Shown one piece after another: positions 1 to 64,000 of a stretch of 64,000 nt of DNA (positions are counted from its first letter, which is position 1; each line of letters opens with the position of its first letter). The position numbers and the translations under genes are program-made. The notes below the pieces were generated by a model. The model saw nothing but the letters and a program-made list of their open reading frames with translations, searched no databases and was not told the origin of the DNA. The DNA is from Leptolyngbya sp. FACHB-8 (GTDB lineage Bacteria; Cyanobacteriota; Cyanobacteriia; Elainellales; Elainellaceae): the NCBI RefSeq assembly GCF_014695575.1, contig NZ_JACJOO010000048.1:62001-126000 (forward strand), in the 5' to 3' direction.

Positions 1-307
1 AAACCTCCCGTTCTGCAGCAACTCCCTCACGAATTTCAACCTTGGGTAGGCGGCAGTAGGGCTCGCTCACAACGGCTTGGACAGCTTCTTTGCGATCGCG
101 CTCAGGAATAGCCAAAAGTTTGGCTAACTCATCCCGACCCAGTATAGAGCTCGGTTGCACGATCTCGGCACAGTTATTGCTAACCTGTTTGGGCTTCCAG
201 GTATCTCGCATATCGGCCAGCATACTCATCATTACTAGCATTGAGCCGCCTACAAGAAAATACTGGAAATTGGAGGAGCGACGAGCAGGCTTACGAGGCT
301 TCATCAT
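1..307 (-). CDS. Conserved hypothetical protein with N-terminal membrane anchor, partial
   Basis: The reading frame stays open from ATG 307 to the window edge, giving 102 residues; the C-terminus lies outside. A basic start (MMKPRKPARR) is followed by one hydrophobic segment at about residues 14-32, then a polar region containing CAEIVQ and LAKLLAIPERD. From memory this resembles a short conserved cyanobacterial hypothetical family, but I assign no function. The start is supported by a strong Shine-Dalgarno sequence (GGGGAGGG) about six bases upstream, which lies inside the end of the preceding 29-aa ORF. The overlap suggests translational coupling in a three-gene operon. Likely topology is a single anchor with the bulk on one face of the membrane. 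Frame and start are well supported; function is unknown. Confidence 0.8.
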   Translation of the reverse strand, partial: MMKPRKPARRSSNFQYFLVGGSMLVMMSMLADMRDTWKPKQVSNNCAEIVQPSSILGRDELAKLLAIPERDRKEAVQAVVSEPYCRLPKVEIREGVAAEREV

Positions 308-380
308 GACGGCCCTCCCCAGCCAGCATCAGGCAGGACAGAACGATTAATAACCAGGCAGCACCAAGAATAATACTCAT
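291..380 (-). CDS. 29-aa single-pass membrane miniprotein
   Basis: A 29-codon ORF starts at ATG 380 and ends at TAA 291-293. Its start overlaps the stop of the upstream gene (ATGA), and its last 17 bases overlap the start of the downstream gene. The ribosome-binding site GGAGG lies seven bases upstream. The product begins MSIILGAAWLLIVLSCLMLA, one hydrophobic helix, followed by a short polar tail rich in H, D and E. Its size resembles the small photosystem or cytochrome b6f subunits of cyanobacteria, but the sequence matches none that I recognise. The position, sandwiched by two overlaps, argues that it is translated. It might instead act mainly as a coupling leader for the downstream gene. 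Confidence 0.6.
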   Translation of the reverse strand: MSIILGAAWLLIVLSCLMLAGEGRHDEAS

Positions 381-721
381 AGTTTTCCTCCAAGAAGTAG
401 ACCCATTGCGGTCAGCGTTAAGCGATATCCCAACACCAGGCTTAAGGGGGGAGCCCACGTTGCCAGGCTGATAGCTAGTACAGATGGGAGGGCCAAAATT
501 AATGCGACAGGCACCCAAAGGATGGGCATCGCTGTCAAAACAAAATCAGCCACCATACGTAGAACGGCCGCCCCAGCAACCCACAGTAAAGCCTCCAGAA
601 GAATGGCGCGATCGCCCCGAGGCGGCGACAGCAGTGTTTTCACCCGCATCCAAGAGGGTGCAGGAGAACGGCGAGAAACGAGCAGCGGAGACCTGGGAGA
701 AAGCGGGTGGCGACTGTCCAT
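377..721 (-). CDS. Small multi-pass membrane protein, hypothetical
   Basis: The product is about 114 residues from ATG 721; an alternative ATG at 745 adds eight. A basic N-terminus is followed by at least three hydrophobic stretches (LLEALLWVAGAAVLRMV; LTAMPILWVPVALILALPSVLAI; PPLSLVLGYRLTLTAMGLLL), so it is an integral membrane protein. No clear ribosome-binding site precedes either ATG. Its TGA stop overlaps the ATG of the 29-aa gene. The two short downstream genes, one also membrane-bound and one anchored, suggest a shared membrane complex, which is inference. I recognise no family. Confidence 0.65.
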   Translation of the reverse strand: MDSRHPLSPRSPLLVSRRSPAPSWMRVKTLLSPPRGDRAILLEALLWVAGAAVLRMVADFVLTAMPILWVPVALILALPSVLAISLATWAPPLSLVLGYRLTLTAMGLLLGGKL

Positions 722-745
722 AGAAATATAGCTAAAGTAGTACAT

Positions 746-1043
746 CTGAACTTATGGTGCAAGTGTACTATAAATTTGCTATAAAGCAAGGGCTCTATCG
801 AAGAAATTTCCAGCCCATATCCCTGTAAGAATGCTGCCGATCCGGTAATAGACCTCCTGCATGAATCAGTTCCTGAGGGTGTGAATCGTTGCGCGGTGAA
901 GCCGCGCAACGATTCACACAGGAAGTCTAATGTGGGGGTAGGCAGGGTAGGTGTTTGATTGGCGGTTTAGAAGGCGATGTGAGCCGCACCATCGTTCTTA
1001 ACGATCGCGCACAGCACTGTAGACTGAAACCATTGCGGGTTGA
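746..1043. other. Divergent intergenic region with one long palindrome
   Basis: This 298-base gap separates the minus-strand small-protein operon from the plus-strand ABC permease, so both promoters should lie here. No convincing -35/-10 pair is visible. It holds the long palindrome at 879-919, described separately, and a short TTGCTATAAAGCAA-like motif near 776-789. I see no additional gene. Confidence 0.5.
879..919. repeat. Long perfect palindrome, GTGTGAATCG type
   Basis: The arms GTGTGAATCGTTGCGCGG (879-896) and their exact complement (902-919) surround the loop TGAAG. There is no T-tract on either strand, so it is not a classical terminator. The palindrome at 43819-43861 has the same plan (GGCGTGAATTGTTGCGTGGC arms) with matching base changes in both arms. 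17587-17627 is a more distant relative. Confidence 0.85.
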
Positions 1044-1988
1044 GTGTCCACTTCTATGCATCAAGGTGATTCCCGTTGGGACAGCGCTGAGCGCCCCTCA
1101 TTCTGGAGCGTTTGGGGGCCGCGCCTGACTCCTTATTTATTTCTGGCTCCAGCCCTATTGATTTTGGGGCTGACCGTGTTTTTCCCGGCGGTGCAAGCAT
1201 TTTTGCTGAGCTTCACCCAGTACCAGTTTGATGTGACACAGCCTCCGGAGTGGGTGGGCCTGGAGAATATGCAGCGCTTGCTGCGTGACAAAGTGTTCTG
1301 GGAAGTCCTGGGAAACACCCTGCTTTACCTCGTTTGTGTGGTTCCGCTACTGGTAATCTTCCCGCTGCTGCTGGCAATTTTGGTCAACCGGGTGCTGCCA
1401 GGGATGCACTGGTTCCGCGCGGCGTACTATACCCCAGTGGTGATCTCGATGGTTGTGGCAGGCATTGCCTGGAAATGGCTTTATACCGAAAATGGGCTGC
1501 TCAACCAGTTCCTCAAGGCGTTCCACCTGTCGAAAGACGGCATTCCCTGGTTGACTAGCCCTAGCATGGCCCTGTTTAGCGTGATGGCTGTAACGGTGTG
1601 GAAAGGGTTGGGTTACTACATGGTGATTTACCTGGCCGGGTTGCAGTCCATTCCAGCAGACTTGTACGAAGCGGCTTCCATTGACGGTTCGGTGGGCTGG
1701 CAAAAGCATTGGGATATTACCATTCCCTTGATGCGGCCCTACTTGTTCCTGGTGGCTGTCATTTCATCTATTTCGGCCACTAAGGTCTTCGAAGAGATTT
1801 ATGTGATGACTCAGGGGGGGCCTCGCAACAGCTCGAAAACGATTGTGTACTACGTTTACGAGCAGGCGTTTCAAGATTTGGAGATCAACTATGCCTGTAC
1901 GGTTGGCTTAGCTCTCTTCTTGCTAATTCTTGGGCTCTCAATGGTGCGGTTGATTGTAAGCCGAGGGGAGCCGGGAGCGATCGCATAA
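1044..1988 (+). CDS. Carbohydrate ABC transporter permease (MalF/UgpA type)
   Basis: This 314-residue inner-membrane protein has six predicted helices at about residues 30-52, 91-113, 125-146, 172-200, 231-252 and 283-305. The cytoplasmic EAA loop that docks on the ATPase is clear at about 207-228 (LYEAASIDGSVGWQKHWD). These are hallmarks of MalF/UgpA/LacF permeases of the CUT1 sugar importers. The start is GTG 1044; ATG 1056 is an alternative. No second permease, ATPase or binding protein adjoins it, so it is an orphan subunit here and needs partners encoded elsewhere. The family-1 binding lipoprotein at 50018-51460 is one candidate partner, purely by inference. Substrate cannot be read from the sequence. 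Confidence 0.88.
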   Translation: MSTSMHQGDSRWDSAERPSFWSVWGPRLTPYLFLAPALLILGLTVFFPAVQAFLLSFTQYQFDVTQPPEWVGLENMQRLLRDKVFWEVLGNTLLYLVCVVPLLVIFPLLLAILVNRVLPGMHWFRAAYYTPVVISMVVAGIAWKWLYTENGLLNQFLKAFHLSKDGIPWLTSPSMALFSVMAVTVWKGLGYYMVIYLAGLQSIPADLYEAASIDGSVGWQKHWDITIPLMRPYLFLVAVISSISATKVFEEIYVMTQGGPRNSSKTIVYYVYEQAFQDLEINYACTVGLALFLLILGLSMVRLIVSRGEPGAIA

Positions 1989-2021
1989 AACCGCAAAAAA
2001 AGGTAATTTTCTAGACCTGTG

Positions 2022-2064
2022 GATGGGATGTGGTGAGGCACTTCGTACCCCACCACATCCCATC
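2022..2064. repeat. Palindrome downstream of ABC permease
   Basis: GATGGGATGTGGTG (2022-2035) pairs exactly with 2051-2064, with further pairing toward the loop (GGTGAGG with CCCCACC) around a CACTTCGTA apex. It lies 34 bases after the permease stop. A related GATGGGATGTAGT-type hairpin follows the CysQ-like gene at 4225-4277. Confidence 0.75.
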
Positions 2065-2085
2065 TACGGATTTGAAACACGACCC

Positions 2086-2114
2086 AAAAAAGAAGGTGGG
2101 CCTTGCCCACCTTT
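2086..2114 (-). terminator. Rho-independent terminator between convergent genes
   Basis: The stem AAGGTGGGC-CTT-GCCCACCTT (2093-2113) is followed on the minus strand by a T-rich run (TTCTTTTTT). It lies immediately after the stop of the minus-strand serine protease gene. On the plus strand it ends in TTTTG, so weak bidirectional termination for the convergent ABC permease gene is also possible. Confidence 0.75.
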
Positions 2115-2118
2115 TGTA

Positions 2119-2973
2119 CTACTTGTCAGCGACTGGTAACGCTGGCCGAGGCTCATAGGGCATCGGAATGTACTGTACGGAGGGACGACCTGTCATTGGC
2201 TGTGGGTAAAAATCCATCAGTTCATAAATGGCTCGGGGAAGACCCGTCGTGATGGGTAGCCCCAGTTCCTTAGCCTCCTCCACCATGAAGGGATAGTCGT
2301 GAGTGACGCGTCCCGTTGTGAAAGCCTCGACGATCCGATCGATATTCTCCGGCTTGATTTTAGTTTCGGGAAGCTCATCGCGAAGGAGCGATCGCACAAA
2401 CGCTTGCACCTGAGCCAGCGCCTTTCGCGACACATCGGCCATTACCAGAGTTTGGTCATCAATCTCACTAATTGGTTTCTCCTCAACAACTTTAATGACA
2501 CTTGCAGCTGGCATATTTCCAAGTTGTGGATCGACAGGCCCAAGAACAGCATTCTCATCCATCACAATTTCATCGGCTGCCAGAGCGAGCATTGTACCGC
2601 CGCTCATGGCGTAGTGTGGCACGAAGACCGTGACTTTAGCGGGATGGCGAATCAGGGCATGCGCGATCTGCTCGGTGGCTAACACGAGCCCACCTGGGGT
2701 GTGCAGAATGAGGTCAATGGGGGTCGTGTCGGGCGTTAGGCGAATGGCTCGCAACACCTGCTCCGAATCTTCAATGGTGATGAACCGTGACACTGGAAAC
2801 CCTAAGAAACTCATGGATTCCTGGCGGTGAATCATCAGAATGGCTCGACTGCCCCGTGCCTGTTCGAAAGCTCGAATGGCAGAGATGCGGCGAAATTCAA
2901 GCGATCGCCGCTGCAAGATGGGCACCACCGACGAAATGATGAGAAACACCCAAAACAGATTGAAGAATCCCAT
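2119..2973 (-). CDS. Membrane-anchored Clp-fold serine protease (SDH/SppA-like)
   Basis: The product is 284 residues from ATG 2973, which has a GGAGA ribosome-binding site. The frame extends further upstream, but that extension crosses a palindromic element at 3114-3201 and is unlikely to be coding. One N-terminal helix (residues 3-21) is followed by a crotonase-like fold with HTPGG at 91-95 (oxyanion region) and AMSGGTM around 112-118, where Ser114 is the likely nucleophile. This matches the serine dehydrogenase proteinase/SppA-like family, which cleaves peptides at the membrane face. The C-terminal 30 residues are Pro-rich. The neighbours do not suggest a substrate. Family is fairly certain; the target is unknown. 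Confidence 0.85.
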   Translation of the reverse strand: MGFFNLFWVFLIISSVVPILQRRSLEFRRISAIRAFEQARGSRAILMIHRQESMSFLGFPVSRFITIEDSEQVLRAIRLTPDTTPIDLILHTPGGLVLATEQIAHALIRHPAKVTVFVPHYAMSGGTMLALAADEIVMDENAVLGPVDPQLGNMPAASVIKVVEEKPISEIDDQTLVMADVSRKALAQVQAFVRSLLRDELPETKIKPENIDRIVEAFTTGRVTHDYPFMVEEAKELGLPITTGLPRAIYELMDFYPQPMTGRPSVQYIPMPYEPRPALPVADK

Positions 2974-3102
2974 ACGTTTCTCCAAACCCGATAGAACACT
3001 CCCAAACTTACTGCACGTTTTCCGTTTGTCGAAACATCTAAAAGGAGCATTTGATCTTGCTGACTCAGGTGTATTTGAGTCAGTGAAGCCAGGTTTTTGG
3101 GG

Positions 3103-3211
3103 CCTTTGTTGCGAGGTGCGTCCCACGTTTGTAGGTGAAACGGGCTTCGCCCGCTTCACCTACAAACGTGGGTTTCCAAACTTGCAAGAGTAGGACGCAC
3201 CCTTTGTTGCG
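3103..3211. mobile_element. MITE-like palindromic element with 11-bp flanking direct repeats
   Basis: The direct repeats CCTTTGTTGCG at 3103-3113 and 3201-3211 flank an inverted-repeat element. Outer ends are GGTGCGTCC (3114-3122) and GGACGCACC (3193-3201). The core is a 24-bp hairpin, arms 3122-3145 and 3149-3172, with one mismatch and a TTC loop, so the opposite strand reads GCGAAGC. The direct repeats look like a target-site duplication. The element carries no ORF. It lies upstream of both the serine protease gene and the CysQ-like gene. Confidence 0.7.
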
Positions 3212-3342
3212 TTAGTTAGCAATGTGGACTTGTGCATGAACTGCACACAAAATCAACTCTAGGGGGATTTAACTGGCCACATTTGAATTCAGAATTTATG
3301 GGATAGTGGAGAGCGATCGCCCATTCCTTCCAACTTCCCACC

Positions 3343-4212
3343 ATGACTTCGTTTTCTTCGGCGCAATTGGATCGGATGCGCTTCCTGTTGCAGCGCTGTG
3401 GGCAATTAGCCGTCGATATGGCGGCTAAGGATTTTCAGGTCTACGAGAAAGGTGTGCAAGACTACGTCACCGATGTCGATCACGCTCTGGATGTAGAACT
3501 GGTTCAGGAATTACGGACACTCTTTCCCTCAGACGGGCTGATTTCTGAAGAAAATGCTTCATCTCGTTCCCTATTTCTGGCCCCGGATGCTCCATCCCGC
3601 TTGTGGTTGATCGACCCCCTGGATGGCACAGAAGACTTTATTAAAGGAGAGCCCCACTACGCGTTGATGGTGGGATTGCTGGAGCAGGCGCGAGCGATCG
3701 CGGGTTGGGTTTATGCTCCTGTATTTCAACAACTCTATTTTGGTGGAGTCGGGCTTGGTCTTTACCAGGCTCAAGGCGATGCTCCTGCAACGCCCATTCA
3801 GCCACAGTTCCCCGAATGGCAGGACCACTGCCCCATTTTGATTGGTACTAAAGATTTACGGCGCTATGGGGAGGCCATTACCCAGCACATTCCCGAGGCT
3901 CAATTCAATACCCTTGGAAGCTTTGGTCTGAAGGTCATGGAGGTGATCCTGGGACGAGCGGCACTTTATGTCTACCTCAACCGACGGGTCAAACTGTGGG
4001 ATACCACGGGCCCTATTGCATTGGCTCACGCTGCCGGGTTGGTATGCTGCGACCTGAACGGGGAACCGTTGCGGTTCACTCCTGATGCTGTAGATTCCGA
4101 AACCCTGACCCATCAACAGACTATCCTGGTCGGCAGTCCAGAAGCTGTGGAACGATGGCGATCGCCCCTGCAAAAAGCAGCCCAGACCGTTCTTCATGCG
4201 TCAGAATCTTAG
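3343..4212 (+). CDS. Inositol monophosphatase/CysQ-family phosphatase
   Basis: This 289-residue protein has the full metal-site signature of the Mg2+-dependent, Li+-sensitive phosphatase superfamily. Glu-Glu is at 69-70 (ISEEN), DPLDGTED at 91-98, and the C-terminal WD motif at 219-220 (LWDTTGPIALAHAAG). DPLDGTEDF and the overall spacing are closer to CysQ-type 3'(2'),5'-bisphosphate nucleotidases, which remove PAP in sulfate assimilation, than to SuhB-type inositol monophosphatases. The substrate is nevertheless an inference. It is a cytosolic, single-gene unit, followed by a palindrome at 4225-4277. The ATG start matches the expected N-terminus. Confidence 0.85.
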   Translation: MTSFSSAQLDRMRFLLQRCGQLAVDMAAKDFQVYEKGVQDYVTDVDHALDVELVQELRTLFPSDGLISEENASSRSLFLAPDAPSRLWLIDPLDGTEDFIKGEPHYALMVGLLEQARAIAGWVYAPVFQQLYFGGVGLGLYQAQGDAPATPIQPQFPEWQDHCPILIGTKDLRRYGEAITQHIPEAQFNTLGSFGLKVMEVILGRAALYVYLNRRVKLWDTTGPIALAHAAGLVCCDLNGEPLRFTPDAVDSETLTHQQTILVGSPEAVERWRSPLQKAAQTVLHASES

Positions 4213-4617
4213 AATCAAATAAGAGAATGGGATGTAGTAAAAAGCGTACTTTGTGCCCCTTTCACTACACCCCATTCATAATGTATGTCTAGAACACTGC
4301 CCGGGCCGTTTATGTTTCTCCGGCTATAATTTCTGGAATCGTTTCAGCCGAAACAGGTTCTAATAAGGTAAGAATGAGTATGGTTCCGCTCTGTGCGGTT
4401 CAGATTTCTTATTATTTGAATCTTTGCTGGAGCGGTGGGTACGATAGATAGGGTGGGCTATCTGCCAATGTACCTCCGATTTTGTCTCACTTGTGGTATC
4501 GGGAACGCCAGGGTTCGCCTCTGTAAGCCTTTGCCCGTAAGGAATAGGTTTTGTTGTGCCCGGTTTTGACGCAAGCCTCTTGACTCGTCTGTTTGTGTTT
4601 ATTCAGCATTACCTTTC
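4213..4617. other. Intergenic region upstream of Crp-family gene
   Basis: This 405-base gap contains a palindrome (GAATGGGATGTAGT at 4225-4238 with an imperfect complement at 4264-4277), probably marking the end of the CysQ-like transcript. It also holds a TATAAT hexamer at 4325-4330 without a good -35 box. If that is the promoter, the Crp-family mRNA would have a 5' leader of about 280 bases. I see no coding potential. Confidence 0.4.
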
Positions 4618-5301
4618 ATGCAGACCATAGCTTTTAGTGAGATTTTTCCGTTATTCCACTCCGCCAGCCCTGAGACCCTCGAATGGCTGATGTCCATTGC
4701 GGTTGAGCACGAGTACCCTGCAGATCGAGCCGTTTTGATGGAAGATGCCTGGGGCAATGCTGTGTACTTCATCCAATCAGGTTGGGTGAAGGTGCGTCGC
4801 CATGTTGGTGAAGATTTTGTTACCCTAGCAATCCTTGGTAAAGGTGACTTCTTTGGTGAAATGGCCATCCTGGATGAGTCTCCCCGTTCAACGGATGTGG
4901 TCGCTCTCTCTTCCGTAAAACTGCTTAGTATTTCTGCCCAGCGCTTCATTCAGACTCTCTTCAAAGACTCACAATTGCATCACCGCATGTTGCAATTGAT
5001 GGTACGGCGGCTTCGGATGACCAATTTCCGCTTTCAACTTCGTCATCAACCGCCAGCTATCAAGCTTGCTAACATTTTGGTTGCCGTTGCTGAAACCTAC
5101 GGGCAGCGCACCAGCCAGGGGTTGCAGATCTTCAACATTCCCATGCGTGATTTGGCTGATATTGCCGACATTTCCATTGATGAAGCGACCAAAATTATGG
5201 AAAAGCTGGATAGCAAGGGTTGGATTCATATTGACCCTGGCAATCAGATCATTGATATTGCGAATATGCGCCAGCTTTCGCACCTGGCTGGCCGAATTTA
5301 G
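4618..5301 (+). CDS. Crp/Fnr-family transcriptional regulator
   Basis: The product is 227 residues. An N-terminal cyclic-nucleotide-binding jelly roll (about 10-125) retains the phosphate-binding cassette FFGEMAILDESPRST, including the Glu and Arg-Ser pair that contact cAMP or cGMP in true receptors. A dimerisation helix follows, then a winged helix-turn-helix at about 165-215 (MRDLADIADISIDEATKIME). It lacks the Fnr cysteine cluster, so oxygen sensing through Fe-S is unlikely, and it is not obviously NtcA. A strong terminator directly downstream makes it monocistronic. Ligand and regulon are unknown. Confidence 0.88.
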   Translation: MQTIAFSEIFPLFHSASPETLEWLMSIAVEHEYPADRAVLMEDAWGNAVYFIQSGWVKVRRHVGEDFVTLAILGKGDFFGEMAILDESPRSTDVVALSSVKLLSISAQRFIQTLFKDSQLHHRMLQLMVRRLRMTNFRFQLRHQPPAIKLANILVAVAETYGQRTSQGLQIFNIPMRDLADIADISIDEATKIMEKLDSKGWIHIDPGNQIIDIANMRQLSHLAGRI

Positions 5302-5322
5302 TTAAGACAGAAAACAAGAGGC

Positions 5323-5373
5323 AGAAGGCAGAAGGGAAGAGAATGTAGAATCTCTTCCCTTCTGCCTTCTTTT
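5323..5373 (+). terminator. Strong hairpin terminator after Crp-family gene
   Basis: Twenty perfectly paired bases (5323-5342 with 5351-5370) surround an eight-base loop and are followed by TTT. The purine-rich left arm (AGAAGGCAGAAGGGAAGAGA) begins 22 bases after the stop codon. Confidence 0.8.
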
Positions 5374-5384
5374 ATGAAGTTCGC

Positions 5385-5390
5385 TATAAT
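5385..5390 (+). promoter_or_regulatory. Candidate -10 box for M61 peptidase gene
   Basis: A perfect TATAAT lies between the Crp terminator and the peptidase start at 5441. No convincing -35 hexamer sits 16-18 bases upstream, so this is only a candidate. Confidence 0.25.
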
Positions 5391-5440
5391 TCGGGCACTG
5401 TGCGACTCTGCGCGTGATTGCTGACGTTTGCGACTGCCTG

Positions 5441-7228
5441 ATGACTGAAGCCATTGAGACCGCTCCACTCACTGCCCGACATTCCTCCGTAGGCCTGCAC
5501 TATCGGGTCGCAATGTCGCAGCCTGAATCCCATCTGTTTGAAATTACGTTAGAAGTGCGGGGATGGCGATCGCCTGTTCTCGACTTGAAGATGCCGGTTT
5601 GGACGCCGGGGTCGTACTTAGTGCGCGAGTACGCCCGCCATGTGCAAGATTTTGCGGCTACGGCCCAGCAGAAGCCCTTGCCCTGGTCGAAGGTCAGCAA
5701 AAACCACTGGCGCATTGATACCAATGGGACGGACGAAATTACAATTTCTTACCGGCTCTTTGCCAATGAGTTAACCGTTCGCACGAATCATTTAGATGGC
5801 ACGCACGGATACTTCAATGGCGCGGCTACTTTCTTCTACATTCCCAATCATGAGAAGACGCCGTTGCGGTTGACCCTGGTGCCGCCCCACGCCACCTGGA
5901 AGATTGCGACAACACTGCCGCCCGTTCCAGGTCAACCCAATACCTTCGAGGCTCCCGACTTCGACACATTGGTTGACTGTCCGGTTGAAATTGGGGAGCA
6001 TACGACCTACAGCTTTGATGTACTGGGAAAACCTCACCAGTTTGTCGTTTGGGGACAGAACAATTTAGATTCTGAAGCCTTGTTGCGGGACACGCGCAAG
6101 GTTGTGGAAACAGAGGCGGAACTGTTTGGTGGGTTACCCTACTCCCAGTACCTATTCCTGCTTCACCTTTCCAATCAGGGGTATGGCGGCCTGGAGCATA
6201 AGGACAGTTGCACCCTCAATTACTCGCGTTTTGTCTTCCGCTCTGCTGAGAAATACAGCCGCTTTATGCAACTGGTCGCCCACGAGTTTTTCCACCTGTG
6301 GAATGTGAAGCGAATTCGTCCCAAAGCCCTGGAAGTCTTTAACTACGACGGCGAGTGCTACACCCCCTCCCTTTGGTTCAGTGAAGGGACGACCAGTTAC
6401 TACGACCTCCTGATTCCGCTTCGTGCAGGAATTTATGATGCGCGCCATTTTCTACGGGAAATGAGCCGGGAGATCACGCGATTTTTGACCACTCCAGGGC
6501 GGCGGGTGCAGCCCTTAGGGGAATCTAGCTTTGATGCTTGGATCAAGTTGTATCGGCGGGATGCCAACAGCGACAACTCTCAGATCTCCTATTACTTGAA
6601 AGGGGAGATGGTGTCGTTGCTGCTGGATCTTCTGATTCGGGCCCGGCACGGAAATGCGCGATCGCTCGATGATGTACTCCGCCAGATGTGGCACCAATTC
6701 GGTCAGGACGAGATTGGCTTCCTGCCGGAGCAACTGGAGGCCATCATCGCTGGGGTAGCAGGGGCTGACTTAAACGATTTCTTTCAGCGTTACCTGCATA
6801 CCACGGAAGAACTGCCTTTTGATACCTATCTGGAGCCTTTCGGGTTGCGCTTGAAGCCGGATGATGTCTCTCACGCCGCGCCATTTACAGGGATGCAGGT
6901 GCGCTCAGAGCATGGCCGGGACGTGATTAAGTTTGTCGAGTACGGCTCTCCTGCCCAGCGTGCCGGGCTTGATGCTGGGGATGAATTGTTAGCGCTGGAC
7001 GGGTTGCGAGTGACGGCGGAACAATTGAGCGATCGCTTGCAAGATTACCAACCGGGTGATACGGTCGAAGTGACTTTTTTCCATCAGGATGTATTGCGGG
7101 TAGGCGTTTTGCATCTGGCTCCGCCCCGGCCAATGAATTATCACATTGTTCCCGTGGAGCAACCCACGCCAATTCAGCAAGCCAACCTGAAAGGCTGGCT
7201 CAGCATCGCAACTTCAGATTTAGCATAG
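5441..7228 (+). CDS. M61 family metallopeptidase with PDZ domain
   Basis: From ATG 5441 the protein is 595 residues; a GTG at 5414 would add nine. The catalytic-domain zinc motif HEFFH is at about 281-285, with the third ligand Glu in WFSEGTTSYY near 315 and a gluzincin-type GGLEH segment near 239. The C-terminal 90 residues form a PDZ domain (GSPAQRAGLDAGDELLALDG). This arrangement is that of the M61 glycyl aminopeptidase-like family, which removes N-terminal residues from peptides; the PDZ probably positions substrates. No signal peptide is visible, so a cytosolic location is likely. Gene context gives no substrate hint. Family assignment is firm. Confidence 0.9.
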   Translation: MTEAIETAPLTARHSSVGLHYRVAMSQPESHLFEITLEVRGWRSPVLDLKMPVWTPGSYLVREYARHVQDFAATAQQKPLPWSKVSKNHWRIDTNGTDEITISYRLFANELTVRTNHLDGTHGYFNGAATFFYIPNHEKTPLRLTLVPPHATWKIATTLPPVPGQPNTFEAPDFDTLVDCPVEIGEHTTYSFDVLGKPHQFVVWGQNNLDSEALLRDTRKVVETEAELFGGLPYSQYLFLLHLSNQGYGGLEHKDSCTLNYSRFVFRSAEKYSRFMQLVAHEFFHLWNVKRIRPKALEVFNYDGECYTPSLWFSEGTTSYYDLLIPLRAGIYDARHFLREMSREITRFLTTPGRRVQPLGESSFDAWIKLYRRDANSDNSQISYYLKGEMVSLLLDLLIRARHGNARSLDDVLRQMWHQFGQDEIGFLPEQLEAIIAGVAGADLNDFFQRYLHTTEELPFDTYLEPFGLRLKPDDVSHAAPFTGMQVRSEHGRDVIKFVEYGSPAQRAGLDAGDELLALDGLRVTAEQLSDRLQDYQPGDTVEVTFFHQDVLRVGVLHLAPPRPMNYHIVPVEQPTPIQQANLKGWLSIATSDLA

Positions 7229-7357
7229 CTTTCTAGATGCATCACTCTTCGGATGGAATCATCCACCTGGGGCATTTACCCGGTTACCGTTACCGGCTAT
7301 TCTGCATGAGGTTGTTCCCGACTTTTAGCATTTCCTGACCATTACCCCCGTCTGCCC

Positions 7358-9643
7358 GTGCTTATGGAAGCTTCCGATGCTTTTGCTACCGTTGGAATTG
7401 GCTTGCTTCTGAGCTTGAGCCCCACGGTCGCCAGTGCAACTCCCCTCGACTCTAAGTTTGAACCTGGCAATGCGATCGCTGCTACCGTGACAACTCCGGT
7501 GCAGACGCAAGAAACTGGTGAGCCTTCTCCTTACTCACATTTGACTAATCTGGTTTCTACCCCAATACCCGGTTCTGAAGAATCTGTGACCCAAATTCGA
7601 GCTTTGCTGTTTCCTGAGGAGACATCAACTCGTCAGGATGCGACAGAATCTGCAATGGATGAGGTTGCCGAAAGCCCTTCTGTGGCTGAAGCGTCTTCAT
7701 CTGATACCTCCATTGCACCAGCTGAAGCAGCATCGGATTCGCAAATGGATGAGGCTGCTGACAATGAAGCCGATACCCTCAGTGCAAGGGATATCGAACC
7801 TGCGGCAGAACCTGCTATGGATGAGGTTGATACTGCCGTTGTAGCGGGTGGAGAGCGAACAGACGAATCGGCGCAGGGTGCGCCTCCCGAAGCCCCGGCT
7901 GTTGGTGAGGCATCTGAGACGGATACTGCGGTTGCAACAGACAAAACCTTTTCGGCTCTAGAAAATGTTTTTGCGAATGCACCCTCTCCAGCAACCGAGG
8001 ATGCCGTGATGCCGATCCCGATTACCGAAGCGATCGCTCCCCCAGAAACCCAAAATCCTGTTGAAGTTAGTCAGCAACAGCCCATAACTCCCACGACTGG
8101 GGTAACTGATGTTCCACAGCCTACAACTCCCACAACAGGAGTGACTGACGTTCCACAACCCACGACTCCCACGACTGGGGTAACTGATGTCCCACTCCCT
8201 ACCTCTGATCGGCCGTCTACCTCAACAGACTTTCTGCCTGAAGTGGAATCCTTCGTAGAGAATCTTGAGCAGTATCCTCTCGGCGAGGAAGTGGAGTTTC
8301 CCGACTACCTGGAGCCCAACCCCAACCCTCTGTATTTTCCGACTCGCCCTGAAGAGGTGGAGCTGGAGGGAATTCAGCCTCTTACCTTGCAGCAAGCGGT
8401 CGCCCTGGCTGAGCGCAACAACCCTGAGCTAGAAACCGTTCGGTTGCAATTGAACCAGCGTCGAGCTGAGTTAGAAGAACAACGGGCAGCCCTCTTTCCT
8501 AATGTCAGCTTAAATAGCAGTTTGACGGCTTCAGAAGGGCAACAACAAGAAGTCACGACGAACGTTTTTACAGGGGAAACGGAAACCGTTGGCGATGAAG
8601 TTGATGTTATCTTCGGCGGTAACATCCGTGTTGATTACGACATTTTTACCTCAGGGCTTCGCAGTGCCCAAATTGATGCGGCTGAGAACAACTTACGGGT
8701 TCAGGAACTCCAGTTAGAAGCCCAAACTGAGCAACTGCGGTTTGAGGTGAGTCAAGACTACTTTGACTTACAACGGGCTGATGAGCAATTGAGAATTCGC
8801 CGCGACGCTCTGAACCAGGCCCTGCAAAACCTGCGGGACGCTCAGGCTCTAGAGCGAGCTGGGGTCGGTACTCGATTTGATGTACTGCAGGCGGAAGTGG
8901 ATGTTGCCAACCGACAGCAAGAACTCGTTCAATCTCTCAGCGACCAGCAGGTTGCTCGACGCCAACTGGCTCAGCGGCTGAATATTTCCCAGACTGTTAA
9001 CCTGGCGGCTGCCGACCCCGTTGAGGTGAATGGCGACTGGCCCTTGACCCTGGAGGAGAGTATTGTCCAGGCTTTCCGCAACCGCGCTGAGCTTGAGCAA
9101 CAGCTTGTACAACGCGATTTCAGTGAAAATCAGCGGCAGGCCGCCAATGCTCAGTACGGTCCTCAGGTTTCAGCATTTGCTCAGTATCAGGTGCAAGATG
9201 CTTTAAGCAATGATGAAACGGGAGTAGAAGACGACTGGACATTGGGTTTGCAGCTCAATTGGCGCTTGTTTGATGCGGGTGCAGGCACGGCCCAGGCCCG
9301 TCAGCAAGAGATTGGCATTCAGATTGCCGAGTCAAACTTTGCTGATGCTCGCAGTACAGTCCGGTTTCAGGTAGAGCAGGCTTACTTTAACCTACAGGCC
9401 AATCAAACCAACATTGCCACTGCTCGGCTCAACGTTGAGCGGGCGACAGAATCTTTGCGGTTGGCTCGCCTCCGCTTTCAGGCTGGAGTTGGGACTCAGA
9501 GTGATGTGCTGCGAGCCCAAACTGAGCTAACCCAGGCCGAATTTAACCTGGTGGAGGCCATTTTGGGTTACAACCAATCTCTGGCTCAGTTGCGCCGTTC
9601 GGTTAGCAATTACCCAACTGGGGATTTGGGCGATCGCCCCTAG
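7358..9643 (+). CDS. TolC-family outer-membrane efflux protein with long acidic N-terminus
   Basis: The product is 761 residues from GTG 7358; ATG 7364 is two codons later. A hydrophobic signal-like segment lies at about 8-28. A low-complexity Ala/Glu/Asp/Pro region follows to about residue 325, containing three 13-residue repeats of the type TPTTGVTDVPQPT. Two TolC repeats occupy about 345-750, with the typical heptad-rich helices and AERNNPEL / RAELEQQL starts. TolC proteins form trimeric outer-membrane ducts for type I secretion and RND efflux. The 320-residue N-terminal extension is much longer than in proteobacterial TolC; cyanobacterial homologues often carry a Pro-rich spacer that may cross the thick peptidoglycan. 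A terminator follows directly. No inner-membrane partner genes are adjacent. Confidence 0.88.
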   Translation: MLMEASDAFATVGIGLLLSLSPTVASATPLDSKFEPGNAIAATVTTPVQTQETGEPSPYSHLTNLVSTPIPGSEESVTQIRALLFPEETSTRQDATESAMDEVAESPSVAEASSSDTSIAPAEAASDSQMDEAADNEADTLSARDIEPAAEPAMDEVDTAVVAGGERTDESAQGAPPEAPAVGEASETDTAVATDKTFSALENVFANAPSPATEDAVMPIPITEAIAPPETQNPVEVSQQQPITPTTGVTDVPQPTTPTTGVTDVPQPTTPTTGVTDVPLPTSDRPSTSTDFLPEVESFVENLEQYPLGEEVEFPDYLEPNPNPLYFPTRPEEVELEGIQPLTLQQAVALAERNNPELETVRLQLNQRRAELEEQRAALFPNVSLNSSLTASEGQQQEVTTNVFTGETETVGDEVDVIFGGNIRVDYDIFTSGLRSAQIDAAENNLRVQELQLEAQTEQLRFEVSQDYFDLQRADEQLRIRRDALNQALQNLRDAQALERAGVGTRFDVLQAEVDVANRQQELVQSLSDQQVARRQLAQRLNISQTVNLAAADPVEVNGDWPLTLEESIVQAFRNRAELEQQLVQRDFSENQRQAANAQYGPQVSAFAQYQVQDALSNDETGVEDDWTLGLQLNWRLFDAGAGTAQARQQEIGIQIAESNFADARSTVRFQVEQAYFNLQANQTNIATARLNVERATESLRLARLRFQAGVGTQSDVLRAQTELTQAEFNLVEAILGYNQSLAQLRRSVSNYPTGDLGDRP
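8087..8203 (+). repeat. Three tandem 39-bp repeats inside the TolC-family gene
   Basis: Units start at 8087, 8126 and 8165, each beginning ACTCCCAC and encoding TPTTGVTDVPQPT with the last unit diverging. Differences between units are mostly synonymous, so the peptide rather than the DNA seems conserved. The repeat may vary in copy number between strains. Confidence 0.85.
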
Positions 9644-9651
9644 CCCCTCAT

Positions 9652-9681
9652 AAAGCAGGGAATACCGTTCCCTGCTTTTTT
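9652..9681 (+). terminator. Rho-independent terminator after TolC-family gene
   Basis: The stem AAAGCAGGGAA / TTCCCTGCTTT with loop TACCG is followed by an unbroken T-tract, starting nine bases after the stop codon. Confidence 0.9.
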
Positions 9682-9734
9682 AATGACATCAAGACGGATG
9701 CGTATTGTTGTGTGTCGTGTGCTTCGCATACCAC

Positions 9735-9845
9735 GGTTAAGGGCTTTTTCAAGAGGCGGCTTCTTGCGTCCCTCGAAAAAGCCCGTTTTGGCGTGCGCTC
9801 TACACACACCAAAATGGGCTTTTAGACCCATCTCGAACTGAGGTC
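9735..9845. repeat. Double-hairpin repeat element, copy 1
   Basis: The element begins GGTTAAGGGCTTTTTC. It forms one imperfect hairpin (about 9741-9784, arms GGGCTTTTTC and GAAAAAGCCC) and a second one (about 9781-9819, GCCCGTTTTGG with CCAAAATGGGC). It ends CGAACTGAGGTCAAATAA. Copies at 11954-12074 and 12624-12736 share ends and layout. This copy has a decayed left end. Confidence 0.75.
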
Positions 9846-10017
9846 AAATAAGCTATTTGCGAATGCGAACTATCCGCAAAAGCTTCCTCGGAACTGACGT
9901 TACACTAAAGTTAGCGGGCATCCTGCGTTACAGGTTCCGGATGCTAACCCGCGAGAAATGTTGTCTCGCTTGCCAATTTCCGCTAATCCATTTCATTCGT
10001 TATGGAGTCACTGTGCC

Positions 10018-10839
10018 ATGGGAACGTCTGTTGTTGTTAATCATGCAACCTTTGAAGCGGAAGTCCTGCAAAAGTCCTTTGAAAAACCTGTACTGGTTGA
10101 CTTCTATGCCCAGTGGTGTGGCCCCTGCAAGTTGCTGAAGCCCATGCTGGAAAAACTGGTGCAGGAGTATGACTTTGTACTCGCGAAAGTTGATATTGAT
10201 GAGAACCCTGATCTGGCCAACGCATTTGCGGTGGAAGGGGTGCCTGATGTGCGAGTGGTGCAAAATGGGCAGATGCAAAACGGCTTTGTGGGCGTGTTGC
10301 CTGAGCCACAACTCCGTCAGTTTCTGGTGGATCTGAATTTAACATCTGCCCGAGAAACGGGTTTAGAGGCGATTCAGGTTGCCAAAGCAGCGGGTGAGTG
10401 GGAAGAAGTAGAAAAGCTTTTTGTCAACCTGGCTGAGCAATATCCCGAGGACAAAGGGCTAGCAATGGAAGCGGCTCAGTTTCTCATTAGTCGCCAAAAG
10501 TTTGACGAAGCCCAGAAGGCCCTGGCAGAAGTCTCACCCCACGATCGCGAATTTGGGCAAAAGGTAGAAGCCTTGCGATCGCTCATTCAACTTCACCAAG
10601 ACAGTGAGACCCTCACTCCTGCCAGCGACCTGGATACGCACTATCTAAAGGCTGTGCAGCTTACCCTGGCAGAAGATTACGAAGCAGCGTTGCAAAGTTG
10701 GCTAGAACTGGTGGCACGCGATCGCAAATACCGTCAGGATGCAGCACGCAAGACCATGCTGACGATTTTCGCGTTATTGGGAGATGACCATGCCTTAACG
10801 ATGGCCTATCGGCGTAAACTCATGTCAACGCTGTATTAG
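10018..10839 (+). CDS. Thioredoxin-domain protein with TPR-like C-terminus (CnoX/YbbN type)
   Basis: From ATG 10018 (GGAG ten bases upstream) the protein is 273 residues. Residues 1-108 are a thioredoxin fold with an intact WCGPC active site at 33-37. The remaining 165 residues are helical and resemble the tetratricopeptide-like tail of E. coli YbbN/CnoX, a chaperone-holdase that couples redox protection to GroEL/DnaK. Having both cysteines allows true disulfide exchange. The frame runs upstream to 9958 but lacks a good ribosome-binding site there. It lies 24 bases before ureD, although no functional link is known. Confidence 0.87.
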   Translation: MGTSVVVNHATFEAEVLQKSFEKPVLVDFYAQWCGPCKLLKPMLEKLVQEYDFVLAKVDIDENPDLANAFAVEGVPDVRVVQNGQMQNGFVGVLPEPQLRQFLVDLNLTSARETGLEAIQVAKAAGEWEEVEKLFVNLAEQYPEDKGLAMEAAQFLISRQKFDEAQKALAEVSPHDREFGQKVEALRSLIQLHQDSETLTPASDLDTHYLKAVQLTLAEDYEAALQSWLELVARDRKYRQDAARKTMLTIFALLGDDHALTMAYRRKLMSTLY

Positions 10840-10862
10840 TTTGCGCATCGCGGCTACTCCCC

Positions 10863-11762
10863 TTGACGACCCACCTTGATCCTATTGCTTCTGCCCCAAC
10901 CTCGAGTTGGCAGGGAAATCTGGAGCTGATGTTTTCCCCATCAGCAGAACGCACGCTCCTGGCCCGCTGTTCTGTGCAGGCTCCCTTCAAAGTTCAACGC
11001 CCCTTCTACCCAGAAGGGAACGTGTGTCATGTGGTGACTCTGCATACAGCGGGGGGCATTGTGGGAGGCGATCGCCTCTCCTCCACAATTCACCTCCAGC
11101 CCAACACCCATGCGCTACTGACCACAGCTACCGCCGGAAAAATTTACCGCAGTGCTGGTCTGGAGTCGCAGCTATCAACTCGGATCCATGTGGCAGCGGG
11201 AGCCTGTTTAGAATGGTTACCCCAGGAAACCATTGTGTTTAATGGAGCGATCTCCCGCCAGCATAACCGGATTGATCTGGCGGAAGGAGCTCTATGGATA
11301 GGGTGGGAAATCACACGTTTCGGGCGTACAGCTCGCGGAGAACGGTTTGCCAGTGGGGAATGGCGATCGCGTACAGAGGTATGGCAAGAGGGCCGTCCTC
11401 TTTGGGTTGATCCTCAGTGGCTTCAGGGTGGTTCTGCTATGTTGGACAGCCTGCATGGTTTGGCAGGCTGCCCGGTAGTAGGGAGCTTCTCTGTTGTAGG
11501 CCAGGATCTATCGCCGGGCTTAATAGATGTGGCCCGTCAGTTCTGGCAGGGCCGCGCCTCAACCGAAACTCTGCTCCCAGGTTCGACCATTCCCCAGCCT
11601 GTGCCTCTAGCTCAGGTGGGTGTAACCCGTCTGAGGCAAGGAATGCTCTGCCGTTATCGAGGACATTCGACTCTAGAAGCCCGTCGCTGGTTTGCTGAGG
11701 TATGGCACCAGGTCCGACAGGAGCTGCTGATGCGTCCGGCCTGCCATCCCCGAGTTTGGTGA
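10863..11762 (+). CDS. ureD: Urease accessory protein UreD
   Basis: This 299-residue protein starts at TTG 10863; later ATGs would remove conserved sequence. Family landmarks are present: the HTAGGIVGGD segment, GKIYRS, LEWLPQETIVFNGA and the basic centre RTARGERF. UreD, with UreF and UreG, assembles the nickel centre of urease. No ureABC, ureE, ureF or ureG gene lies in the window; dispersed urease genes are common in cyanobacteria. The start is only 24 bases after the thioredoxin gene stop, so co-transcription is possible. Identity is firm; the start codon is less certain. Confidence 0.9.
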   Translation: MTTHLDPIASAPTSSWQGNLELMFSPSAERTLLARCSVQAPFKVQRPFYPEGNVCHVVTLHTAGGIVGGDRLSSTIHLQPNTHALLTTATAGKIYRSAGLESQLSTRIHVAAGACLEWLPQETIVFNGAISRQHNRIDLAEGALWIGWEITRFGRTARGERFASGEWRSRTEVWQEGRPLWVDPQWLQGGSAMLDSLHGLAGCPVVGSFSVVGQDLSPGLIDVARQFWQGRASTETLLPGSTIPQPVPLAQVGVTRLRQGMLCRYRGHSTLEARRWFAEVWHQVRQELLMRPACHPRVW

Positions 11763-11953
11763 GAAAAGTTAACAGAAGTTAATAGAGGGAGATGTTGGTT
11801 TCTAGAGCCCCGGTGTTTGGTCAAATACCGGGGTTCTAGGGTTTTACCTTCCCATAAAGTAGCCTGCAAGATTTTTCGGGTGCCTTGTTGAACGAACCTG
11901 TCTGTGTGCCAAAGATACTGCTGCAATCTGCTCACTGCAGAGGCTTAAAACTA

Positions 11954-12074
11954 ACCTGAGTTCGGGTTAAGGGTGTTTTCGAGTGCCGCGCAACGCGCGG
12001 CATTCGAAAACACTCATTTTGGCGTGCGCAAAGCGCACGCCAAAATGAGCACTTTAGCTTATTCCGAACTGAGG
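11954..12074. mobile_element. Double-hairpin MITE-like element, copy 2, with 9-bp direct repeats
   Basis: Terminal inverted repeats ACCTGAGTTCGG and CCGAACTGAGGT (one mismatch) enclose two long hairpins. One has GAGTGCCGCG / CGCGGCATTC-type arms; the other has arms CTCATTTTGGCGTGCGC and GCGCACGCCAAAATGAG around AAA. TTAAAACTA occurs immediately outside both ends (11945-11953 and 12075-12083), as expected for a target-site duplication. It lies upstream of the Hli gene and encodes nothing. Confidence 0.75.
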
Positions 12075-12204
12075 TTAAAACTAGGTTTGTTTTATGACGG
12101 TGAATCACTTCCTCTGAATAAGGAGAAAGCTTCTATCAGAATTGAAATAAAACTTAACATGTATGTTATAGTTATTTACATAAATACATGAGAAGGAAAT
12201 TTCT

Positions 12205-12417
12205 ATGACTAGCAAGGGTTATACGACTGAAGAGCGTGGGCTGATGAACAATTTCGCCGTAGAGCCCAAGATGTATGTGGATGAAACCCAGCAGTTTGGC
12301 TTCAATGCCCATGCAGAAAAGATCAATGGTCGTCTGGCGATGATTGGTTTTGTGTCTGCCCTGATTCTTGAAGCCACAACGGGTCATGGCGTTGTGGGTT
12401 GGTTGACCAGCCTCTAG
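12205..12417 (+). CDS. hli: High-light-inducible chlorophyll-binding protein (Hli/SCP)
   Basis: This 70-residue protein has the single-helix signature of the CAB/ELIP/HLIP superfamily, AEKINGRLAMIGFVSALI (36-53), in which Glu and Asn-Gly-Arg bind chlorophyll. The soluble N-terminus (about 35 residues, NNFAVEPKMYVDE) resembles longer Hli variants that associate with photosystem II assembly intermediates. ATG 12205 has an AAGGA ribosome-binding site. The gene stands alone with its own terminator. Hli genes are usually induced by high light; no HLR1 element could be assigned here. Confidence 0.93.
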   Translation: MTSKGYTTEERGLMNNFAVEPKMYVDETQQFGFNAHAEKINGRLAMIGFVSALILEATTGHGVVGWLTSL

Positions 12418-12522
12418 TCATAGCTGCTTCCTCTATCGTGGGGAGGGAACAGTTCTCTCAAGCTTTTCCCCTGTTTTGATGGCGCTAAAACCCTGACAAA
12501 GTGTAGGAACGTTTGTTGAGCC

Positions 12523-12575
12523 AAACTCCAGATTTCTGCATGGACGTGTAAAGGTGCAGAAATCTGGAGTTTTTT
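12523..12575 (+). terminator. Rho-independent terminator after hli
   Basis: AAACTCCAGATTTCTGCA pairs perfectly with its complement across a 14-base loop and is followed by TTTTTT. It is an 18-bp stem about 105 bases after the stop. Confidence 0.9.
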
Positions 12576-12623
12576 GAAGGGAAATCATCTACGCCCATTC
12601 ACCTTATCCTTACATGGCCGTAT

Positions 12624-12736
12624 GGTTAAGGGCTTTTTCGAGGGACACGCCTTGCGCGCCCCTTGAAAAAGCCCTTTTTAGTTGCGTGGAGTGCACACCA
12701 AAATGGGCACTTGGGCCAAGCCCGAATTGAAGTTAA
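12624..12736. repeat. Double-hairpin repeat element, copy 3
   Basis: It begins GGTTAAGGGCTTTTTCGAGG, pairs with CCCTTGAAAAAGCCC, then has a decayed second hairpin ending CACCAAAATGGGC. It closes with CCCGAATTGAAGTTAA, a mutated form of the CCGAACTGAGGTTAA end of copy 2. No obvious direct repeats remain, so it is likely an older insertion. Confidence 0.7.
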
Positions 12737-12847
12737 GTAGATGTCGCCTTCCAGCAAAGTCCTTTACACTGTGAAACAGGAAGAAATCTTTCATAACGTG
12801 TCAGGCATCACCCTTTAAGTCCGATACCTGGTAGATGATGACCCAAA

Positions 12848-13288
12848 GTGGCTGGAGTGATCGGTGTGAATGCAGCAGAACAAGCGAAAGGCTTAGAAAC
12901 CACTACCAAAATTGCAGCGGTGGTTAACCTATTCAAAACGCTCTTCCCCGATGCGCGGGCTGACTTGAAGCCCTGGGCTAATGATCCTGATACTCGCAAG
13001 CTCGTGGATCCTGACTCTATTGATATCGGCTTTCATTTTCCCGGTTGGAGTCCTACCTTTCAAAGCCGTTCCATATTGGTACAAATTCGCCTATTTGAGG
13101 ATCCGACTACAGAAACTCGGCAGGTCATTGGTGTAGAAGCGGTCGGGTTTAGCTATGAAGGTGAGAAGTGGCGACTGTCTACAATTGATGATTGGCAATT
13201 TCTGGGTAACGTACAACCGAAGGAATCTGTCAAAGAAAAATTAAAGACATTTTGTCGCCAGATCTACCAGCTATTCAACGGTTCATAA
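12848..13288 (+). CDS. Hypothetical protein
   Basis: The product is 146 residues from GTG 12848; GTG 12857 and 12866 are alternatives. It is soluble, with no signal peptide or membrane segment. Motifs include SIDIGFHFPGWSP and GFSYEGEKWRL, and the C-terminus is helical and basic. Composition and codon use match the neighbours, supporting a real gene, but I recognise no family. It stands alone between a repeat element upstream and a compound palindrome downstream. No function is proposed. Confidence 0.7.
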   Translation: MAGVIGVNAAEQAKGLETTTKIAAVVNLFKTLFPDARADLKPWANDPDTRKLVDPDSIDIGFHFPGWSPTFQSRSILVQIRLFEDPTTETRQVIGVEAVGFSYEGEKWRLSTIDDWQFLGNVQPKESVKEKLKTFCRQIYQLFNGS

Positions 13289-13329
13289 CCCTGAGAGCCG
13301 CATATTCTATCCATACCTTCGCCATTTTT

Positions 13330-13522
13330 CTCAAGCCCTGGATTTTACCAGCAGTTATCATTATGAGCTTCAAAGCCAAGATTGCGCGCCCGTCGGGCGC
13401 GCAATCTTGGCTTTGAAGCCCGAAAACCGCTTGCCTTCGGCAAGCAGTTTTCGGGCTTAATTCCATACTAAGAATTGCTGGGATTTTACGGCGCGGCGCG
13501 TACGCAGAATCCAGGGCTTGAG
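13330..13522. repeat. 193-bp compound palindrome (outer stem plus two inner hairpins)
   Basis: An outer stem (CTCAAGCCCTGGATT at 13330-13344 with its complement at 13508-13522) and a short inner pair (CCAGCA at 13348 with TGCTGG at 13476) enclose two hairpins. The first has 24-bp perfect arms (13368-13391, 13395-13418). The second (13418-13456) has the apex GCTTGCCTTCGGCAAGC, an RNA-type CUUCGG tetraloop. It could be a mobile element with the same architecture as the double-hairpin family but unrelated sequence, or a structured RNA. Confidence 0.75.
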
Positions 13523-14542
13523 GAAAATAGTGAGCGTGTTGTTCTATAACCTGTGGTTCTTTTTGTAGGAGCGATGGCTGCACTGCTACCTCACAAAAAG
13601 AATTTCAGGTTGTTTTGTGTATAACCTTTATTAGCTATTGAAAAGGTTGATTTCCGTATTGAAAGTGTGGAAAGTAAGCCTTTTCAATGGCTTCTCGAAA
13701 GGCTTCCTGAGGTAATTTAATCGTGAATCGCAAAAACGATAACCAATTTCCTAATTGGCACAATTAAAAGCTGTTTTTAACTCATCTACTTACCCCTTAG
13801 AGCCTGCTATTACATGGCTGTGTATGTACAGTTTCAGAACTGTCCTCACTTGATTTTGTCAAGGAGTTGCTGCTTGTTTGATCCGCATAAATTGCTGCTA
13901 ATTCGACGACCAGTCTCGACATTAACGCTTCAAGATAGAGAGCTAATTATCTTGCACCAAACTTCCCGGATTACCTCTATTAAGCTGTGTAGCCTAATAA
14001 CATAACCCCAAAGATACGTTTTGTAGATGAAGCTTGATGGAAAATATGTGAGCGATCGCGGCACAAAAAAAGCCATCATTTCGTCAAGTCAATTATCCAT
14101 TCACTCCAATCAGGTAATGCTTGCATCCAGGACGTGAATCTGATTAATGAAATCAATTCACATCATCTATTAGCTAAAATTCGGGTGTCATAATTTCCCC
14201 ACACTCGAAGTATTTATTGCCCAACTTTTCGATTTGGTTCGCTCTGTCCAATACCGTCGGTTCTGAGACTTCGTATTAGATTCTGACTGATCCCTCTTGC
14301 CTGGGAATAAATTCTTCATCACTCCTGATGCCACGCTATTGTAGTTTTGTTGATATCAACAAATGGGGATGATGAAGCTTGGCAGTCACTTAAATACCCT
14401 GGCAAGAAATCTGTCCAGAGTGTTTTGCGAAGTGTCAGTGAACACTCTACCGTGTGCCCTAAAGAGGCAATAATGCCTTAAAGGGGCAGAAGCGCCCGAT
14501 AGGGCAGTCATCTATCCTGCTAGAAGAGAACCCCTCGTTGTT
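13523..14542. other. 1-kb intergenic region upstream of SLH protein gene
   Basis: This is AT-richer than the flanks, with no convincing gene; the one 63-codon frame (13814-14005) has no ribosome-binding site and atypical composition. Just upstream of the SLH gene are two small hairpins, AGGCA-ATAA-TGCCT (about 14464-14477) and a GGGGC/GCGCCC stem (about 14482-14497). They may act in the mRNA leader. No clear promoter was identified. Confidence 0.4.
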
Positions 14543-15814
14543 ATGAAACGCATTTTTCGTAGCTTAACTACCCTGGCCGCCGTTGCACTGGGTGCCCTTC
14601 CCATCGCCCACTCCATGATTCAGACGTCTGCTTCCGCCACGTCTTTCGGTCAACAGGAAGTGGATCAAAACCGCTTTATTGCCTTTTCATCCCGTGGAAC
14701 GAGCGATCGCCAATTGGTCGTCGTTGAACAGGTTACCGACTCCCGTGCCTGCTGGAGCGAAAGTGGTGCTGGGCCGGTCATTGTGAACCCACTCCTGCTC
14801 AACTTTGACTTTACGGGCATTTGCCGCCGAAGCACCGATCGCAATGGCTACTCCATTCGGATCAACGGTGAAGATATGGGTCTGGCCTACACGTTGCGTG
14901 TGTTGCCCCGTGAGAATGATTTGGTACTGACAGCGATTCCTCGTCAAAGCGGCGTGCCGCGGTTGGAGATTGCCCGTTCCAATGGCCTCACCAATGACTT
15001 TGCCAAACTCAATTTCAACTCTGGCTGGCGCTTTACCCGCCGTACCTTTAACGACCAGGCCTTGGGGCACGTCTATCTGACCTATGAGGGGACGCTTCCA
15101 CCCGGTGGTGTGGTAACCAACCCCAGCCCATCGCCGAGTCCCTCACCTAGCCCATCGCCTTCTCCCAGCCCATCGCCTTCTCCCAGCCCATCGCCCTCGC
15201 CTAGCCCTGGCCCTGTCCGGTTCAGTGACATTTCTGGGGATATTTATGCGACGGAGATTCAACAGGCTGTACAAACAGGCTTCATCGCTGGCTTTGAAGA
15301 CAACACCTTCCGGCCACAGGGAACTCTGACTCGAGAACAAATGGTCTCAATGGTGCTCGATGCTCTGGTGCGAGTTCCTAATACGAACCTGCAAGTGCCC
15401 ACCCGAGCAACCCGTAATCCCTACAGTGACGTGCGTTCTGACCGTTGGAGTGCGGCTAAGATTCAGTTTGCCCGTGACAACAACCTGATCAGCGGCTATG
15501 AGGATGGTAGCTTCCGTCCTGATCGCCCTGTGACTCGTGCAGAGTTGATTTCGGTGTTGCGCCGTGCAGCAGGCTATGCTCGAACCCTGCGTGGGTCTTC
15601 GGCAGTCCTGACGCCCACACAACAGCCCATCAACTTCGGCGATACCGCGAACCACTGGGCTGCTAGTCAGATTTCTGAAATGTCAGCCTTCTGTGGCGTT
15701 GCGTCACCGCTGAACGAGCGGGGTACATCTTTTGCCCCCAACGACTCAGCCCTCCGTAACTATGCAGCAGCGGCAACTCTGCGAATGATGACCTGTGTGC
15801 AACGGCCGCAGTAA
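14543..15814 (+). CDS. DUF3747 protein with Pro-Ser linker and S-layer homology domains
   Basis: The product is 423 residues. A signal peptide (1-32) is followed by a cyanobacterial DUF3747 region (about 35-190), then a (Pro-Ser)n linker at about 194-222. Two clear SLH repeats follow (about 226-290 and 293-350: FSDISGDIYATEIQQAVQ, YSDVRSDRWSAAKIQFA), with a third partial one at 365-415 (FGDTANHWAASQISEM). SLH domains anchor proteins to peptidoglycan-linked polymer or to outer-membrane SLH porins. The function of DUF3747 is not established. The protein is exported, monocistronic and followed by two hairpins, the second a good terminator. Confidence 0.88.
   Translation: MKRIFRSLTTLAAVALGALPIAHSMIQTSASATSFGQQEVDQNRFIAFSSRGTSDRQLVVVEQVTDSRACWSESGAGPVIVNPLLLNFDFTGICRRSTDRNGYSIRINGEDMGLAYTLRVLPRENDLVLTAIPRQSGVPRLEIARSNGLTNDFAKLNFNSGWRFTRRTFNDQALGHVYLTYEGTLPPGGVVTNPSPSPSPSPSPSPSPSPSPSPSPSPSPSPGPVRFSDISGDIYATEIQQAVQTGFIAGFEDNTFRPQGTLTREQMVSMVLDALVRVPNTNLQVPTRATRNPYSDVRSDRWSAAKIQFARDNNLISGYEDGSFRPDRPVTRAELISVLRRAAGYARTLRGSSAVLTPTQQPINFGDTANHWAASQISEMSAFCGVASPLNERGTSFAPNDSALRNYAAAATLRMMTCVQRPQ
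15121..15208 (+). repeat. Pro-Ser codon microsatellite in SLH gene
   Basis: Degenerate six-base units (CCCAGC, CCATCG, CCTTCT) encode about 14 Pro-Ser pairs. An 18-base block recurs nearly exactly, so replication slippage could change linker length between strains. Confidence 0.85.
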
Positions 15815-15825
15815 TGAATGATTAC

Positions 15826-15909
15826 CTTCTCGTACGGATACCGTACGAGAAGATAACATTTCAATGTTCCTCTTAGGGAACTTGGGGCATGTGGGCATGC
15901 CCTTTTTTT
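15826..15909 (+). terminator. Palindrome plus Rho-independent terminator after SLH gene
   Basis: A 12-bp perfect palindrome (CTTCTCGTACGG-ATA-complement, 15826-15852) lies 11 bases after the stop. A second hairpin, GGGCATG-TGGG-CATGCCC with seven Ts (15885-15909), is the likely terminator. Confidence 0.85.
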
Positions 15910-15948
15910 ATGCTGTGTAGTACCAATTGTTGTTTGAGGGCATGAACC

Positions 15949-15995
15949 GTTGACTTTTGAAAAGCCAGGCGAGACACGGCTTTTCAAAAGTCAAC
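15949..15995. repeat. Palindrome, GTTGACTTTTGAAAAGCC family
   Basis: Eighteen perfectly paired bases surround AGGCGAGACAC. Relatives lie at 23024-23077 and 27317-27367; all three are near a TATAGCGCTA-like motif (here GCGCTATAA at about 16017). There is no T-tract. Confidence 0.8.
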
Positions 15996-16135
15996 TCCCG
16001 GTCTCTAAGCGCGCAGCGCTATAAGTTTTGAGGATGCCGAATAGGGCGATCGCCACCCTCTTCCTCCGGTAAACCCCATAGTGAAAATTGAGGTGGGTAC
16101 GCGAAAATTAAAATGGCGTTTGAGGATCACTAACC

Positions 16136-17569
16136 TTGGCTGCACCGATCGAGTCCCCCGAGCCGTCTTCTCCCGCAACGAACATGGGATTGATCCCCCT
16201 GGGGTTGCAAGATATTCACTATCAACGAGCTAAGGCGAGTCTGAAGCAGTTGCTCCAGCGCTACTCTACGGCGATGCGTCAACCTCGTCGCCAGGGCTCG
16301 GTGGAGTTGCAGGCCGCCATGAAAGCAGATCTGAACCAGGTTTCCTACGCCCTCGATAAGTTGAACTCCAATCTGGTAAGAATTGCCGTTTTTGGCCTGG
16401 TTAGCCGAGGCAAATCAGCGGTAGTTAACGCATTGGTTGGTCAGCGTTTAGTACCCACAGGCCCACTCCACGGGGTGACCCAGTTTCCTCGCTCGATCTA
16501 CTGGTCGCTGGAATTGAGTGAACCGGTCACTGTCGAACTAATTGACACCCCAGGGTTAGATGAAGTGGGTGGGCAATCTCGTGCAGCAATGGCTCTGGAA
16601 GTGGCCCATGATGCGGATTTAATTTTGTTCGTCATTGCTGGCGATATGACTCGGACGGAGTACCGTGCTCTGACAGAACTTCAGGCTGCTCATAAGCCGT
16701 TGATCGTCGTGTTCAACAAGACGGATCTGTATCCTGATCAGGATCGGCAAGCTATTTATCAGAGGCTACAAGACTTATTTGATGCGAGCGGAGATGTCAA
16801 TCGTCCCAGGCTTCGCCCTGAAGATATTGTGCGAGTTGCCGCAGAGCCTGCCCAGATGCAGGTGCGCGTGGAGTGGGAAGATGGCCGCGTCACGTATGAG
16901 TGGGAGGCTCCACCGCCCAACATTACAGAATTGAAGCAAAAGCTCCTGGCAATCCTCAACCAGGAAGGTAAGTCGCTACTGGCCCTCAATGCCCTGCGGC
17001 AGGCCCGAGAGTCAGAGCAATCAATCGCCCGCAAAGCTTTGCGCCTCAACCAGGAAGCAGCCGAGGAATTGATCTGGAAATTTGCCCAGTGGAAGGCGAT
17101 CGCCATTGGCCTCAACCCGATCGCCGTCGTCGACATCCTTGGTGGCTTTGCCACCGATCTCGTGATGATTCGCGCTTTGGCTCGACTGTATGGGCTGCCT
17201 ATGACCCGCCATGAAGCCGGGAAACTGCTCAACAGCATTTTGTGGAGTGCGGGGGGTGTCCTGGCTGGGGAAGTAGGAAGCGGATTGCTTTTGGGTGTTG
17301 GCAAAAGCGCTTCTGCGGCGGTGTCGTTTTTTGATGGCGTGAGTGGAGTAATGGCCTATGGGAGTGCGGCGATCGCCCAAGCTACCCTGGCCGGCTATGG
17401 TTCCTACCGTGTTGGTAAAGCTGCCCAGGTTTATCTGGAACAGGGCTGCACCTGGGGGCCGGAGGGCGTGAATACGGTCTTGCACAACATTCTGGATCAA
17501 GTCGATCGTGATACCGTTCTCTATCGCCTGCGCCGGGAATTGGAAGAAAAGGTAACGGTGCTACGTTGA
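16136..17569 (+). CDS. Era-like GTPase with C-terminal DUF697 membrane region
   Basis: The product is 477 residues from TTG 16136, supported by GAGGAT eight bases upstream; ATG 16184 is an alternative. GTPase motifs are G1 GLVSRGKS (87-94), G3 DTPG (137-140) and G4 NKTD (194-197). The C-terminal 170 residues match the DUF697/YcjF-type region, with hydrophobic, glycine-rich helices (about 305-430) suggesting membrane association. Proteins of this architecture are common in cyanobacteria and chloroplasts; a role in membrane or ion homeostasis has been suggested but the function is not settled. It is transcribed alone, with a palindrome beyond the stop. Confidence 0.85.
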   Translation: MAAPIESPEPSSPATNMGLIPLGLQDIHYQRAKASLKQLLQRYSTAMRQPRRQGSVELQAAMKADLNQVSYALDKLNSNLVRIAVFGLVSRGKSAVVNALVGQRLVPTGPLHGVTQFPRSIYWSLELSEPVTVELIDTPGLDEVGGQSRAAMALEVAHDADLILFVIAGDMTRTEYRALTELQAAHKPLIVVFNKTDLYPDQDRQAIYQRLQDLFDASGDVNRPRLRPEDIVRVAAEPAQMQVRVEWEDGRVTYEWEAPPPNITELKQKLLAILNQEGKSLLALNALRQARESEQSIARKALRLNQEAAEELIWKFAQWKAIAIGLNPIAVVDILGGFATDLVMIRALARLYGLPMTRHEAGKLLNSILWSAGGVLAGEVGSGLLLGVGKSASAAVSFFDGVSGVMAYGSAAIAQATLAGYGSYRVGKAAQVYLEQGCTWGPEGVNTVLHNILDQVDRDTVLYRLRRELEEKVTVLR

Positions 17570-17586
17570 CCTGTATGGGGCTTTCT

Positions 17587-17627
17587 GCGTGAATCATGGC
17601 CTGGTGAAGCTAGGCCATGATTCACGC
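17587..17627. repeat. Palindrome between convergent GTPase and VanZ genes
   Basis: The arms GCGTGAATCATGGCCT (17587-17602) and their perfect complement (17612-17627) surround GGTGAAGCT. The outer GCGTGAATC and the GTGAAGC loop recall 879-919 and 43819-43861. Neither strand has a T-tract. Confidence 0.85.
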
Positions 17628-17644
17628 TTCAAACAATGACAGGA

Positions 17645-18013
17645 TTAATCTTCTCGCTCGGCGAGCCAATATCCGAGGGCAATTCCCAGTCCACTACAAA
17701 CTAAATCCAGGGCGTCGAGGCTGCGGTTTGGAGAGAAACCTTGTATGACTTCTTCCACCACAGTGAAGGTGCCGAAGATCAAAATCCACAAGGGTATTAA
17801 CATCCTTAGAAAACGGATACGACGTTTTTGCAAGATGCGATGACCCAGATAGGCTGCTACTGAATACAGAATGATGTGCCCCGGTTTGTCATAGTTGGGG
17901 ATGGCTTGAAGCTCGGCTGGCAAATTGCCGGTGTAGGCCATCACCAGGATGACGACAAATAATGCAGCAAAAATAATGGTTGAAATCCAGGGCAGGGTGC
18001 GGGTTTTAGTCAT
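17645..18013 (-). CDS. VanZ-family membrane protein
   Basis: The product is 122 residues from ATG 18013. The frame extends to 18070, but that part lies inside a palindrome and is unlikely to be coding. It has four hydrophobic segments and the VanZ signature near the C-terminus (EEVIQGFSPNRSLDALDL). VanZ-like proteins are small membrane proteins; VanZ itself lowers susceptibility to teicoplanin, and cyanobacterial members are uncharacterised. The gene lies 63 bases downstream of the EEP-family gene on the same strand, separated by a 17-bp palindrome that overlaps that gene's stop codon. Confidence 0.82.
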   Translation of the reverse strand: MTKTRTLPWISTIIFAALFVVILVMAYTGNLPAELQAIPNYDKPGHIILYSVAAYLGHRILQKRRIRFLRMLIPLWILIFGTFTVVEEVIQGFSPNRSLDALDLVCSGLGIALGYWLAERED

Positions 18014-18032
18014 GGAGTTGAGGGAGTGATTT

Positions 18033-18080
18033 CCTGAAGTTTTTGTTGCATGCATCAATACACGCAACAAAAACTTCAGG
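18033..18080. repeat. Palindrome spanning the EEP gene stop codon
   Basis: CCTGAAGTTTTTGTTGC (18033-18049) pairs perfectly with 18064-18080 around a 14-base loop. The TGA stop of the EEP gene (18076-18078) lies inside one arm, so the last codons are part of the palindrome. It could attenuate read-through into the VanZ gene. Confidence 0.85.
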
Positions 18081-19098
18081 GATAAGCTAAATCCGTCACA
18101 ATTGGCAGATGATCAGACCCGATTCGAGGCCCTGTATGGACATCTACAACGGAGATGTTGGGGCTGGTCAGGCAGTGGTCGATGGGGATGAACAATGGTG
18201 GAGCGAAGGCAGGCCAGGTTGGGAGAATGCCAAACCCATCGCGGCTATTCTTGAGACCCGTGTGGGCGATTAATTCACGGTAGAAGGCAGACCACATCGT
18301 AATGTTGAAGTCGCCTCCCAAAATAATGTGATCAGCCCCAGGAGCTTTTTCCTGTTGAATGTGTTGGATGTATTGGGATACCTGCTGCAACACTTGATTG
18401 CGGCGGGCGAAAAGATTCCAATAGAGGGGTGGCGGCGGGTGGATGGCGATCGCCACTCCCAGTACCCCATTGCGCTCAAATTGGGCGACCAACACATCCT
18501 CCTGGACGGATTTGAGGGTTTTGGATGCCCCTGATGCGGTACCTAGAGATACCTCTGTGAGAGGAAAGCGGCTGTAAATCGCGACATCCGTGGGATGGGT
18601 GTTGCGCTGGTTCAATCCATAGGGCAGCAAGCTGGCAACCGAATCCATAGTTTGTAACCAGGCTGGATTGGTTTCCAGAAGAATTAGTAAATCAGGCTGT
18701 TCCTTGCGAATCAGCTCGGTTAGCGCTTGATAATTACGGTTTTTTGCCTGAACGTTGCTAATCATCACCCGCAGAGCAGAGCCATCTGTGGCAGCGTGGG
18801 CTACGGGGACGGGGAAGTACCAGGGCACGACCTGGCTGAGATTTAGGACCAGACAAAACAGACTGAGCTTCCATCCCCAGCGTGGATGCCGCCCGAGAAA
18901 AAGGGCAAACAGCAACCCAGAAACAAGCAGGTATTGCACACGAAAATGCGTGACCAGATCGAAGACGAAGTTCCAACGACTCAGGAACCCCGCTAGCGAA
19001 AGAACCAGGATCCCAATGAGCGGAATGTTTAGGGGGATAGCGGAGACGATCGCCCTTACTTTCGAAACCAATCGGAGCAACGGTGAGCGGAGTCCCAT
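18076..19098 (-). CDS. Membrane-anchored endonuclease/exonuclease/phosphatase-family protein
   Basis: The product is 340 residues from ATG 19098, with GGAGG close upstream; a TTG at 19137 would add 13. The N-terminal 105 residues contain three hydrophobic helices. The catalytic EEP domain follows: LLETNPAWL (Glu), ILGGDFNITMWS (Asp/Asn) and C-terminal SDHLPIVTDL (Asp-His). This matches YafD-like members of the superfamily, which includes nucleases and lipid or inositol phosphatases. Anchoring places the catalytic domain on one membrane face, probably the periplasmic side. The substrate is unknown. It is the first gene of a likely two-gene unit with VanZ. Confidence 0.83.
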   Translation of the reverse strand: MGLRSPLLRLVSKVRAIVSAIPLNIPLIGILVLSLAGFLSRWNFVFDLVTHFRVQYLLVSGLLFALFLGRHPRWGWKLSLFCLVLNLSQVVPWYFPVPVAHAATDGSALRVMISNVQAKNRNYQALTELIRKEQPDLLILLETNPAWLQTMDSVASLLPYGLNQRNTHPTDVAIYSRFPLTEVSLGTASGASKTLKSVQEDVLVAQFERNGVLGVAIAIHPPPPLYWNLFARRNQVLQQVSQYIQHIQQEKAPGADHIILGGDFNITMWSAFYRELIAHTGLKNSRDGFGILPTWPAFAPPLFIPIDHCLTSPNISVVDVHTGPRIGSDHLPIVTDLAYP

Positions 19099-19260
19099 AA
19101 CCCTCCTGAAGAAATAATCTGGACTGGGGCGCGACAACCGCAGTGCCAGGAATGCTTAGATCGATGCTTTGAGACTCTTCGTCTGTAGCAACGATCCTCA
19201 ACAAGCAGCCCGACTCTAGCCGCTTCGGAAATTACTTCGTCTCAGGATGGACGTTTCTTT

Positions 19261-19974
19261 TTATACTTCACCTCGCCACAGTGCAATTCCACCCAAGAGC
19301 CCAGCAATATTGGGCACGATTTTGACCCGAGGGGGTAACTCCATTTTGATTTCCTTCGCGTTGCCGCCTCCAATATATAGATAGTCATAGTTGAAGGTGT
19401 GGGCAAGTTGGGCGATCGCCTTATTCAAGCGCTCCTGCCACTTTTTCTTTCCCGCCGTCTCCAGAGCGGCTCGGCCGAGCTGTTGCTCGTAGGTTTCGCC
19501 TTTGCGGAAAGGATGGTGCCCCAATTCCAAATTGGGTACTAAAATTCCCTGGATGAAGAGGGCGGAGCCAAAACCCGTCCCCAAGGTGATCACCAGTTCT
19601 AGCCCCTGGCCTGCCACTACACCCAGCCCCTGCAAATCTGCGTCATTTGCAACGCGCACCGGCTTTCCTAACTTTTCCTGGAGCGCACCCTGAAGATTAA
19701 ACCCAATCCAACTGGGATGAAGATTCGCGGCAGTTTCGGTGACACCAACTCGAATCACACCTGGAAACCCCACCGATACCCGGTCGAAGGTTTTGTCCGT
19801 TGCCAGGGTCAGAATAATGTCAAGAACGGCTTCGGGAGTTGGGAGAACGGGAGTATCCAGACGATCGCGTGCCGTCATTGGTTCGCCCTTTTCATCCAGC
19901 ACCATTACCTTAATGCCGCTGCCGCCAATATCTACTGCCAGGGTTTTGAGCGGCTCTGATGTGTTTAATGCCAT
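19261..19974 (-). CDS. ppgK: ROK-family polyphosphate glucokinase-like protein
   Basis: The product is 237 residues. It has the N-terminal phosphate loop LAVDIGGSGIKV (12-23), the adenosine/glucose segment RVANDADLQGLG and the phosphate-2 motif VITLGTGFGSAL. The short length and the EL-GHHPF segment fit the PPGK branch, which phosphorylates glucose using inorganic polyphosphate or ATP, rather than larger ROK repressors and kinases. The standard ROK zinc-binding Cys cluster is absent, as expected for PPGK. The gene stands alone, 160 bases from the start of the EEP gene. The family call is strong; polyphosphate use is inferred. Confidence 0.86.
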   Translation of the reverse strand: MALNTSEPLKTLAVDIGGSGIKVMVLDEKGEPMTARDRLDTPVLPTPEAVLDIILTLATDKTFDRVSVGFPGVIRVGVTETAANLHPSWIGFNLQGALQEKLGKPVRVANDADLQGLGVVAGQGLELVITLGTGFGSALFIQGILVPNLELGHHPFRKGETYEQQLGRAALETAGKKKWQERLNKAIAQLAHTFNYDYLYIGGGNAKEIKMELPPRVKIVPNIAGLLGGIALWRGEV

Positions 19975-20202
19975 GCTGCGCCCTTTTTCTATATCTAAAT
20001 AACTTTCTAGAGACTAACGTCTCCCTTGCTCAGCCTTGAGGAATGTTTCATTGGTTTAAAAAAGTCTATCGAAAGGGTCTTGTGATTGGTATGGTTGCCC
20101 ATAAGGAGCCTCGATAACGATTGAGCAAATAACCGGACTGAGAGAATATCTCAGGCTAGAGCTGTTGAGTTTGTAGTACTTTACTGTCGCTCTTTTCTCC
20201 TT

Positions 20203-20679
20203 ATGATGAGTCCCCATTTACAGGCCGAGCAGCAACGTTTGCGCGCTCAAATTGACGCTATCGCTTCTTCGGGGCCGATCGCTCCCCCCAATGTTCGGAT
20301 TGAAGCTGACTTTCTGAATCACAAATGCTGGCGATTGACCCACACCACTCTGCCCGTACGCGAGCGGGAGTTAGGCGTTGCCGGTAGCTCCCGCCACCGC
20401 GACTGGGTTGAACGCATCCATCGTCGCGATCGCCTTAAGGAACTGGAGGAAGAATTGGCGATCGTTGAAAACCTGATTGAGCGCCAAATGCGTACCGAAT
20501 CCATCTTCATGCCTGATGCTCCTACCATCAGCCTGGGCGATTCTGTCGAGTTTGATGGCAAGGTCTATCGAGTTCAAGACATCGGCTTGCGCTATCTCCG
20601 CTTAGTGGATGATCACAACGTTGTGGTGCGTTGTCCCGTTGAGTCAGCGCGGTTGTTAAGCCAGAGCATCGGGGGTTAG
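20203..20679 (+). CDS. Hypothetical protein with central charged coiled coil
   Basis: The product is 158 residues with two adjacent ATGs and no visible ribosome-binding site. An N-terminal helix (1-22) is followed by a region with Arg-rich SSRHRDWVERIHRRDRLKEL and then ELEEELAIVENLIERQ, a likely coiled coil (about 75-100). The C-terminal 55 residues (SLGDSVEFDGKVYRVQDI) look like a small beta-barrel. There is no signal peptide. It is likely a conserved cyanobacterial protein judging from even codon use, but I cannot name a family. It precedes gltX by about 200 bases of low-complexity DNA. Confidence 0.7.
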   Translation: MMSPHLQAEQQRLRAQIDAIASSGPIAPPNVRIEADFLNHKCWRLTHTTLPVRERELGVAGSSRHRDWVERIHRRDRLKELEEELAIVENLIERQMRTESIFMPDAPTISLGDSVEFDGKVYRVQDIGLRYLRLVDDHNVVVRCPVESARLLSQSIGG

Positions 20680-20704
20680 AGCAAGGTAAAGAAGTGGGAG
20701 AGTC

Positions 20705-20802
20705 AGGGAGCAGGGGAGTCATTGCTTGCATCTGGTTCATCAAAAAAGTGTTACCTTGCCCCCTGTCCTCTGCTCCCATGCCCCTCCGCCCCCCTGCTCC
20801 CT
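20705..20802. repeat. Low-complexity GGGAGCAGGGG-type inverted repeat upstream of gltX
   Basis: AGGGAGCAGGGG (20705-20716) recurs inverted at 20791-20802 within a C-rich tract (CCCATGCCCCTCCGCCCCCC). Purine/pyrimidine-rich spacers of this kind are frequent in filamentous cyanobacteria. No ORF is supported here. Confidence 0.6.
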
Positions 20803-20885
20803 TGCCCTTACAATGGGGAGTGCAGATCTGCCGGGAGAATTTCCGCAGGTAGATGTGCGGCTGCACTCTCAATTAATTTTTATTT

Positions 20886-22334
20886 ATGTCGGTTCGCGTT
20901 CGTATTGCACCCAGTCCGACGGGCCTGTTGCACATTGGCACGGCTCGTACTGCTGTGTTTAACTGGCTGTTTGCTCGCCACCAGGGCGGCACATTTATCT
21001 TGCGGATTGAGGATACCGACCAGGAGCGATCGCGCCCCGAATATACCGAAAATATCCTCGATGGCCTGAAGTGGTTGGGTTTGACCTGGGATGAAGGCCC
21101 CTTCTATCAAACAGAACGGATGGATCTTTACCGTCAGCAGATCCAAACCTTGCTGGATAAAGGATTAGCCTATCGGGCCTACGATACCCCTGAAGAATTG
21201 GATGCCATGCGGGAAGCCCAGAAGGCCCGTAATGAAGCACCACGCTACAACAACCGCCACCGCAATCTGACGCCCGAACAGGAGGCGGCTTACCAGGCCG
21301 AGGGCCGACAGGCGGTGATTCGCTTCAAAATTGATGACAATCGCGAGATTACCTGGAACGACCTGGTGCGTGGCAACGTCTCCTGGAAAGGACGGGATCT
21401 GGGAGGAGACATGGTGATTGCCCGCGCCGCTGACCCCGGTGAAGTTGGCCAACCTCTCTACAACTTTGTAGTGGTGGTCGATGACATCGATATGAACATC
21501 TCCCACGTCATTCGGGGTGAGGACCACATTGGTAATACACCCAAGCAAATTCTGCTGTATGAAGCGCTTGGCGCAACGGTGCCCCATTTTGGCCACACGC
21601 CACTGATCTTGAATCAGCAGGGGGCCAAGCTGTCGAAACGAGATGGCGTCACGTCCATTTCCGATTTCCAACGCATGGGCTATACAGCCGAGGCGATCGC
21701 CAATTACATGACCCTTCTGGGTTGGTCGCCCCCAGAGCCTATGACTGAACTCTTCGCCCTTCCTGAAGCCGCTGAAAAATTCGGCTTTGAGCGGGTGAAC
21801 AAAGCGGGAGCCAAGTTCGATTGGGACAAGCTGAACTGGATCAACAGCCAGTACCTTCATGCTATGCCCGTTGAGCAGCTGACGGATCTGCTAGTTCCCT
21901 ACTGGCAGGAGGCAGGCCATAGCATTGATGCGGTAGGCGATCGCCCCTGGCTGGAACGGATGACAGCTGTCATCGCCCCCAGTCTGGCTCGTCTGGATGA
22001 AGCGGTGCCTATGACCCAATATCTGTTTCAAACCGATTTGGCCTTTAACGAGGATGCCACGCAGCACCTCCAACAGGCGGGTGTTGGCGATGCGCTGAAG
22101 GCCGTGCTGGCGGTGTCGGAGTCTGCGCCGTTAGAGACGGAGGCCGATGCCCAGGCGATCGTGCAGCAGGTGGTCAAAGAGCATGGCTTTAAGAAAGGCC
22201 TGGTGATGAAGTCTCTCCGGGCGGCTCTCACAGGTGCTCTTCAAGGACCTGATCTGGTGCAGTCCTGGCTCCTCCTTCATGCCAAGCAACAGGATCGTGT
22301 TCGGCTTGAGAAAGCAGTGGCGATCGCAGGCTAG
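20886..22334 (+). CDS. gltX: Glutamyl-tRNA synthetase
   Basis: The product is 482 residues, the normal length for a bacterial GluRS. The class I signatures are present: HIGT at 16-19 within [16 protein letters not shown], and KLSKRDG near 253-259. It charges tRNA-Glu; in most cyanobacteria the same enzyme also charges tRNA-Gln, later amidated by GatCAB, and Glu-tRNA is the precursor of tetrapyrroles. The start ATG 20886 aligns with family N-termini. A hairpin follows the stop. No anomalies were seen. Confidence 0.97.
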
Positions 22335-22349
22335 TCTCCTCCACAGACC

Positions 22350-22384
22350 AGACACCCAGTGTTTTCAAAAACACCGGGTGTCTT
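22350..22384 (+). terminator. Hairpin after gltX
   Basis: GACACCCAGTGTTTT pairs with AAAACACCGGGTGTC (one mismatch), starting 16 bases after the gltX stop. It is followed by only TT, so it may act as a weak terminator or a processing stem before the next gene. Confidence 0.6.
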
Positions 22385-22412
22385 AACCCCACAACTTAAC
22401 TTCCCTTTATCC

Positions 22413-22940
22413 ATGCCCAAGTCTCTCTGGTTTACCCCACTGGCGTTGGCCCTGTTTCTTCCTCTGCCTGCCCAGGCTCAGCAAATTGTTGTTACGGGTG
22501 GTAGTAGCATTTTTGAGAACGTCAGCCTGAGTCCAAACTTTGCTAACGCGACCATCCGAGGGATTAGTGGTGGGCCAGTGTCGGCTACGCAACTGGCACG
22601 CCAATCAGAGACAGACACTGGGGCATGTTTAGGATTTGTGGATGAGCAGCCCGATCACACAATGCAGTTGACGAGCCGCTTTTCCTATCTGAGTTTGCAG
22701 GTGCAGAGCACGGCGGATACGACCCTAGTGGTGCGAGGGCCAGGAGGCACCTGGTGTAACGATAATTACAGTCTCGACTTTAATCCTGGTATGTCTGGCG
22801 AGTGGTTGCCGGGAACCTATGAGATTTGGGTGGGTTCCCATCGGGTCAACCGATACTATCCCTATGTCATCCAGATTTCGGAAAGCAATCCCATCGCCAA
22901 CCGCACGGTTCCGGTTGCTCCTCCTGTAACTGCACCCTAG
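22413..22940 (+). CDS. Secreted protein with pre-peptidase-C-like beta domain
   Basis: From ATG 22413 the protein is 175 residues with a clear signal peptide ending in PAQAQ (about residue 23). The frame extends upstream to 22359, but that segment crosses the gltX hairpin. The mature part is predicted all-beta; TTLVVRGPGGTWCNDNYS and LPGTYEIWVGSH resemble the Asp/Asn-containing loops of bacterial pre-peptidase C-terminal domains. There are two cysteines. The protein is probably exported to the periplasm; its role is unknown. Confidence 0.75.
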   Translation: MPKSLWFTPLALALFLPLPAQAQQIVVTGGSSIFENVSLSPNFANATIRGISGGPVSATQLARQSETDTGACLGFVDEQPDHTMQLTSRFSYLSLQVQSTADTTLVVRGPGGTWCNDNYSLDFNPGMSGEWLPGTYEIWVGSHRVNRYYPYVIQISESNPIANRTVPVAPPVTAP

Positions 22941-22948
22941 CCTGATTC

Positions 22949-23017
22949 AGGACTGACACATTTATAGGGCGTGGGGTGTGCAAAGCATACCCCACGCCCT
23001 ATAAATGTGTCAGTCCT
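22949..23017. repeat. 69-bp palindrome with AGGACTG ends
   Basis: Arms of 33 bases (AGGACTGACACATTTATAGG... to GTGC, one mismatch) surround AAA. The ends match the palindrome at 60805-60859 (AGGACTGGCGTATTTTTAT), whose inner arms differ. It lies eight bases past the stop of the secreted protein gene. Confidence 0.85.
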
Positions 23018-23023
23018 AACTAG

Positions 23024-23077
23024 AACGGTTAATTTTTGAAAAGCCGCACGAAGGGAGCTTTTCAAAAATCAACCGTT
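23024..23077. repeat. Palindrome, AACGGTTAATTTTTGAAAAGC family
   Basis: The arms 23024-23044 and 23057-23077 (one mismatch) surround CGCACGAAGGGA. It follows the preceding palindrome by six bases, and TATAGCGCTA lies just after (about 23083-23092). The inner TTTTTGAAAAGC is shared with 15949-15995. Confidence 0.8.
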
Positions 23078-23419
23078 TACCTTTATAGCGCTATCTCTCT
23101 CTAGCTAGCCCCAGGTCTTTCACTAGATTTGCTATAAGGATTTAACAGAAGGGTATGGCTCCTTTTGAAGTGGAGCCATGATAATCGGGCCTCACTTCCC
23201 GGGTTGTCTGCCTTTACAAAATTAGGTTAAATTTAGTTAAGAACGTTTCTCAGAAATTTGAGTTCCTCTAGGTAAGCCTGCTCAGGAGTTCTTCCACAGG
23301 CTTGGAAAAAAAGATCGGAAAGAAAATCTAAGTTTACTGGCTAGTGTCCTGGGCGATCGCAACATATGCAACCGTTTCAGGCTTCTAGGCTCAGATGTAT
23401 CAAAGGGCGACACCGCAAT
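23078..23419. other. Upstream region of ftsH
   Basis: About 340 bases lie between the palindrome pair and FtsH. They contain an ATGGCTCC-TTTTGAAGT-GGAGCCAT hairpin at 23155-23179 and an AT-rich segment (23218-23260) that could hold the ftsH promoter. No reliable -35/-10 pair or gene is seen. Confidence 0.4.
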
Positions 23420-25306
23420 ATGAAAATTTCCTGGAGAGTAATCCTACTCTGGCTGTTGCCAGTTCTGGTCATCGGCTTCTTCTTTTGGCAAGGAGCCTTT
23501 TCGAGCGCACCTATGGCGACCGGGAATAACACCGCCAGTACCCGGATGACCTATGGGCGTTTTCTGGAGTATTTGGATGCCGGTCGGGTCACGACAGTGG
23601 ATCTGTTTGATAGTGGGCGGACGGCCATTGTTGAGGCCGTTGATCCCGACCTCGACAACCGGGTTCAGCGTCTACGGGTTGACCTGCCCGGCAACGCACC
23701 AGAGCTGATCTCCAGATTCCGTAACGAAGGCATTAGCTTTGACATTCACACTCCCCGTAATGATGCAGCGGTTTGGGGTTGGTTGGGCAACCTGCTGTTC
23801 CCGCTGATGCTGATTGGGGGCCTGTTCCTATTGTTCCGTCGCTCTAATAACATGCCGGGTGGCCCTGGCCAGGCGATGAACTTTGGTAAGTCCCGTGCCC
23901 GCTTCCAAATGGAGGCGAAGACGGGGGTTATGTTCGATGACGTCGCGGGTATTGAAGAAGCGAAGGAAGAACTGCAAGAAGTTGTGACCTTCCTGAAGAA
24001 GCCTGAGAAGTTCACCGCTGTGGGTGCCAAGATTCCCAAAGGTGTGCTGCTGGTTGGCCCTCCGGGAACGGGTAAGACCTTGTTGGCGAAGGCGATCGCT
24101 GGTGAAGCGGGGGTTCCCTTCTTCAGCATCTCGGGTTCTGAGTTTGTGGAAATGTTCGTCGGGGTGGGTGCGTCCCGCGTTCGCGACCTGTTCCGCAAGG
24201 CTAAAGAGAACGCTCCCTGTATCATCTTTATCGATGAAATTGACGCCGTAGGTCGTCAGCGGGGTGCTGGTATCGGTGGCGGTAACGACGAGCGGGAGCA
24301 AACCCTGAACCAGTTGCTCACCGAGATGGATGGTTTCGAGGGTAATACCGGGATCATTATCATTGCGGCGACCAACCGGGCTGACGTTTTGGATTCGGCG
24401 CTGCTGCGTCCCGGTCGTTTCGACCGTCAAGTACTGGTGGATCCACCCGATGTTAAGGGCCGTCTGGCAGTGCTGCAAGTGCACGCTCGGAATAAGAAGC
24501 TGTCCTCTGATGTTTCTTTAGAGTCGATCGCCCGCCGCACTCCCGGTTTCTCCGGTGCTGACCTGGCGAACCTGCTGAATGAGGCGGCTATTCTGACCGC
24601 TCGTCGTCGCAAAGACGAAACGGGCATGGCAGAAATCAACGACTCCATCGACCGCGTTGTTGCCGGTATGGAAGGCACACCTCTGGTGGATGGTAAGAGC
24701 AAGCGCTTGATTGCCTATCACGAGATTGGACACGCTTTGGTGGGTACGCTGCTGAAGCACCACGACCCCGTTCAGAAAGTAACCCTGATTCCTCGGGGGC
24801 AGGCTCAGGGCTTAACCTGGTTTATGCCTTCCGAAGATCAAAGCTTGATCTCGCGCGCTCAAATCCTGGCTCGGATTACGGGTGCCCTGGGTGGCCGTGC
24901 GGCAGAGCAAGTGATCTTTGGTGATGCCGAAGTAACCACTGGAGCCGGTAACGACCTGCAACAGGTTACAGGCATGGCGCGTCAGATGGTAACCCGATTT
25001 GGGATGTCTGATTTGGGTCCCATGTCTTTGGAAAGCCAGAGCGGTGAGGTCTTCCTGGGCCGTGACTGGACAACGCGTTCCGAGTACTCTGAAGAGATTG
25101 CCTCTCGGATTGATGCTCAGGTACGGACGATCGTTGAGCATTGCTATGACGATGCGTGCCGCTTGATGCGCGAGAACCGTGCCCTGATCGACCGAGTTGT
25201 GGATCTGCTGATCGAGAAGGAAACCATTGACGGTGACGAGTTTCGTCAGATTGTAGCTGAGTATGCCAATGTTCCCGAGAAGGAACAGTTTATACCTCAG
25301 CTGTAA
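23420..25306 (+). CDS. ftsH: ATP-dependent zinc metalloprotease FtsH (FtsH2-like)
   Basis: From ATG 23420 (MKISWR) the protein is 628 residues; an upstream in-frame ATG at 23366 is unlikely. Two membrane helices (about 5-25 and 120-140) are followed by the AAA+ domain with Walker A GPPGTGKT (213-220), Walker [12 protein letters not shown] and [22 protein letters not shown]. The M41 peptidase domain has HEIGH at 434-438. Close similarity from memory to Synechocystis Slr0228 (FtsH2), including the C-terminus ending IPQL, suggests it is the thylakoid protease that removes photodamaged D1 in photosystem II repair, as a heterohexamer with FtsH3. A strong terminator follows. Confidence 0.96.
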
Positions 25307-25323
25307 TTCAGAACGTCGCTCTT

Positions 25324-25357
25324 AAAAAGGCGGTGGGCTTAGCCCGCCGCCTTTTTT
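25324..25357 (+). terminator. Rho-independent terminator after ftsH
   Basis: The stem AAAAAGGCGGTGGGC-TTA-GCCCGCCGCCTTTTTT starts 17 bases after the stop and ends in a T-tract. Confidence 0.92.
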
Positions 25358-25632
25358 GATGATTAAGTGGGTTTAGAGCTCCGGTCGTTCCGACAGCGGT
25401 TAGGGATAGGTTCTGTGCTCACTTGTGGAGAGTTCTGCAGGGCCAAACCTTAAACGTTGACTGCGATCGCCCCTAGTCCCTTAAATCACCCCCTAAAATA
25501 GTCCATAGAAAGCCAAGACATCCGCACCTTAATGGACTGGATGAGTTGTGGGTTCGTCAGCCACAATAGAATCTGGCGGCTCCCCGCACAGGCAGTCGCA
25601 CCCCTATTCACTACATATGGGAAGAGAGAATC

Positions 25633-26409
25633 ATGGGATTGTTTGACCGTGTCAGCCGAGTGGTCCGCTCCAACCTGAATGCAGCGGTGAGCGCCGCTGA
25701 GGACCCGGAAAAAATTCTGGAACAGGCCCTGATTGATATGCAGGAAGACCTGGTGCAACTGCGACAGGCGGTGGCGAGTGCGATCGCCAGCCAGAAGCGC
25801 ATGCAGCAGCAGTACAATCAGGCGCAAACGGAATCGAATAACTGGCAGCAGCGCGCCCAACTGGCCCTCCAGAAAGGCGATGAGAATCTGGCGCGGGAAG
25901 CCTTGACCCGACGGAAAACTCAAACGGAGATGGCAACGTCTCTGAAAACTCAGCTGGATCAGCAGAGTGCTACGGTAGACACCTTAAAGCGCAACCTGAT
26001 CGCTCTGGAAGGCAAAATTTCTGAGGCCAAGACCAAAAAGGATATGCTCAAAGCTCGCGCCAGTGCGGCAAAAGCCAACGAGCAACTCCAGAGCACCATG
26101 GGGCGCATGGGCACCAGCACTGCTATGGGAGCCTTCGAGCGGATGGAGGACAAGGTGTTGCAGATGGAAGCCCGCTCTCAGGCCGCAGCGGAACTGGCGG
26201 GTTCTACCTTGGAAGCGCAGTTTGCTCAATTAGAGTCGGGTAGCGATGTCGATGACGAGCTGGCCGCCATGAAAGCTCAACTGTTGGGTGGCAGTTCTGA
26301 AGCCCAGGGTTCTCTCCCGGCGGCCTCGGCTCCTGCAGGTAACTCTACTTCTACCAGTGATGTAGACGATGAGTTGGAGAAACTCAAAACTCAGTTAGAC
26401 CAGCTTTAA
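25633..26409 (+). CDS. vipp1: PspA/IM30 family protein, Vipp1-like
   Basis: The product is 258 residues, the usual length for Vipp1. It is long alpha-helical with an N-terminal amphipathic helix (GLFDRVSRVVRSNLNAAVS) that binds membranes and extended coiled coils from about 25 to 215. The C-terminal extension (DVDDELEKLKTQLDQL, after a Ser/Ala-rich linker) distinguishes Vipp1/IM30 from PspA. Vipp1 forms ESCRT-III-like rings and rods needed for thylakoid biogenesis and membrane protection. It lies just downstream of ftsH but beyond its terminator, in its own unit. GAGAGAATC precedes the ATG. Confidence 0.92.
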   Translation: MGLFDRVSRVVRSNLNAAVSAAEDPEKILEQALIDMQEDLVQLRQAVASAIASQKRMQQQYNQAQTESNNWQQRAQLALQKGDENLAREALTRRKTQTEMATSLKTQLDQQSATVDTLKRNLIALEGKISEAKTKKDMLKARASAAKANEQLQSTMGRMGTSTAMGAFERMEDKVLQMEARSQAAAELAGSTLEAQFAQLESGSDVDDELAAMKAQLLGGSSEAQGSLPAASAPAGNSTSTSDVDDELEKLKTQLDQL

Positions 26410-26484
26410 TCGGAGCCGTTTGCCGAATATAGGAAGCGCGCAGTCCGTTGTACTCGTACTTCCCGTATTGAATTTAAATATGAC

Positions 26485-26518
26485 AAAGCGCCTGGAGATA
26501 AAAGCTCCAGGCGCTTTC
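26485..26518 (+). terminator. Terminator-like hairpin after vipp1
   Basis: AAAGCGCCTGGAG-ATAAAA-G-CTCCAGGCGCTTT, a 13-bp perfect stem followed by CTG. It lies about 75 bases after the stop. Confidence 0.8.
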
Positions 26519-26537
26519 TGTAAGGCGGTAAGAAATC

Positions 26538-26619
26538 AGGACTTACGCAAGTCCGCCATATTTAGAGCATTTGTGTTGTGTGTTGTGTGCGAAGCACACA
26601 ACACAAATACGTAAGCCCT
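26538..26619. repeat. AGGACTTACG-ended palindrome with GCGAAGC core
   Basis: Outer ends AGGACTTACG and CGTAAGCCCT pair imperfectly. The inner hairpin is TTGTGTGC-GAA-GCACACAA, extended by CACAAAT. The left arm carries an extra copy of a GTTGTGT unit relative to the right arm, a recent slippage event. AGGACTTACGCA-type ends are widespread in cyanobacterial small mobile repeats. Confidence 0.75.
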
Positions 26620-26626
26620 GAAATGC

Positions 26627-27145
26627 CTATCGGGGTAGGTCAGGACAGGTAAATTCGTCTTCAACGGCTGTGTAGGTTATTTCCTGAGTTTCATTGGATG
26701 GAATGAGGTTCAGACGTAGCCGTAAGGTTGTATTCGACAGTTCTAGAATTTCGGCGTTGTAGACAGGTTGGCCACCCTCGGTTACCTGTAGACGATTGGG
26801 TACCTCCCGATCCGCTGTCCAACCGCTGATAGCGTAGGTTTCGACGCAAGAGGTTTGAAGGAGGGTACCGTTTGGCAGGAAGACATTAATGCTGCCAGGT
26901 GCCGGGTCTGAAGGCGCACTGCTGACGCGCCAAATTTTGCTGAAGAGGATGGTTAGATCTCCTGCTGGGGTGGCGGATGCGATCGCCGGATCAGCGCCTG
27001 AGCTAGTGGATGGTGCAGTCGTAGAAGCTGATGTGGTGCTTGGTGTTGTGGCTTGCTGTTCTGGAGCCTGGGCTGGAGAACAAGCGGTTAGTCCCGTCAA
27101 GGTAAGGCTAAAAGCCATCAGCAGAAAAGCGCGGCGTATAGTCAT
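26627..27145 (-). CDS. Putative lipoprotein, hypothetical
   Basis: From ATG 27145 (GGAG ribosome-binding site) the protein is 172 residues. A signal peptide ends in the lipobox LTAC at about residues 19-22. A Thr/Ser/Pro/Ala-rich spacer (about 25-60) is followed by a compact domain with a C-terminal pair of cysteine-containing strands (SCVETYAISGW; EFTCPDLPR) that could form a disulfide. It is likely anchored to a membrane on the periplasmic side. The folded part resembles small lipoproteins that mimic META/MliC-type barrels, but I cannot assign a family. The gene is single. Confidence 0.75.
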   Translation of the reverse strand: MTIRRAFLLMAFSLTLTGLTACSPAQAPEQQATTPSTTSASTTAPSTSSGADPAIASATPAGDLTILFSKIWRVSSAPSDPAPGSINVFLPNGTLLQTSCVETYAISGWTADREVPNRLQVTEGGQPVYNAEILELSNTTLRLRLNLIPSNETQEITYTAVEDEFTCPDLPR

Positions 27146-27316
27146 TGATCTCCTTTGGGGTGTCATTACATCACCGACTGCGAAGTTTATAGAACAAATC
27201 TATTGAAAAAATCTTTGCAGATAGACTAATGCTACTACTGTAACTATTTTCGTTAGGTAAGGAGTGAGGTGGTGCAAAGTACCGTTGTTTATAGCGCTAC
27301 ACGCTTGGAAGCAGGA

Positions 27317-27367
27317 AGTTTATTTTTTGAACAGCTATGCGAAGCGTAGCTGTTCAAAAAATAAACT
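27317..27367. repeat. Palindrome with GCGAAGC core upstream of truB
   Basis: The arms AGTTTATTTTTTGAACAGCTA and their complement surround TGCGAAGCG. TTTTTTGAA links it to the 15949 and 23024 copies, and TATAGCGCTA lies just upstream (about 27290-27299). It sits between the divergent lipoprotein and truB genes. Confidence 0.8.
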
Positions 27368-27469
27368 GTTTTGTATAAGGCTATAGAACTGGGTATAGCC
27401 CGTCTTTCTGGTAGCGATCGCCCTCATAAACGGTGGAACGGACTCTCCAGGAGCCGCTTCCCCGATAGG

Positions 27470-28399
27470 ATGGAGATTGCTAATGTCAGTGAAATTGAGA
27501 TAGTGGACGGATTTCTTAACCTGGACAAGCCCTTGAGGTTTACGTCCCATGATTGTGTTGCGCGGGTGCGGCGACTGCTTCGCCAGAAACGAGTAGGCCA
27601 TGCAGGTACTCTTGACCCGGCAGCTACGGGGGTTCTGCCTATTGCGATGGGACGGGCAACCCGGCTATTGCAGTTTTTGCCCTCCGATAAAGCCTATCGG
27701 GCCGTGATTCGTTTTGGTGTTCAAACGGCTACCGATGACCTGGATGGTGAGGTGCTCCAATCGAATCCCTGCCCCGATTTAACCCTCGAAGCGATTCAGG
27801 GAAAGCTGCACCAATTTCTGGGTTCTATTCAACAGATACCGCCACAATACAGTGCGATTCAAGTGGGGGGGCAGCGCCTCTATGACAAAGCTCGTAAGGG
27901 AGAAGTGGTAGAAGTTCCCGTGCGCACGGTTGAGGTGCACTCCATTGAGGTGCTGGCCTGGCATTCAGGGGAGTTTCCGGAATTAGAGGTGGCGATCGCC
28001 TGCGGTCCCGGCACCTACATCCGCGCGATCGCCCGTGACCTCGGTCAGGCCGTTCACACTGGAGCGACCCTCGCAAAACTCATCCGTACCAGTAGCAGTG
28101 GGTTTGACCTCGACAGCAGCTTGTCTCTAACGGATTTAGAAGAACAACTGCAGCAGAATGCCTTTCAACCCATTTCACCTGAGGTTGCCCTGCAATATCT
28201 GCCGGTGATTCAACTGGCTGATCCAGAGGCCCGTCGTTGGTGCATGGGTCAACGACTGCTTTGGGAAGGTACAGAGGCTCCCGGTGAGCAGGCATTTCGA
28301 GTGTATGGTGAGGGCGATCGCCTCCTCGGTATCGGCCAAATTCGCACCTACGAGTCAGATCCCATCCTGTCTCCCTGGGTCGTCCTCGCGCAGGAGTAA
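27470..28399 (+). CDS. truB: tRNA pseudouridine(55) synthase TruB
   Basis: From ATG 27470 the protein is 309 residues; the frame continues upstream to 27371 through palindromic DNA that is unlikely to be coding. The catalytic motif GHAGTLDPAATGVL carries Asp at about residue 49. Typical TruB segments follow (KAYRAVIRFGVQTATDDLDG; IPPQYSAIQVGGQRLYDKAR; CGPGTYIRAIARDLG), and a C-terminal PUA-like tail is present. TruB converts U55 to pseudouridine in the T-loop of tRNAs. The stop codon abuts the 101-bp palindromic element. Confidence 0.96.
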   Translation: MEIANVSEIEIVDGFLNLDKPLRFTSHDCVARVRRLLRQKRVGHAGTLDPAATGVLPIAMGRATRLLQFLPSDKAYRAVIRFGVQTATDDLDGEVLQSNPCPDLTLEAIQGKLHQFLGSIQQIPPQYSAIQVGGQRLYDKARKGEVVEVPVRTVEVHSIEVLAWHSGEFPELEVAIACGPGTYIRAIARDLGQAVHTGATLAKLIRTSSSGFDLDSSLSLTDLEEQLQQNAFQPISPEVALQYLPVIQLADPEARRWCMGQRLLWEGTEAPGEQAFRVYGEGDRLLGIGQIRTYESDPILSPWVVLAQE

Positions 28400-28500
28400 G
28401 GAGATTTCCAGTAATGAAATTACCCCCAGAATGTTGGTGCTTTGCCCGCTTCGCGGGCAAAGCACCAACATTCTGGGTAAATTCTTATGCAGAAACCTCC
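28400..28500. mobile_element. 101-bp palindromic element, copy A
   Basis: The ends GGAGATTTCC and GGAGGTTTC-type (reverse strand) are conserved with the element at 37328-37428, and both are exactly 101 bp. The centre is a 25-bp perfect hairpin (28425-28477) with a TTC loop, so the minus strand reads GCGAAGC. Its arms are unrelated in sequence to copy B. It begins immediately after the truB stop. It has no ORF. Confidence 0.75.
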
Positions 28501-28515
28501 TAAGCTGTGCTACGT

Positions 28516-28567
28516 CTACCGCCGATTGTAGGGATGCAACATATTACGTCCCTACAATCGGCGGTAG
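28516..28567. repeat. Palindrome between truB element and hypothetical gene
   Basis: CTACCGCCGATTGTAGGGA (28516-28534) pairs perfectly with 28549-28567 across a 14-base loop. It lies 11 bases past the stop of the minus-strand gene at 28578 and could be part of its transcript end, though no T-tract follows. Confidence 0.8.
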
Positions 28568-28577
28568 CTCGACAAAT

Positions 28578-28871
28578 TCATTCCCAGGTGGCGACAATTC
28601 TTAAGGGTTCAGGAATTTCAGAATCGACTGGGAATTCCAATAGGGTTTCCCGCAGCCCCAGGTAGCCGGATTCTGCAAAGGAAAGTAACATTCGCTGAAG
28701 GGCAACCCAGACCTCAGGGTCAAATTCCCAGTCCCGTTCATAGGGGGCGTGAGCGGCGATCGCCTTGAGTGCCCAGAAGTAAGTATTTCGCACCACCGAT
28801 CCCTGTTTCTTGTACTCAGGAAGGTCTTCGTGATGCACAAAGAGAATATCGTCTTTAATATGCGATCGCAT
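28578..28871 (-). CDS. Hypothetical protein, 97 aa
   Basis: This small soluble protein is rich in aromatic and acidic residues (LFVHHEDLPEYKKQG; ALQRMLLSFAESGYLGLRE; C-terminal PEPLRIVATWE). There is no signal peptide or membrane helix. Codon use is like that of the neighbours, and the HIP1 octamer overlaps the start region. I recognise no domain. It is a single gene oriented against truB, with a palindrome at its 3' end. Confidence 0.65.
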   Translation of the reverse strand: MRSHIKDDILFVHHEDLPEYKKQGSVVRNTYFWALKAIAAHAPYERDWEFDPEVWVALQRMLLSFAESGYLGLRETLLEFPVDSEIPEPLRIVATWE

Positions 28872-29201
28872 GCATCCAAATTTAATACACTTGTTCTATC
28901 ATACTAAGGCAAACTCTCTATTCGTTCGAAAAATATCCATTGTATTAGTCCAGTTCCTCCTGTGGTTAACCTAGAAAATCGTGTGATGTAGGGATGTATT
29001 CAGGATCAAGCATAGGTCAGGGATGTGAAATGCCTTGCATTTATGCACTTGCCGTCCGAAGGTGGGGCTATTGTCTGGTCTTCGCAGGTCGAGGGTTAAA
29101 AATCCGACAAGACAAACACCCTCTACGAAGGAGGACTTAGACTGATAAAGGATGGTGTTAACGAATGGCTGTGAGCGCTTTCGTAGGTCAATCTTTCATT
29201 T
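28872..29201. other. Divergent intergenic region upstream of recN
   Basis: These 330 bases lie between the minus-strand hypothetical gene and recN. I see no gene, palindrome or clear promoter. A segment near 29085-29130 (GGTCGAGGGTTAAAAATCCGAC) superficially resembles a tRNA T-arm, but no acceptor or anticodon arms can be built around it. Confidence 0.4.
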
Positions 29202-31049
29202 ATGCTAATTTCGCTTCAAATTGAAGATTTTGCACTGATTGATCGGCTGTCGCTGAGTTTTGGCGACGGCTTGAATGTGCTGACGGGAGAGACCGGGGCG
29301 GGAAAATCGATTATTTTGGATGCCCTGGATGCGGTCTTGGGCGGCAAAGTCGGGAGCCGAGCAATTCGTTCGGGGGCAGAACGAGCGTCCATTGAGGCGA
29401 CCTTCCGGTTGGATGAGACGCTGAAAAATTGGCTAAAAGCACAAGCAATTGAACCTTCCTCGGAGGGGCACCTGATCTGTAGCCGTGAAATGACAGCAGG
29501 GAAAGGCGGCCAGCGGAGCCGCTCTCGAGTCAATGGGGTGGTCGTCAATAAGCAGCAGTTGGAAGAGTTGCGCGATCGCCTGGTAGAAATCACGGCTCAG
29601 GGTCAAACAGTGCAGCTAGGTCAACCCGGTCTGCAACGAGCCTGGTTGGATGGCTTTGGTGGGCCTGCTCTGGTGGAACAGCGCGAGAAGGTTGCTGCTG
29701 CCCACGCTGCTTATCAGCAAGCGGCCACAGCGCTAGAAAAGCGCCGCCAAATAGAACAGCAGCGCCTCCAGCAACTCGATTTATTTGAATATCAAGCGCG
29801 GGATTTGGCCGCGGCTAACTTGGGTGACCCCGACGAGCTGACTGACCTGGAGCAAGAACGGCAACGATTGGCCCATGCCGTCGATTTGAAGCAGCAGAGC
29901 TATGAGGTTTACCAGGCGCTCTATCAGAACGATAGCGGTGGCGAAGCCTGTGCTGACTTACTGGGGCGGGCTGAGAATACCCTGACAGACATGCTGCGCT
30001 ACGATTCCCAGATCCAGCCCATTCTGGATATGGTGATTGAGGCGATGGCTCAGGTGGAAGAGGCTGGACGGCAGATCAACTCCTACGGTGAGGATCTGGA
30101 AACAGACCCTGAACGGCTGGAGGAGGTGGAGCAGCGAATCCTGCAACTGCGACAGATTTGTAAGAAGTATGGTCCGACGCTGGCGGATGCGATCGCACTC
30201 CACAACCAGCTTCAGGCAGACCTGGAAAGCCTGACCGATGGTGGACAATCTCTAGAAACCCTGGAAAAACAGGTGGAAGAGCGCCTCGCAACCCTCGTCA
30301 GTCTTTGCGCTGCCCTGACGGACTTGCGTAAGGCTGCTGCCCACAAACTACAAGCGCAACTGGTGGAGGAGCTCAAACCCCTGGCGATGGACAAAGTCCA
30401 GTTCCAGGTCAATGTGGCTCCCATGACACCCAGTGCCAGCGGTGCCGATCGCATCACCTTCCTGTTTAGCCCCAACCCTGGTGAGCCCCTGCAACCTCTC
30501 TCAGAAATCGCTTCGGGTGGGGAAATGAGCCGTTTTCTGCTGGCCCTTAAGGCTTGCTTCTCCCAGGTAGACCCTATCGGTACGATGGTGTTCGATGAAA
30601 TCGACACAGGGGTATCGGGACGGGTGGCCCAGGCGATTGCTGAAAAGCTACATCAGCTCGGCCAACGTCATCAGGTGCTCTGTGTAACTCACCAACCGCT
30701 CATTGCAGCGATGGCAACCGCCCATTTCCGGGTTGGTAAACATGTCATTGATCTGCCCACAGGTACCGTGCAACAGAACGGCAGCAAGACGGCCAAAAAG
30801 GGCGATAGCAATGGCAATGGTCACAATGGTAAAACCGAGGAGGTTCGTACCGTTGTCCGGGTCACTCCATTGGATTCTGCGGAGCGTAAACAGGAGATTG
30901 CAGCCCTTGTGGGAGGAACAGATCAGGAGGCGATCGCCTTTGCAGAATCTCTCCTGACGCAGGCGGCTCAAACCCGAGGGGAAGTGCCAGAAGCGGTTAC
31001 GGCGGCTAAGTCAACAACACGCGCTTCGAAACGGCGTAAATCAAGTTAG
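29202..31049 (+). CDS. recN: DNA repair protein RecN
   Basis: The product is 615 residues, somewhat longer than E. coli RecN because of a Gly/Asn-rich insert at about 525-550 and a basic tail. It is an SMC-like ATPase: N-terminal Walker A GETGAGKS (29-36), a central coiled coil, and C-terminal signature ASGGEMSRFLLALK followed by Walker B VFDEIDTGVSG. RecN acts early in double-strand-break repair, binding and bridging DNA ends with RecA. The start has no strong ribosome-binding site, but the N-terminus matches the family exactly. A palindrome follows the stop. Confidence 0.95.
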   Translation: MLISLQIEDFALIDRLSLSFGDGLNVLTGETGAGKSIILDALDAVLGGKVGSRAIRSGAERASIEATFRLDETLKNWLKAQAIEPSSEGHLICSREMTAGKGGQRSRSRVNGVVVNKQQLEELRDRLVEITAQGQTVQLGQPGLQRAWLDGFGGPALVEQREKVAAAHAAYQQAATALEKRRQIEQQRLQQLDLFEYQARDLAAANLGDPDELTDLEQERQRLAHAVDLKQQSYEVYQALYQNDSGGEACADLLGRAENTLTDMLRYDSQIQPILDMVIEAMAQVEEAGRQINSYGEDLETDPERLEEVEQRILQLRQICKKYGPTLADAIALHNQLQADLESLTDGGQSLETLEKQVEERLATLVSLCAALTDLRKAAAHKLQAQLVEELKPLAMDKVQFQVNVAPMTPSASGADRITFLFSPNPGEPLQPLSEIASGGEMSRFLLALKACFSQVDPIGTMVFDEIDTGVSGRVAQAIAEKLHQLGQRHQVLCVTHQPLIAAMATAHFRVGKHVIDLPTGTVQQNGSKTAKKGDSNGNGHNGKTEEVRTVVRVTPLDSAERKQEIAALVGGTDQEAIAFAESLLTQAAQTRGEVPEAVTAAKSTTRASKRRKSS

Positions 31050-31070
31050 GAGCCTTGCAAAAGCAACTTC

Positions 31071-31115
31071 AATTTCTAATGTTGAGCACGCTAAGCATGC
31101 TCAACATTAGAAATT
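31071..31115. repeat. Palindrome downstream of recN
   Basis: AATTTCTAATGTTGAGCA (31071-31088) pairs perfectly with 31098-31115 around CGCTAAGCA. The preceding TTGCAAAAGCAA is itself a small palindrome. There is no T-tract. Confidence 0.85.
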
Positions 31116-31499
31116 AAAACTCGATGTCTGCTATTTTCCTATAGCCGAAGGTCTTAATTCTGTCGCTGTAGAAGCGGATACTAATTCGTCCAAGTTGTTC
31201 TGCAATTTAAGGCGTAGGGTGGATGGGAAGTGCAGGCTTTCTTTCTACGCTAATAACAGTATCTCGCAATGTTCAGTTATTACTAACAACAGAGAAAACG
31301 TGTGTGGCCTTTAGGCTACATGCAAGATTTCTGAATCAAAAACATAGCTTTTAAGCGATCGTCCGCACCCTATGAAAAAGGAGCTTGAGAGTCCGTCCTT
31401 TCTACAAGATTGAACTCCTTTCTTCCTTTTCCATAGTGGACGAATTGCTTTATAGAAAACCATCTGGCATTCATTCCGCTTGAAGAGGGGAGTCTTACC
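31116..31499. other. Intergenic region upstream of AI-2E-type permease gene
   Basis: About 380 bases of moderately AT-rich sequence without a supported gene or clear promoter. A HIP1-like GCGATCG is at about 31357. AGAGGGGAG near 31484-31492 serves as the ribosome-binding site of the next gene. Confidence 0.4.
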
Positions 31500-32609
31500 T
31501 TGCGTTTAGGTAGTGGAATTGGCTTAGTTGTTATTGTTGCTTCCTTAATCGTTCTTTGGAAGATTCGGGAGATTTTGCTTCTGGTTTTTGCGGCAGTTGT
31601 CTTTGCCACGGCCATTAATCGGTTGGTACGACTTCTACAACGGTTCAATGTAAAACGGGGGCCAGCGATCGCCCTTTCAATTGTTGGTCTACTGGCGCTG
31701 GTGATTGGTTTATTTGCCCTCGTTTTACCGCCCTTTATTAACCAGCTTGAGCAATTAGCAGATCTAATTCCCCCAGGTTTAGAACGTTTGGAGCAGTGGG
31801 CAGAGGTAGTGCAGCGTTGGATTCCTCTAGGGTTAACCGAAGATTTCGGAAGTTTAGATGGTTTGGTACGACAGCTACAAGCTTATACTCCACGGGTTTT
31901 TAATAATTTCTTGAGCCTGTTTTCAAACTCCCTGGGTATTTTGTTGCGGACCCTGCTGGTGCTGGTTTTAATTATTATGCTTTTAGCCCAGCCACGGCCC
32001 TATCGTGAAGGTTTCACATTACTGTTTCCATCTTTCTATCGGCGGCGAGTAGGTGAGATTCTACAGCAATGTGAAAAGGCTTTGGGGGGATGGGTAACAG
32101 GCATTTTATTCAATATGACAGTGATTACTATCATGAGTGGTATTGGATTATGGATCCTGAATATCCCCCTCGTGTTTGGTAATGCAATTCTGGCCGGCTT
32201 GTTGACCTTTATTCCCAATTTAGGACCAACTTTAAGTGTCGTTCCACCTGCTATTTTGGGCTTGCTGGATGCTCCCTGGAAAGTTGGGGCGGTGATTGTT
32301 CTCTATATTGTGATTCAGCAAGTTGAAACCAACATCCTGACACCTCTGGTAATGGAAAAACAGGTGTCTCTATTACCTGCGGTGACTCTGGTATCCCAGC
32401 TAATCTTTGCAAGTTTCTTTGGGTTCTTAGGATTATTTCTAGCTCTGCCGATTGTTGTGGTTGCTCAAGTATGGATTAAGGAAGTCGTTATTCACGATAT
32501 TCTGAACAACTGGAAGGCTCCTAATTCCAATCCATCTCTCCAAACCGTTGAGCCAGAGAACATTATTGTGCTGACAACTGCTAACCCAAACACGCAGCCC
32601 AAAGTGTAA
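31500..32609 (+). CDS. AI-2E family transporter (PerM-like)
   Basis: The product is 369 residues from TTG 31500, with AGAGGGGAG about eight bases upstream. It has eight predicted membrane helices: two at 5-45, one at 58-80, a soluble loop (85-140), a helix at about 148-165, then a cluster at 205-330. The family pattern includes the Pro/Gly-rich FIPNLGPTLSVVPPAILGL segment. Members include TqsA and Na+/H+ antiporters, so the name does not prove autoinducer transport. The codon use is slightly more AT-rich than neighbours. It is followed by a 29-bp perfect palindrome and is monocistronic. Confidence 0.87.
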   Translation: MRLGSGIGLVVIVASLIVLWKIREILLLVFAAVVFATAINRLVRLLQRFNVKRGPAIALSIVGLLALVIGLFALVLPPFINQLEQLADLIPPGLERLEQWAEVVQRWIPLGLTEDFGSLDGLVRQLQAYTPRVFNNFLSLFSNSLGILLRTLLVLVLIIMLLAQPRPYREGFTLLFPSFYRRRVGEILQQCEKALGGWVTGILFNMTVITIMSGIGLWILNIPLVFGNAILAGLLTFIPNLGPTLSVVPPAILGLLDAPWKVGAVIVLYIVIQQVETNILTPLVMEKQVSLLPAVTLVSQLIFASFFGFLGLFLALPIVVVAQVWIKEVVIHDILNNWKAPNSNPSLQTVEPENIIVLTTANPNTQPKV

Positions 32610-32621
32610 GTAGCTCGATCC

Positions 32622-32688
32622 AGTATCTGTTTTAGAGATTATTTTTCGTGTGTTTCGCGCACGAAAAATAATCTCTAAAACAGATACT
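32622..32688. repeat. 29-bp-arm perfect palindrome after AI-2E gene
   Basis: AGTATCTGTTTTAGAGATTA... (32622-32650) is perfectly complementary to 32660-32688 around TGTTTCGCG. It is among the longest perfect arms in the window. The 42111-42145 hairpin (GTTATTTTTGGTGTG) is a decayed relative. There is no T-tract. Confidence 0.88.
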
Positions 32689-32960
32689 AACTAAACGTAA
32701 GACCATCTACCTGGAACATACAGATTTATACAAGCAGTATGTAAATGTTTACACTAAAGATACCCTTCAAGAAGTAGCACTTTGCTATACGTCTAAGGGT
32801 AGAGAATTGCGCCCTAGGATAGAAGCTATTTGATAGTGTCCTCAAGACAATGGGATTTACGACCATCGTTGCTAAGCGGTTGGCTTTTCCGAAGCTGAGG
32901 GAAAACAGAATTTGACGAGAGGCTTAGATTGGGACTGGGCCCGCATTCAAACAATACAGC
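32689..32960. other. Upstream region of PAS hybrid kinase gene
   Basis: About 270 bases with no gene. TTGCTATACGTC lies at about 32781. No promoter pair is convincing. Confidence 0.3.
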
Positions 32961-35900
32961 ATGGCCAGTGTAGAAGATTTTGGCGATCTAGACAGTTCAA
33001 TGTCACCTCCCTCTCGAATATTGCTCATCAATCAGGATGAAGGGCAGCGACGGGCTCTACAGCAACGATTAGAGCCTTATTTTGACGTAGTCATTGCTGA
33101 TGATGAGGCAAGGGCTGTGGCGATCGCCCAAACCTATCCTCCCCGCATTATCCTGGCTGACCGTGACATCAAAATACAGCTGCTTCTTCGGGAAACTCCT
33201 CAACTCAAATCGATACCGCTCATCCTGTTGTTATCACAATCCCACCACTCGGATTGGAGCGATACACCTCTGCCAGAGGCCGATGATTATTTAACCGTGC
33301 CCTGCTCCCAGCAGGAATTGCTGACGCGGCTTCACCTTCATCTGCAACGGGGGCCCCAGCTACAAACAGGTGAATGGCCAGCGAGTCCTGGGAAGGGCGA
33401 TCGCCCTTCTTGCAGTGAGAGCGACCAGCAATGGGTGGAAGAAGCTTTGCGCCGGAGTGAAAGCCGCTACCGCATGCTGGCCAACGTTGTTCCTCAACTG
33501 CTATGGGTGAACGATGCCGTAGGTAACATCGTGTTTTACAACCAGCAATGGTTGGAGTACACCGGGCAAGCACTACAGTTGGGGGAAGGTTTGTGGCGTT
33601 CAGTGATTCACCCCGACGATTTTGAGTCAATCTATCAGATTCGTTCTCAAGCGATTCAAGCGGGTCGAGCCTATGAAGTGGAATGTCGGCTCAAACGGTT
33701 TGATGGAACTTATCGCTGGCATCTGGCCCGGATTGTGCCGGTTAAGAATGAGCAAGGACAGACGGTGCAATGGTTGGGAACTGCTACAGATATTCATACC
33801 CTGAAGGAAACCCAGGCGGCTCTGCGCGAGAGTGAGGCGATCGCCCGTGCCCGCGCCCAGGAACTCGAAGCCTTTATGGAAGCCGTCCCGGCAGGGGTAT
33901 GGATTGCTCACGACCCTGAGTGTCACCACGTCACGGCCAACCCTGCGGCGCATCAACTTCTAGATTGTCCTCCGGGTAGCACGGTTACCGCCACCCCAGC
34001 GAATGGTATCTACCCATTCCCCTTTCACTTTGAAAAGGACGGCCAACCCCTGGCCCTCACCGATCTGCCGATGCAGCGGGCCGGCCGTTTGGGAGAGGAG
34101 ACTCAGGACGAGTTTGATGTAGTGTTTGCTGATGGCCGTGTACGCACGCTGTGGGGGCGATCGGTGCCTTTGTGGAATGAGCAGGGGCAGGTGCGAGGCG
34201 TAATTGGCACCTTCACTGACATGAGTGAGCACAAGCGTACCGAGCGTATTCTGCGGGAGCGAGAACAGCGGTTCAGTACGCTATTCAATGGTATGGAAGA
34301 CTGGGGCCTGGTGTACCATCTGTCACCCGATGGCCGTCCGGGTCGGCTCATTGAGGTGAACGATCAAGCCTGTAAGAAATTGGGGTACAGCCGCGAAGAA
34401 CTACTCTCTATGGCTGTGAGCGACATTATCGTTTCTGCTTTTGTCGATTTGGCTTACAGTCTGAAAACCCTGCTGGAAAATAGGCGAATGATGTTCGAGT
34501 CTGTGCACCGCCATCGGGATGGTCACATGATTCCTTGCGAGGTCAGTGCGACTGTTTTCACGCTGGATGGGCAGTTGACAGTGCAGTCTATTTGTCGTGA
34601 CATCACTGAGCGGCGGCAGGCTGAACAGGCCTTACGGGCGAGTGAAGAACGTTATCGCCAAATTGTCGAAACAGCCGATGAAGGCATCTGGATGGTCGAT
34701 GCTAATGCTCGTACGACATTTGTGAATCAAAAGATGGCTCATCTTTTGGGATACACCCCAAACGAGATGCTGGGCCGCAAGATGTACGAGTTTATGGACG
34801 ATGAGGCGATCGCGATCGCCACCGCAAACTTTCAGGAACAGGAGCAGGGAATTAAGGAGCAGCAAGACTTCCGCTTTCGGTGTAAGGGCGGCTCTTACAT
34901 CTGGACGATGATTTCAACCAACCTTCTGATGAACGATAGAAGAGAGTTTATTGGGGCGCTGGCGATGATTACGGACGTGACAGCTCGCAAGCAGGCTGAG
35001 CGCGAGCGGGAGCAAATTTTAGAACGGGAAAGGTTAGCCCGTGCCGAGGCCGAGCGGGCTAACCGAATTAAAGATGAGTTTTTGGCGATCCTCTCCCATG
35101 AATTGCGATCGCCCCTTAATCCGATCTTGGGCTGGGCAAGCTTGTTGCAAACCCGGAAGGTGAGTGAGGAAACGCTGAGCCAAGCTTTGCAGGCGATCGA
35201 GCGAAACGTGCGGCTGCAAGTGCAGTTGGTGGATGATTTGCTAGATGTGTCGCGCATTTTGCGGGGCAAATTGGCGTTGACTGAGATTCCCATCGATATG
35301 GTCAGCATTGTTAACGCGGCCATTGAAACGGTGCAGTTGGCTGCGAATGCCAAATCCATTTCCATTGAAATGAAACCCATTGATACCAAGATGATGGTAT
35401 TGGGGGATGCCAGCCGTCTTCAGCAGGTCATTTGGAACCTGCTCTCTAATGCCATCAAGTTCAGCCCGAACGGGGGCCATGTCACCATCCAACTGGCCCA
35501 AACCGACACACAGGTGCAGGTGCAAATTCACGATACGGGCAAAGGCATCAGTCCAGACTTTCTGCCTCACATTTTTGAGCATTTCCGGCAGCAAGACAGC
35601 ACCACGACCCGTCAATTTGGAGGGTTGGGTCTGGGTCTGGCGATCGTTCGCTACATTACCGAAATGCATGGGGGTAGCGTAACCGCGGATAGCCCTGGAG
35701 AAGAACAGGGGGCAACCTTCACGGTGCTACTGCCTCGGTTGCAGCAGACCGAGGCAGAGCCAGATGAGCCTCCTCAACCGCTGAGCGCTTCCACAGGTTT
35801 ACAGGGGCTGCGGATTTTGGTGGTCGAAGACAACAACGACACTCGCGATTTTCTGGCATTCTTGCTGGAGCAGAGTGGAGCCGTAGCAACGGCTGCCCCG

Positions 35901-36182
35901 TCCGCCCAAGAAGGACTCGCCTTGCTCGATCAGCAATCCTTTGATTTGCTCATCAGTGATATCGGCATGCCTGACATGGACGGCTACATGTTGATTCGCC
36001 AGATCCGGTCGCGATCGCCCGAAACGGGAGGGAAAATTCCTGCGATCGCCCTCACGGCCTTTGCGGGTGAGCAAGATCGTCAACAAACTCAGGAAGCTGG
36101 GTTCCAAGTTCACGTGGCAAAACCTATCATGCCCAACCAGCTCATTGACACCATTCTTGCTGTGCTCCGCCAGCAAGCCTAG
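32961..36182 (+). CDS. PAS-rich hybrid histidine kinase with N- and C-terminal receivers
   Basis: The product is 1073 residues, soluble. Order: receiver-like domain (about 16-130, Asp67 in ILADRD), four PAS/PAC modules (about 165-287, 295-425, 430-550, 555-680), HisKA with His713 in SHELRSPLNP, HATPase (NLLSNAIKF; GLGLGLAIVRY) to about 930, and a C-terminal receiver (945-1065, Asp1000 in LISDIGMPDMDG). This is a phosphorelay sensor with several ligand- or redox-responsive PAS folds; the absence of membrane helices means it senses internal signals. No output regulator is adjacent. It converges on the DUF1593 gene with two bases between stop codons. Signal and target are unknown. Confidence 0.92.
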   Translation: MASVEDFGDLDSSMSPPSRILLINQDEGQRRALQQRLEPYFDVVIADDEARAVAIAQTYPPRIILADRDIKIQLLLRETPQLKSIPLILLLSQSHHSDWSDTPLPEADDYLTVPCSQQELLTRLHLHLQRGPQLQTGEWPASPGKGDRPSCSESDQQWVEEALRRSESRYRMLANVVPQLLWVNDAVGNIVFYNQQWLEYTGQALQLGEGLWRSVIHPDDFESIYQIRSQAIQAGRAYEVECRLKRFDGTYRWHLARIVPVKNEQGQTVQWLGTATDIHTLKETQAALRESEAIARARAQELEAFMEAVPAGVWIAHDPECHHVTANPAAHQLLDCPPGSTVTATPANGIYPFPFHFEKDGQPLALTDLPMQRAGRLGEETQDEFDVVFADGRVRTLWGRSVPLWNEQGQVRGVIGTFTDMSEHKRTERILREREQRFSTLFNGMEDWGLVYHLSPDGRPGRLIEVNDQACKKLGYSREELLSMAVSDIIVSAFVDLAYSLKTLLENRRMMFESVHRHRDGHMIPCEVSATVFTLDGQLTVQSICRDITERRQAEQALRASEERYRQIVETADEGIWMVDANARTTFVNQKMAHLLGYTPNEMLGRKMYEFMDDEAIAIATANFQEQEQGIKEQQDFRFRCKGGSYIWTMISTNLLMNDRREFIGALAMITDVTARKQAEREREQILERERLARAEAERANRIKDEFLAILSHELRSPLNPILGWASLLQTRKVSEETLSQALQAIERNVRLQVQLVDDLLDVSRILRGKLALTEIPIDMVSIVNAAIETVQLAANAKSISIEMKPIDTKMMVLGDASRLQQVIWNLLSNAIKFSPNGGHVTIQLAQTDTQVQVQIHDTGKGISPDFLPHIFEHFRQQDSTTTRQFGGLGLGLAIVRYITEMHGGSVTADSPGEEQGATFTVLLPRLQQTEAEPDEPPQPLSASTGLQGLRILVVEDNNDTRDFLAFLLEQSGAVATAAPSAQEGLALLDQQSFDLLISDIGMPDMDGYMLIRQIRSRSPETGGKIPAIALTAFAGEQDRQQTQEAGFQVHVAKPIMPNQLIDTILAVLRQQA

Positions 36183-36184
36183 AG

Positions 36185-37312
36185 CTACGGATGAAAGGCT
36201 TCCGCTCCAGGTGAAAACCTTTCATCCGCAGACGTCTGGTTGTATAAACGATTGAGTTTTGTGATCAACGCCTCATACATCATGGGACGGCGATCCAGCA
36301 GGGTCTGAACGCGAGCCTTGTAAACGGTCTGAGCAAGAGTCCAGGTTCGACAGGGGTCCTGGTAATCCCACGCGTTCCCACCATGTATGTCGGTGTAGTA
36401 GTTGGGGCGCGTTTCTGGGAAGGGTTGGTAGAACTGGCCAGCCCAACTCCCTTGTGTTGGCTTATCCCGAGAATGGTTGGGGTCGAGAACATAGAGCAGG
36501 GAGGGGGTATCTCCAGCCCGAAAATAACGAGCCCATTCAAATGGCTGCACGACGTCCCAGATGTTGCGGCCTAATGCTCCGTAGCCCTTCAGCTGCTCCA
36601 ATAACTCCTGGGGGGCATCGCCCTGAAACATACCCTCAAACGTCCAATCGTTCTCGATCCACCACAGGTGATTGAATCGCGGGTCGCTGTAAATTTCCTC
36701 CCGGCCGGAGCCATTCCAGTTTTGCTCATGGCAGGCATTATCCCAGGGGCTCCTGAGATGGGTGCCGATGGAAAGTACCCGCAGGCGGTCGGCGATCGCT
36801 GGCTTTTTCAATAATGCATCTCGCAGCGTTCGCATATTGCCCCAAACCAGGACATACAGCGGATCGTCTGCTGTAGCCTGTTGCGCTTCTCGAATCAGCA
36901 GACGACGGGCGGCACGTGGGTGACGGGCGACGGTTGCACGCAGAGCATCGGGTGCAGGATAGCCCAGGGACTTGTACCGGGTGTTGGTGTCGTTGTAATC
37001 CTGCTCGTAGGCGTCGATCGCTAGCATCGTTGCCTTCACACCCCCCGCCAAAAAGCGATGGGGAATAATGCCTCGAATGTTCACCTCATCGGCATACATC
37101 AGTAGGTGAGCCATGGATTGGCGATCGTCGGGATCTCCCTGCCCAATGTTGATGTCGGTGGTGATGAGAACGCGGGGGCGATCGCTCCTGAGCTCAGGCG
37201 GTTGTGTTGCTGGCTCCTGAGGTAGACAAGCGATTAGAACAAGAAACGTAGATACTAACAGGGCAAGAAAAAAACAGTGCTTCCTCATCCATTGTTTGAT
37301 TGTCATCATCAT
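36185..37312 (-). CDS. DUF1593 nucleoside-hydrolase-like lipoprotein
   Basis: The product is 375 residues, with consecutive ATGs at 37312, 37309 and 37306. A signal peptide ends in the lipobox VLIAC (about residue 29). The catalytic-like segment TTDINIGQGDPDDRQSM resembles the DTD-x-DD calcium site of inosine-uridine nucleoside hydrolases, and the rest fits DUF1593 (DACHEQNWNG-type Asn/His loops, WDYQDPCRTW). The family is often linked to extracellular polysaccharide or nucleoside breakdown, but the substrate is not established. The lipobox puts it in the periplasm or at the surface. A 101-bp palindromic element lies immediately upstream. Confidence 0.83.
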   Translation of the reverse strand: MMMTIKQWMRKHCFFLALLVSTFLVLIACLPQEPATQPPELRSDRPRVLITTDINIGQGDPDDRQSMAHLLMYADEVNIRGIIPHRFLAGGVKATMLAIDAYEQDYNDTNTRYKSLGYPAPDALRATVARHPRAARRLLIREAQQATADDPLYVLVWGNMRTLRDALLKKPAIADRLRVLSIGTHLRSPWDNACHEQNWNGSGREEIYSDPRFNHLWWIENDWTFEGMFQGDAPQELLEQLKGYGALGRNIWDVVQPFEWARYFRAGDTPSLLYVLDPNHSRDKPTQGSWAGQFYQPFPETRPNYYTDIHGGNAWDYQDPCRTWTLAQTVYKARVQTLLDRRPMMYEALITKLNRLYNQTSADERFSPGAEAFHP

Positions 37313-37327
37313 GGCTAACCCAGGTTA

Positions 37328-37428
37328 GGAGATTTCTGAGAAACAATTTCCCCATTATTTGGAGAAAAGGCGCGGCGAAGCCGCGCCTTTTCTCCAAATA
37401 ATGGGGAAGTTCTTATGTGGAAATCTCC
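37328..37428. mobile_element. 101-bp palindromic element, copy B
   Basis: The ends GGAGATTTCTG and GGAAATCTCC frame a 29-bp perfect hairpin (37348-37408) centred on GCGAAGC. Length, ends and centre match copy A at 28400-28500, but the hairpin arms do not. It lies 15 bases upstream of the DUF1593 start, so it may influence that gene's leader. Confidence 0.75.
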
Positions 37429-37734
37429 TTAAGGAGTCACCCGATCGAGCAGTTCAAGGGTTCTACTACAAGCAATGCTGAAAAAGCAGCCGTGCGGTAG
37501 CGCCTGAGATACCCAACGATGTTTTGGAATGATGTCATAATTATTCCCTCCACAAGGGGTAGTTGCAGAAATATTAATGAATGCTTAAGCCTGGGATGTG
37601 CACAGGCTGCCCACTCCAAGGCCGCTACAACATACGCGATGTAGTGCAAATGTAGTGTGAGACTTGTAAGTTTGCTTTCTCCAAATGCTGTATCGCCCGT
37701 CAAGCGGGCGGCACAGCACTTGGGGTTTATATTT

Positions 37735-37750
37735 AACCTGAACTGAGGTT
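37735..37750. repeat. Possible remnant of double-hairpin element ends
   Basis: AACCTGAACTGAGGTT matches the right end of the element at 11954-12074 (GAACTGAGGTT) joined directly to AACCT from its left end. This may be an internal-deletion remnant, though so short a match could be chance. Confidence 0.35.
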
Positions 37751-37771
37751 ACTCAGGGGTACAACAACGGC

Positions 37772-37800
37772 AAAAAAAGAGTAACGCGATCGCGTTACTC
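37772..37800 (-). terminator. Rho-independent terminator of the 46-aa gene, stem built on HIP1
   Basis: On the minus strand the perfect palindrome GAGTAACGCGATCGCGTTAC (plus TC) at 37779-37800 is followed by seven Ts (37778-37772). It lies about 50 bases past the stop of the 46-aa gene. The HIP1 core GCGATCGC forms the centre of the stem. Confidence 0.85.
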
Positions 37801-37849
37801 CAATGGGGAAGGCCAAACCTGTTTTGAATCGTTCGATCCGACGGGTTGA

Positions 37850-37990
37850 TTAGCCGAAGGTATAAGCGGCTTGCAAAGCCCAAAAAATCAACCCGGCGAT
37901 CGAACCTAAAATCAATGCACCTGCAATCCAAACGGAAACTAGACTATTAGCGTTGCTTCCTTTTGTTAAACTCCGGTTCTGGTCGGTCAT
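37850..37990 (-). CDS. 46-aa single-pass membrane protein (newly called small ORF)
   Basis: ATG 37990 is preceded by a strong ribosome-binding site (AAGGAGG, eight bases away) and the frame ends at TAA 37850. The product starts MTDQNRSLTKGSNANSLVSV, then one helix (about 17-42) with small-residue spacing AGALILGSIAGLIF, and ends AAYTFG. A dedicated terminator follows. Size and topology resemble the single-helix subunits of photosystem, cytochrome b6f or NDH-1 complexes, but I cannot match it to any named subunit. Ribosome-binding site, helix and terminator together make it a convincing gene. Confidence 0.8.
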   Translation of the reverse strand: MTDQNRSLTKGSNANSLVSVWIAGALILGSIAGLIFWALQAAYTFG

Positions 37991-38340
37991 GTTGGTGTCC
38001 TCCTTGTAGCGCTGGCTGTCCTTACAGCGGCATCGTGCCTAAAAACCAATAATCCATCCGCAATCTTAAACAGATTTAGCTGCAATGGAGAGTTCTATAG
38101 CCCACCAAAAATAAATTTTAAGGATTACATCATGCAGAGGTATTCGCCTTTTGGCAGAACGGTTTGTCCACTCTCAGAGAGGTTCTGTGGCGATTCTTAA
38201 CTCTAGCCAATCGGATGAGGTACGAGAAATGGAAGAAGTTCCACATTCATTTCTCGTACCTCACCCAATTGGGAAATAGTGTATTTAAAAGGACTTGCGT
38301 AAGTTCTGGTTAAGTAATTTTTGTAATTATCTCAAGGCCA
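37991..38340. other. Intergenic region upstream of FGGY kinase gene
   Basis: About 350 bases holding the 46-aa gene's 5' side, the palindrome at 38207-38272, and an AGGACTTGCGTAAGTTCT motif (38294-38311) that resembles the AGGACTTACG repeat end. No gene is supported. Confidence 0.4.
38207..38272. repeat. Palindrome upstream of FGGY kinase gene
   Basis: The 25-base arm CCAATCGGATGAGGTACGAG... pairs with 38248-38272 (two mismatches, both near the outer end) around a 16-base spacer. There is no T-tract. Confidence 0.8.
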
Positions 38341-39630
38341 ATGCCAGAACCCTACTGGTTGGGAATCGACTTTGGAACGTCTGGAGCACGGGCTGTCGCC
38401 ATCAACGCGCAACAGCACATTGTTGCCCAGCACCAGCAATCCTTTACGGTGCAACAGCCAGCAATTTGGCAATCCGCTTTGGATGGCCTGATTCTGGCCC
38501 TGCCTTCTGACATCCGGCAGGGATTACAGGCGATCGCCCTTAACGGCACCTCCAGCACTGTCCTGTTGTGTGACTCTGAGGGCGCTCCCCTGACCGAGCC
38601 ATTGCTTTATAACGACGATCGCGGTCGCGATCAGGTGGCGCGATTACGGGCGATCGCGCCACCTGAACATACCGTTCTCAGTGCTACCTCCAGCCTTGCC
38701 AAACTATTTTGGTGGGAGCAGCACTGGCTCCCCCAAGCTACCCCTACGCATCCCCTTTACTTTCTCCATCAGGCCGACTGGCTAGCCTTTCTCCTGCACG
38801 GCACTTTGGGAATTAGCGACTATCACAACGCCCTCAAGCTGGGTTACGACGTGGGTGAGTTGTGTTACCCAGACTGGTTCACAGCGCTTCCGCTTCCGTT
38901 CCAGGTGCCGGAAGTTGTTGCACCGGGGACGGCGATCGCCCCTATAACTCCTGCCGTTGCGGCCCGTCTTGGTATCCCCTCAACCTGTCAGGTATGCGCG
39001 GGTACAACAGACAGCATTGCTGCGTTTCTTGCGAGCGGAGCTCATATCCCGGGTGATGCTGTAACCTCTCTGGGCTCTACGCTCGTGTTAAAACTGCTCA
39101 GCACCACCCGCATTGATGAGTCAGCCTCAGGCATTTATAGCCATCGTTTGGGAGATCTATGGCTAGTAGGCGGTGCCTCCAACACGGGAGGCGCAGTGCT
39201 GAGACAATTTTTTAGCGATGTTGAACTACAAACCTACAGCCAGCACATCAATTTGGATGTTCCAACTTCACTCACCTACTATCCCCTCCTCAAAGCTGGA
39301 GAGCGCTTCCCGATCAACGATCCTGACCTACCACCTCAGCTAGAACCCCGTCCCACCGATCCCGTGCAATTTCTACACGGCCTACTGGCTGGAATCAGTC
39401 GTATCGAAGCTTTGGGCTATGAGCGCTTGGCGGCTCTCGGTGCAACCCCCACCCGCCGCGTTTACACCGCTGGGGGTGGTGCCCAGAATGCTGTGTGGGT
39501 CAAGATGCGATCGCGCCAACTCGGCGTTCCCGTCCTCGCCTCAACTCAGCGAGAAGCGGCGTTTGGCTCAGCTCTCCTGGCGATGGACACGGCACCGGGG
39601 CCGTTCGCGCAAGAGTCGGAGCAACGGTAG
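38341..39630 (+). CDS. FGGY-family carbohydrate kinase (D-ribulose kinase/XylB-like)
   Basis: The product is 429 residues. It has the N-terminal ATPase-fold motif WLGIDFGTSGARAV (6-19), the substrate-site Asp in YNDDRGRDQ, the phosphate-2 segment CAGTTDSIAAFL, and the C-terminal adenosine motif TAGGGAQNAVWVKMRSRQLG. It is shorter than classical xylulokinase or ribulokinase and matches the short cyanobacterial/plant branch for which D-ribulose kinase activity is known in Synechococcus elongatus. D-ribulose is the probable substrate, by inference. ATG 38341 has no strong ribosome-binding site. It is monocistronic and followed by a palindrome. Confidence 0.87.
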   Translation: MPEPYWLGIDFGTSGARAVAINAQQHIVAQHQQSFTVQQPAIWQSALDGLILALPSDIRQGLQAIALNGTSSTVLLCDSEGAPLTEPLLYNDDRGRDQVARLRAIAPPEHTVLSATSSLAKLFWWEQHWLPQATPTHPLYFLHQADWLAFLLHGTLGISDYHNALKLGYDVGELCYPDWFTALPLPFQVPEVVAPGTAIAPITPAVAARLGIPSTCQVCAGTTDSIAAFLASGAHIPGDAVTSLGSTLVLKLLSTTRIDESASGIYSHRLGDLWLVGGASNTGGAVLRQFFSDVELQTYSQHINLDVPTSLTYYPLLKAGERFPINDPDLPPQLEPRPTDPVQFLHGLLAGISRIEALGYERLAALGATPTRRVYTAGGGAQNAVWVKMRSRQLGVPVLASTQREAAFGSALLAMDTAPGPFAQESEQR

Positions 39631-40086
39631 AGGCCGGAGGGTACTGCTTAGAACTCAGGCCTAAGCTAAAAAATGTACGGGTACATCCCACTTTTGCAGA
39701 TTGAAAACCCAGTTTTGTTAATGTGGCAGGCCTCGCTCGCCACATTAACAAAACTGGGATGCACCCAAATGTACCTTCTAGCCTCCCCTGTCACCCCCAC
39801 TTTCCTGCCTTCAGGAAAACCGTCGGATTGCTAACACTACAGCGGGAACCTAAGGTAACATGAGTGGTCTAACCCCTGTTTGGTGTCCTATTTATTGACA
39901 GGTTGCGTCAACCTTAAAACGGCTTACTCAACACGCCCAAACGGGATTTTGCCAATTTGTGTAATGTCGGCACTGGAGGCTGCATCTTCCCCGCGCCACT
40001 CCATTTTTGTCGGATCACCGATCCGGGCGTTGCGATCGCCCACTCAAAGGGGAAAATAGGAAAAACAGCCCGAGTGCGCTACCACC
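39631..40086. other. Intergenic region upstream of kinase-WD40 gene
   Basis: About 456 bases. It contains the palindrome 39708-39758 with outer GGGTACATCCCA / TGGGATGCACCC pairing, and a TTGACAGGTTGCGTCAA inverted repeat at 39894-39910 that could be an operator or -35 region. No gene is supported. Confidence 0.4.
39708..39758. repeat. Palindrome downstream of FGGY kinase gene
   Basis: CCCAGTTTTGTTAATGTGGC (39708-39727) pairs perfectly with 39739-39758 around an 11-base loop. Weaker pairing extends outward (GTACATCCCA with TGGGATGCACCC). It lies about 80 bases past the stop. Confidence 0.82.
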
Positions 40087-42096
40087 ATGATCTGTTGTCT
40101 TAACCCAAAGTGTAAGAAGCCACAGAACCCTGACGGAGCGACGGTCTGTGAGAACTGTGCCTCACCTCTGACACCATTGCTGCGGGGGCGGTACCGTCCT
40201 GTACAGCCGATCGGACAGGGGGGCTTTGGCCGTACTTACCTGGCGCTCGATGAAGACCGCCTGGGAACTCAGTGCGTGGTTAAGCAGTTTTCGCCTCAGG
40301 TGCAGGGCACCAAATCTTTAGAAAAGGCCGTTCGCTTGTTCAACCAGGAAGCGGTTCGTCTGGATGAACTGGGGGAGCATCCTCAGATTCCCCGGTTGTT
40401 GGCCTATTTCGAGCAGGACAACTACCTCTACCTGGTGCAGCAGTTTATTGAAGGGCAGAGCCTGCTTCAGGAGATGCGCCAGAATGGTGCTTTCAACGAG
40501 CGCCAAATCCGCGATGTTCTGGCCGATTTGCTACCCGTGCTACGGTTTATTCACGGGCACCAGGTGATCCACCGAGACATTACCCCTTCCAACATCCTTC
40601 GACGTAAGTCAGATGACCGTCTGGTATTGATTGACTTTGGTGTTGCTAAGCAGATTGGCGAAAGTTCTCCGGCAGAGACGGGCACTCGGATTGGGACGGA
40701 AGGTTATGCTCCCATTGAGCAGTTTCGCGGTGGGCGGGCATATCCTGCTAGCGACCTTTACAGCCTGGGGGCGACCTGCCTGCATTTGATGACTGAAAAC
40801 CGTCCAGACAATCTGTACGACCCCTTGGAGGGTCGCTGGATCTGGCGCGAGTATTTGATGGATCGGGGCACGACGGTCAGTGACCAGTTTGCCCACATTA
40901 TGGATTCGATGCTGAAAGATCTGGTCAGCGAACGTTACCAGTCATCCGATGAAGTAATGCGGGACCTGAACGCCGATTATTTCATTCCCTCCGCTCCCGG
41001 AGCTCCATCCGGCATTCCCAAATTTCGACCACCCGATTTGTCTCGGACTCGTACCCAGCAAACGCAGCGTCCCGCTCCTCGGATGGCACCCCCACCTCCC
41101 GCGATGCGATCGCCCTCGGCACCTCCGGCCGCTCGTCCCTCCCGCTCCCCCGCGTCAGCACCGCCGACCTCCCGGCCTCCAAATATGTGGGCTACGGTGG
41201 TACAGGCGTCTGGATGGCGCTGCCTGCATACCCTGGTCGATCACTCCTCCTGGGTGACCAGTGTAGCCATGGCAGGCTCAGCGTCGCTGGTAGCCTCCAG
41301 TAGCCTGGATGATAGTGTAAAGGTCTGGAACCCCCTGAAAGGGGAGCTAATTTTTAATCTGACGGGGCATACCCGAGATGTGAATACGGTTGCGATCAGC
41401 CCCGACGGTAAAACTCTGGTGAGTGGCAGTGATGATTGCACCGTTAAAGTGTGGTATTTGCCGACGGGGGCGTTACAACGCACCTGCACCGGTCATGCCC
41501 GTGATGTCAATGCTGTCGCCATTAGCCCGGATGGCAAGCTGCTGATTAGTGGCGGTGAGGATCGCACGATTCGGCTCTGGCAGTTGGCCAATGGAGCACC
41601 CCTGCGGATTCTGCCGGGGGTGTTAAGCATGATCAAGACTATTGCCACCAGCCCTGACGGTCGCTCGTTTGCCAGCGGAGGGTTAGACAACAAAGTCCGG
41701 CTCTGGAGTTTGCAAACCGTTGAGCAGCAGCGATTGCTGTCGGGTCATATTCAGGCGATTAATGCCTTGGCCTATAGCCCTGATGCTCAGTTTCTGGCCA
41801 GTGCTAGCCGCGATAAGACGGTGAAACTGTGGAATCTCAGCACCGGGAGTCTGGTACAAAATTTTGCAGACCACACCCGCGATGTGAATGCGCTTGCGTT
41901 TGCCCCTGATGGTAAGACGCTCTACAGTGGCAGTAGTGACAGCACTATCAAGATTTGGGATGTGAATACCGGCAAGGTAATCGACACCCTCATGGGACAC
42001 ACAGATAGTGTGAATGCGATCGCCCTCAGCAATGACGGTAAAGTTCTGGTAAGTGGTGGCTCTGACAATACAGTTCGGGTCTGGACTCAAGGCTAG
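40087..42096 (+). CDS. Serine/threonine protein kinase with WD40 repeats
   Basis: The product is 669 residues. An N-terminal zinc-ribbon-like Cys set (CLNPKC ... CENC, residues 4-21) leads into a Hanks-type kinase (about 34-295). The Gly-rich loop is IGQGGFGRTY, catalytic HRDITPSN is at about 162-169, and DFGVAK is the DFG motif. A Pro-rich linker (about 305-365) precedes at least six WD40 repeats forming a propeller to the C-terminus (SPDGKTLVSGSDDCTVKVW and similar). It is cytosolic. Kinase-WD40 fusions are typical of cyanobacteria; the propeller is presumed to recruit substrates. No cognate phosphatase is adjacent. Confidence 0.92.
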   Translation: MICCLNPKCKKPQNPDGATVCENCASPLTPLLRGRYRPVQPIGQGGFGRTYLALDEDRLGTQCVVKQFSPQVQGTKSLEKAVRLFNQEAVRLDELGEHPQIPRLLAYFEQDNYLYLVQQFIEGQSLLQEMRQNGAFNERQIRDVLADLLPVLRFIHGHQVIHRDITPSNILRRKSDDRLVLIDFGVAKQIGESSPAETGTRIGTEGYAPIEQFRGGRAYPASDLYSLGATCLHLMTENRPDNLYDPLEGRWIWREYLMDRGTTVSDQFAHIMDSMLKDLVSERYQSSDEVMRDLNADYFIPSAPGAPSGIPKFRPPDLSRTRTQQTQRPAPRMAPPPPAMRSPSAPPAARPSRSPASAPPTSRPPNMWATVVQASGWRCLHTLVDHSSWVTSVAMAGSASLVASSSLDDSVKVWNPLKGELIFNLTGHTRDVNTVAISPDGKTLVSGSDDCTVKVWYLPTGALQRTCTGHARDVNAVAISPDGKLLISGGEDRTIRLWQLANGAPLRILPGVLSMIKTIATSPDGRSFASGGLDNKVRLWSLQTVEQQRLLSGHIQAINALAYSPDAQFLASASRDKTVKLWNLSTGSLVQNFADHTRDVNALAFAPDGKTLYSGSSDSTIKIWDVNTGKVIDTLMGHTDSVNAIALSNDGKVLVSGGSDNTVRVWTQG

Positions 42097-42110
42097 AGCC
42101 TGCTTTAGAA

Positions 42111-42201
42111 GTTATTTTTGGTGTGTTTTACACATGCAAAATAACCCTTCCGGGCAGTAAAAGCTTCATGAAGAAGTAGCGCGCCGCGCTACTTCTTCAT
42201 G
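42111..42201. repeat. Two palindromes between kinase-WD40 gene and galE partner
   Basis: 42111-42145 is a decayed hairpin (GTTATTTTTGGTGTG with CACATGCAAAATAAC). 42167-42201 is a nearly uninterrupted 35-base palindrome, CATGAAGAAGTAGCGCG-C-complement, with essentially no loop. Together they separate convergent genes; neither has a T-tract. Confidence 0.78.
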
Positions 42202-42211
42202 GGATTGGATA

Positions 42212-42541
42212 TTAAAGGGCTGTGGACGCTGAGAGTAGTGACTCGGCAATTCCACCGGAGCTGCATAGCAGGTCAATGGCCTGGTCTGCTGTGATCAAAC
42301 GCTTCAGTACTACCTGTCCAATGGCGGCTGGAGCCTCAACGGTGTTGGGCTGAGGTTTCACTTCGACCATGATGACGGCCTCCTCCACCCGGTATAACCA
42401 GAGCTTCTCGCCCTTTTCCTCCATGGCAATGGCAAGTCGGGTAATGTCTGGCTTACGTCGCCAGGCCACCTCATTCCAGAGGCCCCCAAACTCCCACACA
42501 CGGCCTATTGTCCAACCATCAGACAGAAAAAAATACTTCAT
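42212..42541 (-). CDS. Hypothetical protein translationally coupled to galE
   Basis: The product is 109 residues. The ATG at 42541 overlaps the galE stop (ATGA), so the two are coupled. The sequence is soluble and Trp-rich early (FLSDGWTIGRVWEFGGLWNE), with EEKGEKLWLYRVEEAVIMVEV in the middle and a helical C-terminus (AIDLLCSSGGIAES). I recognise no domain; the length and evenness suggest a conserved cyanobacterial protein. Coupling to galE hints at nucleotide-sugar or surface-polysaccharide metabolism, as inference. Confidence 0.75.
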   Translation of the reverse strand: MKYFFLSDGWTIGRVWEFGGLWNEVAWRRKPDITRLAIAMEEKGEKLWLYRVEEAVIMVEVKPQPNTVEAPAAIGQVVLKRLITADQAIDLLCSSGGIAESLLSASTAL

Positions 42542-43542
42542 GCGTCTCCGTGTCGCTTCTGGTGCCAGTTCCAGGCATGAGTCAGGATAGAGGGAAGATC
42601 GGCGTAACGAGGTTGCCAGCCCAGCACCGAGCGTGCTTTCTCACTGCTACCTACGAGGGCCGGGGGATCTCCAGGGCGGCGATCGCACATCTCGACCGCA
42701 ATCTCTCGACCGCTAATCTGCTTGGCCGCGTCAATCACTTCCAGTACCGAGAATCCATTGCCATTACCCAGATTAAACACTGTACTGTCCCCTCCATTAA
42801 GCAAATAATTCAGCCCCAGTACATGGGCATCCGCCAAATCTGAGACATGAATGTAATCGCGAATACAGGTGCCATCGGGGGTGGCGTAATCGGAACCAAA
42901 TACCTTGATAGAATCACGCGTTCCCAAGGCCGTTTGTAGAACGAGCGGAATCAGGTGAGTCTCAGGGTTGTGGTCCTCACCCAAGCGACCGTTGGGGTCA
43001 GCTCCCGCTGCATTGAAGTAGCGGAAGATGACAGACTTCATGCCATACGCCACTCCAAAGTCTGCCAAAATTTTCTCAACCATCAGCTTGCTCATGCCGT
43101 AAGGGTTGATGGGGGCCTGAGGGTGATCTTCGGGAATCGGTACGGCGGTCGGTATCCCATAGCTGGCACAGGTAGACGAGAAGACAAAGTTTTGAATGCC
43201 TGCTGCTTCCATCGCCTCCAGCAGCACCAGGGTACCTACAACGTTGTTGCGGTAGTACTTGGCTGGGTCGGTAACCGATTCGCCCACATAGGCATAGGCT
43301 GCGAAGTGCATCACAGCGGCAATGTCACGGCTGGCAAAGAGTTGCTCCAGGAGGGCGCGATCGCTTGTGTCCCCCACAACCAGTTCCACCTTCAAAACGT
43401 CCTCTACCAACTCCCGATGGCCGTACACCAGGTTATCGAGCACCACGACCTCGTAACCTGCTTCCTGCAAGGCCAATACGGCATGGGAGCCGATATAGCC
43501 TGCGCCCCCGGTAACGAGAATGGTCGGTTTGCTTTGTGCCAT
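42538..43542 (-). CDS. galE: UDP-glucose 4-epimerase
   Basis: The product is 334 residues, the normal GalE length. The extended SDR motif is TGGAGYIGSH (10-19), the active-site Ser is in SSTCASYG, and the catalytic YGMSK has Tyr148. The segment YFNAAGADPNGRLGEDHNPETHLIP is typical of GalE proper. It interconverts UDP-glucose and UDP-galactose for glycolipids (thylakoid galactolipid precursors) and polysaccharides. ATG 43542 has a GAGGA ribosome-binding site. The downstream overlapping gene is uncharacterised. Confidence 0.95.
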   Translation of the reverse strand: MAQSKPTILVTGGAGYIGSHAVLALQEAGYEVVVLDNLVYGHRELVEDVLKVELVVGDTSDRALLEQLFASRDIAAVMHFAAYAYVGESVTDPAKYYRNNVVGTLVLLEAMEAAGIQNFVFSSTCASYGIPTAVPIPEDHPQAPINPYGMSKLMVEKILADFGVAYGMKSVIFRYFNAAGADPNGRLGEDHNPETHLIPLVLQTALGTRDSIKVFGSDYATPDGTCIRDYIHVSDLADAHVLGLNYLLNGGDSTVFNLGNGNGFSVLEVIDAAKQISGREIAVEMCDRRPGDPPALVGSSEKARSVLGWQPRYADLPSILTHAWNWHQKRHGDA

Positions 43543-43914
43543 GGAAAAAATCCTCGATGATTAAGCTGGGGAAGTTTGAAGGCATCACTTTGAATTTTTA
43601 TTCAAGAAGCAATTTTTCCCTCATCCCTATGTTTAGCGGTTAGCCGCTTCAGATCCATCAACACGGGATAGATTTTGCTGAAATCTTCGGGTTTGTAAAG
43701 TTTCGATTTCGCGATCCACGATCTGTGCGATAGAAGTGAGGGGGCTAGGTACTAGAATTCCCACCCCTGTTCTGGAAACAGCACGTCATTGAATCTCCTG
43801 CATGGATCGGTTTTTAAGGGCGTGAATTGTTGCGTGGCGAAGCCGCGCAACAATTCACGCCAGAAGTTTATTCGAGAGGTGGTTTTAGGGTTATCTAAAG
43901 CCCCAAATCAGCCG
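43543..43914. other. Intergenic region between galE and hflX
   Basis: This 372-base gap must contain the galE promoter, since both neighbours are on the minus strand and transcription of hflX ends at its other side. It holds the palindrome at 43819-43861. No gene is seen. Confidence 0.4.
43819..43861. repeat. Palindrome with GCGAAGC core, GGCGTGAATTG type
   Basis: Twenty-base arms (one T-G mismatch) surround GAA, so the plus strand reads GGCGAAGCC. It is closely related to 879-919: positions that differ between the two copies are matched by complementary changes in the other arm. Confidence 0.85.
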
Positions 43915-45603
43915 TTACACCTGGACGTAATGGATTAACTGGGCCAGCCGTTGGCGCAGAGTCTCCAGTCCCAGGCGATCGCCCGCTGAGATAAACACCG
44001 CATGGGGGAACTCCTCCTGGGCGATCGCCAACGTCTCACTATCCACCTGATCGATCTTATTAAAGGCCAGTAGAGCAGGCCCCGGCGTGATGGGCATCTC
44101 CGAGAGAATCTGCATGACAGAGCGAATTTGGCTCTGCCAGGCTGGATGCGACAGATCCACCACATGCAGCAGGCCATCTGCCTCGGTTACCTCTTCCAGG
44201 GTGGCGCGGAAAGCATCCATCAACGACGCAGGGAGTTCGTGAATGAACCCTACCGTGTCAGTGACGACGATCGCCATCGACTCATGGGTGTCTGCTTCGG
44301 TGATGACCAATCGACGGCTGGTTGGATCCAGGGTGGCAAAGAGCTGGTCAGCCGTGTAAACCTCAGCATTGGTGAGGGCATTCAGAAGCGTGGATTTCCC
44401 TGCGTTGGTATACCCCACGAGAGCCACGGAGGGTACTTCTCGATGTTGTCGGCGTTGCCGCAACCGCGAGCGGTGGGCTTGCAGGTGATTGACTTCCTGC
44501 TGCAACCGGGCAATCCGCTTTTGGATGGCTCGCCGTTCGGTTTCCAGTTTTGTTTCTCCTGGGCCTCGGGTACCAATACCGCCCCCCAGTCGAGACATGG
44601 CCCGTCCTCGTCCTGTCAAACGTGGCATCATATATTCCAGCTGGGCCAGCTCCACCTGAAGCTTCCCGGCTCCCGTCTGGGCCCGCTGAGCAAAAATATC
44701 TAAAATGACCTCGGTGCGATCGACTACACGCACACCAATCCGGGACTCCAGGTTGCGCACCTGAGCTGGGGAGAGGTCTCGATCAAAGACAACCAGAGTT
44801 GCCCCCAGGGTTTGGGCTGTCAGAGCGATTTCTTCGACCTTTCCTTCACCGACGACAGTTTGGGGGTGGGGGTGCGATCGCTTCTGGTGCAAGGTTTGTA
44901 ACACCTCGCCCCCGGCGGTTTCCACCAGTCGACCCAGTTCCATTAATGTGTTGTGAAATTCAGTAGAGGATTGGCGATCGCCGATCAACCCCACCAGCAC
45001 CACGCGATCCTGGCTGGGATGAATTTGGCGGGCTACATACTGCCGCCGAAATTCCTCCTCTAACCCTTCCACCAGGTCGAGAAAATCTTCCTGGGCCAGA
45101 TCCTCCAAGTTGAACGGAGGGAGCACCGTCCAGGTGGCCTCAGGGTGCGGCACCAGGTGAGCCAGATAAACCGATTGTACGTACCCCGTCGCACCGCCCC
45201 CCCGTCGCTCAAAACCTTCCTTTGAAACGACGAGAGAGACTAAGGCATCCAGCCGTTGTAGGGCCATGGCGGTCAGAGTTCCACTGCTGGGAGCCTCTGT
45301 ATCCATCTGGGTGGCAATACAGCGAATGCCAGAAAGTCGCTCGGCCCCGTAGCGTGGCAATTCTAGAGGGGGAATCTGAGTTTGGCGTAAGGTTCCAACT
45401 CCCACCCGAATTACCTGCCCACGTCGATTGATGTAGACGCAGAGGGGTTGCTCAATGTCGCTACTGATGGCCGCTATCCGTTGGGCAAACTCTGCCGTTG
45501 TGAAGCGATCGCCCGGTAAGCGCTGATGGTAAAGCTTCTGAATTTGCTTGATTTGGCTGGGCTTGAGCCCTTGGGGATTGCCGTGAATCGTTTCGATTGT
45601 CAA
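43915..45603 (-). CDS. hflX: GTPase HflX
   Basis: From TTG 45603 (TIETIHGN) the protein is 562 residues; another TTG at 45651 would add 16. The 180-residue N-terminal extension, beginning with a LKPSQIKQIQKLYHQR segment, is typical of cyanobacterial HflX. The HflX domain follows (VVGEGKVEEIA; GTRGPGETKLETERR), then a G domain with G1 VGYTNAGKSTLLNAL, G3 DTVGF and G4 NKID. HflX binds the 50S subunit and splits stalled ribosomes under heat and other stress. The start codon is uncertain because both candidates are TTG. Confidence 0.93.
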   Translation of the reverse strand: MTIETIHGNPQGLKPSQIKQIQKLYHQRLPGDRFTTAEFAQRIAAISSDIEQPLCVYINRRGQVIRVGVGTLRQTQIPPLELPRYGAERLSGIRCIATQMDTEAPSSGTLTAMALQRLDALVSLVVSKEGFERRGGGATGYVQSVYLAHLVPHPEATWTVLPPFNLEDLAQEDFLDLVEGLEEEFRRQYVARQIHPSQDRVVLVGLIGDRQSSTEFHNTLMELGRLVETAGGEVLQTLHQKRSHPHPQTVVGEGKVEEIALTAQTLGATLVVFDRDLSPAQVRNLESRIGVRVVDRTEVILDIFAQRAQTGAGKLQVELAQLEYMMPRLTGRGRAMSRLGGGIGTRGPGETKLETERRAIQKRIARLQQEVNHLQAHRSRLRQRRQHREVPSVALVGYTNAGKSTLLNALTNAEVYTADQLFATLDPTSRRLVITEADTHESMAIVVTDTVGFIHELPASLMDAFRATLEEVTEADGLLHVVDLSHPAWQSQIRSVMQILSEMPITPGPALLAFNKIDQVDSETLAIAQEEFPHAVFISAGDRLGLETLRQRLAQLIHYVQV

Positions 45604-45704
45604 ACTCGGTTGACCTGCTACCCTCGAAAACAGCTGATCGCATTCTACCAATGCAAATTAGAGATGTGCTGACGAGCAGCCAACGAAATGTGAAGCTAAA
45701 CACT

Positions 45705-45738
45705 CTTGAAGTGGACAGGCTAACCTGCCCACTTCAAG
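45705..45738. repeat. Palindrome between aroE and hflX
   Basis: CTTGAAGTGGACAGG pairs with CCTGCCCACTTCAAG (one mismatch) around CTAA. It starts nine bases after the aroE stop on the minus strand, and may attenuate read-through into hflX. No T-tract is present. Confidence 0.75.
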
Positions 45739-45746
45739 AATTAATG

Positions 45747-46604
45747 CTATGCCAGGGCACTCAACAAAGCATGCCGCATGACATCCACAGGGGCAGCTTG
45801 CCCAAGCCACAGTTCGAGGGCGGCGGCTCCCTGATTAACCAGCATTTCAGTCCCATCAATGGTGGTTAGCCCATGGGCAGCAGCATCCTGCAAGAAGCGA
45901 GTGGGGCGGGGAATATAAATTAGGTCATAGGCGATCGCCCCCCCTGGCATCAGCTCCCAGTCTTGCAAAGACAGGGGGGATGCTGTTGCATCGGTGTGCA
46001 TGCCAATGGGAGTGGTATTCACGATCAACCGCGCTTGAGGTAGCAGTTTTGACATATCCTCCCAGGGGTGAACCTCCAGACCCTTAGCCAGGGGCGAGTC
46101 AGCCCAACTTGCCTGAAACTGTTCGAGTTTCTGAGGATCGCGTCCTACCACCTGGATGGTTCCCACACCCAATTGAGTGCATCCGGCGACGACAGCCCGC
46201 GCTGCACCCCCATTTCCCAGTACCAGCGCTGTGCTCCCAGCCAGGGTTGATGCTTGCGATCGCAAAGGCGCTAAAAATCCTTCTACATCGGTGTTGGTTC
46301 CCATCCATCCCTGGTCGGTGCGATAGACCGTGTTGACGGCACCGACGGCCCGCGCCAGGTCAGAGACATCCATCAGGTATGGGAGAATCGCCTGCTTGTG
46401 GGGAATGGTAACGTTAAAGCCCTCAAGCCCGATTGCCTTAAAACCGGCGATCGCTGCCTCCAGCGCATCAGGATGCACAGGCAGGGGGAGGTAGACGTAG
46501 TTGACATTTAAGTGAGCGATCGCCGCATTGTGCATCGTAGGTGACAAGGAGTGTTTGACCGGATAGCCAATAACACCTAAAAGACCAGTTTTACCGTCGA
46601 TCAT
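45747..46604 (-). CDS. aroE: Shikimate dehydrogenase
   Basis: The product is 285 residues. Hallmarks: YPVKHSLSPTMHNAA (shikimate-binding Ser-Ser/Ser-Pro), NVTIPHKQAIL with catalytic Lys, the GNGGAARAV NADP loop, and the C-terminal GTEMLVNQGAAALELW. It reduces 3-dehydroshikimate to shikimate with NADPH in aromatic amino acid synthesis. ATG 46604 starts the conserved N-terminus. It is upstream of hflX on the same strand, separated by a palindrome; co-transcription is possible. Confidence 0.96.
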   Translation of the reverse strand: MIDGKTGLLGVIGYPVKHSLSPTMHNAAIAHLNVNYVYLPLPVHPDALEAAIAGFKAIGLEGFNVTIPHKQAILPYLMDVSDLARAVGAVNTVYRTDQGWMGTNTDVEGFLAPLRSQASTLAGSTALVLGNGGAARAVVAGCTQLGVGTIQVVGRDPQKLEQFQASWADSPLAKGLEVHPWEDMSKLLPQARLIVNTTPIGMHTDATASPLSLQDWELMPGGAIAYDLIYIPRPTRFLQDAAAHGLTTIDGTEMLVNQGAAALELWLGQAAPVDVMRHALLSALA

Positions 46605-47133
46605 AAAAGCTTTAAGCTGCCATTAAGTTTGACTAAAACGTCCTCAAAAATGCTCGGAACTTGTGAGTTTATTTGAAACCCTGTGCCAGCATTTTCTCAA
46701 AAAAACACCCTAAACGATCACTTTATTGATTTACCTAACGTCCCTGTAAAGAATTTTCTGGAAAAATGGCTATGAAGTGTTTGAAAAATTGATTTTTGAT
46801 GAGTCTTACTTTTAAAAAGTCAACTTTTCCAACAATTTCTTAAAGACCTATAACTCATTCAAGGGTTTGACAGATAGCCAGAGTTCGTAATTAAATTTGA
46901 GTAAATAGTAATCTCTTTGAGAGTGTATTAAACGTGACAAACACACAAGAGATTTTATTCAGATAATTCGTTCCTTTATAACTCAAGACATTTCATTTTC
47001 ATCAAACCTTCAAAGATACCTTCAAGAATGAATATTTGAGTTTGGAGTTTCCTTGGGGTTTGGTATTCCATGATGGCGTGGTTACTTCTTCTGAAAATTG
47101 TCGTAACTGCCCTTAGAGGGCAAAGTTCAATTT
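46605..47133. other. AT-rich divergent intergenic region
   Basis: These 529 bases are clearly more AT-rich than the surroundings and free of HIP1 octamers and long palindromes. They must hold promoters for aroE and for the aldolase gene. Imperfect repeats such as TTTTTAAAAAGTCAACTTTT occur near 46810, but no operator or gene could be supported. Confidence 0.45.
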
Positions 47134-47913
47134 ATGAATAAGTTAGAAAGGCAAATTGTTAGTAGTTTGCAAGAATTAAAAGAGTACTTTGGGGTTTTCG
47201 AAATCAAAGCTGAATTTGAAGCAGAAGGAACTCGATTAGAGGAATTGCTACGCCTTCGGGATGTAACTGCTACAGCAGGTTTGCCCATTATCCTTAAAAT
47301 TGGTGGAGTGGAGGCTATTACCGATATTCATCATGGGCTGACTGTTGGGGTGAAAGGCATTGTGGCACCCATGGTTGAGAGTAGCTATGCCCTTTCTAAA
47401 TTCCTTGGAGTCATTGAGAGTTTTGTTCCTCCTGATGTGTTGGAGGATATGGAGTTCGCGTTCAATCTGGAAACGATTACAGCCTACCAAAATCTTGATG
47501 AATTTCTAAGTTTGCCTAATCTTCACCTGCTTTCTGGAGTGACTTTTGGACGGGTTGATTTCACGGGTTCTATGGGCTATTCCCGTGCCTATGCCGATGG
47601 GGATGAAATTTTAGAAGTTTGCCAGAAAACATTCCGGGCAATTAAGAAGCAAGGATTGAAAACAGCTTTAGGTGGTGCAATATCGACTCAAAGCCGTTCT
47701 TTTATTAAAGCTTTGCACCAGGAAAATTTAATTGACAAATTTGAAACCCGAAAAGTCGTTTTTAAACCTGAAGCTATCGAGAATGCTGAAGTAGCCATTC
47801 AGAAAGCTGTAGCGTTTGAGTTGCTCTGGCTTAAAAATAAAGCAAATTACTACAACATCATGGCTCAGGAAGATTTATTTAGAATTCAAATGCTAGAAAA
47901 GCGTTTGATGTAA
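47134..47913 (+). CDS. HpcH/HpaI-type aldolase/citrate lyase family protein
   Basis: The product is 259 residues. The TIM-barrel family pattern is visible: KAEFEAEGTR near the N-terminus, the metal-site Glu in NLETITAYQNLDEF (about 112-125), and metal-site Asp in VTFGRVDFTGSMG (about 136-148), equivalent to the IET and ND motifs of 2-keto-3-deoxy acid aldolases. Such enzymes join or split pyruvate and an aldehyde. The substrate is unknown. It is AT-richer than most genes here, with no HIP1 octamer inside. The neighbouring HAD phosphatase, 62 bases downstream on the same strand, suggests a two-step pathway (inference). Confidence 0.8.
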   Translation: MNKLERQIVSSLQELKEYFGVFEIKAEFEAEGTRLEELLRLRDVTATAGLPIILKIGGVEAITDIHHGLTVGVKGIVAPMVESSYALSKFLGVIESFVPPDVLEDMEFAFNLETITAYQNLDEFLSLPNLHLLSGVTFGRVDFTGSMGYSRAYADGDEILEVCQKTFRAIKKQGLKTALGGAISTQSRSFIKALHQENLIDKFETRKVVFKPEAIENAEVAIQKAVAFELLWLKNKANYYNIMAQEDLFRIQMLEKRLM

Positions 47914-47975
47914 TACCCGCTAATGATTAGCTCCTGTTCTTCGAGTCGAACAACTGTCTACATATTGTCTGTCTT

Positions 47976-48764
47976 ATGGATTTTCGTTCTTTACCCTGCC
48001 TGGTTTTAGATTTGGATGGGGTGGTGTATAGGGGCGAGGATGTGATCGCCGGAGCTCCTGAAGCGATCGCCCACTTTCGAAGGGCTGGTAAAAAGATAGC
48101 TTTCTTAACAAATAATTCGGCTTCTGCGGCCTCAAAGGTTGTCGAAAAATTATGTAGATTGGGAGTTTCCTGTCACGAAAGTGATTTAATTACCGCAGGT
48201 CAGGCGGCTGCAATTTTTATCCGAGAACACCATCTTGATTCGGGTAAAGGGGTGTTTGTTGTGGGGACGGATGCTCTACGGCAAGAACTGCTCAATCAAG
48301 GTTTGGCTTGTTCTCAACCAGATACCTGCGGGGCACTATTAGTAGGACTGGATCCCAACTTTCACTACTCGGTTATCGCCCAAGCACTCATTGCTCTCAA
48401 GCGCTCCATTCCCTTCATCATTTGCAATCGAGATGCGTCTTATCCAGGGCGTAATGGAGTGCCAATGCCAGGGTGCGGAGCCATGGTTGGGGCGATCGAG
48501 GCTAGCTCTGAGCGAACGGCAGATTTTGAGGTCGGCAAGCCTAACACCATCATGTTTGAGCTGATCGCCCAGCGGTTACAGGTCAAGCCTGAGGACTGTT
48601 TGGTGGTGGGCGATAGTCTTAGCTCTGATGTTTTGATGGCCAATCGTGCCCGGGTTGCCAGTGTTTGGATTTCTGATCTTAGCCGAGCCGCAGTGCACGC
48701 TGCGATCGCCACCCCTGATGCCTGTGTTCAGAGTCTTCAGGAGTTAGAACCGCTAGTCCTGTAA
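47976..48764 (+). CDS. HAD-IIA family phosphatase (NagD/phosphoglycolate phosphatase-like)
   Basis: The product is 262 residues. The nucleophile motif is DLDGVVYRG (12-20), motif II LTNNSA, and motif IV VGDSLSSDVLMA. The HAD-IIA cap contains CNRDASYPGRNGVPMPGCGAMVGAIE, typical of NagD, pyridoxal phosphatase and 2-phosphoglycolate phosphatase relatives. The substrate cannot be inferred from sequence alone. Close spacing to the aldolase gene suggests an operon. The first half is AT-rich, while the second half carries HIP1-like motifs, so the boundary of the AT-rich patch falls within this gene. Confidence 0.88.
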   Translation: MDFRSLPCLVLDLDGVVYRGEDVIAGAPEAIAHFRRAGKKIAFLTNNSASAASKVVEKLCRLGVSCHESDLITAGQAAAIFIREHHLDSGKGVFVVGTDALRQELLNQGLACSQPDTCGALLVGLDPNFHYSVIAQALIALKRSIPFIICNRDASYPGRNGVPMPGCGAMVGAIEASSERTADFEVGKPNTIMFELIAQRLQVKPEDCLVVGDSLSSDVLMANRARVASVWISDLSRAAVHAAIATPDACVQSLQELEPLVL

Positions 48765-48898
48765 TTCTCCTCAACTCATAGGTCTTCACTTCACTGCTCG
48801 GTTCCAACAGTCGCTTGCTGTATGCAACCTCTGAAGTCGCTCCTTCAAGATCCGACCTCCAGTTCAACCATTCGTAACCTCGCCCTGTAACCCCGTCT

Positions 48899-49918
48899 AT
48901 GCCAGACCTTGTTCAGACCCTGAGTAAACTTTATGCCCCTCTGATTGGCTGGATTCTGGTGGGCTGGGTTTTGGGTCGACTTTTGCCAAAGCGGGTGCCG
49001 GTACGGTTGGGGCAGCTCCTACTGCGGGTGGGGATTCCCATCAGTGTGATTTCATTCTTGTACCGCACAGATTTGAGCGGTTTGATCCTGGTAGGGCCTG
49101 CAACGGCATGGGTTGCCATGCTCTCGGGGGCAATGTTCGCCTGGCTCTGGATTGAACTGGGGCTGGGGGACGAGCGATTGAAATCCCTGGCGATAGGTTT
49201 GGGGGGCGAGCAGACGACTGATCAGCCTTTGGTTAGCCAATGGTCCTCTCCCGTTCAGGGGAGTTTTTTCCTGGCCATGATGATTGGCAACACGGGCTAT
49301 ATGGGCTTCCCGGTGGTGCTAAATCTAGTGGGCGAAAAGTATTTTGCCTGGGCACTGTTCTATGACCTGTTGGGCTCATTTTTTGGGACGTACGTGTTGG
49401 GAGTGGCGATCGCGGCCAAATATGGAACGGCTCATCGATTGAAAAAAGTAGAACTGTTACAAAAAGTTTTGAAGAATCCGGCTTTGTGGGGGATGGGAGC
49501 CGGCTTACTTTTACGGTTGCTGGCGGAATGGAAGCTGCTGATATTGCCTCACATGGTTCAGGATGGGCTTCGAGGCATGGCCTGGACCTCGGTGAACCTG
49601 GCTCTCGTGCTGATTGGCATGCAAATCAGCCAGCTTAAATCTCTCAACAAGATTAAACAGGCGGTTCCCTGTTTAGGAATTAAGATGATCCTCATTCCGC
49701 TGGTTGTCGGTACTGGACTGATGTTTTTTGGTATCAACTTTGACCAGCGGCTGGCCCTGGTGCTTCAAATGGGAATGCCCCCTGCGTTCGCAACTGTTGT
49801 CTTTGCAGAAAACTACGGCCTCGATCGAGAACTGGCTGTGACGAATGTCGTGTGCGGCTTTTTTGTTTTACTGCTGCTTCTACCCCTGTGGATATGGCTA
49901 TTCGGCTCGGTGACCTAG
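48899..49918 (+). CDS. AEC-family permease
   Basis: The product is 339 residues, mostly membrane (eight to ten predicted helices). The N-terminal half has PLIGWILVGWVLGRLLP; the pattern NTGYMGFPVVLNLVGE and the C-terminal GMPPAFATVVFAENYGLD fit the auxin efflux carrier/malate permease superfamily. Members export or import organic acids and amino acids, so the substrate is open. The start ATG is 134 bases after the HAD gene, on the same strand. It is followed closely (99 bases) by the binding lipoprotein gene. Confidence 0.82.
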   Translation: MPDLVQTLSKLYAPLIGWILVGWVLGRLLPKRVPVRLGQLLLRVGIPISVISFLYRTDLSGLILVGPATAWVAMLSGAMFAWLWIELGLGDERLKSLAIGLGGEQTTDQPLVSQWSSPVQGSFFLAMMIGNTGYMGFPVVLNLVGEKYFAWALFYDLLGSFFGTYVLGVAIAAKYGTAHRLKKVELLQKVLKNPALWGMGAGLLLRLLAEWKLLILPHMVQDGLRGMAWTSVNLALVLIGMQISQLKSLNKIKQAVPCLGIKMILIPLVVGTGLMFFGINFDQRLALVLQMGMPPAFATVVFAENYGLDRELAVTNVVCGFFVLLLLLPLWIWLFGSVT

Positions 49919-50017
49919 GAGATATCTCTGCGCTAGCCAGAGCCCTTGGGCAGCGCTCTACCAGACACGGCGGCGTAGGCTCTGAAATCGCTTCTCATTT
50001 TTGTGCAGGTACTCGTT

Positions 50018-51460
50018 ATGCAATGGTTGAAGTGGGTTAAACGGCAGCATGTCAGGTTTCTCGCATTACTATGCCTTTCGCTGGGGCTGGTGACCTGCTC
50101 GGCTTCGACCTCCCTGGAACCGATCGCCTATTCCGTCAATGCGGATAAGGCTGCTGTCGAAGACACGGCTACTGACATCCGTATCGTTTGGACGCAGGGC
50201 TTCTTACCCGAAGAGAATGCGGCTGTTGTTTCCCTGGTGGCCGATTGGGAAAAGGAGTCGGGGCTGAAAGCCGATCTCACTCTCTTTTCCCAGCGGGACA
50301 TTATTCAAGAAACGAACAAAGCAGTCGATGCAGGGAACCCGCCTGATGTCCTCTTTATCGTGGCAGGGGACACCGATCTGATTCCTCTGCAAGCTTGGGA
50401 AGATCAACTGGCAGATGTCTCGAAAATTATTGAACCCATCAAAGCCAACTACACAGAGGCCGCCCTGGAGGCGAGTTTTTATCCCAACCACGTTACAAAC
50501 GAGCCCCACTATTACGCCATTCCCCTGGCTCAGCAAGCAACCAATATCCACTATTGGAAGAGCCTCCTTGAGTCGGTGAACCTGCGAGAGGAGAACATTC
50601 CCTCAGATTGGAACGGCTTCTGGAACTTCTGGAAGGAAGCGCAGGATCGGATGCGCAAGCAGGGCAAACAGGACATTTTTGCCCTGGCCCTATGCATGTC
50701 TGATAAAGGGCAAGATACGAACCAAATCTTTCTTGAATTTCTCAACGCCTACGGGGTTGAGATGGTAGACAAAACTGGAAAGCTTCGCCTGGGTGAACCT
50801 GAGCAGAGGGGTAGGGCTGTGCAGGCTCTTACACAGTTTGTTGATTTATACCGCGACAAATATGTGCCTTCTGATGCGAATACCTGGACAGATGCCGGTA
50901 ATAACATCAATTTTTTGGAGGGGCGATCGGTTTTGACAGCCAACGGGACACTGTCGGTACCCCTGACGCAGAAGCAAAGTGTGAACCAGTACAACAAGGT
51001 ATCGAACGATCGCTATCTCAACGAGGTTCGCACCCTGGCAAAATGGCCCCGCAATCCGGATGGTAGCCCCCATCGTTCCACCGTGGGGATTAAACAAGTC
51101 GTTGCCTTCAAGGAAGCAGCCCATCCTGAAGCGGCTGCAAAGTTTCTAGAGTATCTGACTCGCCCTGAAGTGGTGAATTCCTGGCTCAGCAATCAGAAGG
51201 GGCGTTTCTTTCCGGTGATGCCCCAACTTCTGCAAGATCCGTTCTGGGCACAAAATGACCCGCACTTGGCGGCCGGGCTGGCACTGTTGAAGCAAGGTGT
51301 GGAACCAGGGTACCAGGTCTACACCCCAGCATTTAGTCAGATGCTCAGTCAAAAGGTTCTTGCGAGCGCGGTTTTGAAGGTGATTAACGGGATGTCAGCC
51401 GAGCAAGCCATCGACGATGTGATTGAACAAGCTAAACAGATTTTTGCGGAGTTCCGATGA
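50018..51460 (+). CDS. ABC-type sugar-binding lipoprotein, first gene of signalling operon
   Basis: From ATG 50018 the protein is 480 residues. A signal peptide ends in the lipobox LVTC (about 27-30). The mature part is a family-1 periplasmic binding protein (DIRIVWTQGFLPEENAAVVSLVADWEK; NPPDVLFIVAGD; RSVLTANGTLSVP; AAHPEAAAKFLEYLTRPEVV). Such proteins bind oligosaccharides or polyols for CUT1 importers. No permease or ATPase follows; instead the stop overlaps the start of the hybrid kinase gene (ATGA). It probably acts as an extracytoplasmic ligand receptor for that kinase, although it could also serve a transporter encoded elsewhere. Confidence 0.87.
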   Translation: MQWLKWVKRQHVRFLALLCLSLGLVTCSASTSLEPIAYSVNADKAAVEDTATDIRIVWTQGFLPEENAAVVSLVADWEKESGLKADLTLFSQRDIIQETNKAVDAGNPPDVLFIVAGDTDLIPLQAWEDQLADVSKIIEPIKANYTEAALEASFYPNHVTNEPHYYAIPLAQQATNIHYWKSLLESVNLREENIPSDWNGFWNFWKEAQDRMRKQGKQDIFALALCMSDKGQDTNQIFLEFLNAYGVEMVDKTGKLRLGEPEQRGRAVQALTQFVDLYRDKYVPSDANTWTDAGNNINFLEGRSVLTANGTLSVPLTQKQSVNQYNKVSNDRYLNEVRTLAKWPRNPDGSPHRSTVGIKQVVAFKEAAHPEAAAKFLEYLTRPEVVNSWLSNQKGRFFPVMPQLLQDPFWAQNDPHLAAGLALLKQGVEPGYQVYTPAFSQMLSQKVLASAVLKVINGMSAEQAIDDVIEQAKQIFAEFR

Positions 51461-54400
51461 AATTTTGGAAAGCGAGTCTACTGGTTCAGTTGGTGGGGTA
51501 CTTCTCGTTGCTGTCGATTGCCACCATGAGTGTCGTGGCGATCGCTACCTATATCCGTGCCCGCGACTCTCTGCAACAGACCGTTGTCGATCGCTTGTTG
51601 GTGGCCGCTTCGCTGAAAGAACTCCAGCTCAACGAATGGATCGATAGTCAGCGCAAAGATACTCTGCTGATCAGCCAGCTTCCGGAGGTACGTTCTCGCG
51701 TTGCTGTTCTGTTGACAACGCCCCCGACAGATCCGCGATACAAGCAAGCCTACCAACAGCTGGACGACTATTTCAAAAACCTGAGAAGCATTAAACCTAG
51801 CCTGCGGAATGTGGTGATCACCTCCAACGGTGGCTTCGTAATTTTTACGACATCCCAGGATCAATCCATTGTGGGGCGCTATCGGCCCCTGGGCGAACCC
51901 ACTACATATTTCACTCGGGAAAGTGCTGCTCTGACGGTTCCGAACTTCTATTTGAAGTCTGGAGAATCGGCCATTACCTTTGGGACAAACCTGCGGGATT
52001 TGAACAATGTTCCTATGGGGGCCATCACCATTGATTTGGATCTGGATGCTATTGACACGCTAATTCGGGAAAATACCGGGTTAGGGCGAACGGCAGAAAC
52101 CTATCTAGTGGGCAAGTCAGGAACCAATAACGTCTTTATTTCACGCAGTGAGAAACAGGTTGATCAGAACGAGCAGACAGATGCGAGTCAGACACCGTCT
52201 CCCAATGCTTCAGCCCAGGATAACGAAACCGTTGACAGCCCCGGGGTGAAGACCATTGTTGACACCAAAAATGCTCAGGGCTTAGCCGGGATTACGCAAA
52301 ACTATGAAAACACCCCAGTGTTGGGGGTCTATCGCTGGTTAGCAAAGGCGAATCTGGCGATCGTCGTTGAGATTGAGCAGCAGGAAGCCTTCCTCCCGGC
52401 CCGTCGATTGGCTCGTGAAATTCTACAAATTGGGCTGAGCTTGTCAGGTTTGCTGCTGGTCGGGGTTTACTTGCTCTCCCGGCGGATTACGCAGCCGGTG
52501 TTGGCGATCGCCGATTCTGCCATCAAAATTGCCGATGGTAACCTGGATATTCGTGTTCCCGTGTTGACAGGGGATGAAATTGGGATTCTGTCTCAGGCGT
52601 TCAACAAGATGACGGAATACCTGAAGCACTCCAACGAGCAATTGTCTGATGCCAATCGCAACTTGGAAGCCCGCGTCACGGCTGCTACGGCTGATCTGCA
52701 AGACACGTTGGCTTATTTAGCCTCGGTCATTAACAACATGGCCGATGGCTTGTTAGTAACCGACGTAGACGGGAAGATTACCGAGTACAACTCAGCCCTG
52801 CTCAAAATGTTTGATTTGAAAGCGGCTGATATGCAAATTCAGAACCCAGAGAAGGTTTTGAGCCCAGCGTTAACTCAGCTCATTGCCAAATCTCATAGTC
52901 AACACAATCATGTTTTAACGGTGGAAGTGCCTCTTGCAGACGGGCGAGTTGCGAAAGCATCTGCAACGGCGATTTTGAAGGATGCAGCCGACGATGGCGA
53001 TCCTTCAACCGATGAGGCTGGGGCAGACTATATTGGCACCGTGATTCTGCTGCAGGACATTACAAAGGAAAAAGAAGTCGATCAGATGAAGACCGACTTT
53101 ATTTCCACGGTGTCCCACGAGTTGCGTACACCGTTGACCTCGGTACTCGGCTTTGCCAAAGTTATCAAGAAAAAGCTTCAGGAGAGTGTCTTACCCCTGG
53201 TGCAAACTGATGATAAAAAGGTGCAACGCACAGTACGCCAGGTTAACGAAAATATCGACATCATCGTGTCCGAAGGGGAACGGCTCACCAACCTAATTAA
53301 CGACCTGCTTGATATCGCCAAAATGGAAGCGGGCCGGGTGGATTGGAACATGCAGCCGATGCAGGTGAATGAGCTGATTGCTCGGGCCGTGACTGCGACA
53401 TCCTCTTTGTTTGAGCAGAAGCAATTGACCCTGGAGCAGGATCTGGAGCCTGATTTGCCAGTGGTGGAGGGCGATCGCGATCGCCTCCTCCAGGTCGTGA
53501 TCAACTTGCTCTCCAACGCCGTCAAGTTTACGGATGAGGGTTCCGTTATCTGCCGAACCCGTGCTGATCAGCAGTTCGTGACCGTCAGCATTGTCGATAA
53601 CGGCATCGGCATTGCGGAGGATGACCACCCCAAGGTCTTCGAGAAGTTCAAGCAGGTGGGCGATACCCTGACGGATAAGCCAAAGGGCACCGGGTTGGGG
53701 CTACCCATTTGTAAACAAATTGTGGAACACCACGGGGGCACCATCTGGGTAGAAAGCGAATTGGGCCACGGTAGCACCTTCTCCTTTACCTTGCCGATTT
53801 CGGTTTCCGTCGAGGAGCCATCCCATCCGATGGATATGGATGCCTTGCTAAAGCGGGTGACCCAACACGTTGGTATCGTGACCCCTGCTCCCATTTCCCC
53901 AGACCAGAAGCATGTTCTGGTGGTGGATGATGACGCCAATATCCGTAGGCTGCTGCGGCAGGAGTTGGAGGCCCAGGGCTATCTGGTGACGGAGGCTACG
54001 AATGGAGTGGAGGCGATCGCCCAGATCAAGCAAGTCTCTCCTGATCTGATCATCACAGATGTACTCATGCCGGAACTGAACGGCTTGGACATGGCTAGCC
54101 TGATTAAGAGGGATACCAAAACGATGGATATCCCCATCATCATTGTGTCTATTGCGGAGGACCAGGAACAGGGTTTTCGAATTGGGGTGGATCGCTACTT
54201 CACCAAGCCAATCGACAGTGAAGCGGTGCTAGATGCAGTCGGTCAGTTAATAACCCGGGCCGCAACTCGCAAAACGGTACTGATCATCGATGACGATGCG
54301 GCAACGGTAAAGCGGCTAGCTGACCTGATGCGAACGCGCAGCTTCGATGTCACTGAAACTTACAGTCTGCCCGAATTTACAGAACGAGCTCGGGCGATGA

Positions 54401-54549
54401 AACCTGACATGGTGTTAGCTAATGCCAGCTATGCCAACCGCCAGGAGGTATTTAAGACCCTGCGTTTTGAGGAAGGCTTGGAGGATGTTTGCTTTTTTCT
54501 CCTGGCCGATCAACAGGACGCATCCGTTTCGATTTCTGCTACTGAGTAA
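51457..54549 (+). CDS. dCache-HAMP-PAS hybrid histidine kinase with two receivers
   Basis: The product is 1030 residues. A membrane helix (7-30), a periplasmic dCache-like domain (about 40-320) and a second helix (about 325-345) lead into HAMP (345-400) and PAS (about 415-535). HisKA has His554 in SHELRTPLTS; HATPase follows (NLLSNAVKF; GTGLGLPICKQ). Receiver 1 has Asp868 (LIITDVLMPELNG). The last receiver keeps the acidic pocket (IDDDA) but has Asn989 where the phospho-Asp should be, so it is probably a pseudo-receiver. A Ser/Thr/Asn-rich insert (about 235-265) lies inside the sensor domain. Overlap with the upstream binding-protein gene implies a shared sensing job. Confidence 0.92.
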   Translation: MKFWKASLLVQLVGYFSLLSIATMSVVAIATYIRARDSLQQTVVDRLLVAASLKELQLNEWIDSQRKDTLLISQLPEVRSRVAVLLTTPPTDPRYKQAYQQLDDYFKNLRSIKPSLRNVVITSNGGFVIFTTSQDQSIVGRYRPLGEPTTYFTRESAALTVPNFYLKSGESAITFGTNLRDLNNVPMGAITIDLDLDAIDTLIRENTGLGRTAETYLVGKSGTNNVFISRSEKQVDQNEQTDASQTPSPNASAQDNETVDSPGVKTIVDTKNAQGLAGITQNYENTPVLGVYRWLAKANLAIVVEIEQQEAFLPARRLAREILQIGLSLSGLLLVGVYLLSRRITQPVLAIADSAIKIADGNLDIRVPVLTGDEIGILSQAFNKMTEYLKHSNEQLSDANRNLEARVTAATADLQDTLAYLASVINNMADGLLVTDVDGKITEYNSALLKMFDLKAADMQIQNPEKVLSPALTQLIAKSHSQHNHVLTVEVPLADGRVAKASATAILKDAADDGDPSTDEAGADYIGTVILLQDITKEKEVDQMKTDFISTVSHELRTPLTSVLGFAKVIKKKLQESVLPLVQTDDKKVQRTVRQVNENIDIIVSEGERLTNLINDLLDIAKMEAGRVDWNMQPMQVNELIARAVTATSSLFEQKQLTLEQDLEPDLPVVEGDRDRLLQVVINLLSNAVKFTDEGSVICRTRADQQFVTVSIVDNGIGIAEDDHPKVFEKFKQVGDTLTDKPKGTGLGLPICKQIVEHHGGTIWVESELGHGSTFSFTLPISVSVEEPSHPMDMDALLKRVTQHVGIVTPAPISPDQKHVLVVDDDANIRRLLRQELEAQGYLVTEATNGVEAIAQIKQVSPDLIITDVLMPELNGLDMASLIKRDTKTMDIPIIIVSIAEDQEQGFRIGVDRYFTKPIDSEAVLDAVGQLITRAATRKTVLIIDDDAATVKRLADLMRTRSFDVTETYSLPEFTERARAMKPDMVLANASYANRQEVFKTLRFEEGLEDVCFFLLADQQDASVSISATE

Positions 54550-54558
54550 AGGATTTCT

Positions 54559-54939
54559 ATGGCTCAAAAGATTTTGATTGTTGATGACGAACCTCATATT
54601 CGCCTTCTCCTGGAGCAAACTCTAGAGGAATTGGAAGATGAAGGTATCGAATTATTAACGGCATCCAATGGAGAAGAAGCTCTGGCCATTATTCAAGAAG
54701 AACGGCCCGAACTGGTCTTTTTAGATGTGATGATGCCCAAAATGAATGGATACGATGTGTGCAAAGCTGTCAAAAATGATGCAGAGCTTCAAAATATTTA
54801 CATTGTCATGCTGACGGCGAAAGGGCAGGAAATTGACCGTCAGAAAGGTGATGTCGTAGGAGCCAATGTCTATATGACCAAGCCCTTTGACCCTGATGAA
54901 ATTTTGGAGAAGTCTCAGGCCGTACTGGGTCTCACCTGA
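54559..54939 (+). CDS. Receiver-only response regulator
   Basis: The product is 126 residues, a stand-alone CheY-like receiver: acidic pair Asp9-Asp10, phospho-acceptor Asp56 in VFLDVMMPKMNG, and the conserved Thr/Lys (MLTAKG; TKPFDPDE). It starts nine bases after the hybrid kinase stop, so it is the likely phosphorelay target or shuttle. It has no DNA-binding domain; output must go through protein contacts, possibly with the GAF protein encoded next. A stronger AT content at its 5' end than the kinase gene is noted. Confidence 0.94.
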   Translation: MAQKILIVDDEPHIRLLLEQTLEELEDEGIELLTASNGEEALAIIQEERPELVFLDVMMPKMNGYDVCKAVKNDAELQNIYIVMLTAKGQEIDRQKGDVVGANVYMTKPFDPDEILEKSQAVLGLT

Positions 54940-54954
54940 TAAGAATTGAGCACT

Positions 54955-55911
54955 ATGGCAAAAATTACGCTCAAGCGACTGATTCAAAGGGACCTCTCGG
55001 CTCTGTTAAATCCGGTATTGCAATTAGCTGATGCACCGATCGGGATTTATGACCAGGAGGGTAACTGGCTGAGTGGAGCTCGAGAGTCCGAGGGGGAGCG
55101 GTTTCCCGTTGAGGTGCAGGATGAGGTGTTGGGGTGGGTCAGCGGGTCTCCTGCTGCGAAGCAGGTGGCTCAACTGCTGACGGCCTTGGCGATCCAAGCC
55201 GTGGAGCGGCGATCGCTTGCCACTGAAGCCCTGGAGAAGTACCGAGAAATCAACCTGCTCTATAGCATTGCTGAGAAACTCACCAGTTGCCGTGAAGTAG
55301 ACGAAGTGGTGAAGCTGGCTCTGGCAGAAGCGCATCGTCTGATCCGGGGTAGCAGTGCAGCCCTGTTCCTACTAGATGCCAAAACCCAGACCCTGAAGCT
55401 GATCTCCGTTTCGGGTCAATCAGACGTTGTGGAGCCTGTGCTAAAACCCGGTCAAGGAATTACGGGTTACGTTGCTGCTTCTAAAAAGCCTGAAATTGTG
55501 AATGATGTACTGGCTGATCCCCGCTTTGAGGCAAAAGAGACGGGTATCCGTGCCCTGCTCTGTGCGCCCATGCAGGCTCAAGAAAAAGTGATTGGCCTGA
55601 TCAGTATTTACAATGATGAGCTGGGTAACTATCGAGCAGAGGAGCTAAAACTGTTGACGGCGATCGCCCTTCAAGCTGCTCCTGCACTGGAAAGTGCTCT
55701 TTTTCTCCAGCAAGAAATGGAAGCGGCTCGCAAGCGGGAGGCTGAGCTGCAGGAGAAGCTTCAGGAATTGCGCATTGAGATTGACCAGGCCAAGCGCGAT
55801 CGCCAGGTGGCCGAAATTACAGAAAGCGACTTTTTCCAATCCCTCAAAAAGAAGGCAGAATTGATGCGAAAGCGGGTAGACTCCTCCAAGGAGCCTCCGT
55901 CCTTAATTTAA
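54955..55911 (+). CDS. GAF-domain protein with C-terminal coiled coil
   Basis: From ATG 54955 the protein is 318 residues; a TTG at 54946 is also possible. The N-terminal 90 residues look like a degenerate sensor module (LADAPIGIYDQEGNWLSG). A GAF domain occupies about 100-240 (LYSIAEKLTSCREVDEVVKL; GQGITGYVAASKKPEIVNDV; PMQAQEKVIGLISIYN). A long coiled coil follows (about 235-290), with a basic C-terminus. No catalytic output or chromophore Cys is evident. It starts 15 bases after the receiver gene, so it is probably the fourth gene of the operon and may be an effector or scaffold. Confidence 0.85.
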   Translation: MAKITLKRLIQRDLSALLNPVLQLADAPIGIYDQEGNWLSGARESEGERFPVEVQDEVLGWVSGSPAAKQVAQLLTALAIQAVERRSLATEALEKYREINLLYSIAEKLTSCREVDEVVKLALAEAHRLIRGSSAALFLLDAKTQTLKLISVSGQSDVVEPVLKPGQGITGYVAASKKPEIVNDVLADPRFEAKETGIRALLCAPMQAQEKVIGLISIYNDELGNYRAEELKLLTAIALQAAPALESALFLQQEMEAARKREAELQEKLQELRIEIDQAKRDRQVAEITESDFFQSLKKKAELMRKRVDSSKEPPSLI

Positions 55912-56132
55912 GTTTATATAGCTGAAAATTAGGATGGTAGTTGGCGCTTCGGATGAAAGCGTCATTGCTTTCAGCAACAAGGGTGCAGACGACGACACAA
56001 ACCATCGGGGAATCGATACAAGAAGCCGTACGTCTACCTGTTTTCTTTCATGAAAATTTTCTTCTATAAACAACTAAAGCTCTGTCTAAAGTTGTGTGTC
56101 AGAATCATTACAGCACGCACGATTGAGTAGCC

Positions 56133-58304
56133 ATGCTGGGAACTCTGCTGGCCGGGCGCTACAAAATTATTACTATTCTGGGGGCCGGAGGCTTCGGGCA
56201 GACCTATTTGGCCGAAGACACTCAGGAATCCCGACGTTGTGTTGTCAAACAATTTCAACCTGCCCTTCACGATAATCAATTTCTGGACGTAGCCCGGCGG
56301 CTGTTCCATACAGAGGCTCAGACCCTCAAGCGCCTGGGCAAACATGATCAGATTCCCGAACTCTATGATTTCTTCGAAGAGAATGAAGAGTTTTACCTGG
56401 TGCAGGAATATATTGCAGGGCACTCTCTAGCGAGTGAGCTGTCGCGACAGCACCGGCTGCCAGAAAATGGGGCGATCGCTCTCCTCCGTGACGTGCTAGA
56501 GGTTCTGCAATTCGTCCATCAGCACCAGGTCATCCACCGAGATATCAAACCGGGCAACCTGATTCGGCGGGAGCATGACGGCAAAATTGTCCTCATTGAT
56601 TTTGGTGCTGTTAAGGAAATCGGCACGCAACTGTCTACCAGTATGGGCGGGATGACCAGCTTTACCGTGGGTATTGGTACCCAGGGCTATACTCCCAGCG
56701 AACAGTTGATGGGGCGGCCCCGGTTCTCCAGTGATATTTACGCCCTGGGCATGACAGCGGTACAGGCCGTGACTGGGCTTTCCCCATCCCAACTGCCTGA
56801 TGACCCCGATACATTAGAAATTCAATGGAAAGATAAGGCCCTCATCAGCCCTAGTTTCGAGTTTGTCCTCGATCGCATGGTGCGCTATGACCACACCCAG
56901 CGTTATCCCAATGTGGATGATGTTCTGAATGCGCTGGATAAACTGGCTGAATTGCCTACGAATCTGACGGAAGTGCCCCGAGATCTGCTGCTGCCAGAGT
57001 CTTTGCGGGGTCGCGACTACACCATGCCATTGCCGCCTGAAAGTTGGCGGCAGATGGTTGTGGCCGGGGCTAAGGCGATCGCGATCGCGGCCGTTTCGGT
57101 CAGTGGTCTGCTACTGGGTATGCGCCAACTGGGTTGGATGGAGCCGTTAGAAGTCGGCGTATTTGATCAAATGACCCGGTTCCAACCCACGCCCGAGCCT
57201 GATCCACGCCTATTGGTTGTCGAAATTACCGAGGAAGATCTACGGGCCCTGAAACGGGCAACGCCATCTGATCAGACTCTAGCCAATACCATTAAGACGC
57301 TCCAGGCTTCAAAGCCCCAAGTCATCGGGTTAGATTTGTTGCGGGATCTCCCTCAAGAACCGGGTCAGGCTGAGCTATTAAAACAGCTGAAGGCGAATAA
57401 CGTCATTGCTATTACCAAACTGGGCGATACCGAAGCGGATCAAATTCCACCGCCCCCTCAAACTCCACCTGAGCAGGTCGGGTTCAACGACTTTCCCATC
57501 GATGCTGACAAGGTCATTCGACGTAACCTACTTTTTGCCTCAACGGCTGATCAAAACTATTTTTCGTTTGCTACCCGATTGGCTCTGAAATACCTAGCGG
57601 CCCAAGGCATTGAGCCACAGCCGCTTAGCTCAGAAGATCCTTATCAAATTAAACTGGGGCAAGCTCAGTTAACGCCCTTGAACTCCACCTCCGGGGGTTA
57701 TCAGAATTTAGACGATCGCGGTTATCAAATTTTGCTGCGCTATCGTCAGGCTGGCAGCCCGGCTCGTATGGTGAGGCTGACGGATGTCTTGGATGGCAAA
57801 GTTCAACCCGATTGGGTACAGGGCAAGATTGTACTCATCGGTACTACCGCCCCTAGTGCTAAAGATTTGTTCTACACGCCCTACAGCGCGGGGGAGCAGG
57901 AAGAACACCAGATGGCCGGGGTGGTTGTCCACGCTCAGATGACGAGCCAATTGCTCAGTGCGGCTTTGGGGGAGCAGCCTCTATTCTGGTATTTCCCGGA
58001 CTGGGCAGAGGGGCTCTGGATCGTGGGTTGGGCCGTGGTCGGTGGCGTGCTGGGTTGGTTTGTTCGCAACCCCTTGCTGTTAGCGGGTAATACAGGCCTC
58101 TGGCTCCTGGTGATTGTTGGCGGTGGGTTTGTGCTGTTTACCCATGGTGGCTGGGTTCCCGTGGTGGCTCCGGCGATCGCTTTTTTCCTCACAGATGGAG
58201 GTGTCGCTGGATTCCGCATTCTCCGCCACTATCGCCGTCATAGTTTGCCTGTTCTCTGGCCAAAAATTGAAGCCGACCAGTTGACACGTACCCTGCCGAA
58301 GTAG
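56133..58304 (+). CDS. Serine/threonine kinase with C-terminal CHASE2 sensor
   Basis: The product is 723 residues. The kinase (about 8-270) has GAGGFGQTYLAED, HRDIKPGN at about 135-142 and DFGAVKE. A helix (about 310-328) leads to an extracytoplasmic CHASE2 domain (about 335-610: VFDQMTRFQPTPEPDPRLLVVEI; GFNDFPIDADKVIRRNLLF; GKIVLIGTTAPSAKDLFYTPY). Three more C-terminal helices (about 620-690) return to the membrane. CHASE2 domains sense unknown extracellular signals. The usual order (sensor first) is reversed, which is known among cyanobacterial kinases. It is transcribed separately from the preceding operon. Confidence 0.92.
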   Translation: MLGTLLAGRYKIITILGAGGFGQTYLAEDTQESRRCVVKQFQPALHDNQFLDVARRLFHTEAQTLKRLGKHDQIPELYDFFEENEEFYLVQEYIAGHSLASELSRQHRLPENGAIALLRDVLEVLQFVHQHQVIHRDIKPGNLIRREHDGKIVLIDFGAVKEIGTQLSTSMGGMTSFTVGIGTQGYTPSEQLMGRPRFSSDIYALGMTAVQAVTGLSPSQLPDDPDTLEIQWKDKALISPSFEFVLDRMVRYDHTQRYPNVDDVLNALDKLAELPTNLTEVPRDLLLPESLRGRDYTMPLPPESWRQMVVAGAKAIAIAAVSVSGLLLGMRQLGWMEPLEVGVFDQMTRFQPTPEPDPRLLVVEITEEDLRALKRATPSDQTLANTIKTLQASKPQVIGLDLLRDLPQEPGQAELLKQLKANNVIAITKLGDTEADQIPPPPQTPPEQVGFNDFPIDADKVIRRNLLFASTADQNYFSFATRLALKYLAAQGIEPQPLSSEDPYQIKLGQAQLTPLNSTSGGYQNLDDRGYQILLRYRQAGSPARMVRLTDVLDGKVQPDWVQGKIVLIGTTAPSAKDLFYTPYSAGEQEEHQMAGVVVHAQMTSQLLSAALGEQPLFWYFPDWAEGLWIVGWAVVGGVLGWFVRNPLLLAGNTGLWLLVIVGGGFVLFTHGGWVPVVAPAIAFFLTDGGVAGFRILRHYRRHSLPVLWPKIEADQLTRTLPK

Positions 58305-58337
58305 GACAAATGTTCTAAGTGCTTTCGTGCTGATCTA

Positions 58338-59693
58338 TTGGCTCGTTCTTTCACCCCTTCGATCTATCCCGTGGATTCTAAGACCCAGGTTTCTGCAACT
58401 CGTTCCACGGCTGATGTGCTGCCCGGTATTCGCTTGAATCGGCAGCAGAAAAAGGCGTTGAAGGCAATGGAGGGGTTCGTTCAGAGCCGAGAAAAGCTGT
58501 TTTTGCTGACGGGTTATGCAGGGACGGGCAAAACTACGCTGCTGCAAGCCCTCATCAAAAAGATGCGGAAGCAGGGCGATCGCCGCCGCATTGTTTTCAC
58601 GGCCTTCAGTAACAAAGCGACCAAAGTGTTGCAGAACATGGCCGAGTCTTGGGAACTCAGCATCGACTGCATGACCTGTTGCAAGTTGTTGGGTTTGCGG
58701 CCTGACATTGACCAAACTACCGGCAAGCAGGTCTTTCAGCCAGATCGAGACAGCGAGAACCTGATCGAGTCCTACCAACTGGTGGTAGTGGACGAAGCCT
58801 CGATGATCAACGCCGAACTGTGGCAACTGCTAAACCTGGCCGTGATGGATCTTCTCAGTAAAACTCAATTACTCTTTGTCGGAGATATCGCCCAGTTGCC
58901 TCCTATTGGGGAGCCCGAATCTCCGGTCTTCAATGAGATTCATGAGCGGGTTGATCTAACGGAGGTCGTGCGGTATGGAGGTGCGATCGCCCTGCTGGCT
59001 GAATCTATCCGTAATAACCTGCTGCAACGGGATTTGCCCCAGTTTGAGACGGATGTGAATGGCGATCGCACCGAGGGTGTCATCGTTTGCCAACGCTACG
59101 CCTGGGAAAAGTTGATGATCCGTGCTTTTCAAAGCGATGCGTGCAAAGCCGATCCGGATCATGTTCGTGCTCTGGCTTACACCAACCGCCGCGTTGATTA
59201 CCTCAATCAGCAAATTCGGCGTGCGATCTACGGTGCAGGAACCCCTCGCTTTGTAGAGGGCGAACGTCTGGTTGCCAACACCCCCTATTTGTGGGGTGAG
59301 AGCGTCATTCTGCAAACTTCTAGCGAATGTGAAGTGCTGGAGGTCACCACTGCCCAGCATGGCCCCTGGCAGGTCTGGGTGCTCCAGGTGCTGACAGATG
59401 AAGGTAAACGCCGCACCGTCAATACCCTCCATGAAAGTAGCCTGGGCGAGTTTCAGCGGCTTCTCGGCCTCTATGCTCAGGAAAAACGTTGGGGCGAATT
59501 TTGGGACCTGAAAGGCCTTTTTGCGGACTTAAATTATGCCTACTGCCTGACCATCCACAAATCTCAGGGCTCTACGTTTCAAAATGTCTTTGTCGATGTG
59601 CCCAACGCATTGATCAACCAGAATATCCGCGAGCGCAATCAGTTACTCTATGTTGCCGTTACGCGTGCTGCTCGAAGGCTCTTCATTTATTGA
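58338..59693 (+). CDS. RecD/Dda-like superfamily 1 DNA helicase
   Basis: The product is 451 residues from TTG 58338. Helicase motifs: Q-motif-like LNRQQKKALKAM, Walker A GYAGTGKTT (59-67), motif Ia VFTAFSNKAT, Walker B VVVDEASMIN, motif III LLFVGDIAQLPPIG, and C-terminal TIHKSQGSTFQNVFVDV and YVAVTRAARRL. This compact form, without the RecD N-terminal region, is like phage T4 Dda and stand-alone bacterial RecD-like helicases; it probably moves 5' to 3'. It starts 33 bases after the kinase stop. Exact role is unknown. Confidence 0.88.
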   Translation: MARSFTPSIYPVDSKTQVSATRSTADVLPGIRLNRQQKKALKAMEGFVQSREKLFLLTGYAGTGKTTLLQALIKKMRKQGDRRRIVFTAFSNKATKVLQNMAESWELSIDCMTCCKLLGLRPDIDQTTGKQVFQPDRDSENLIESYQLVVVDEASMINAELWQLLNLAVMDLLSKTQLLFVGDIAQLPPIGEPESPVFNEIHERVDLTEVVRYGGAIALLAESIRNNLLQRDLPQFETDVNGDRTEGVIVCQRYAWEKLMIRAFQSDACKADPDHVRALAYTNRRVDYLNQQIRRAIYGAGTPRFVEGERLVANTPYLWGESVILQTSSECEVLEVTTAQHGPWQVWVLQVLTDEGKRRTVNTLHESSLGEFQRLLGLYAQEKRWGEFWDLKGLFADLNYAYCLTIHKSQGSTFQNVFVDVPNALINQNIRERNQLLYVAVTRAARRLFIY

Positions 59694-59825
59694 TGAGTTT
59701 CATAGGCTTAGTTCGTTCGTATCGCGTCTGTCCTGCACACTCCATCCGGACTGAACAAATGGATAGATACCTATCTCGGCTCTTCCCGCTACACTGAAAA
59801 ACGTAAAGCAATATTACGAAGCTCT

Positions 59826-60767
59826 GTGCAGACTATCACGCTAACGGGTGGCCCCACCGTTCCGGCTCTGGGAATTGGAACCTGGGCCTGGGGTGACAAG
59901 TTTTTCTGGAGTTACGGCAAGGATTACGACACCGAGAGCCTGAGGCAGGCTTTTCGGGGAGCGATCGCCGCTGGAGTAACTTTTTTCGATACCGCCGAAA
60001 TTTATGGTCTGGGTGAATCAGAGCGGTTACTGGGGCAATTCATGCAGGAAACGGATCAACCTGTACAAATTGCGACCAAGTATTTCCCGCTGCCTTGGCG
60101 GTTTGTGGGAGGTGCTGTGGCGGACGCCCTGACCGCTAGTTTGAAGCGGTTACAGGTGGCGAGCGTGGCGTTGTATCAGGTCCACTGGCCCTTTGACTTT
60201 TTTATGGGGCAACAGACCTTGATGGATGCTCTGGCGGATGAGGTTAAGCAAGGGCGCATCCAATCCATCGGGGTGAGCAATTATTCATCGGAACAAATGC
60301 AACGGGCGCATGACGCGCTTGCGAAACGAGGAGTGCCTTTGGCCGTCAATCAGATGCAATACTCGCTGCTGGCGCGGCAGATTGAGCGCAATGGGGTGAT
60401 GCAGGCGGCGCGCGATCGCCAAATCACCATTCTGGCTTACAGCCCCCTGGCCCAGGGTTTGCTCACCGGCAAATACACAGCCGAAACCTACACTCCACCG
60501 ATGGGTGCCCGTCGTCTTGATCCTCGCTTTAGTCCGGATGGTTTACGTAAGTTGGCTCCGCTCATCGATACCCTGAAGCAAATTGCTGATCAGCGTGGCA
60601 AAACCCCTGCCCAAGTCTCTCTGAACTGGCTCATTGCTCAAGGGAATGTGATTCCCATTCCGGGAGCTAAAACGATCGCCCAGGCTGAGCAGAATGCAGG
60701 GGCTCTAGGGTGGTCTCTATCTTCCGACGAGGTCGCCCAAATTGCTGCCGCAACGGAGCAAGTGTAG
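59826..60767 (+). CDS. Aldo/keto reductase
   Basis: The product is 313 residues from GTG 59826. The catalytic tetrad is present: Asp55 (FFDTAEIY), Tyr60, Lys85 (IATKYFP), His120 (YQVHWP). The NADPH-binding C-terminal IPGAKTIAQAEQNAGAL is also visible. The GTWAWGDKFFWSYG start matches plant and cyanobacterial AKRs related to pyridoxal reductase. Substrate is not inferable. It is a single gene followed by a palindrome with AGGACTG ends. Confidence 0.9.
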   Translation: MQTITLTGGPTVPALGIGTWAWGDKFFWSYGKDYDTESLRQAFRGAIAAGVTFFDTAEIYGLGESERLLGQFMQETDQPVQIATKYFPLPWRFVGGAVADALTASLKRLQVASVALYQVHWPFDFFMGQQTLMDALADEVKQGRIQSIGVSNYSSEQMQRAHDALAKRGVPLAVNQMQYSLLARQIERNGVMQAARDRQITILAYSPLAQGLLTGKYTAETYTPPMGARRLDPRFSPDGLRKLAPLIDTLKQIADQRGKTPAQVSLNWLIAQGNVIPIPGAKTIAQAEQNAGALGWSLSSDEVAQIAAATEQV

Positions 60768-60804
60768 AGCATTGATGTTAGGTGTGCAGGCATCTAACAA
60801 AGTT

Positions 60805-60859
60805 AGGACTGGCGTATTTTTATGGTGAGCTTCGCCCACTATAAAAATGCGTCAGTCCT
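60805..60859. repeat. 55-bp palindrome with AGGACTG ends and GCGAAGC core
   Basis: 26-base arms (AGGACTGGCGTATTTTTATG...) with a few mismatches surround TTC; on the minus strand the centre reads GGCGAAGC. The ends match 22949-23017 while the inner arms differ in sequence and length. Confidence 0.82.
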
Positions 60860-61000
60860 AAAACTAATGCCAGGTAGGACATTTAACGCTCTGTAAATCT
60901 TCCTTGCTATTTGGAGCCTTTTATACTTTGGATGCACCATAACCCCTGGTTGAATGTGGTTTGATCAAAACGATCCCTCTTGGGGTGCTCTGGACGTGTT

Positions 61001-61768
61001 ATGACTGGTGGTCATTCCTCTATGTTGCTGTCTCCCCTGCTATCCATTCCCATTGATCCGCTTTCCTGTTCAAACTGGATTCTCTCTGCCTCGGGCGTTG
61101 AGGTATCGGTGTATCACCGGGAACGGTTGCCCCGCACCAAGCGCGTGTTAGTGGTCAGCAATCATCGCAGCATTATGGATGCGCCTTTGCTTATGAAAGC
61201 ACTGGGGCGGCCTGTGCGATTTGCCTGTCATCACTACATGAGCCAGGTACCCGGTTTGCGCGAGATTGTAACGGCGCTGGGCTGCGTACCCCTGGATGAG
61301 CCCGGGCAGCAGAAAAGTTTCTTTCAACGAGCCGAGGATCTGTTGCGATCGCAACAAGCCGTGGGTATCTTTCCTGAAGGAGCTAAACCCATGATTCAGG
61401 TTCCTCCGCGAGATTCCTTCAACGAATTTCATCGGGGGTTTGCCCACCTGGCCCTGCGGGCTGAAGTGTCGGATCTGGCGGTGCTACCCATTGCGATCTC
61501 CCCCTCCCAGGAAAGCCAGAATCCGATGGCCCCATTGCAACTCTTCCAATGGTTTGACCCATCGGAACCGATGTTTCAGCAGCCAGGTTGGCATCCCCTC
61601 GTGCTGTACCAAAAAGTACAGGTTTTCATTGGCAATCCCATTTGGATTTCTGAAGAACAACATCAGCAATACAACGGTAAACAGGCTGGGCGTCTTGCTA
61701 AAGAACTGACCCGGGCATGTAACGATGAAATAGCCGACCTATTACGCAAGAGCCGTTACTTCCGCTAA
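61001..61768 (+). CDS. PlsC-family acyltransferase (LPLAT)
   Basis: From ATG 61001 the protein is 255 residues; TTG 60980 and ATG 61022 are alternatives. Motifs: catalytic SNHRSIMD (His55-x4-Asp60), FPEGAKPM (about 123-130), and the downstream LAVLPIAI. These are the HX4D and FPEG motifs of lysophosphatidate and related acyltransferases. No strong membrane helix is present. The gene is 20 bases upstream of an alpha/beta hydrolase. Together they correspond, in reverse order, to the two domains of plant phytyl ester synthases, so esterification of phytol or diacylglycerol is as likely as a role in phospholipid synthesis. Confidence 0.87.
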   Translation: MTGGHSSMLLSPLLSIPIDPLSCSNWILSASGVEVSVYHRERLPRTKRVLVVSNHRSIMDAPLLMKALGRPVRFACHHYMSQVPGLREIVTALGCVPLDEPGQQKSFFQRAEDLLRSQQAVGIFPEGAKPMIQVPPRDSFNEFHRGFAHLALRAEVSDLAVLPIAISPSQESQNPMAPLQLFQWFDPSEPMFQQPGWHPLVLYQKVQVFIGNPIWISEEQHQQYNGKQAGRLAKELTRACNDEIADLLRKSRYFR

Positions 61769-61788
61769 CCCATTTCTCCGTATCCTGA

Positions 61789-62592
61789 ATGACTGCGCTG
61801 ACTTCCTCTCGATTTCTGCAACTGACACCTCCTCGTTCGGACGTCCCACTGTTTGTTTTTTTACCTGGGATGGATGGGACTGGGAAGCTCTACCGGAACC
61901 AGTTGGGACTACAAGCAGATTTTGATGTTCGGTGTCTATCCATTCCGCCCGATGATGTGTCGAGTTGGGAAGGGCTGGCCCTGCAAACGGCCCGACTTAT
62001 CAAGCAGGAGAAGGAAGCCAATCCTGGCCGTCCGGTTTACCTGTGTGGTGAGTCTTTTGGCGGGTGTCTGGCTCTCAAATTGGCGCGCTATGTGCCGGAT
62101 AGTTTTGACTATTTGATTTTGGTCAATCCAGCATCATCCTTTAGCCGCCAGTTTTGGATGCGTTATGGCTCGGATCTGGCTCGCTTAATTCCGCCCCCCT
62201 TGTTTAACCTGTCAGGTTATGGTTTGGTGCCCTGGTTAATTTCCATTGACCGGGTATCTCCAGAAAATCGTCAGGCACTTTATGATGCTATGCACTCGGT
62301 CACTCAAGCCAGTGCTGCCTGGCGGCTCTCGCTCGTGACCGATTTTGATTTGGATGCGTTGCCTCTGCACCGATTACGGCAACGGACCCTGGTTATTGCA
62401 GCGGCTCGCGATCGCCTCCTCCCCTCTGTTGATGAAGCGAATCGTCTGATCGATCGCCTGCCGAATGCCCACAAAGTTGTCCTACCTCACAGCGGTCATG
62501 CTTGTCTTCTAGAAACAGACATTTGCCTGGCCCAAATTCTCAAGGCCGAGAATTTTTTCGCTCCAGAGGCAGAGGCGAAACTCCTCCGCTAA
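61789..62592 (+). CDS. Alpha/beta hydrolase, phytyl-ester-synthase-like
   Basis: The product is 267 residues. FLPGMDGTGKLYRNQ (24-38) is the oxyanion segment, nucleophile elbow GESFGG has Ser89, and likely Asp and His complete the triad in AARDRLLPS (about 205) and HSGHACLLE (about 230). The pattern FLPGMDGTG...CLSIP...GRPVYLCGESFGGCLALKLA closely resembles, from memory, the N-terminal hydrolase half of plant PES1/PES2. It starts 20 bases after the acyltransferase stop, so the two are probably co-transcribed. Likely an esterase or acyl-transfer partner acting on phytol or acyl chains. Confidence 0.85.
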   Translation: MTALTSSRFLQLTPPRSDVPLFVFLPGMDGTGKLYRNQLGLQADFDVRCLSIPPDDVSSWEGLALQTARLIKQEKEANPGRPVYLCGESFGGCLALKLARYVPDSFDYLILVNPASSFSRQFWMRYGSDLARLIPPPLFNLSGYGLVPWLISIDRVSPENRQALYDAMHSVTQASAAWRLSLVTDFDLDALPLHRLRQRTLVIAAARDRLLPSVDEANRLIDRLPNAHKVVLPHSGHACLLETDICLAQILKAENFFAPEAEAKLLR

Positions 62593-62660
62593 GGGGATAT
62601 TCAGGTTTATCCTCTTCACAAAAAAGTAATTCTGCTTACCATAAGGGCGTGATGTACTTC

Positions 62661-62695
62661 ACGAACCTTTACAGGTGCATTACGAACCTTTACAG
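62661..62695 (+). promoter_or_regulatory. Tandem ACGAACCTTTACAG boxes upstream of fasciclin gene
   Basis: Two identical 14-mers (62661-62674 and 62682-62695) are 21 bases apart, two helical turns, so a regulator could bind both on one DNA face. They end 15 bases before the ATG at 62711, overlapping the leader and ribosome-binding-site region. Confidence 0.4.
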
Positions 62696-62710
62696 AATTA
62701 CGGAGGTACT

Positions 62711-63751
62711 ATGGCCCACCAACGTTTAACCCTCAAACAGCTTGCTCTAGCGGGTTTATGTGGTTTCGGTCTGGCAACAGTCTCGGCCGTTGCAACTCCC
62801 GCTCCCTCGTCTGCCCAATCTACGGAATCTACTCCCATTACTCAGGATTCCATGCCCATTCAAGCACCTGGTACTGTCGAACAACCAAGTGCAATCGAGC
62901 AGCCGGGTACTATACAGCAACCCACTACAACCCAACCGGGTACTGTACAGCAGCCTGATGTAATTCAGCAGCCAAGCGTTGATCAACCCAGCACCGTTCA
63001 GCAACGGGGTACCGTTGATCAGCCCAATACTGTCCAGCAGCCAAGTGTTGATCAACTTGGCACTGTTCAACAACCGGGTGCCATTCAGCAACCCAGTACT
63101 GGCCAAACTCCGAGTGTGATTCAGCCGGGTACTGTTCAGCAGCCGGGTACCGTTCAACAGCCGGGTACTGTTCAGCAGCCCAGTAGTGGCCAAACTCCAA
63201 GTGGGGTTCAACCCGGCACTGTTCAACAGCCTGCATCTGAGCAAACCCCCGGAGCCCAAACTCCCCCTGTGTCGCAGGAGCCGGGTAACCTGATCGAGGT
63301 TGCAGGTACCAATGGTTCGTTTAAAACCCTGGTTTCTGCGATTCAAGCCGCAGGTTTAGCAGAGTCGTTAGAAGGCAGCGGGCCTTTTACTGTGTTTGCT
63401 CCTACCGATGAAGCCTTTGCTGCATTGCCTCCCAATATTCTGAATGCATTGTTGTTACCCGAAAACCAGGATTTGCTCACGCAAGTTCTGTCCTATCACG
63501 TTGTGCCCGGGGCAGTCACCTCGGATGAGCTGACAACCGGTGGGGTTGAAACGTTGAATGGTGGCCTGGCGGTTCGGGTTGAACCCAATCAGGTGATTGT
63601 GAATGATGCCAGCGTCGTAACGGCGGATGTTCCCGCTAGCAATGGAGTGATCCACGCAATCAACCGAGTGCTGATTCCTCAAGGGCTGGTCGAAGAACTC
63701 CAGTCTCGGACGGCATCTTCTGACACTACCCAACCCGCACCTGGGCTGTAA
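62711..63751 (+). CDS. Secreted fasciclin-domain protein with Gln-Pro repeat linker
   Basis: From ATG 62711 (GGAGGT upstream) the protein is 346 residues. A signal peptide (about 1-35, ending SSAQS) is followed by a repetitive region to about residue 190 built on QPGTVQQP units. A fasciclin (FAS1) domain covers about 195-335 (FKTLVSAIQAAGL; FTVFAPTDEAFAALP; VLSYHVVPGAVT; NGVIHAINRVLIP). FAS1 domains mediate adhesion and are common in cyanobacterial exported proteins. The C-terminus is short. Location is periplasm or cell surface; ligand unknown. Confidence 0.9.
   Translation: MAHQRLTLKQLALAGLCGFGLATVSAVATPAPSSAQSTESTPITQDSMPIQAPGTVEQPSAIEQPGTIQQPTTTQPGTVQQPDVIQQPSVDQPSTVQQRGTVDQPNTVQQPSVDQLGTVQQPGAIQQPSTGQTPSVIQPGTVQQPGTVQQPGTVQQPSSGQTPSGVQPGTVQQPASEQTPGAQTPPVSQEPGNLIEVAGTNGSFKTLVSAIQAAGLAESLEGSGPFTVFAPTDEAFAALPPNILNALLLPENQDLLTQVLSYHVVPGAVTSDELTTGGVETLNGGLAVRVEPNQVIVNDASVVTADVPASNGVIHAINRVLIPQGLVEELQSRTASSDTTQPAPGL
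62860..63250 (+). repeat. Degenerate QPGTVQQP repeats in fasciclin gene
   Basis: Units of 8-13 codons with the pattern GTVQQPG/S recur about fifteen times. Nucleotide units such as GGTACTGTTCAGCAGCC repeat closely, especially at 63128-63180, pointing to recent expansion by slippage. Confidence 0.8.
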
Positions 63752-63839
63752 CTAACTGCTCTCAGAGCCAAAGGGGCGATCGCCGGGGAACCTATGCGAT
63801 CGCCCCACGTCTCCTGATCTATGCATTGAGAGCAGGATT

Positions 63840-64000
63840 ATGCAGACGACACGCATCTGGCAGCCGACCGCTGCTCTGTTTATGGCCCTTGGGGTTTCCG
63901 CTTCCGCTTCACTGCCCCTGGTGGCCAGTCTACCCGCTGCGGCCCGCGAATCGTATCAAGTTGCTCAGCTATTTCAAAATCCCAGTCGCCAGGTTGGATT
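63840..64000 (+). CDS. Secreted protein, N-terminal fragment
   Basis: The frame from ATG 63840 (AGCAGGATT upstream) is open to the window end, giving about 53 residues. It begins MQTTRIWQPTAALFMALG and continues with a hydrophobic signal sequence to about residue 37 (PAAARES), then YQVAQLFQNPSRQ. Export is clear; the mature domain lies outside the window, so no function can be given. It lies 88 bases after the fasciclin gene on the same strand. Confidence 0.7.
   Translation, partial: MQTTRIWQPTAALFMALGVSASASLPLVASLPAAARESYQVAQLFQNPSRQVG

Follow-up and report, generated by a model that had tools for sequence, protein, structure and literature searches.

The two hairpin elements at positions 28400-28500 and 37328-37428 of the window (the whole 64,000-nucleotide stretch of Leptolyngbya sp. 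FACHB-8 DNA that was analysed) represent two subfamilies, B and A respectively, of one non-autonomous transposon (MITE) with about 150 copies. With a probability of roughly 0.75, these MITEs are mobilised in trans, and the arms and loop of their hairpins are rewritten by inter-strand template switching at replication. Such switching would account for three observations, namely complementary changes on both arms, the mid-stem position of these changes and the inversion of the loop, all of which are poorly explained by selection.

Two subfamilies of one non-autonomous transposon

Copies of both elements were collected by pattern searches with their conserved ends, as the original prediction had proposed. 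The GAAATCTCC end was found at 61 places in the genome and the GAAACCTCC end at 83, with no match to the reversed control pattern in either case; 57 of the former and all 83 of the latter were extracted. The total set comprises 148 copies, each with at most two changes per end. A length of exactly 101 bp was obtained for 128 copies, 102 bp for nine, 100 bp for seven, 99 bp for three and 97 bp for one. The 101 bp predicted for both window elements was confirmed together with their coordinates (Table 1).

Table 1. Coordinates of the two elements, their stems and loops, and the flanking target duplications (positions in the window)
Feature	Position	Strand	Remark
TAA target duplication, left	28397..28399	.	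also the stop codon of a truB-like ORF, 27371-28399 (putative name)
Subfamily B1 element, 101 bp, loop TTC	28400..28500	+	among the GAAACCTCC-end matches as G000:C43:90397-90503
B1 left stem arm, 25 bp	28425..28449	+	from pairing and folding
B1 3-nt loop TTC	28450..28452	.	inverse GAA in 31 of 83 B1 copies
B1 right stem arm, 25 bp, fully complementary to the left arm	28453..28477	+	from pairing and folding
TAA target duplication, right	28501..28503	.	
TTA target duplication, left	37325..37327	.	
Subfamily A element, 101 bp, loop GAA	37328..37428	+	
A left stem arm, 29 bp	37348..37376	+	counted on the sequence; folding
A 3-nt loop GAA	37377..37379	.	inverse TTC in 25 of 55 A copies
A right stem arm, 29 bp	37380..37408	+	counted on the sequence; folding
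TTA target duplication, right	37429..37431	.	

The copies display the features of a MITE: 9-bp terminal inverted repeats (GGAGATTTC / GAAAYCTCC), a 3-bp target site duplication that is identical on both flanks in 139 of the 148, a short non-coding sequence (97-102 bp), many copies, and a presumed autonomous relative with the same ends, represented by 1.3-kb elements at loci L262 and L278 of other assemblies. The transposon nature of the elements, their target duplications (TAA and TTA) and the inversion of the loop had been passed over in the original prediction. As for the ends themselves, the first element terminates on the right in GAAACCTCC rather than the GGAAATCTCC given previously. The 20-25 outer bases described as matching are an overstatement, since the outer 22 bases of the A and B consensuses agree at only 14/22 on the left and 17/22 on the right. 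The hairpin centre does lie at the midpoint of 37328-37428 (loop at 50-52 of 101), but is one base off in 28400-28500 (51-53).

Only 4 of 91 testable copies were located inside open frames of at least 150 codons, compared with 93 of 182 control points placed at a distance of 300 bp. In 9 of the 91, the target duplication forms the stop of an open frame of at least 100 codons, a count from which no enrichment is claimed. The end-pattern search returned no copies in a genome of the same genus (G001), and neither element was matched in a plasmid collection.

Judging from shared ends, the likely parent of these MITEs would be an ISAzo13-type insertion sequence (PF07592). In another cyanobacterial assembly, the L262 locus holds an element of 1,323 bp that shares these ends, has TAA on both sides and contains a 243-aa open segment matching PF07592 at 2.1e-69, and L278, from a further assembly, is a 1,344-bp element, 97.7% identical to it, with TTAA on both sides. 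The putative transposase of both is read in two frames. A third hit, L308, is the L262 locus again (100% over 3,756 bases), leaving L278 as the independent second copy. Both full-length relatives carry the terminal repeats of the MITEs around their PF07592 segment, whereas the window elements are 101 bp long and non-coding, with an unrelated palindromic body; PF07592 is encoded only by the relatives. An autonomous copy was not found in the element's own genome, whose sole PF07592 gene lacks these ends, and among 30 PF07592 loci examined in the family, paired ends were present at one only, once more the L262 locus. Transposases of PF13340, PF01609 and PF13359 were rejected as partners, no fetched member lying inside these ends. 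One transposase of the PF13340/PF01609/PF13359 type occurs near a B1 copy (L178/L181), yet is not flanked by the ends.

Two other classes of hairpin were considered. Integron attC-like sites combine conserved ends with a variable stem; they were discounted in view of the target duplications and of the ends shared with a transposase-bearing element. A pattern scan of 28200-37700 for intrinsic terminators gave 12 terminator-like sites, compared with 10.4 in shuffles, and hence no evidence for this function.

Paired changes in the arms and inversion of the loop

The arms were predicted to pair perfectly over 25-29 bp, and they do: 28400-28500 forms a single long perfect stem of 25 bp, and 37328-37428 a stem of 29 Watson-Crick pairs (30 with G-T), each closed by a 3-nt loop. 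When the four strands of both elements were folded as DNA in a shuffle test, z ranged from -11.6 to -13.4 and none of 200 shuffles folded as well.

Within subfamilies, 27 distinct two-arm changes were counted against the consensus in the 148 copies (a number that may include inherited variants or ones exchanged between copies), all of them complementary in the Watson-Crick sense, alongside 29 changes confined to one arm. Independent hits predict 0.31 two-arm changes, with a maximum of 3 in 2,000 trials, and such an excess of complementary changes is one mark of a template-switch hairpin. The element at 37328-37428 itself carries an A-T to G-C change on both arms, 13 bp from the loop and private to this copy. 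The same deletion was found on both arms in L039 and L076, and unpaired arm indels in three copies (L027, L139 and L152). From the loop outward, double and single changes per fifth of the stem numbered 0/12, 7/5, 10/2, 6/1 and 4/9; two-arm changes lie mid-stem, and one-arm changes near the loop or the base. The 7-22 bp window of the first position test was picked after inspection of the data; a cut-off-free test gave p 3.6e-6. A second hairpin family, sampled as the 30 loci best matching a GAA query (L210, L211 and L213 were dropped, their centre being unplaced), exhibited a weaker position trend: the share lying beyond 6 bp was 9 of 12 for distinct doubles and 11 of 26 for distinct singles (p 0.086). 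Because the choice of loci by a GAA query skews the loop counts, the GAA:TTC ratio of this family was disregarded.

Selection on the hairpin, either as DNA for transposition or as RNA, could also maintain the stem by purging single-arm mutants or rescuing them through a second hit on the opposite arm. The 24 loop-nearest pairs, all intact in 121 of the 148 copies, and the folding far beyond shuffles are in line with it. However, in A and B1 together the density of two-arm changes per stem pair (19 in 53) roughly equals that of distinct outer changes per site (26 in 90), far from what independent second hits predict overall; mismatches adjoin the loop, where harm to folding should presumably be greatest; and selection does not invert the loop among otherwise identical copies. 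We consider this explanation very unlikely.

Gene conversion or recombination between dispersed copies is given a similarly low probability. Cores would be exchanged and, since the core is palindromic, could be pasted in both directions, flipping the loop. Exchange is possible for two two-arm changes that occur in several backgrounds (one at position 20, shared by 27 B1 copies, and one at position 10, shared by 7), but 17 of the 27 distinct two-arm changes are restricted to a single copy and thus have no donor among the extracted copies, and the origin of each paired change would still be required.

The loop GAA and its inverse TTC occur about equally often, even where copies do not differ in any other respect. 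The GAAACCTCC-end set, whose search pattern favours neither loop, contains 47 TTC and 32 GAA among 83; the exact B1 haplotype (n=30) occurs with 14 TTC and 13 GAA, and the exact A haplotype (n=25) with 12 TTC and 13 GAA. Inversion of the loop with unchanged arms, a second mark of a template-switch hairpin, was observed in 9 of the 12 haplotypes with at least two copies, and both loops were present in 6 of 7 when 49-base cores were compared. Comparison between the copies of this one genome suggests that loop inversion is near saturation, although among them no individual event could be singled out that combines a paired arm change with an inverted loop.

It is extremely improbable that the loop of a collapsed repeat was assigned at random during assembly. 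The 95 contigs do suggest a draft, the elements are near-identical repeats, and L074 and L085, both near contig ends, have one flank in common, a sign of misassembly. Nevertheless, 49-base cores with their own arm changes hold both loops (L113/L162; L064/L073/L082), so both k-mers should exist, and paired arm changes would be left unexplained.

Template switching as the proposed mechanism

A transposase acting in trans presumably recognises GGAGATTTC...GAAAYCTCC, and its 3-bp target, in most cases TNA, is duplicated. During replication, the strand being synthesised at the fork would quit its template inside one arm, anneal to the corresponding arm of the other parental strand, copy across the loop, which would thereby be inverted, and rejoin its own template in the other arm. 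The stretch between the switch points would be made complementary, so that a one-arm mutation is either erased or copied to the other arm, while positions inside both switch points are merely swapped and loop-proximal mismatches therefore remain. Through this arm copying, two-arm changes would build up roughly as fast as ordinary mutations, leaving a stem that stays perfect as its sequence drifts.

Flips and arm copying might instead occur during transposition itself, with a random loop for each new insertion, rather than in place at forks. Identical, and hence young, copies are already near 50:50, as this would predict, but a DDE-type element seems to offer no obvious reason for hairpin copying, and we regard this timing as unlikely. 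Private paired changes in single copies are compatible with either timing.

Template switching within subfamilies is thus supported by two-arm changes, by several indels that are paired and by a loop whose inversion is close to saturation; the difference between A and B is another matter. Arm identity was 10/24 for A-B1 (p 0.13 against shuffled arms) and 11/24 for A-B2 (p 0.026), a similarity close to chance. The A and B arms may share a distant ancestor and have diverged through paired changes, or they may have arisen as separate hairpins within a shared set of transposon ends. Accordingly, the predicted joint change of both arms and its attribution to template-switch repair hold within each subfamily, but are not shown for the A/B pair from which they had been drawn, and nothing independently favours arm replacement in the sense of a cassette swap. 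More tentatively, and with considerable doubt, loop inversion and arm copying may be a regular step of the element's life, each transposition or fork passage rewriting the hairpin while the transposase keeps only the ends, with unrelated A and B arms as the end point. If true, selfish hairpins would use one arm as the template for renewing the other, and their stem would drift freely yet stay perfect.

Paired changes in a hairpin, moreover, need not imply structural selection, which is a warning for the use of covariation as proof of functional RNA.

Relation to known systems

REP/REPIN palindromes, which are associated with RAYT (Y1) transposases, are dispersed and intergenic. The elements described here resemble them as dispersed intergenic palindromes, but have terminal inverted repeats, 3-bp target duplications and ends common to a DDE-type element; the latter two features point away from a REP/REPIN affiliation. 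Cyanobacterial MITEs such as Nezha (cited in PMC10969869) are, by their name as MITEs, likewise small and non-autonomous with terminal inverted repeats.

The closest parallels in mechanism are arm homogenisation and spacer or loop inversion in yeast and rRNA. On perfect inverted repeats, arm homogenisation and short-spacer inversion, including ttc to gaa in yeast, have been described under the Ripley model, with 10 spacer inversions in yeast genes (PMC8604942). In rRNA hairpins, the model was regarded as best supported where an inverted loop accompanied a compensatory change; lone loop inversions were also counted, giving 69 inversions alone and 6 with a compensatory change (PMC8794818). In these reports, the case for template switching at short palindromes is built on a small number of events scattered over genes (PMC8604942, PMC8794818), whereas one mobile hairpin here provides about 150 parallel trials in one genome. 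In this set of closely related hairpins, the outer sites serve as an internal clock, the loop records inversions and the stem records arm copying by position, and rates of inversion and homogenisation as well as switch-point positions could be derived from the sequences by themselves. Both template switching and MITEs are already known; what is useful is this natural experiment of about 150 copies, with loop inversion apparently near saturation.

Copy number, length and insertion sites

Both elements in the window, described in the original prediction as exactly 101 bp long with perfectly pairing arms of 25-29 bp, were confirmed as such and belong to subfamilies B1 and A, respectively, of a MITE hairpin. 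The B1 element lies directly 3' of a putatively truB-like ORF (27371-28399; gene names near the elements are our reading of the translations), whose stop codon is the element's left TAA, and the A element lies 15 bp upstream of the start of a minus-strand ORF (36185-37312).

Coordinates and properties of the window hairpins and of two full-length elements with the same type of ends
Feature	Position	Length	Structure or source	Flanking repeat
MITE hairpin (B1)	28400-28500	101 bp	3-nt loop, perfect 25-bp stem	TAA (3 bp, direct)
MITE hairpin (A)	37328-37428	101 bp	3-nt loop, perfect 29-bp stem	TTA (3 bp, direct)
Full-length element	L262:4497-5819	1,323 bp	Cyanobacteria bacterium RM1_2_2 (record title)	TAA both sides
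Full-length element	L278	1,344 bp	Leptolyngbyaceae SM1_4_3; 97.7% identical to the L262 element	TTAA both sides

In the genome of this strain (6.93 Mb in 95 contigs), 61 places match GGAGATTTC-N(70-84)-GAAATCTCC and 83 match a comparable pattern that has GAAACCTCC as its last part and requires TNA flanks, while the reversed controls of both end patterns gave 0 matches. All extracted loci together yielded 148 distinct copies (55 A, 83 B1 and 10 B2), every one from this genome. Gathering copies by their conserved ends was the check proposed with the original prediction, and most copies have the length of the window elements (101 bp in 128, 102 bp in nine, 100 bp in seven, 99 bp in three and 97 bp in one). 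Flanking triplets match in 139 of 148 copies (TAA 72, TTA 61, TGA 2, ATA 2, TCA 1, TTT 1), and open frames of at least 150 codons are interrupted by 4 of the 91 copies with enough flank, versus 93 of 182 control points placed at a distance of 300 bp. Such abundance, uniform length, identical flanking triplets and avoidance of open frames are features of a transposon. No pair among the 148 copies has both flanks in common; one A and one B1 copy (L074 and L085), each close to a contig end, have one flank in common, perhaps because the repeat was misassembled. At another locus (L081, about 435-601), an A copy adjoins a hairpin-less remnant of ~62 bp, whose left end is B-like and whose right end is A-like, with a single TAA between the two.

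Several other repeats were observed in the window. Additional inverted repeats, long and nearly perfect, with 1-9-nt loops but lacking GGAGATTTC ends, lie at 13367-13419, 22949-23017, 27317-27367, 28516-28567 and 32622-32688, and three copies of another imperfect hairpin repeat (family D3) at 9766-9848, 11997-12079 and 12655-12737. Repeats at 62867-63208 recur at intervals divisible by 3 (18, 51 and 69 bp) and would be Gln/Pro-rich if coding.

Paired arm changes and loop inversion

When arm changes were scored as distinct variants against each subfamily consensus, 27 complementary two-arm changes (A 8, B1 11, B2 8) and 29 one-arm changes (A 9, B1 9, B2 11) were found, with no non-complementary two-arm change in any subfamily. 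Independent hits on the arms would give 0.31 complementary doubles, with a maximum of 3 in 2,000 trials using the same hit number. Seventeen of the 27 are confined to one copy each. Identical deletions occur in both arms of L039 (1 nt) and L076 (2 nt), a left-arm deletion in L028 is answered by a right-arm substitution that keeps the arms paired, and L144 has matched gaps in both arms, though its alignment is ambiguous; unpaired arm deletions occur in L027, L139 and L152. Since A and B1 together have 19 two-arm changes in 53 pairs versus 26 distinct changes in 90 sites outside the stem, two-arm changes arise at approximately the rate of ordinary single changes.

The predicted joint change of the arms thus holds within subfamilies. 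As for the two window elements on which it was based, the pair spans two subfamilies, whose arms match at 10 of 24 positions for A-B1 (p 0.13) and 11 of 24 for A-B2 (p 0.026), so that descent of A and B arms from one another is not established. Drift by paired changes is itself real, given the intermediates within each subfamily: the A2 copies (L117, L141 and L151) stand three or four paired changes away from A, and 4 of 24 positions separate the B1 consensus arm from that of B2. Over time such drift could produce unrelated arms; a separate origin of A and B arms is also possible.

The loop occurs as GAA or as TTC, its reverse complement, in numbers of 29 and 25 in A (n=55) and 31 and 48 in B1 (n=83); the 83-place GAAACCTCC set, whose pattern is neutral to the loop, gave 32 and 47 (p 0.11 versus equal numbers). 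Copies identical outside the loop are likewise split (B1 13 GAA and 14 TTC, n=30; A 13 and 12, n=25), and both loops are present in 9 of 12 haplotypes having at least two copies. The split is not due to the assembler alone, since with the 49-base core by itself both loops occur in 6 of 7 haplotypes, and cores tagged by their own paired changes are among them. The outer parts keep one direction in the copies as oriented here, so that only the hairpin is flipped, not the ends. We infer that the loop must invert at a far higher rate than that of point mutation.

Relatives and a putative autonomous parent

The same ends and TNA flanks surround other bodies in 6 of the 98 genomes searched, including that of this strain. 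At nine such places in one genome (G009) the body is different, and eight of these span 91 bp from flank to flank. A TNAGGAGATTTCTGAGAAA scan of genome contigs gave at least 81 stretches. Many of these come from Leptolyngbyaceae; some others are from unrelated taxa and look like chance matches. Nineteen of the 81 matches listed are accompanied within 2.5 kb by a matching second end with an identical flanking triplet; the spacing is 88-157 bp in 18 of these and 1,323 bp in the remaining one. The latter, the L262 element, contains a 243-aa open segment matching PF07592 (DDE_Tnp_ISAZ013; E 2.1e-69); as this segment is preceded and partly overlapped by a further 189-codon open frame, the transposase gene may be either frameshifted by design or broken. 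A PF07592 search matched 21 of 36 genomes of the family, and among the 30 loci fetched these ends occur only at L308, which is the L262 locus itself. The evidence for the putative parent therefore comes from two copies of a single element, at L262 and L278. The sole PF07592 gene of this strain (L300, 1216-2439; 407 codons) has no GGAGATTTC ends within 1.5 kb on each side, so the transposase behind the recent burst is missing, unassembled or different in this genome.

Position along the stem and proposed template switching

In two-switch copying, only positions between the points where the nascent strand leaves and rejoins its template would be rewritten, which predicts two-arm changes in mid-stem. 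By our own derivation from the same model, mutations inside both switch points would be moved to the opposite arm and stay unpaired, and one-arm changes next to the loop fit this expectation. From loop to base, the ratios of two-arm to one-arm changes by stem fifth are 0/12, 7/5, 10/2, 6/1 and 4/9, and the two classes differ in how far they lie from the nearest stem end (p 3.6e-6, Mann-Whitney); an earlier split at 7-22 bp, with bounds chosen post hoc, held 25 of 27 doubles versus 6 of 29 singles. Selection for folding would be expected to give the opposite pattern near the loop. The odds of template switching are unaffected by the evidence on a parent, of which its case is independent.

A second, unrelated transposon-like hairpin family (window 850-934 and 43795-43870; ends like AGACCTCCTGC...GCAGGAGGTCT) has at least 30 copies in this genome, with loops GAA/TTC, GCA/TGC, GGA/TCC and AAA/TTT. 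With 850-934 as query and 27 of 30 copies used, 22 of 28 doubles versus 13 of 47 singles lie beyond 6 bp when counted as cells, which are not independent (p 3e-5), and 9 of 12 versus 11 of 26 when counted as distinct changes (p 0.086). This family partially backs the mid-stem trend.

Template switching could have occurred either during replication in place or during transposition. In titles and abstract openings, mostly of open-access papers, no bacterial MITE was found to be described as inverting its loop or homogenising its arms. According to PMC8604942, intermolecular template switching that starts in the first arm is recognised by an inverted spacer, and homogenised arms go along with it. 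For rRNA hairpins, compensatory change together with loop inversion is described as the strongest support and as very rare (PMC8794818); in the present family, by contrast, paired changes and loop inversions, not assignable to one event, are both common.
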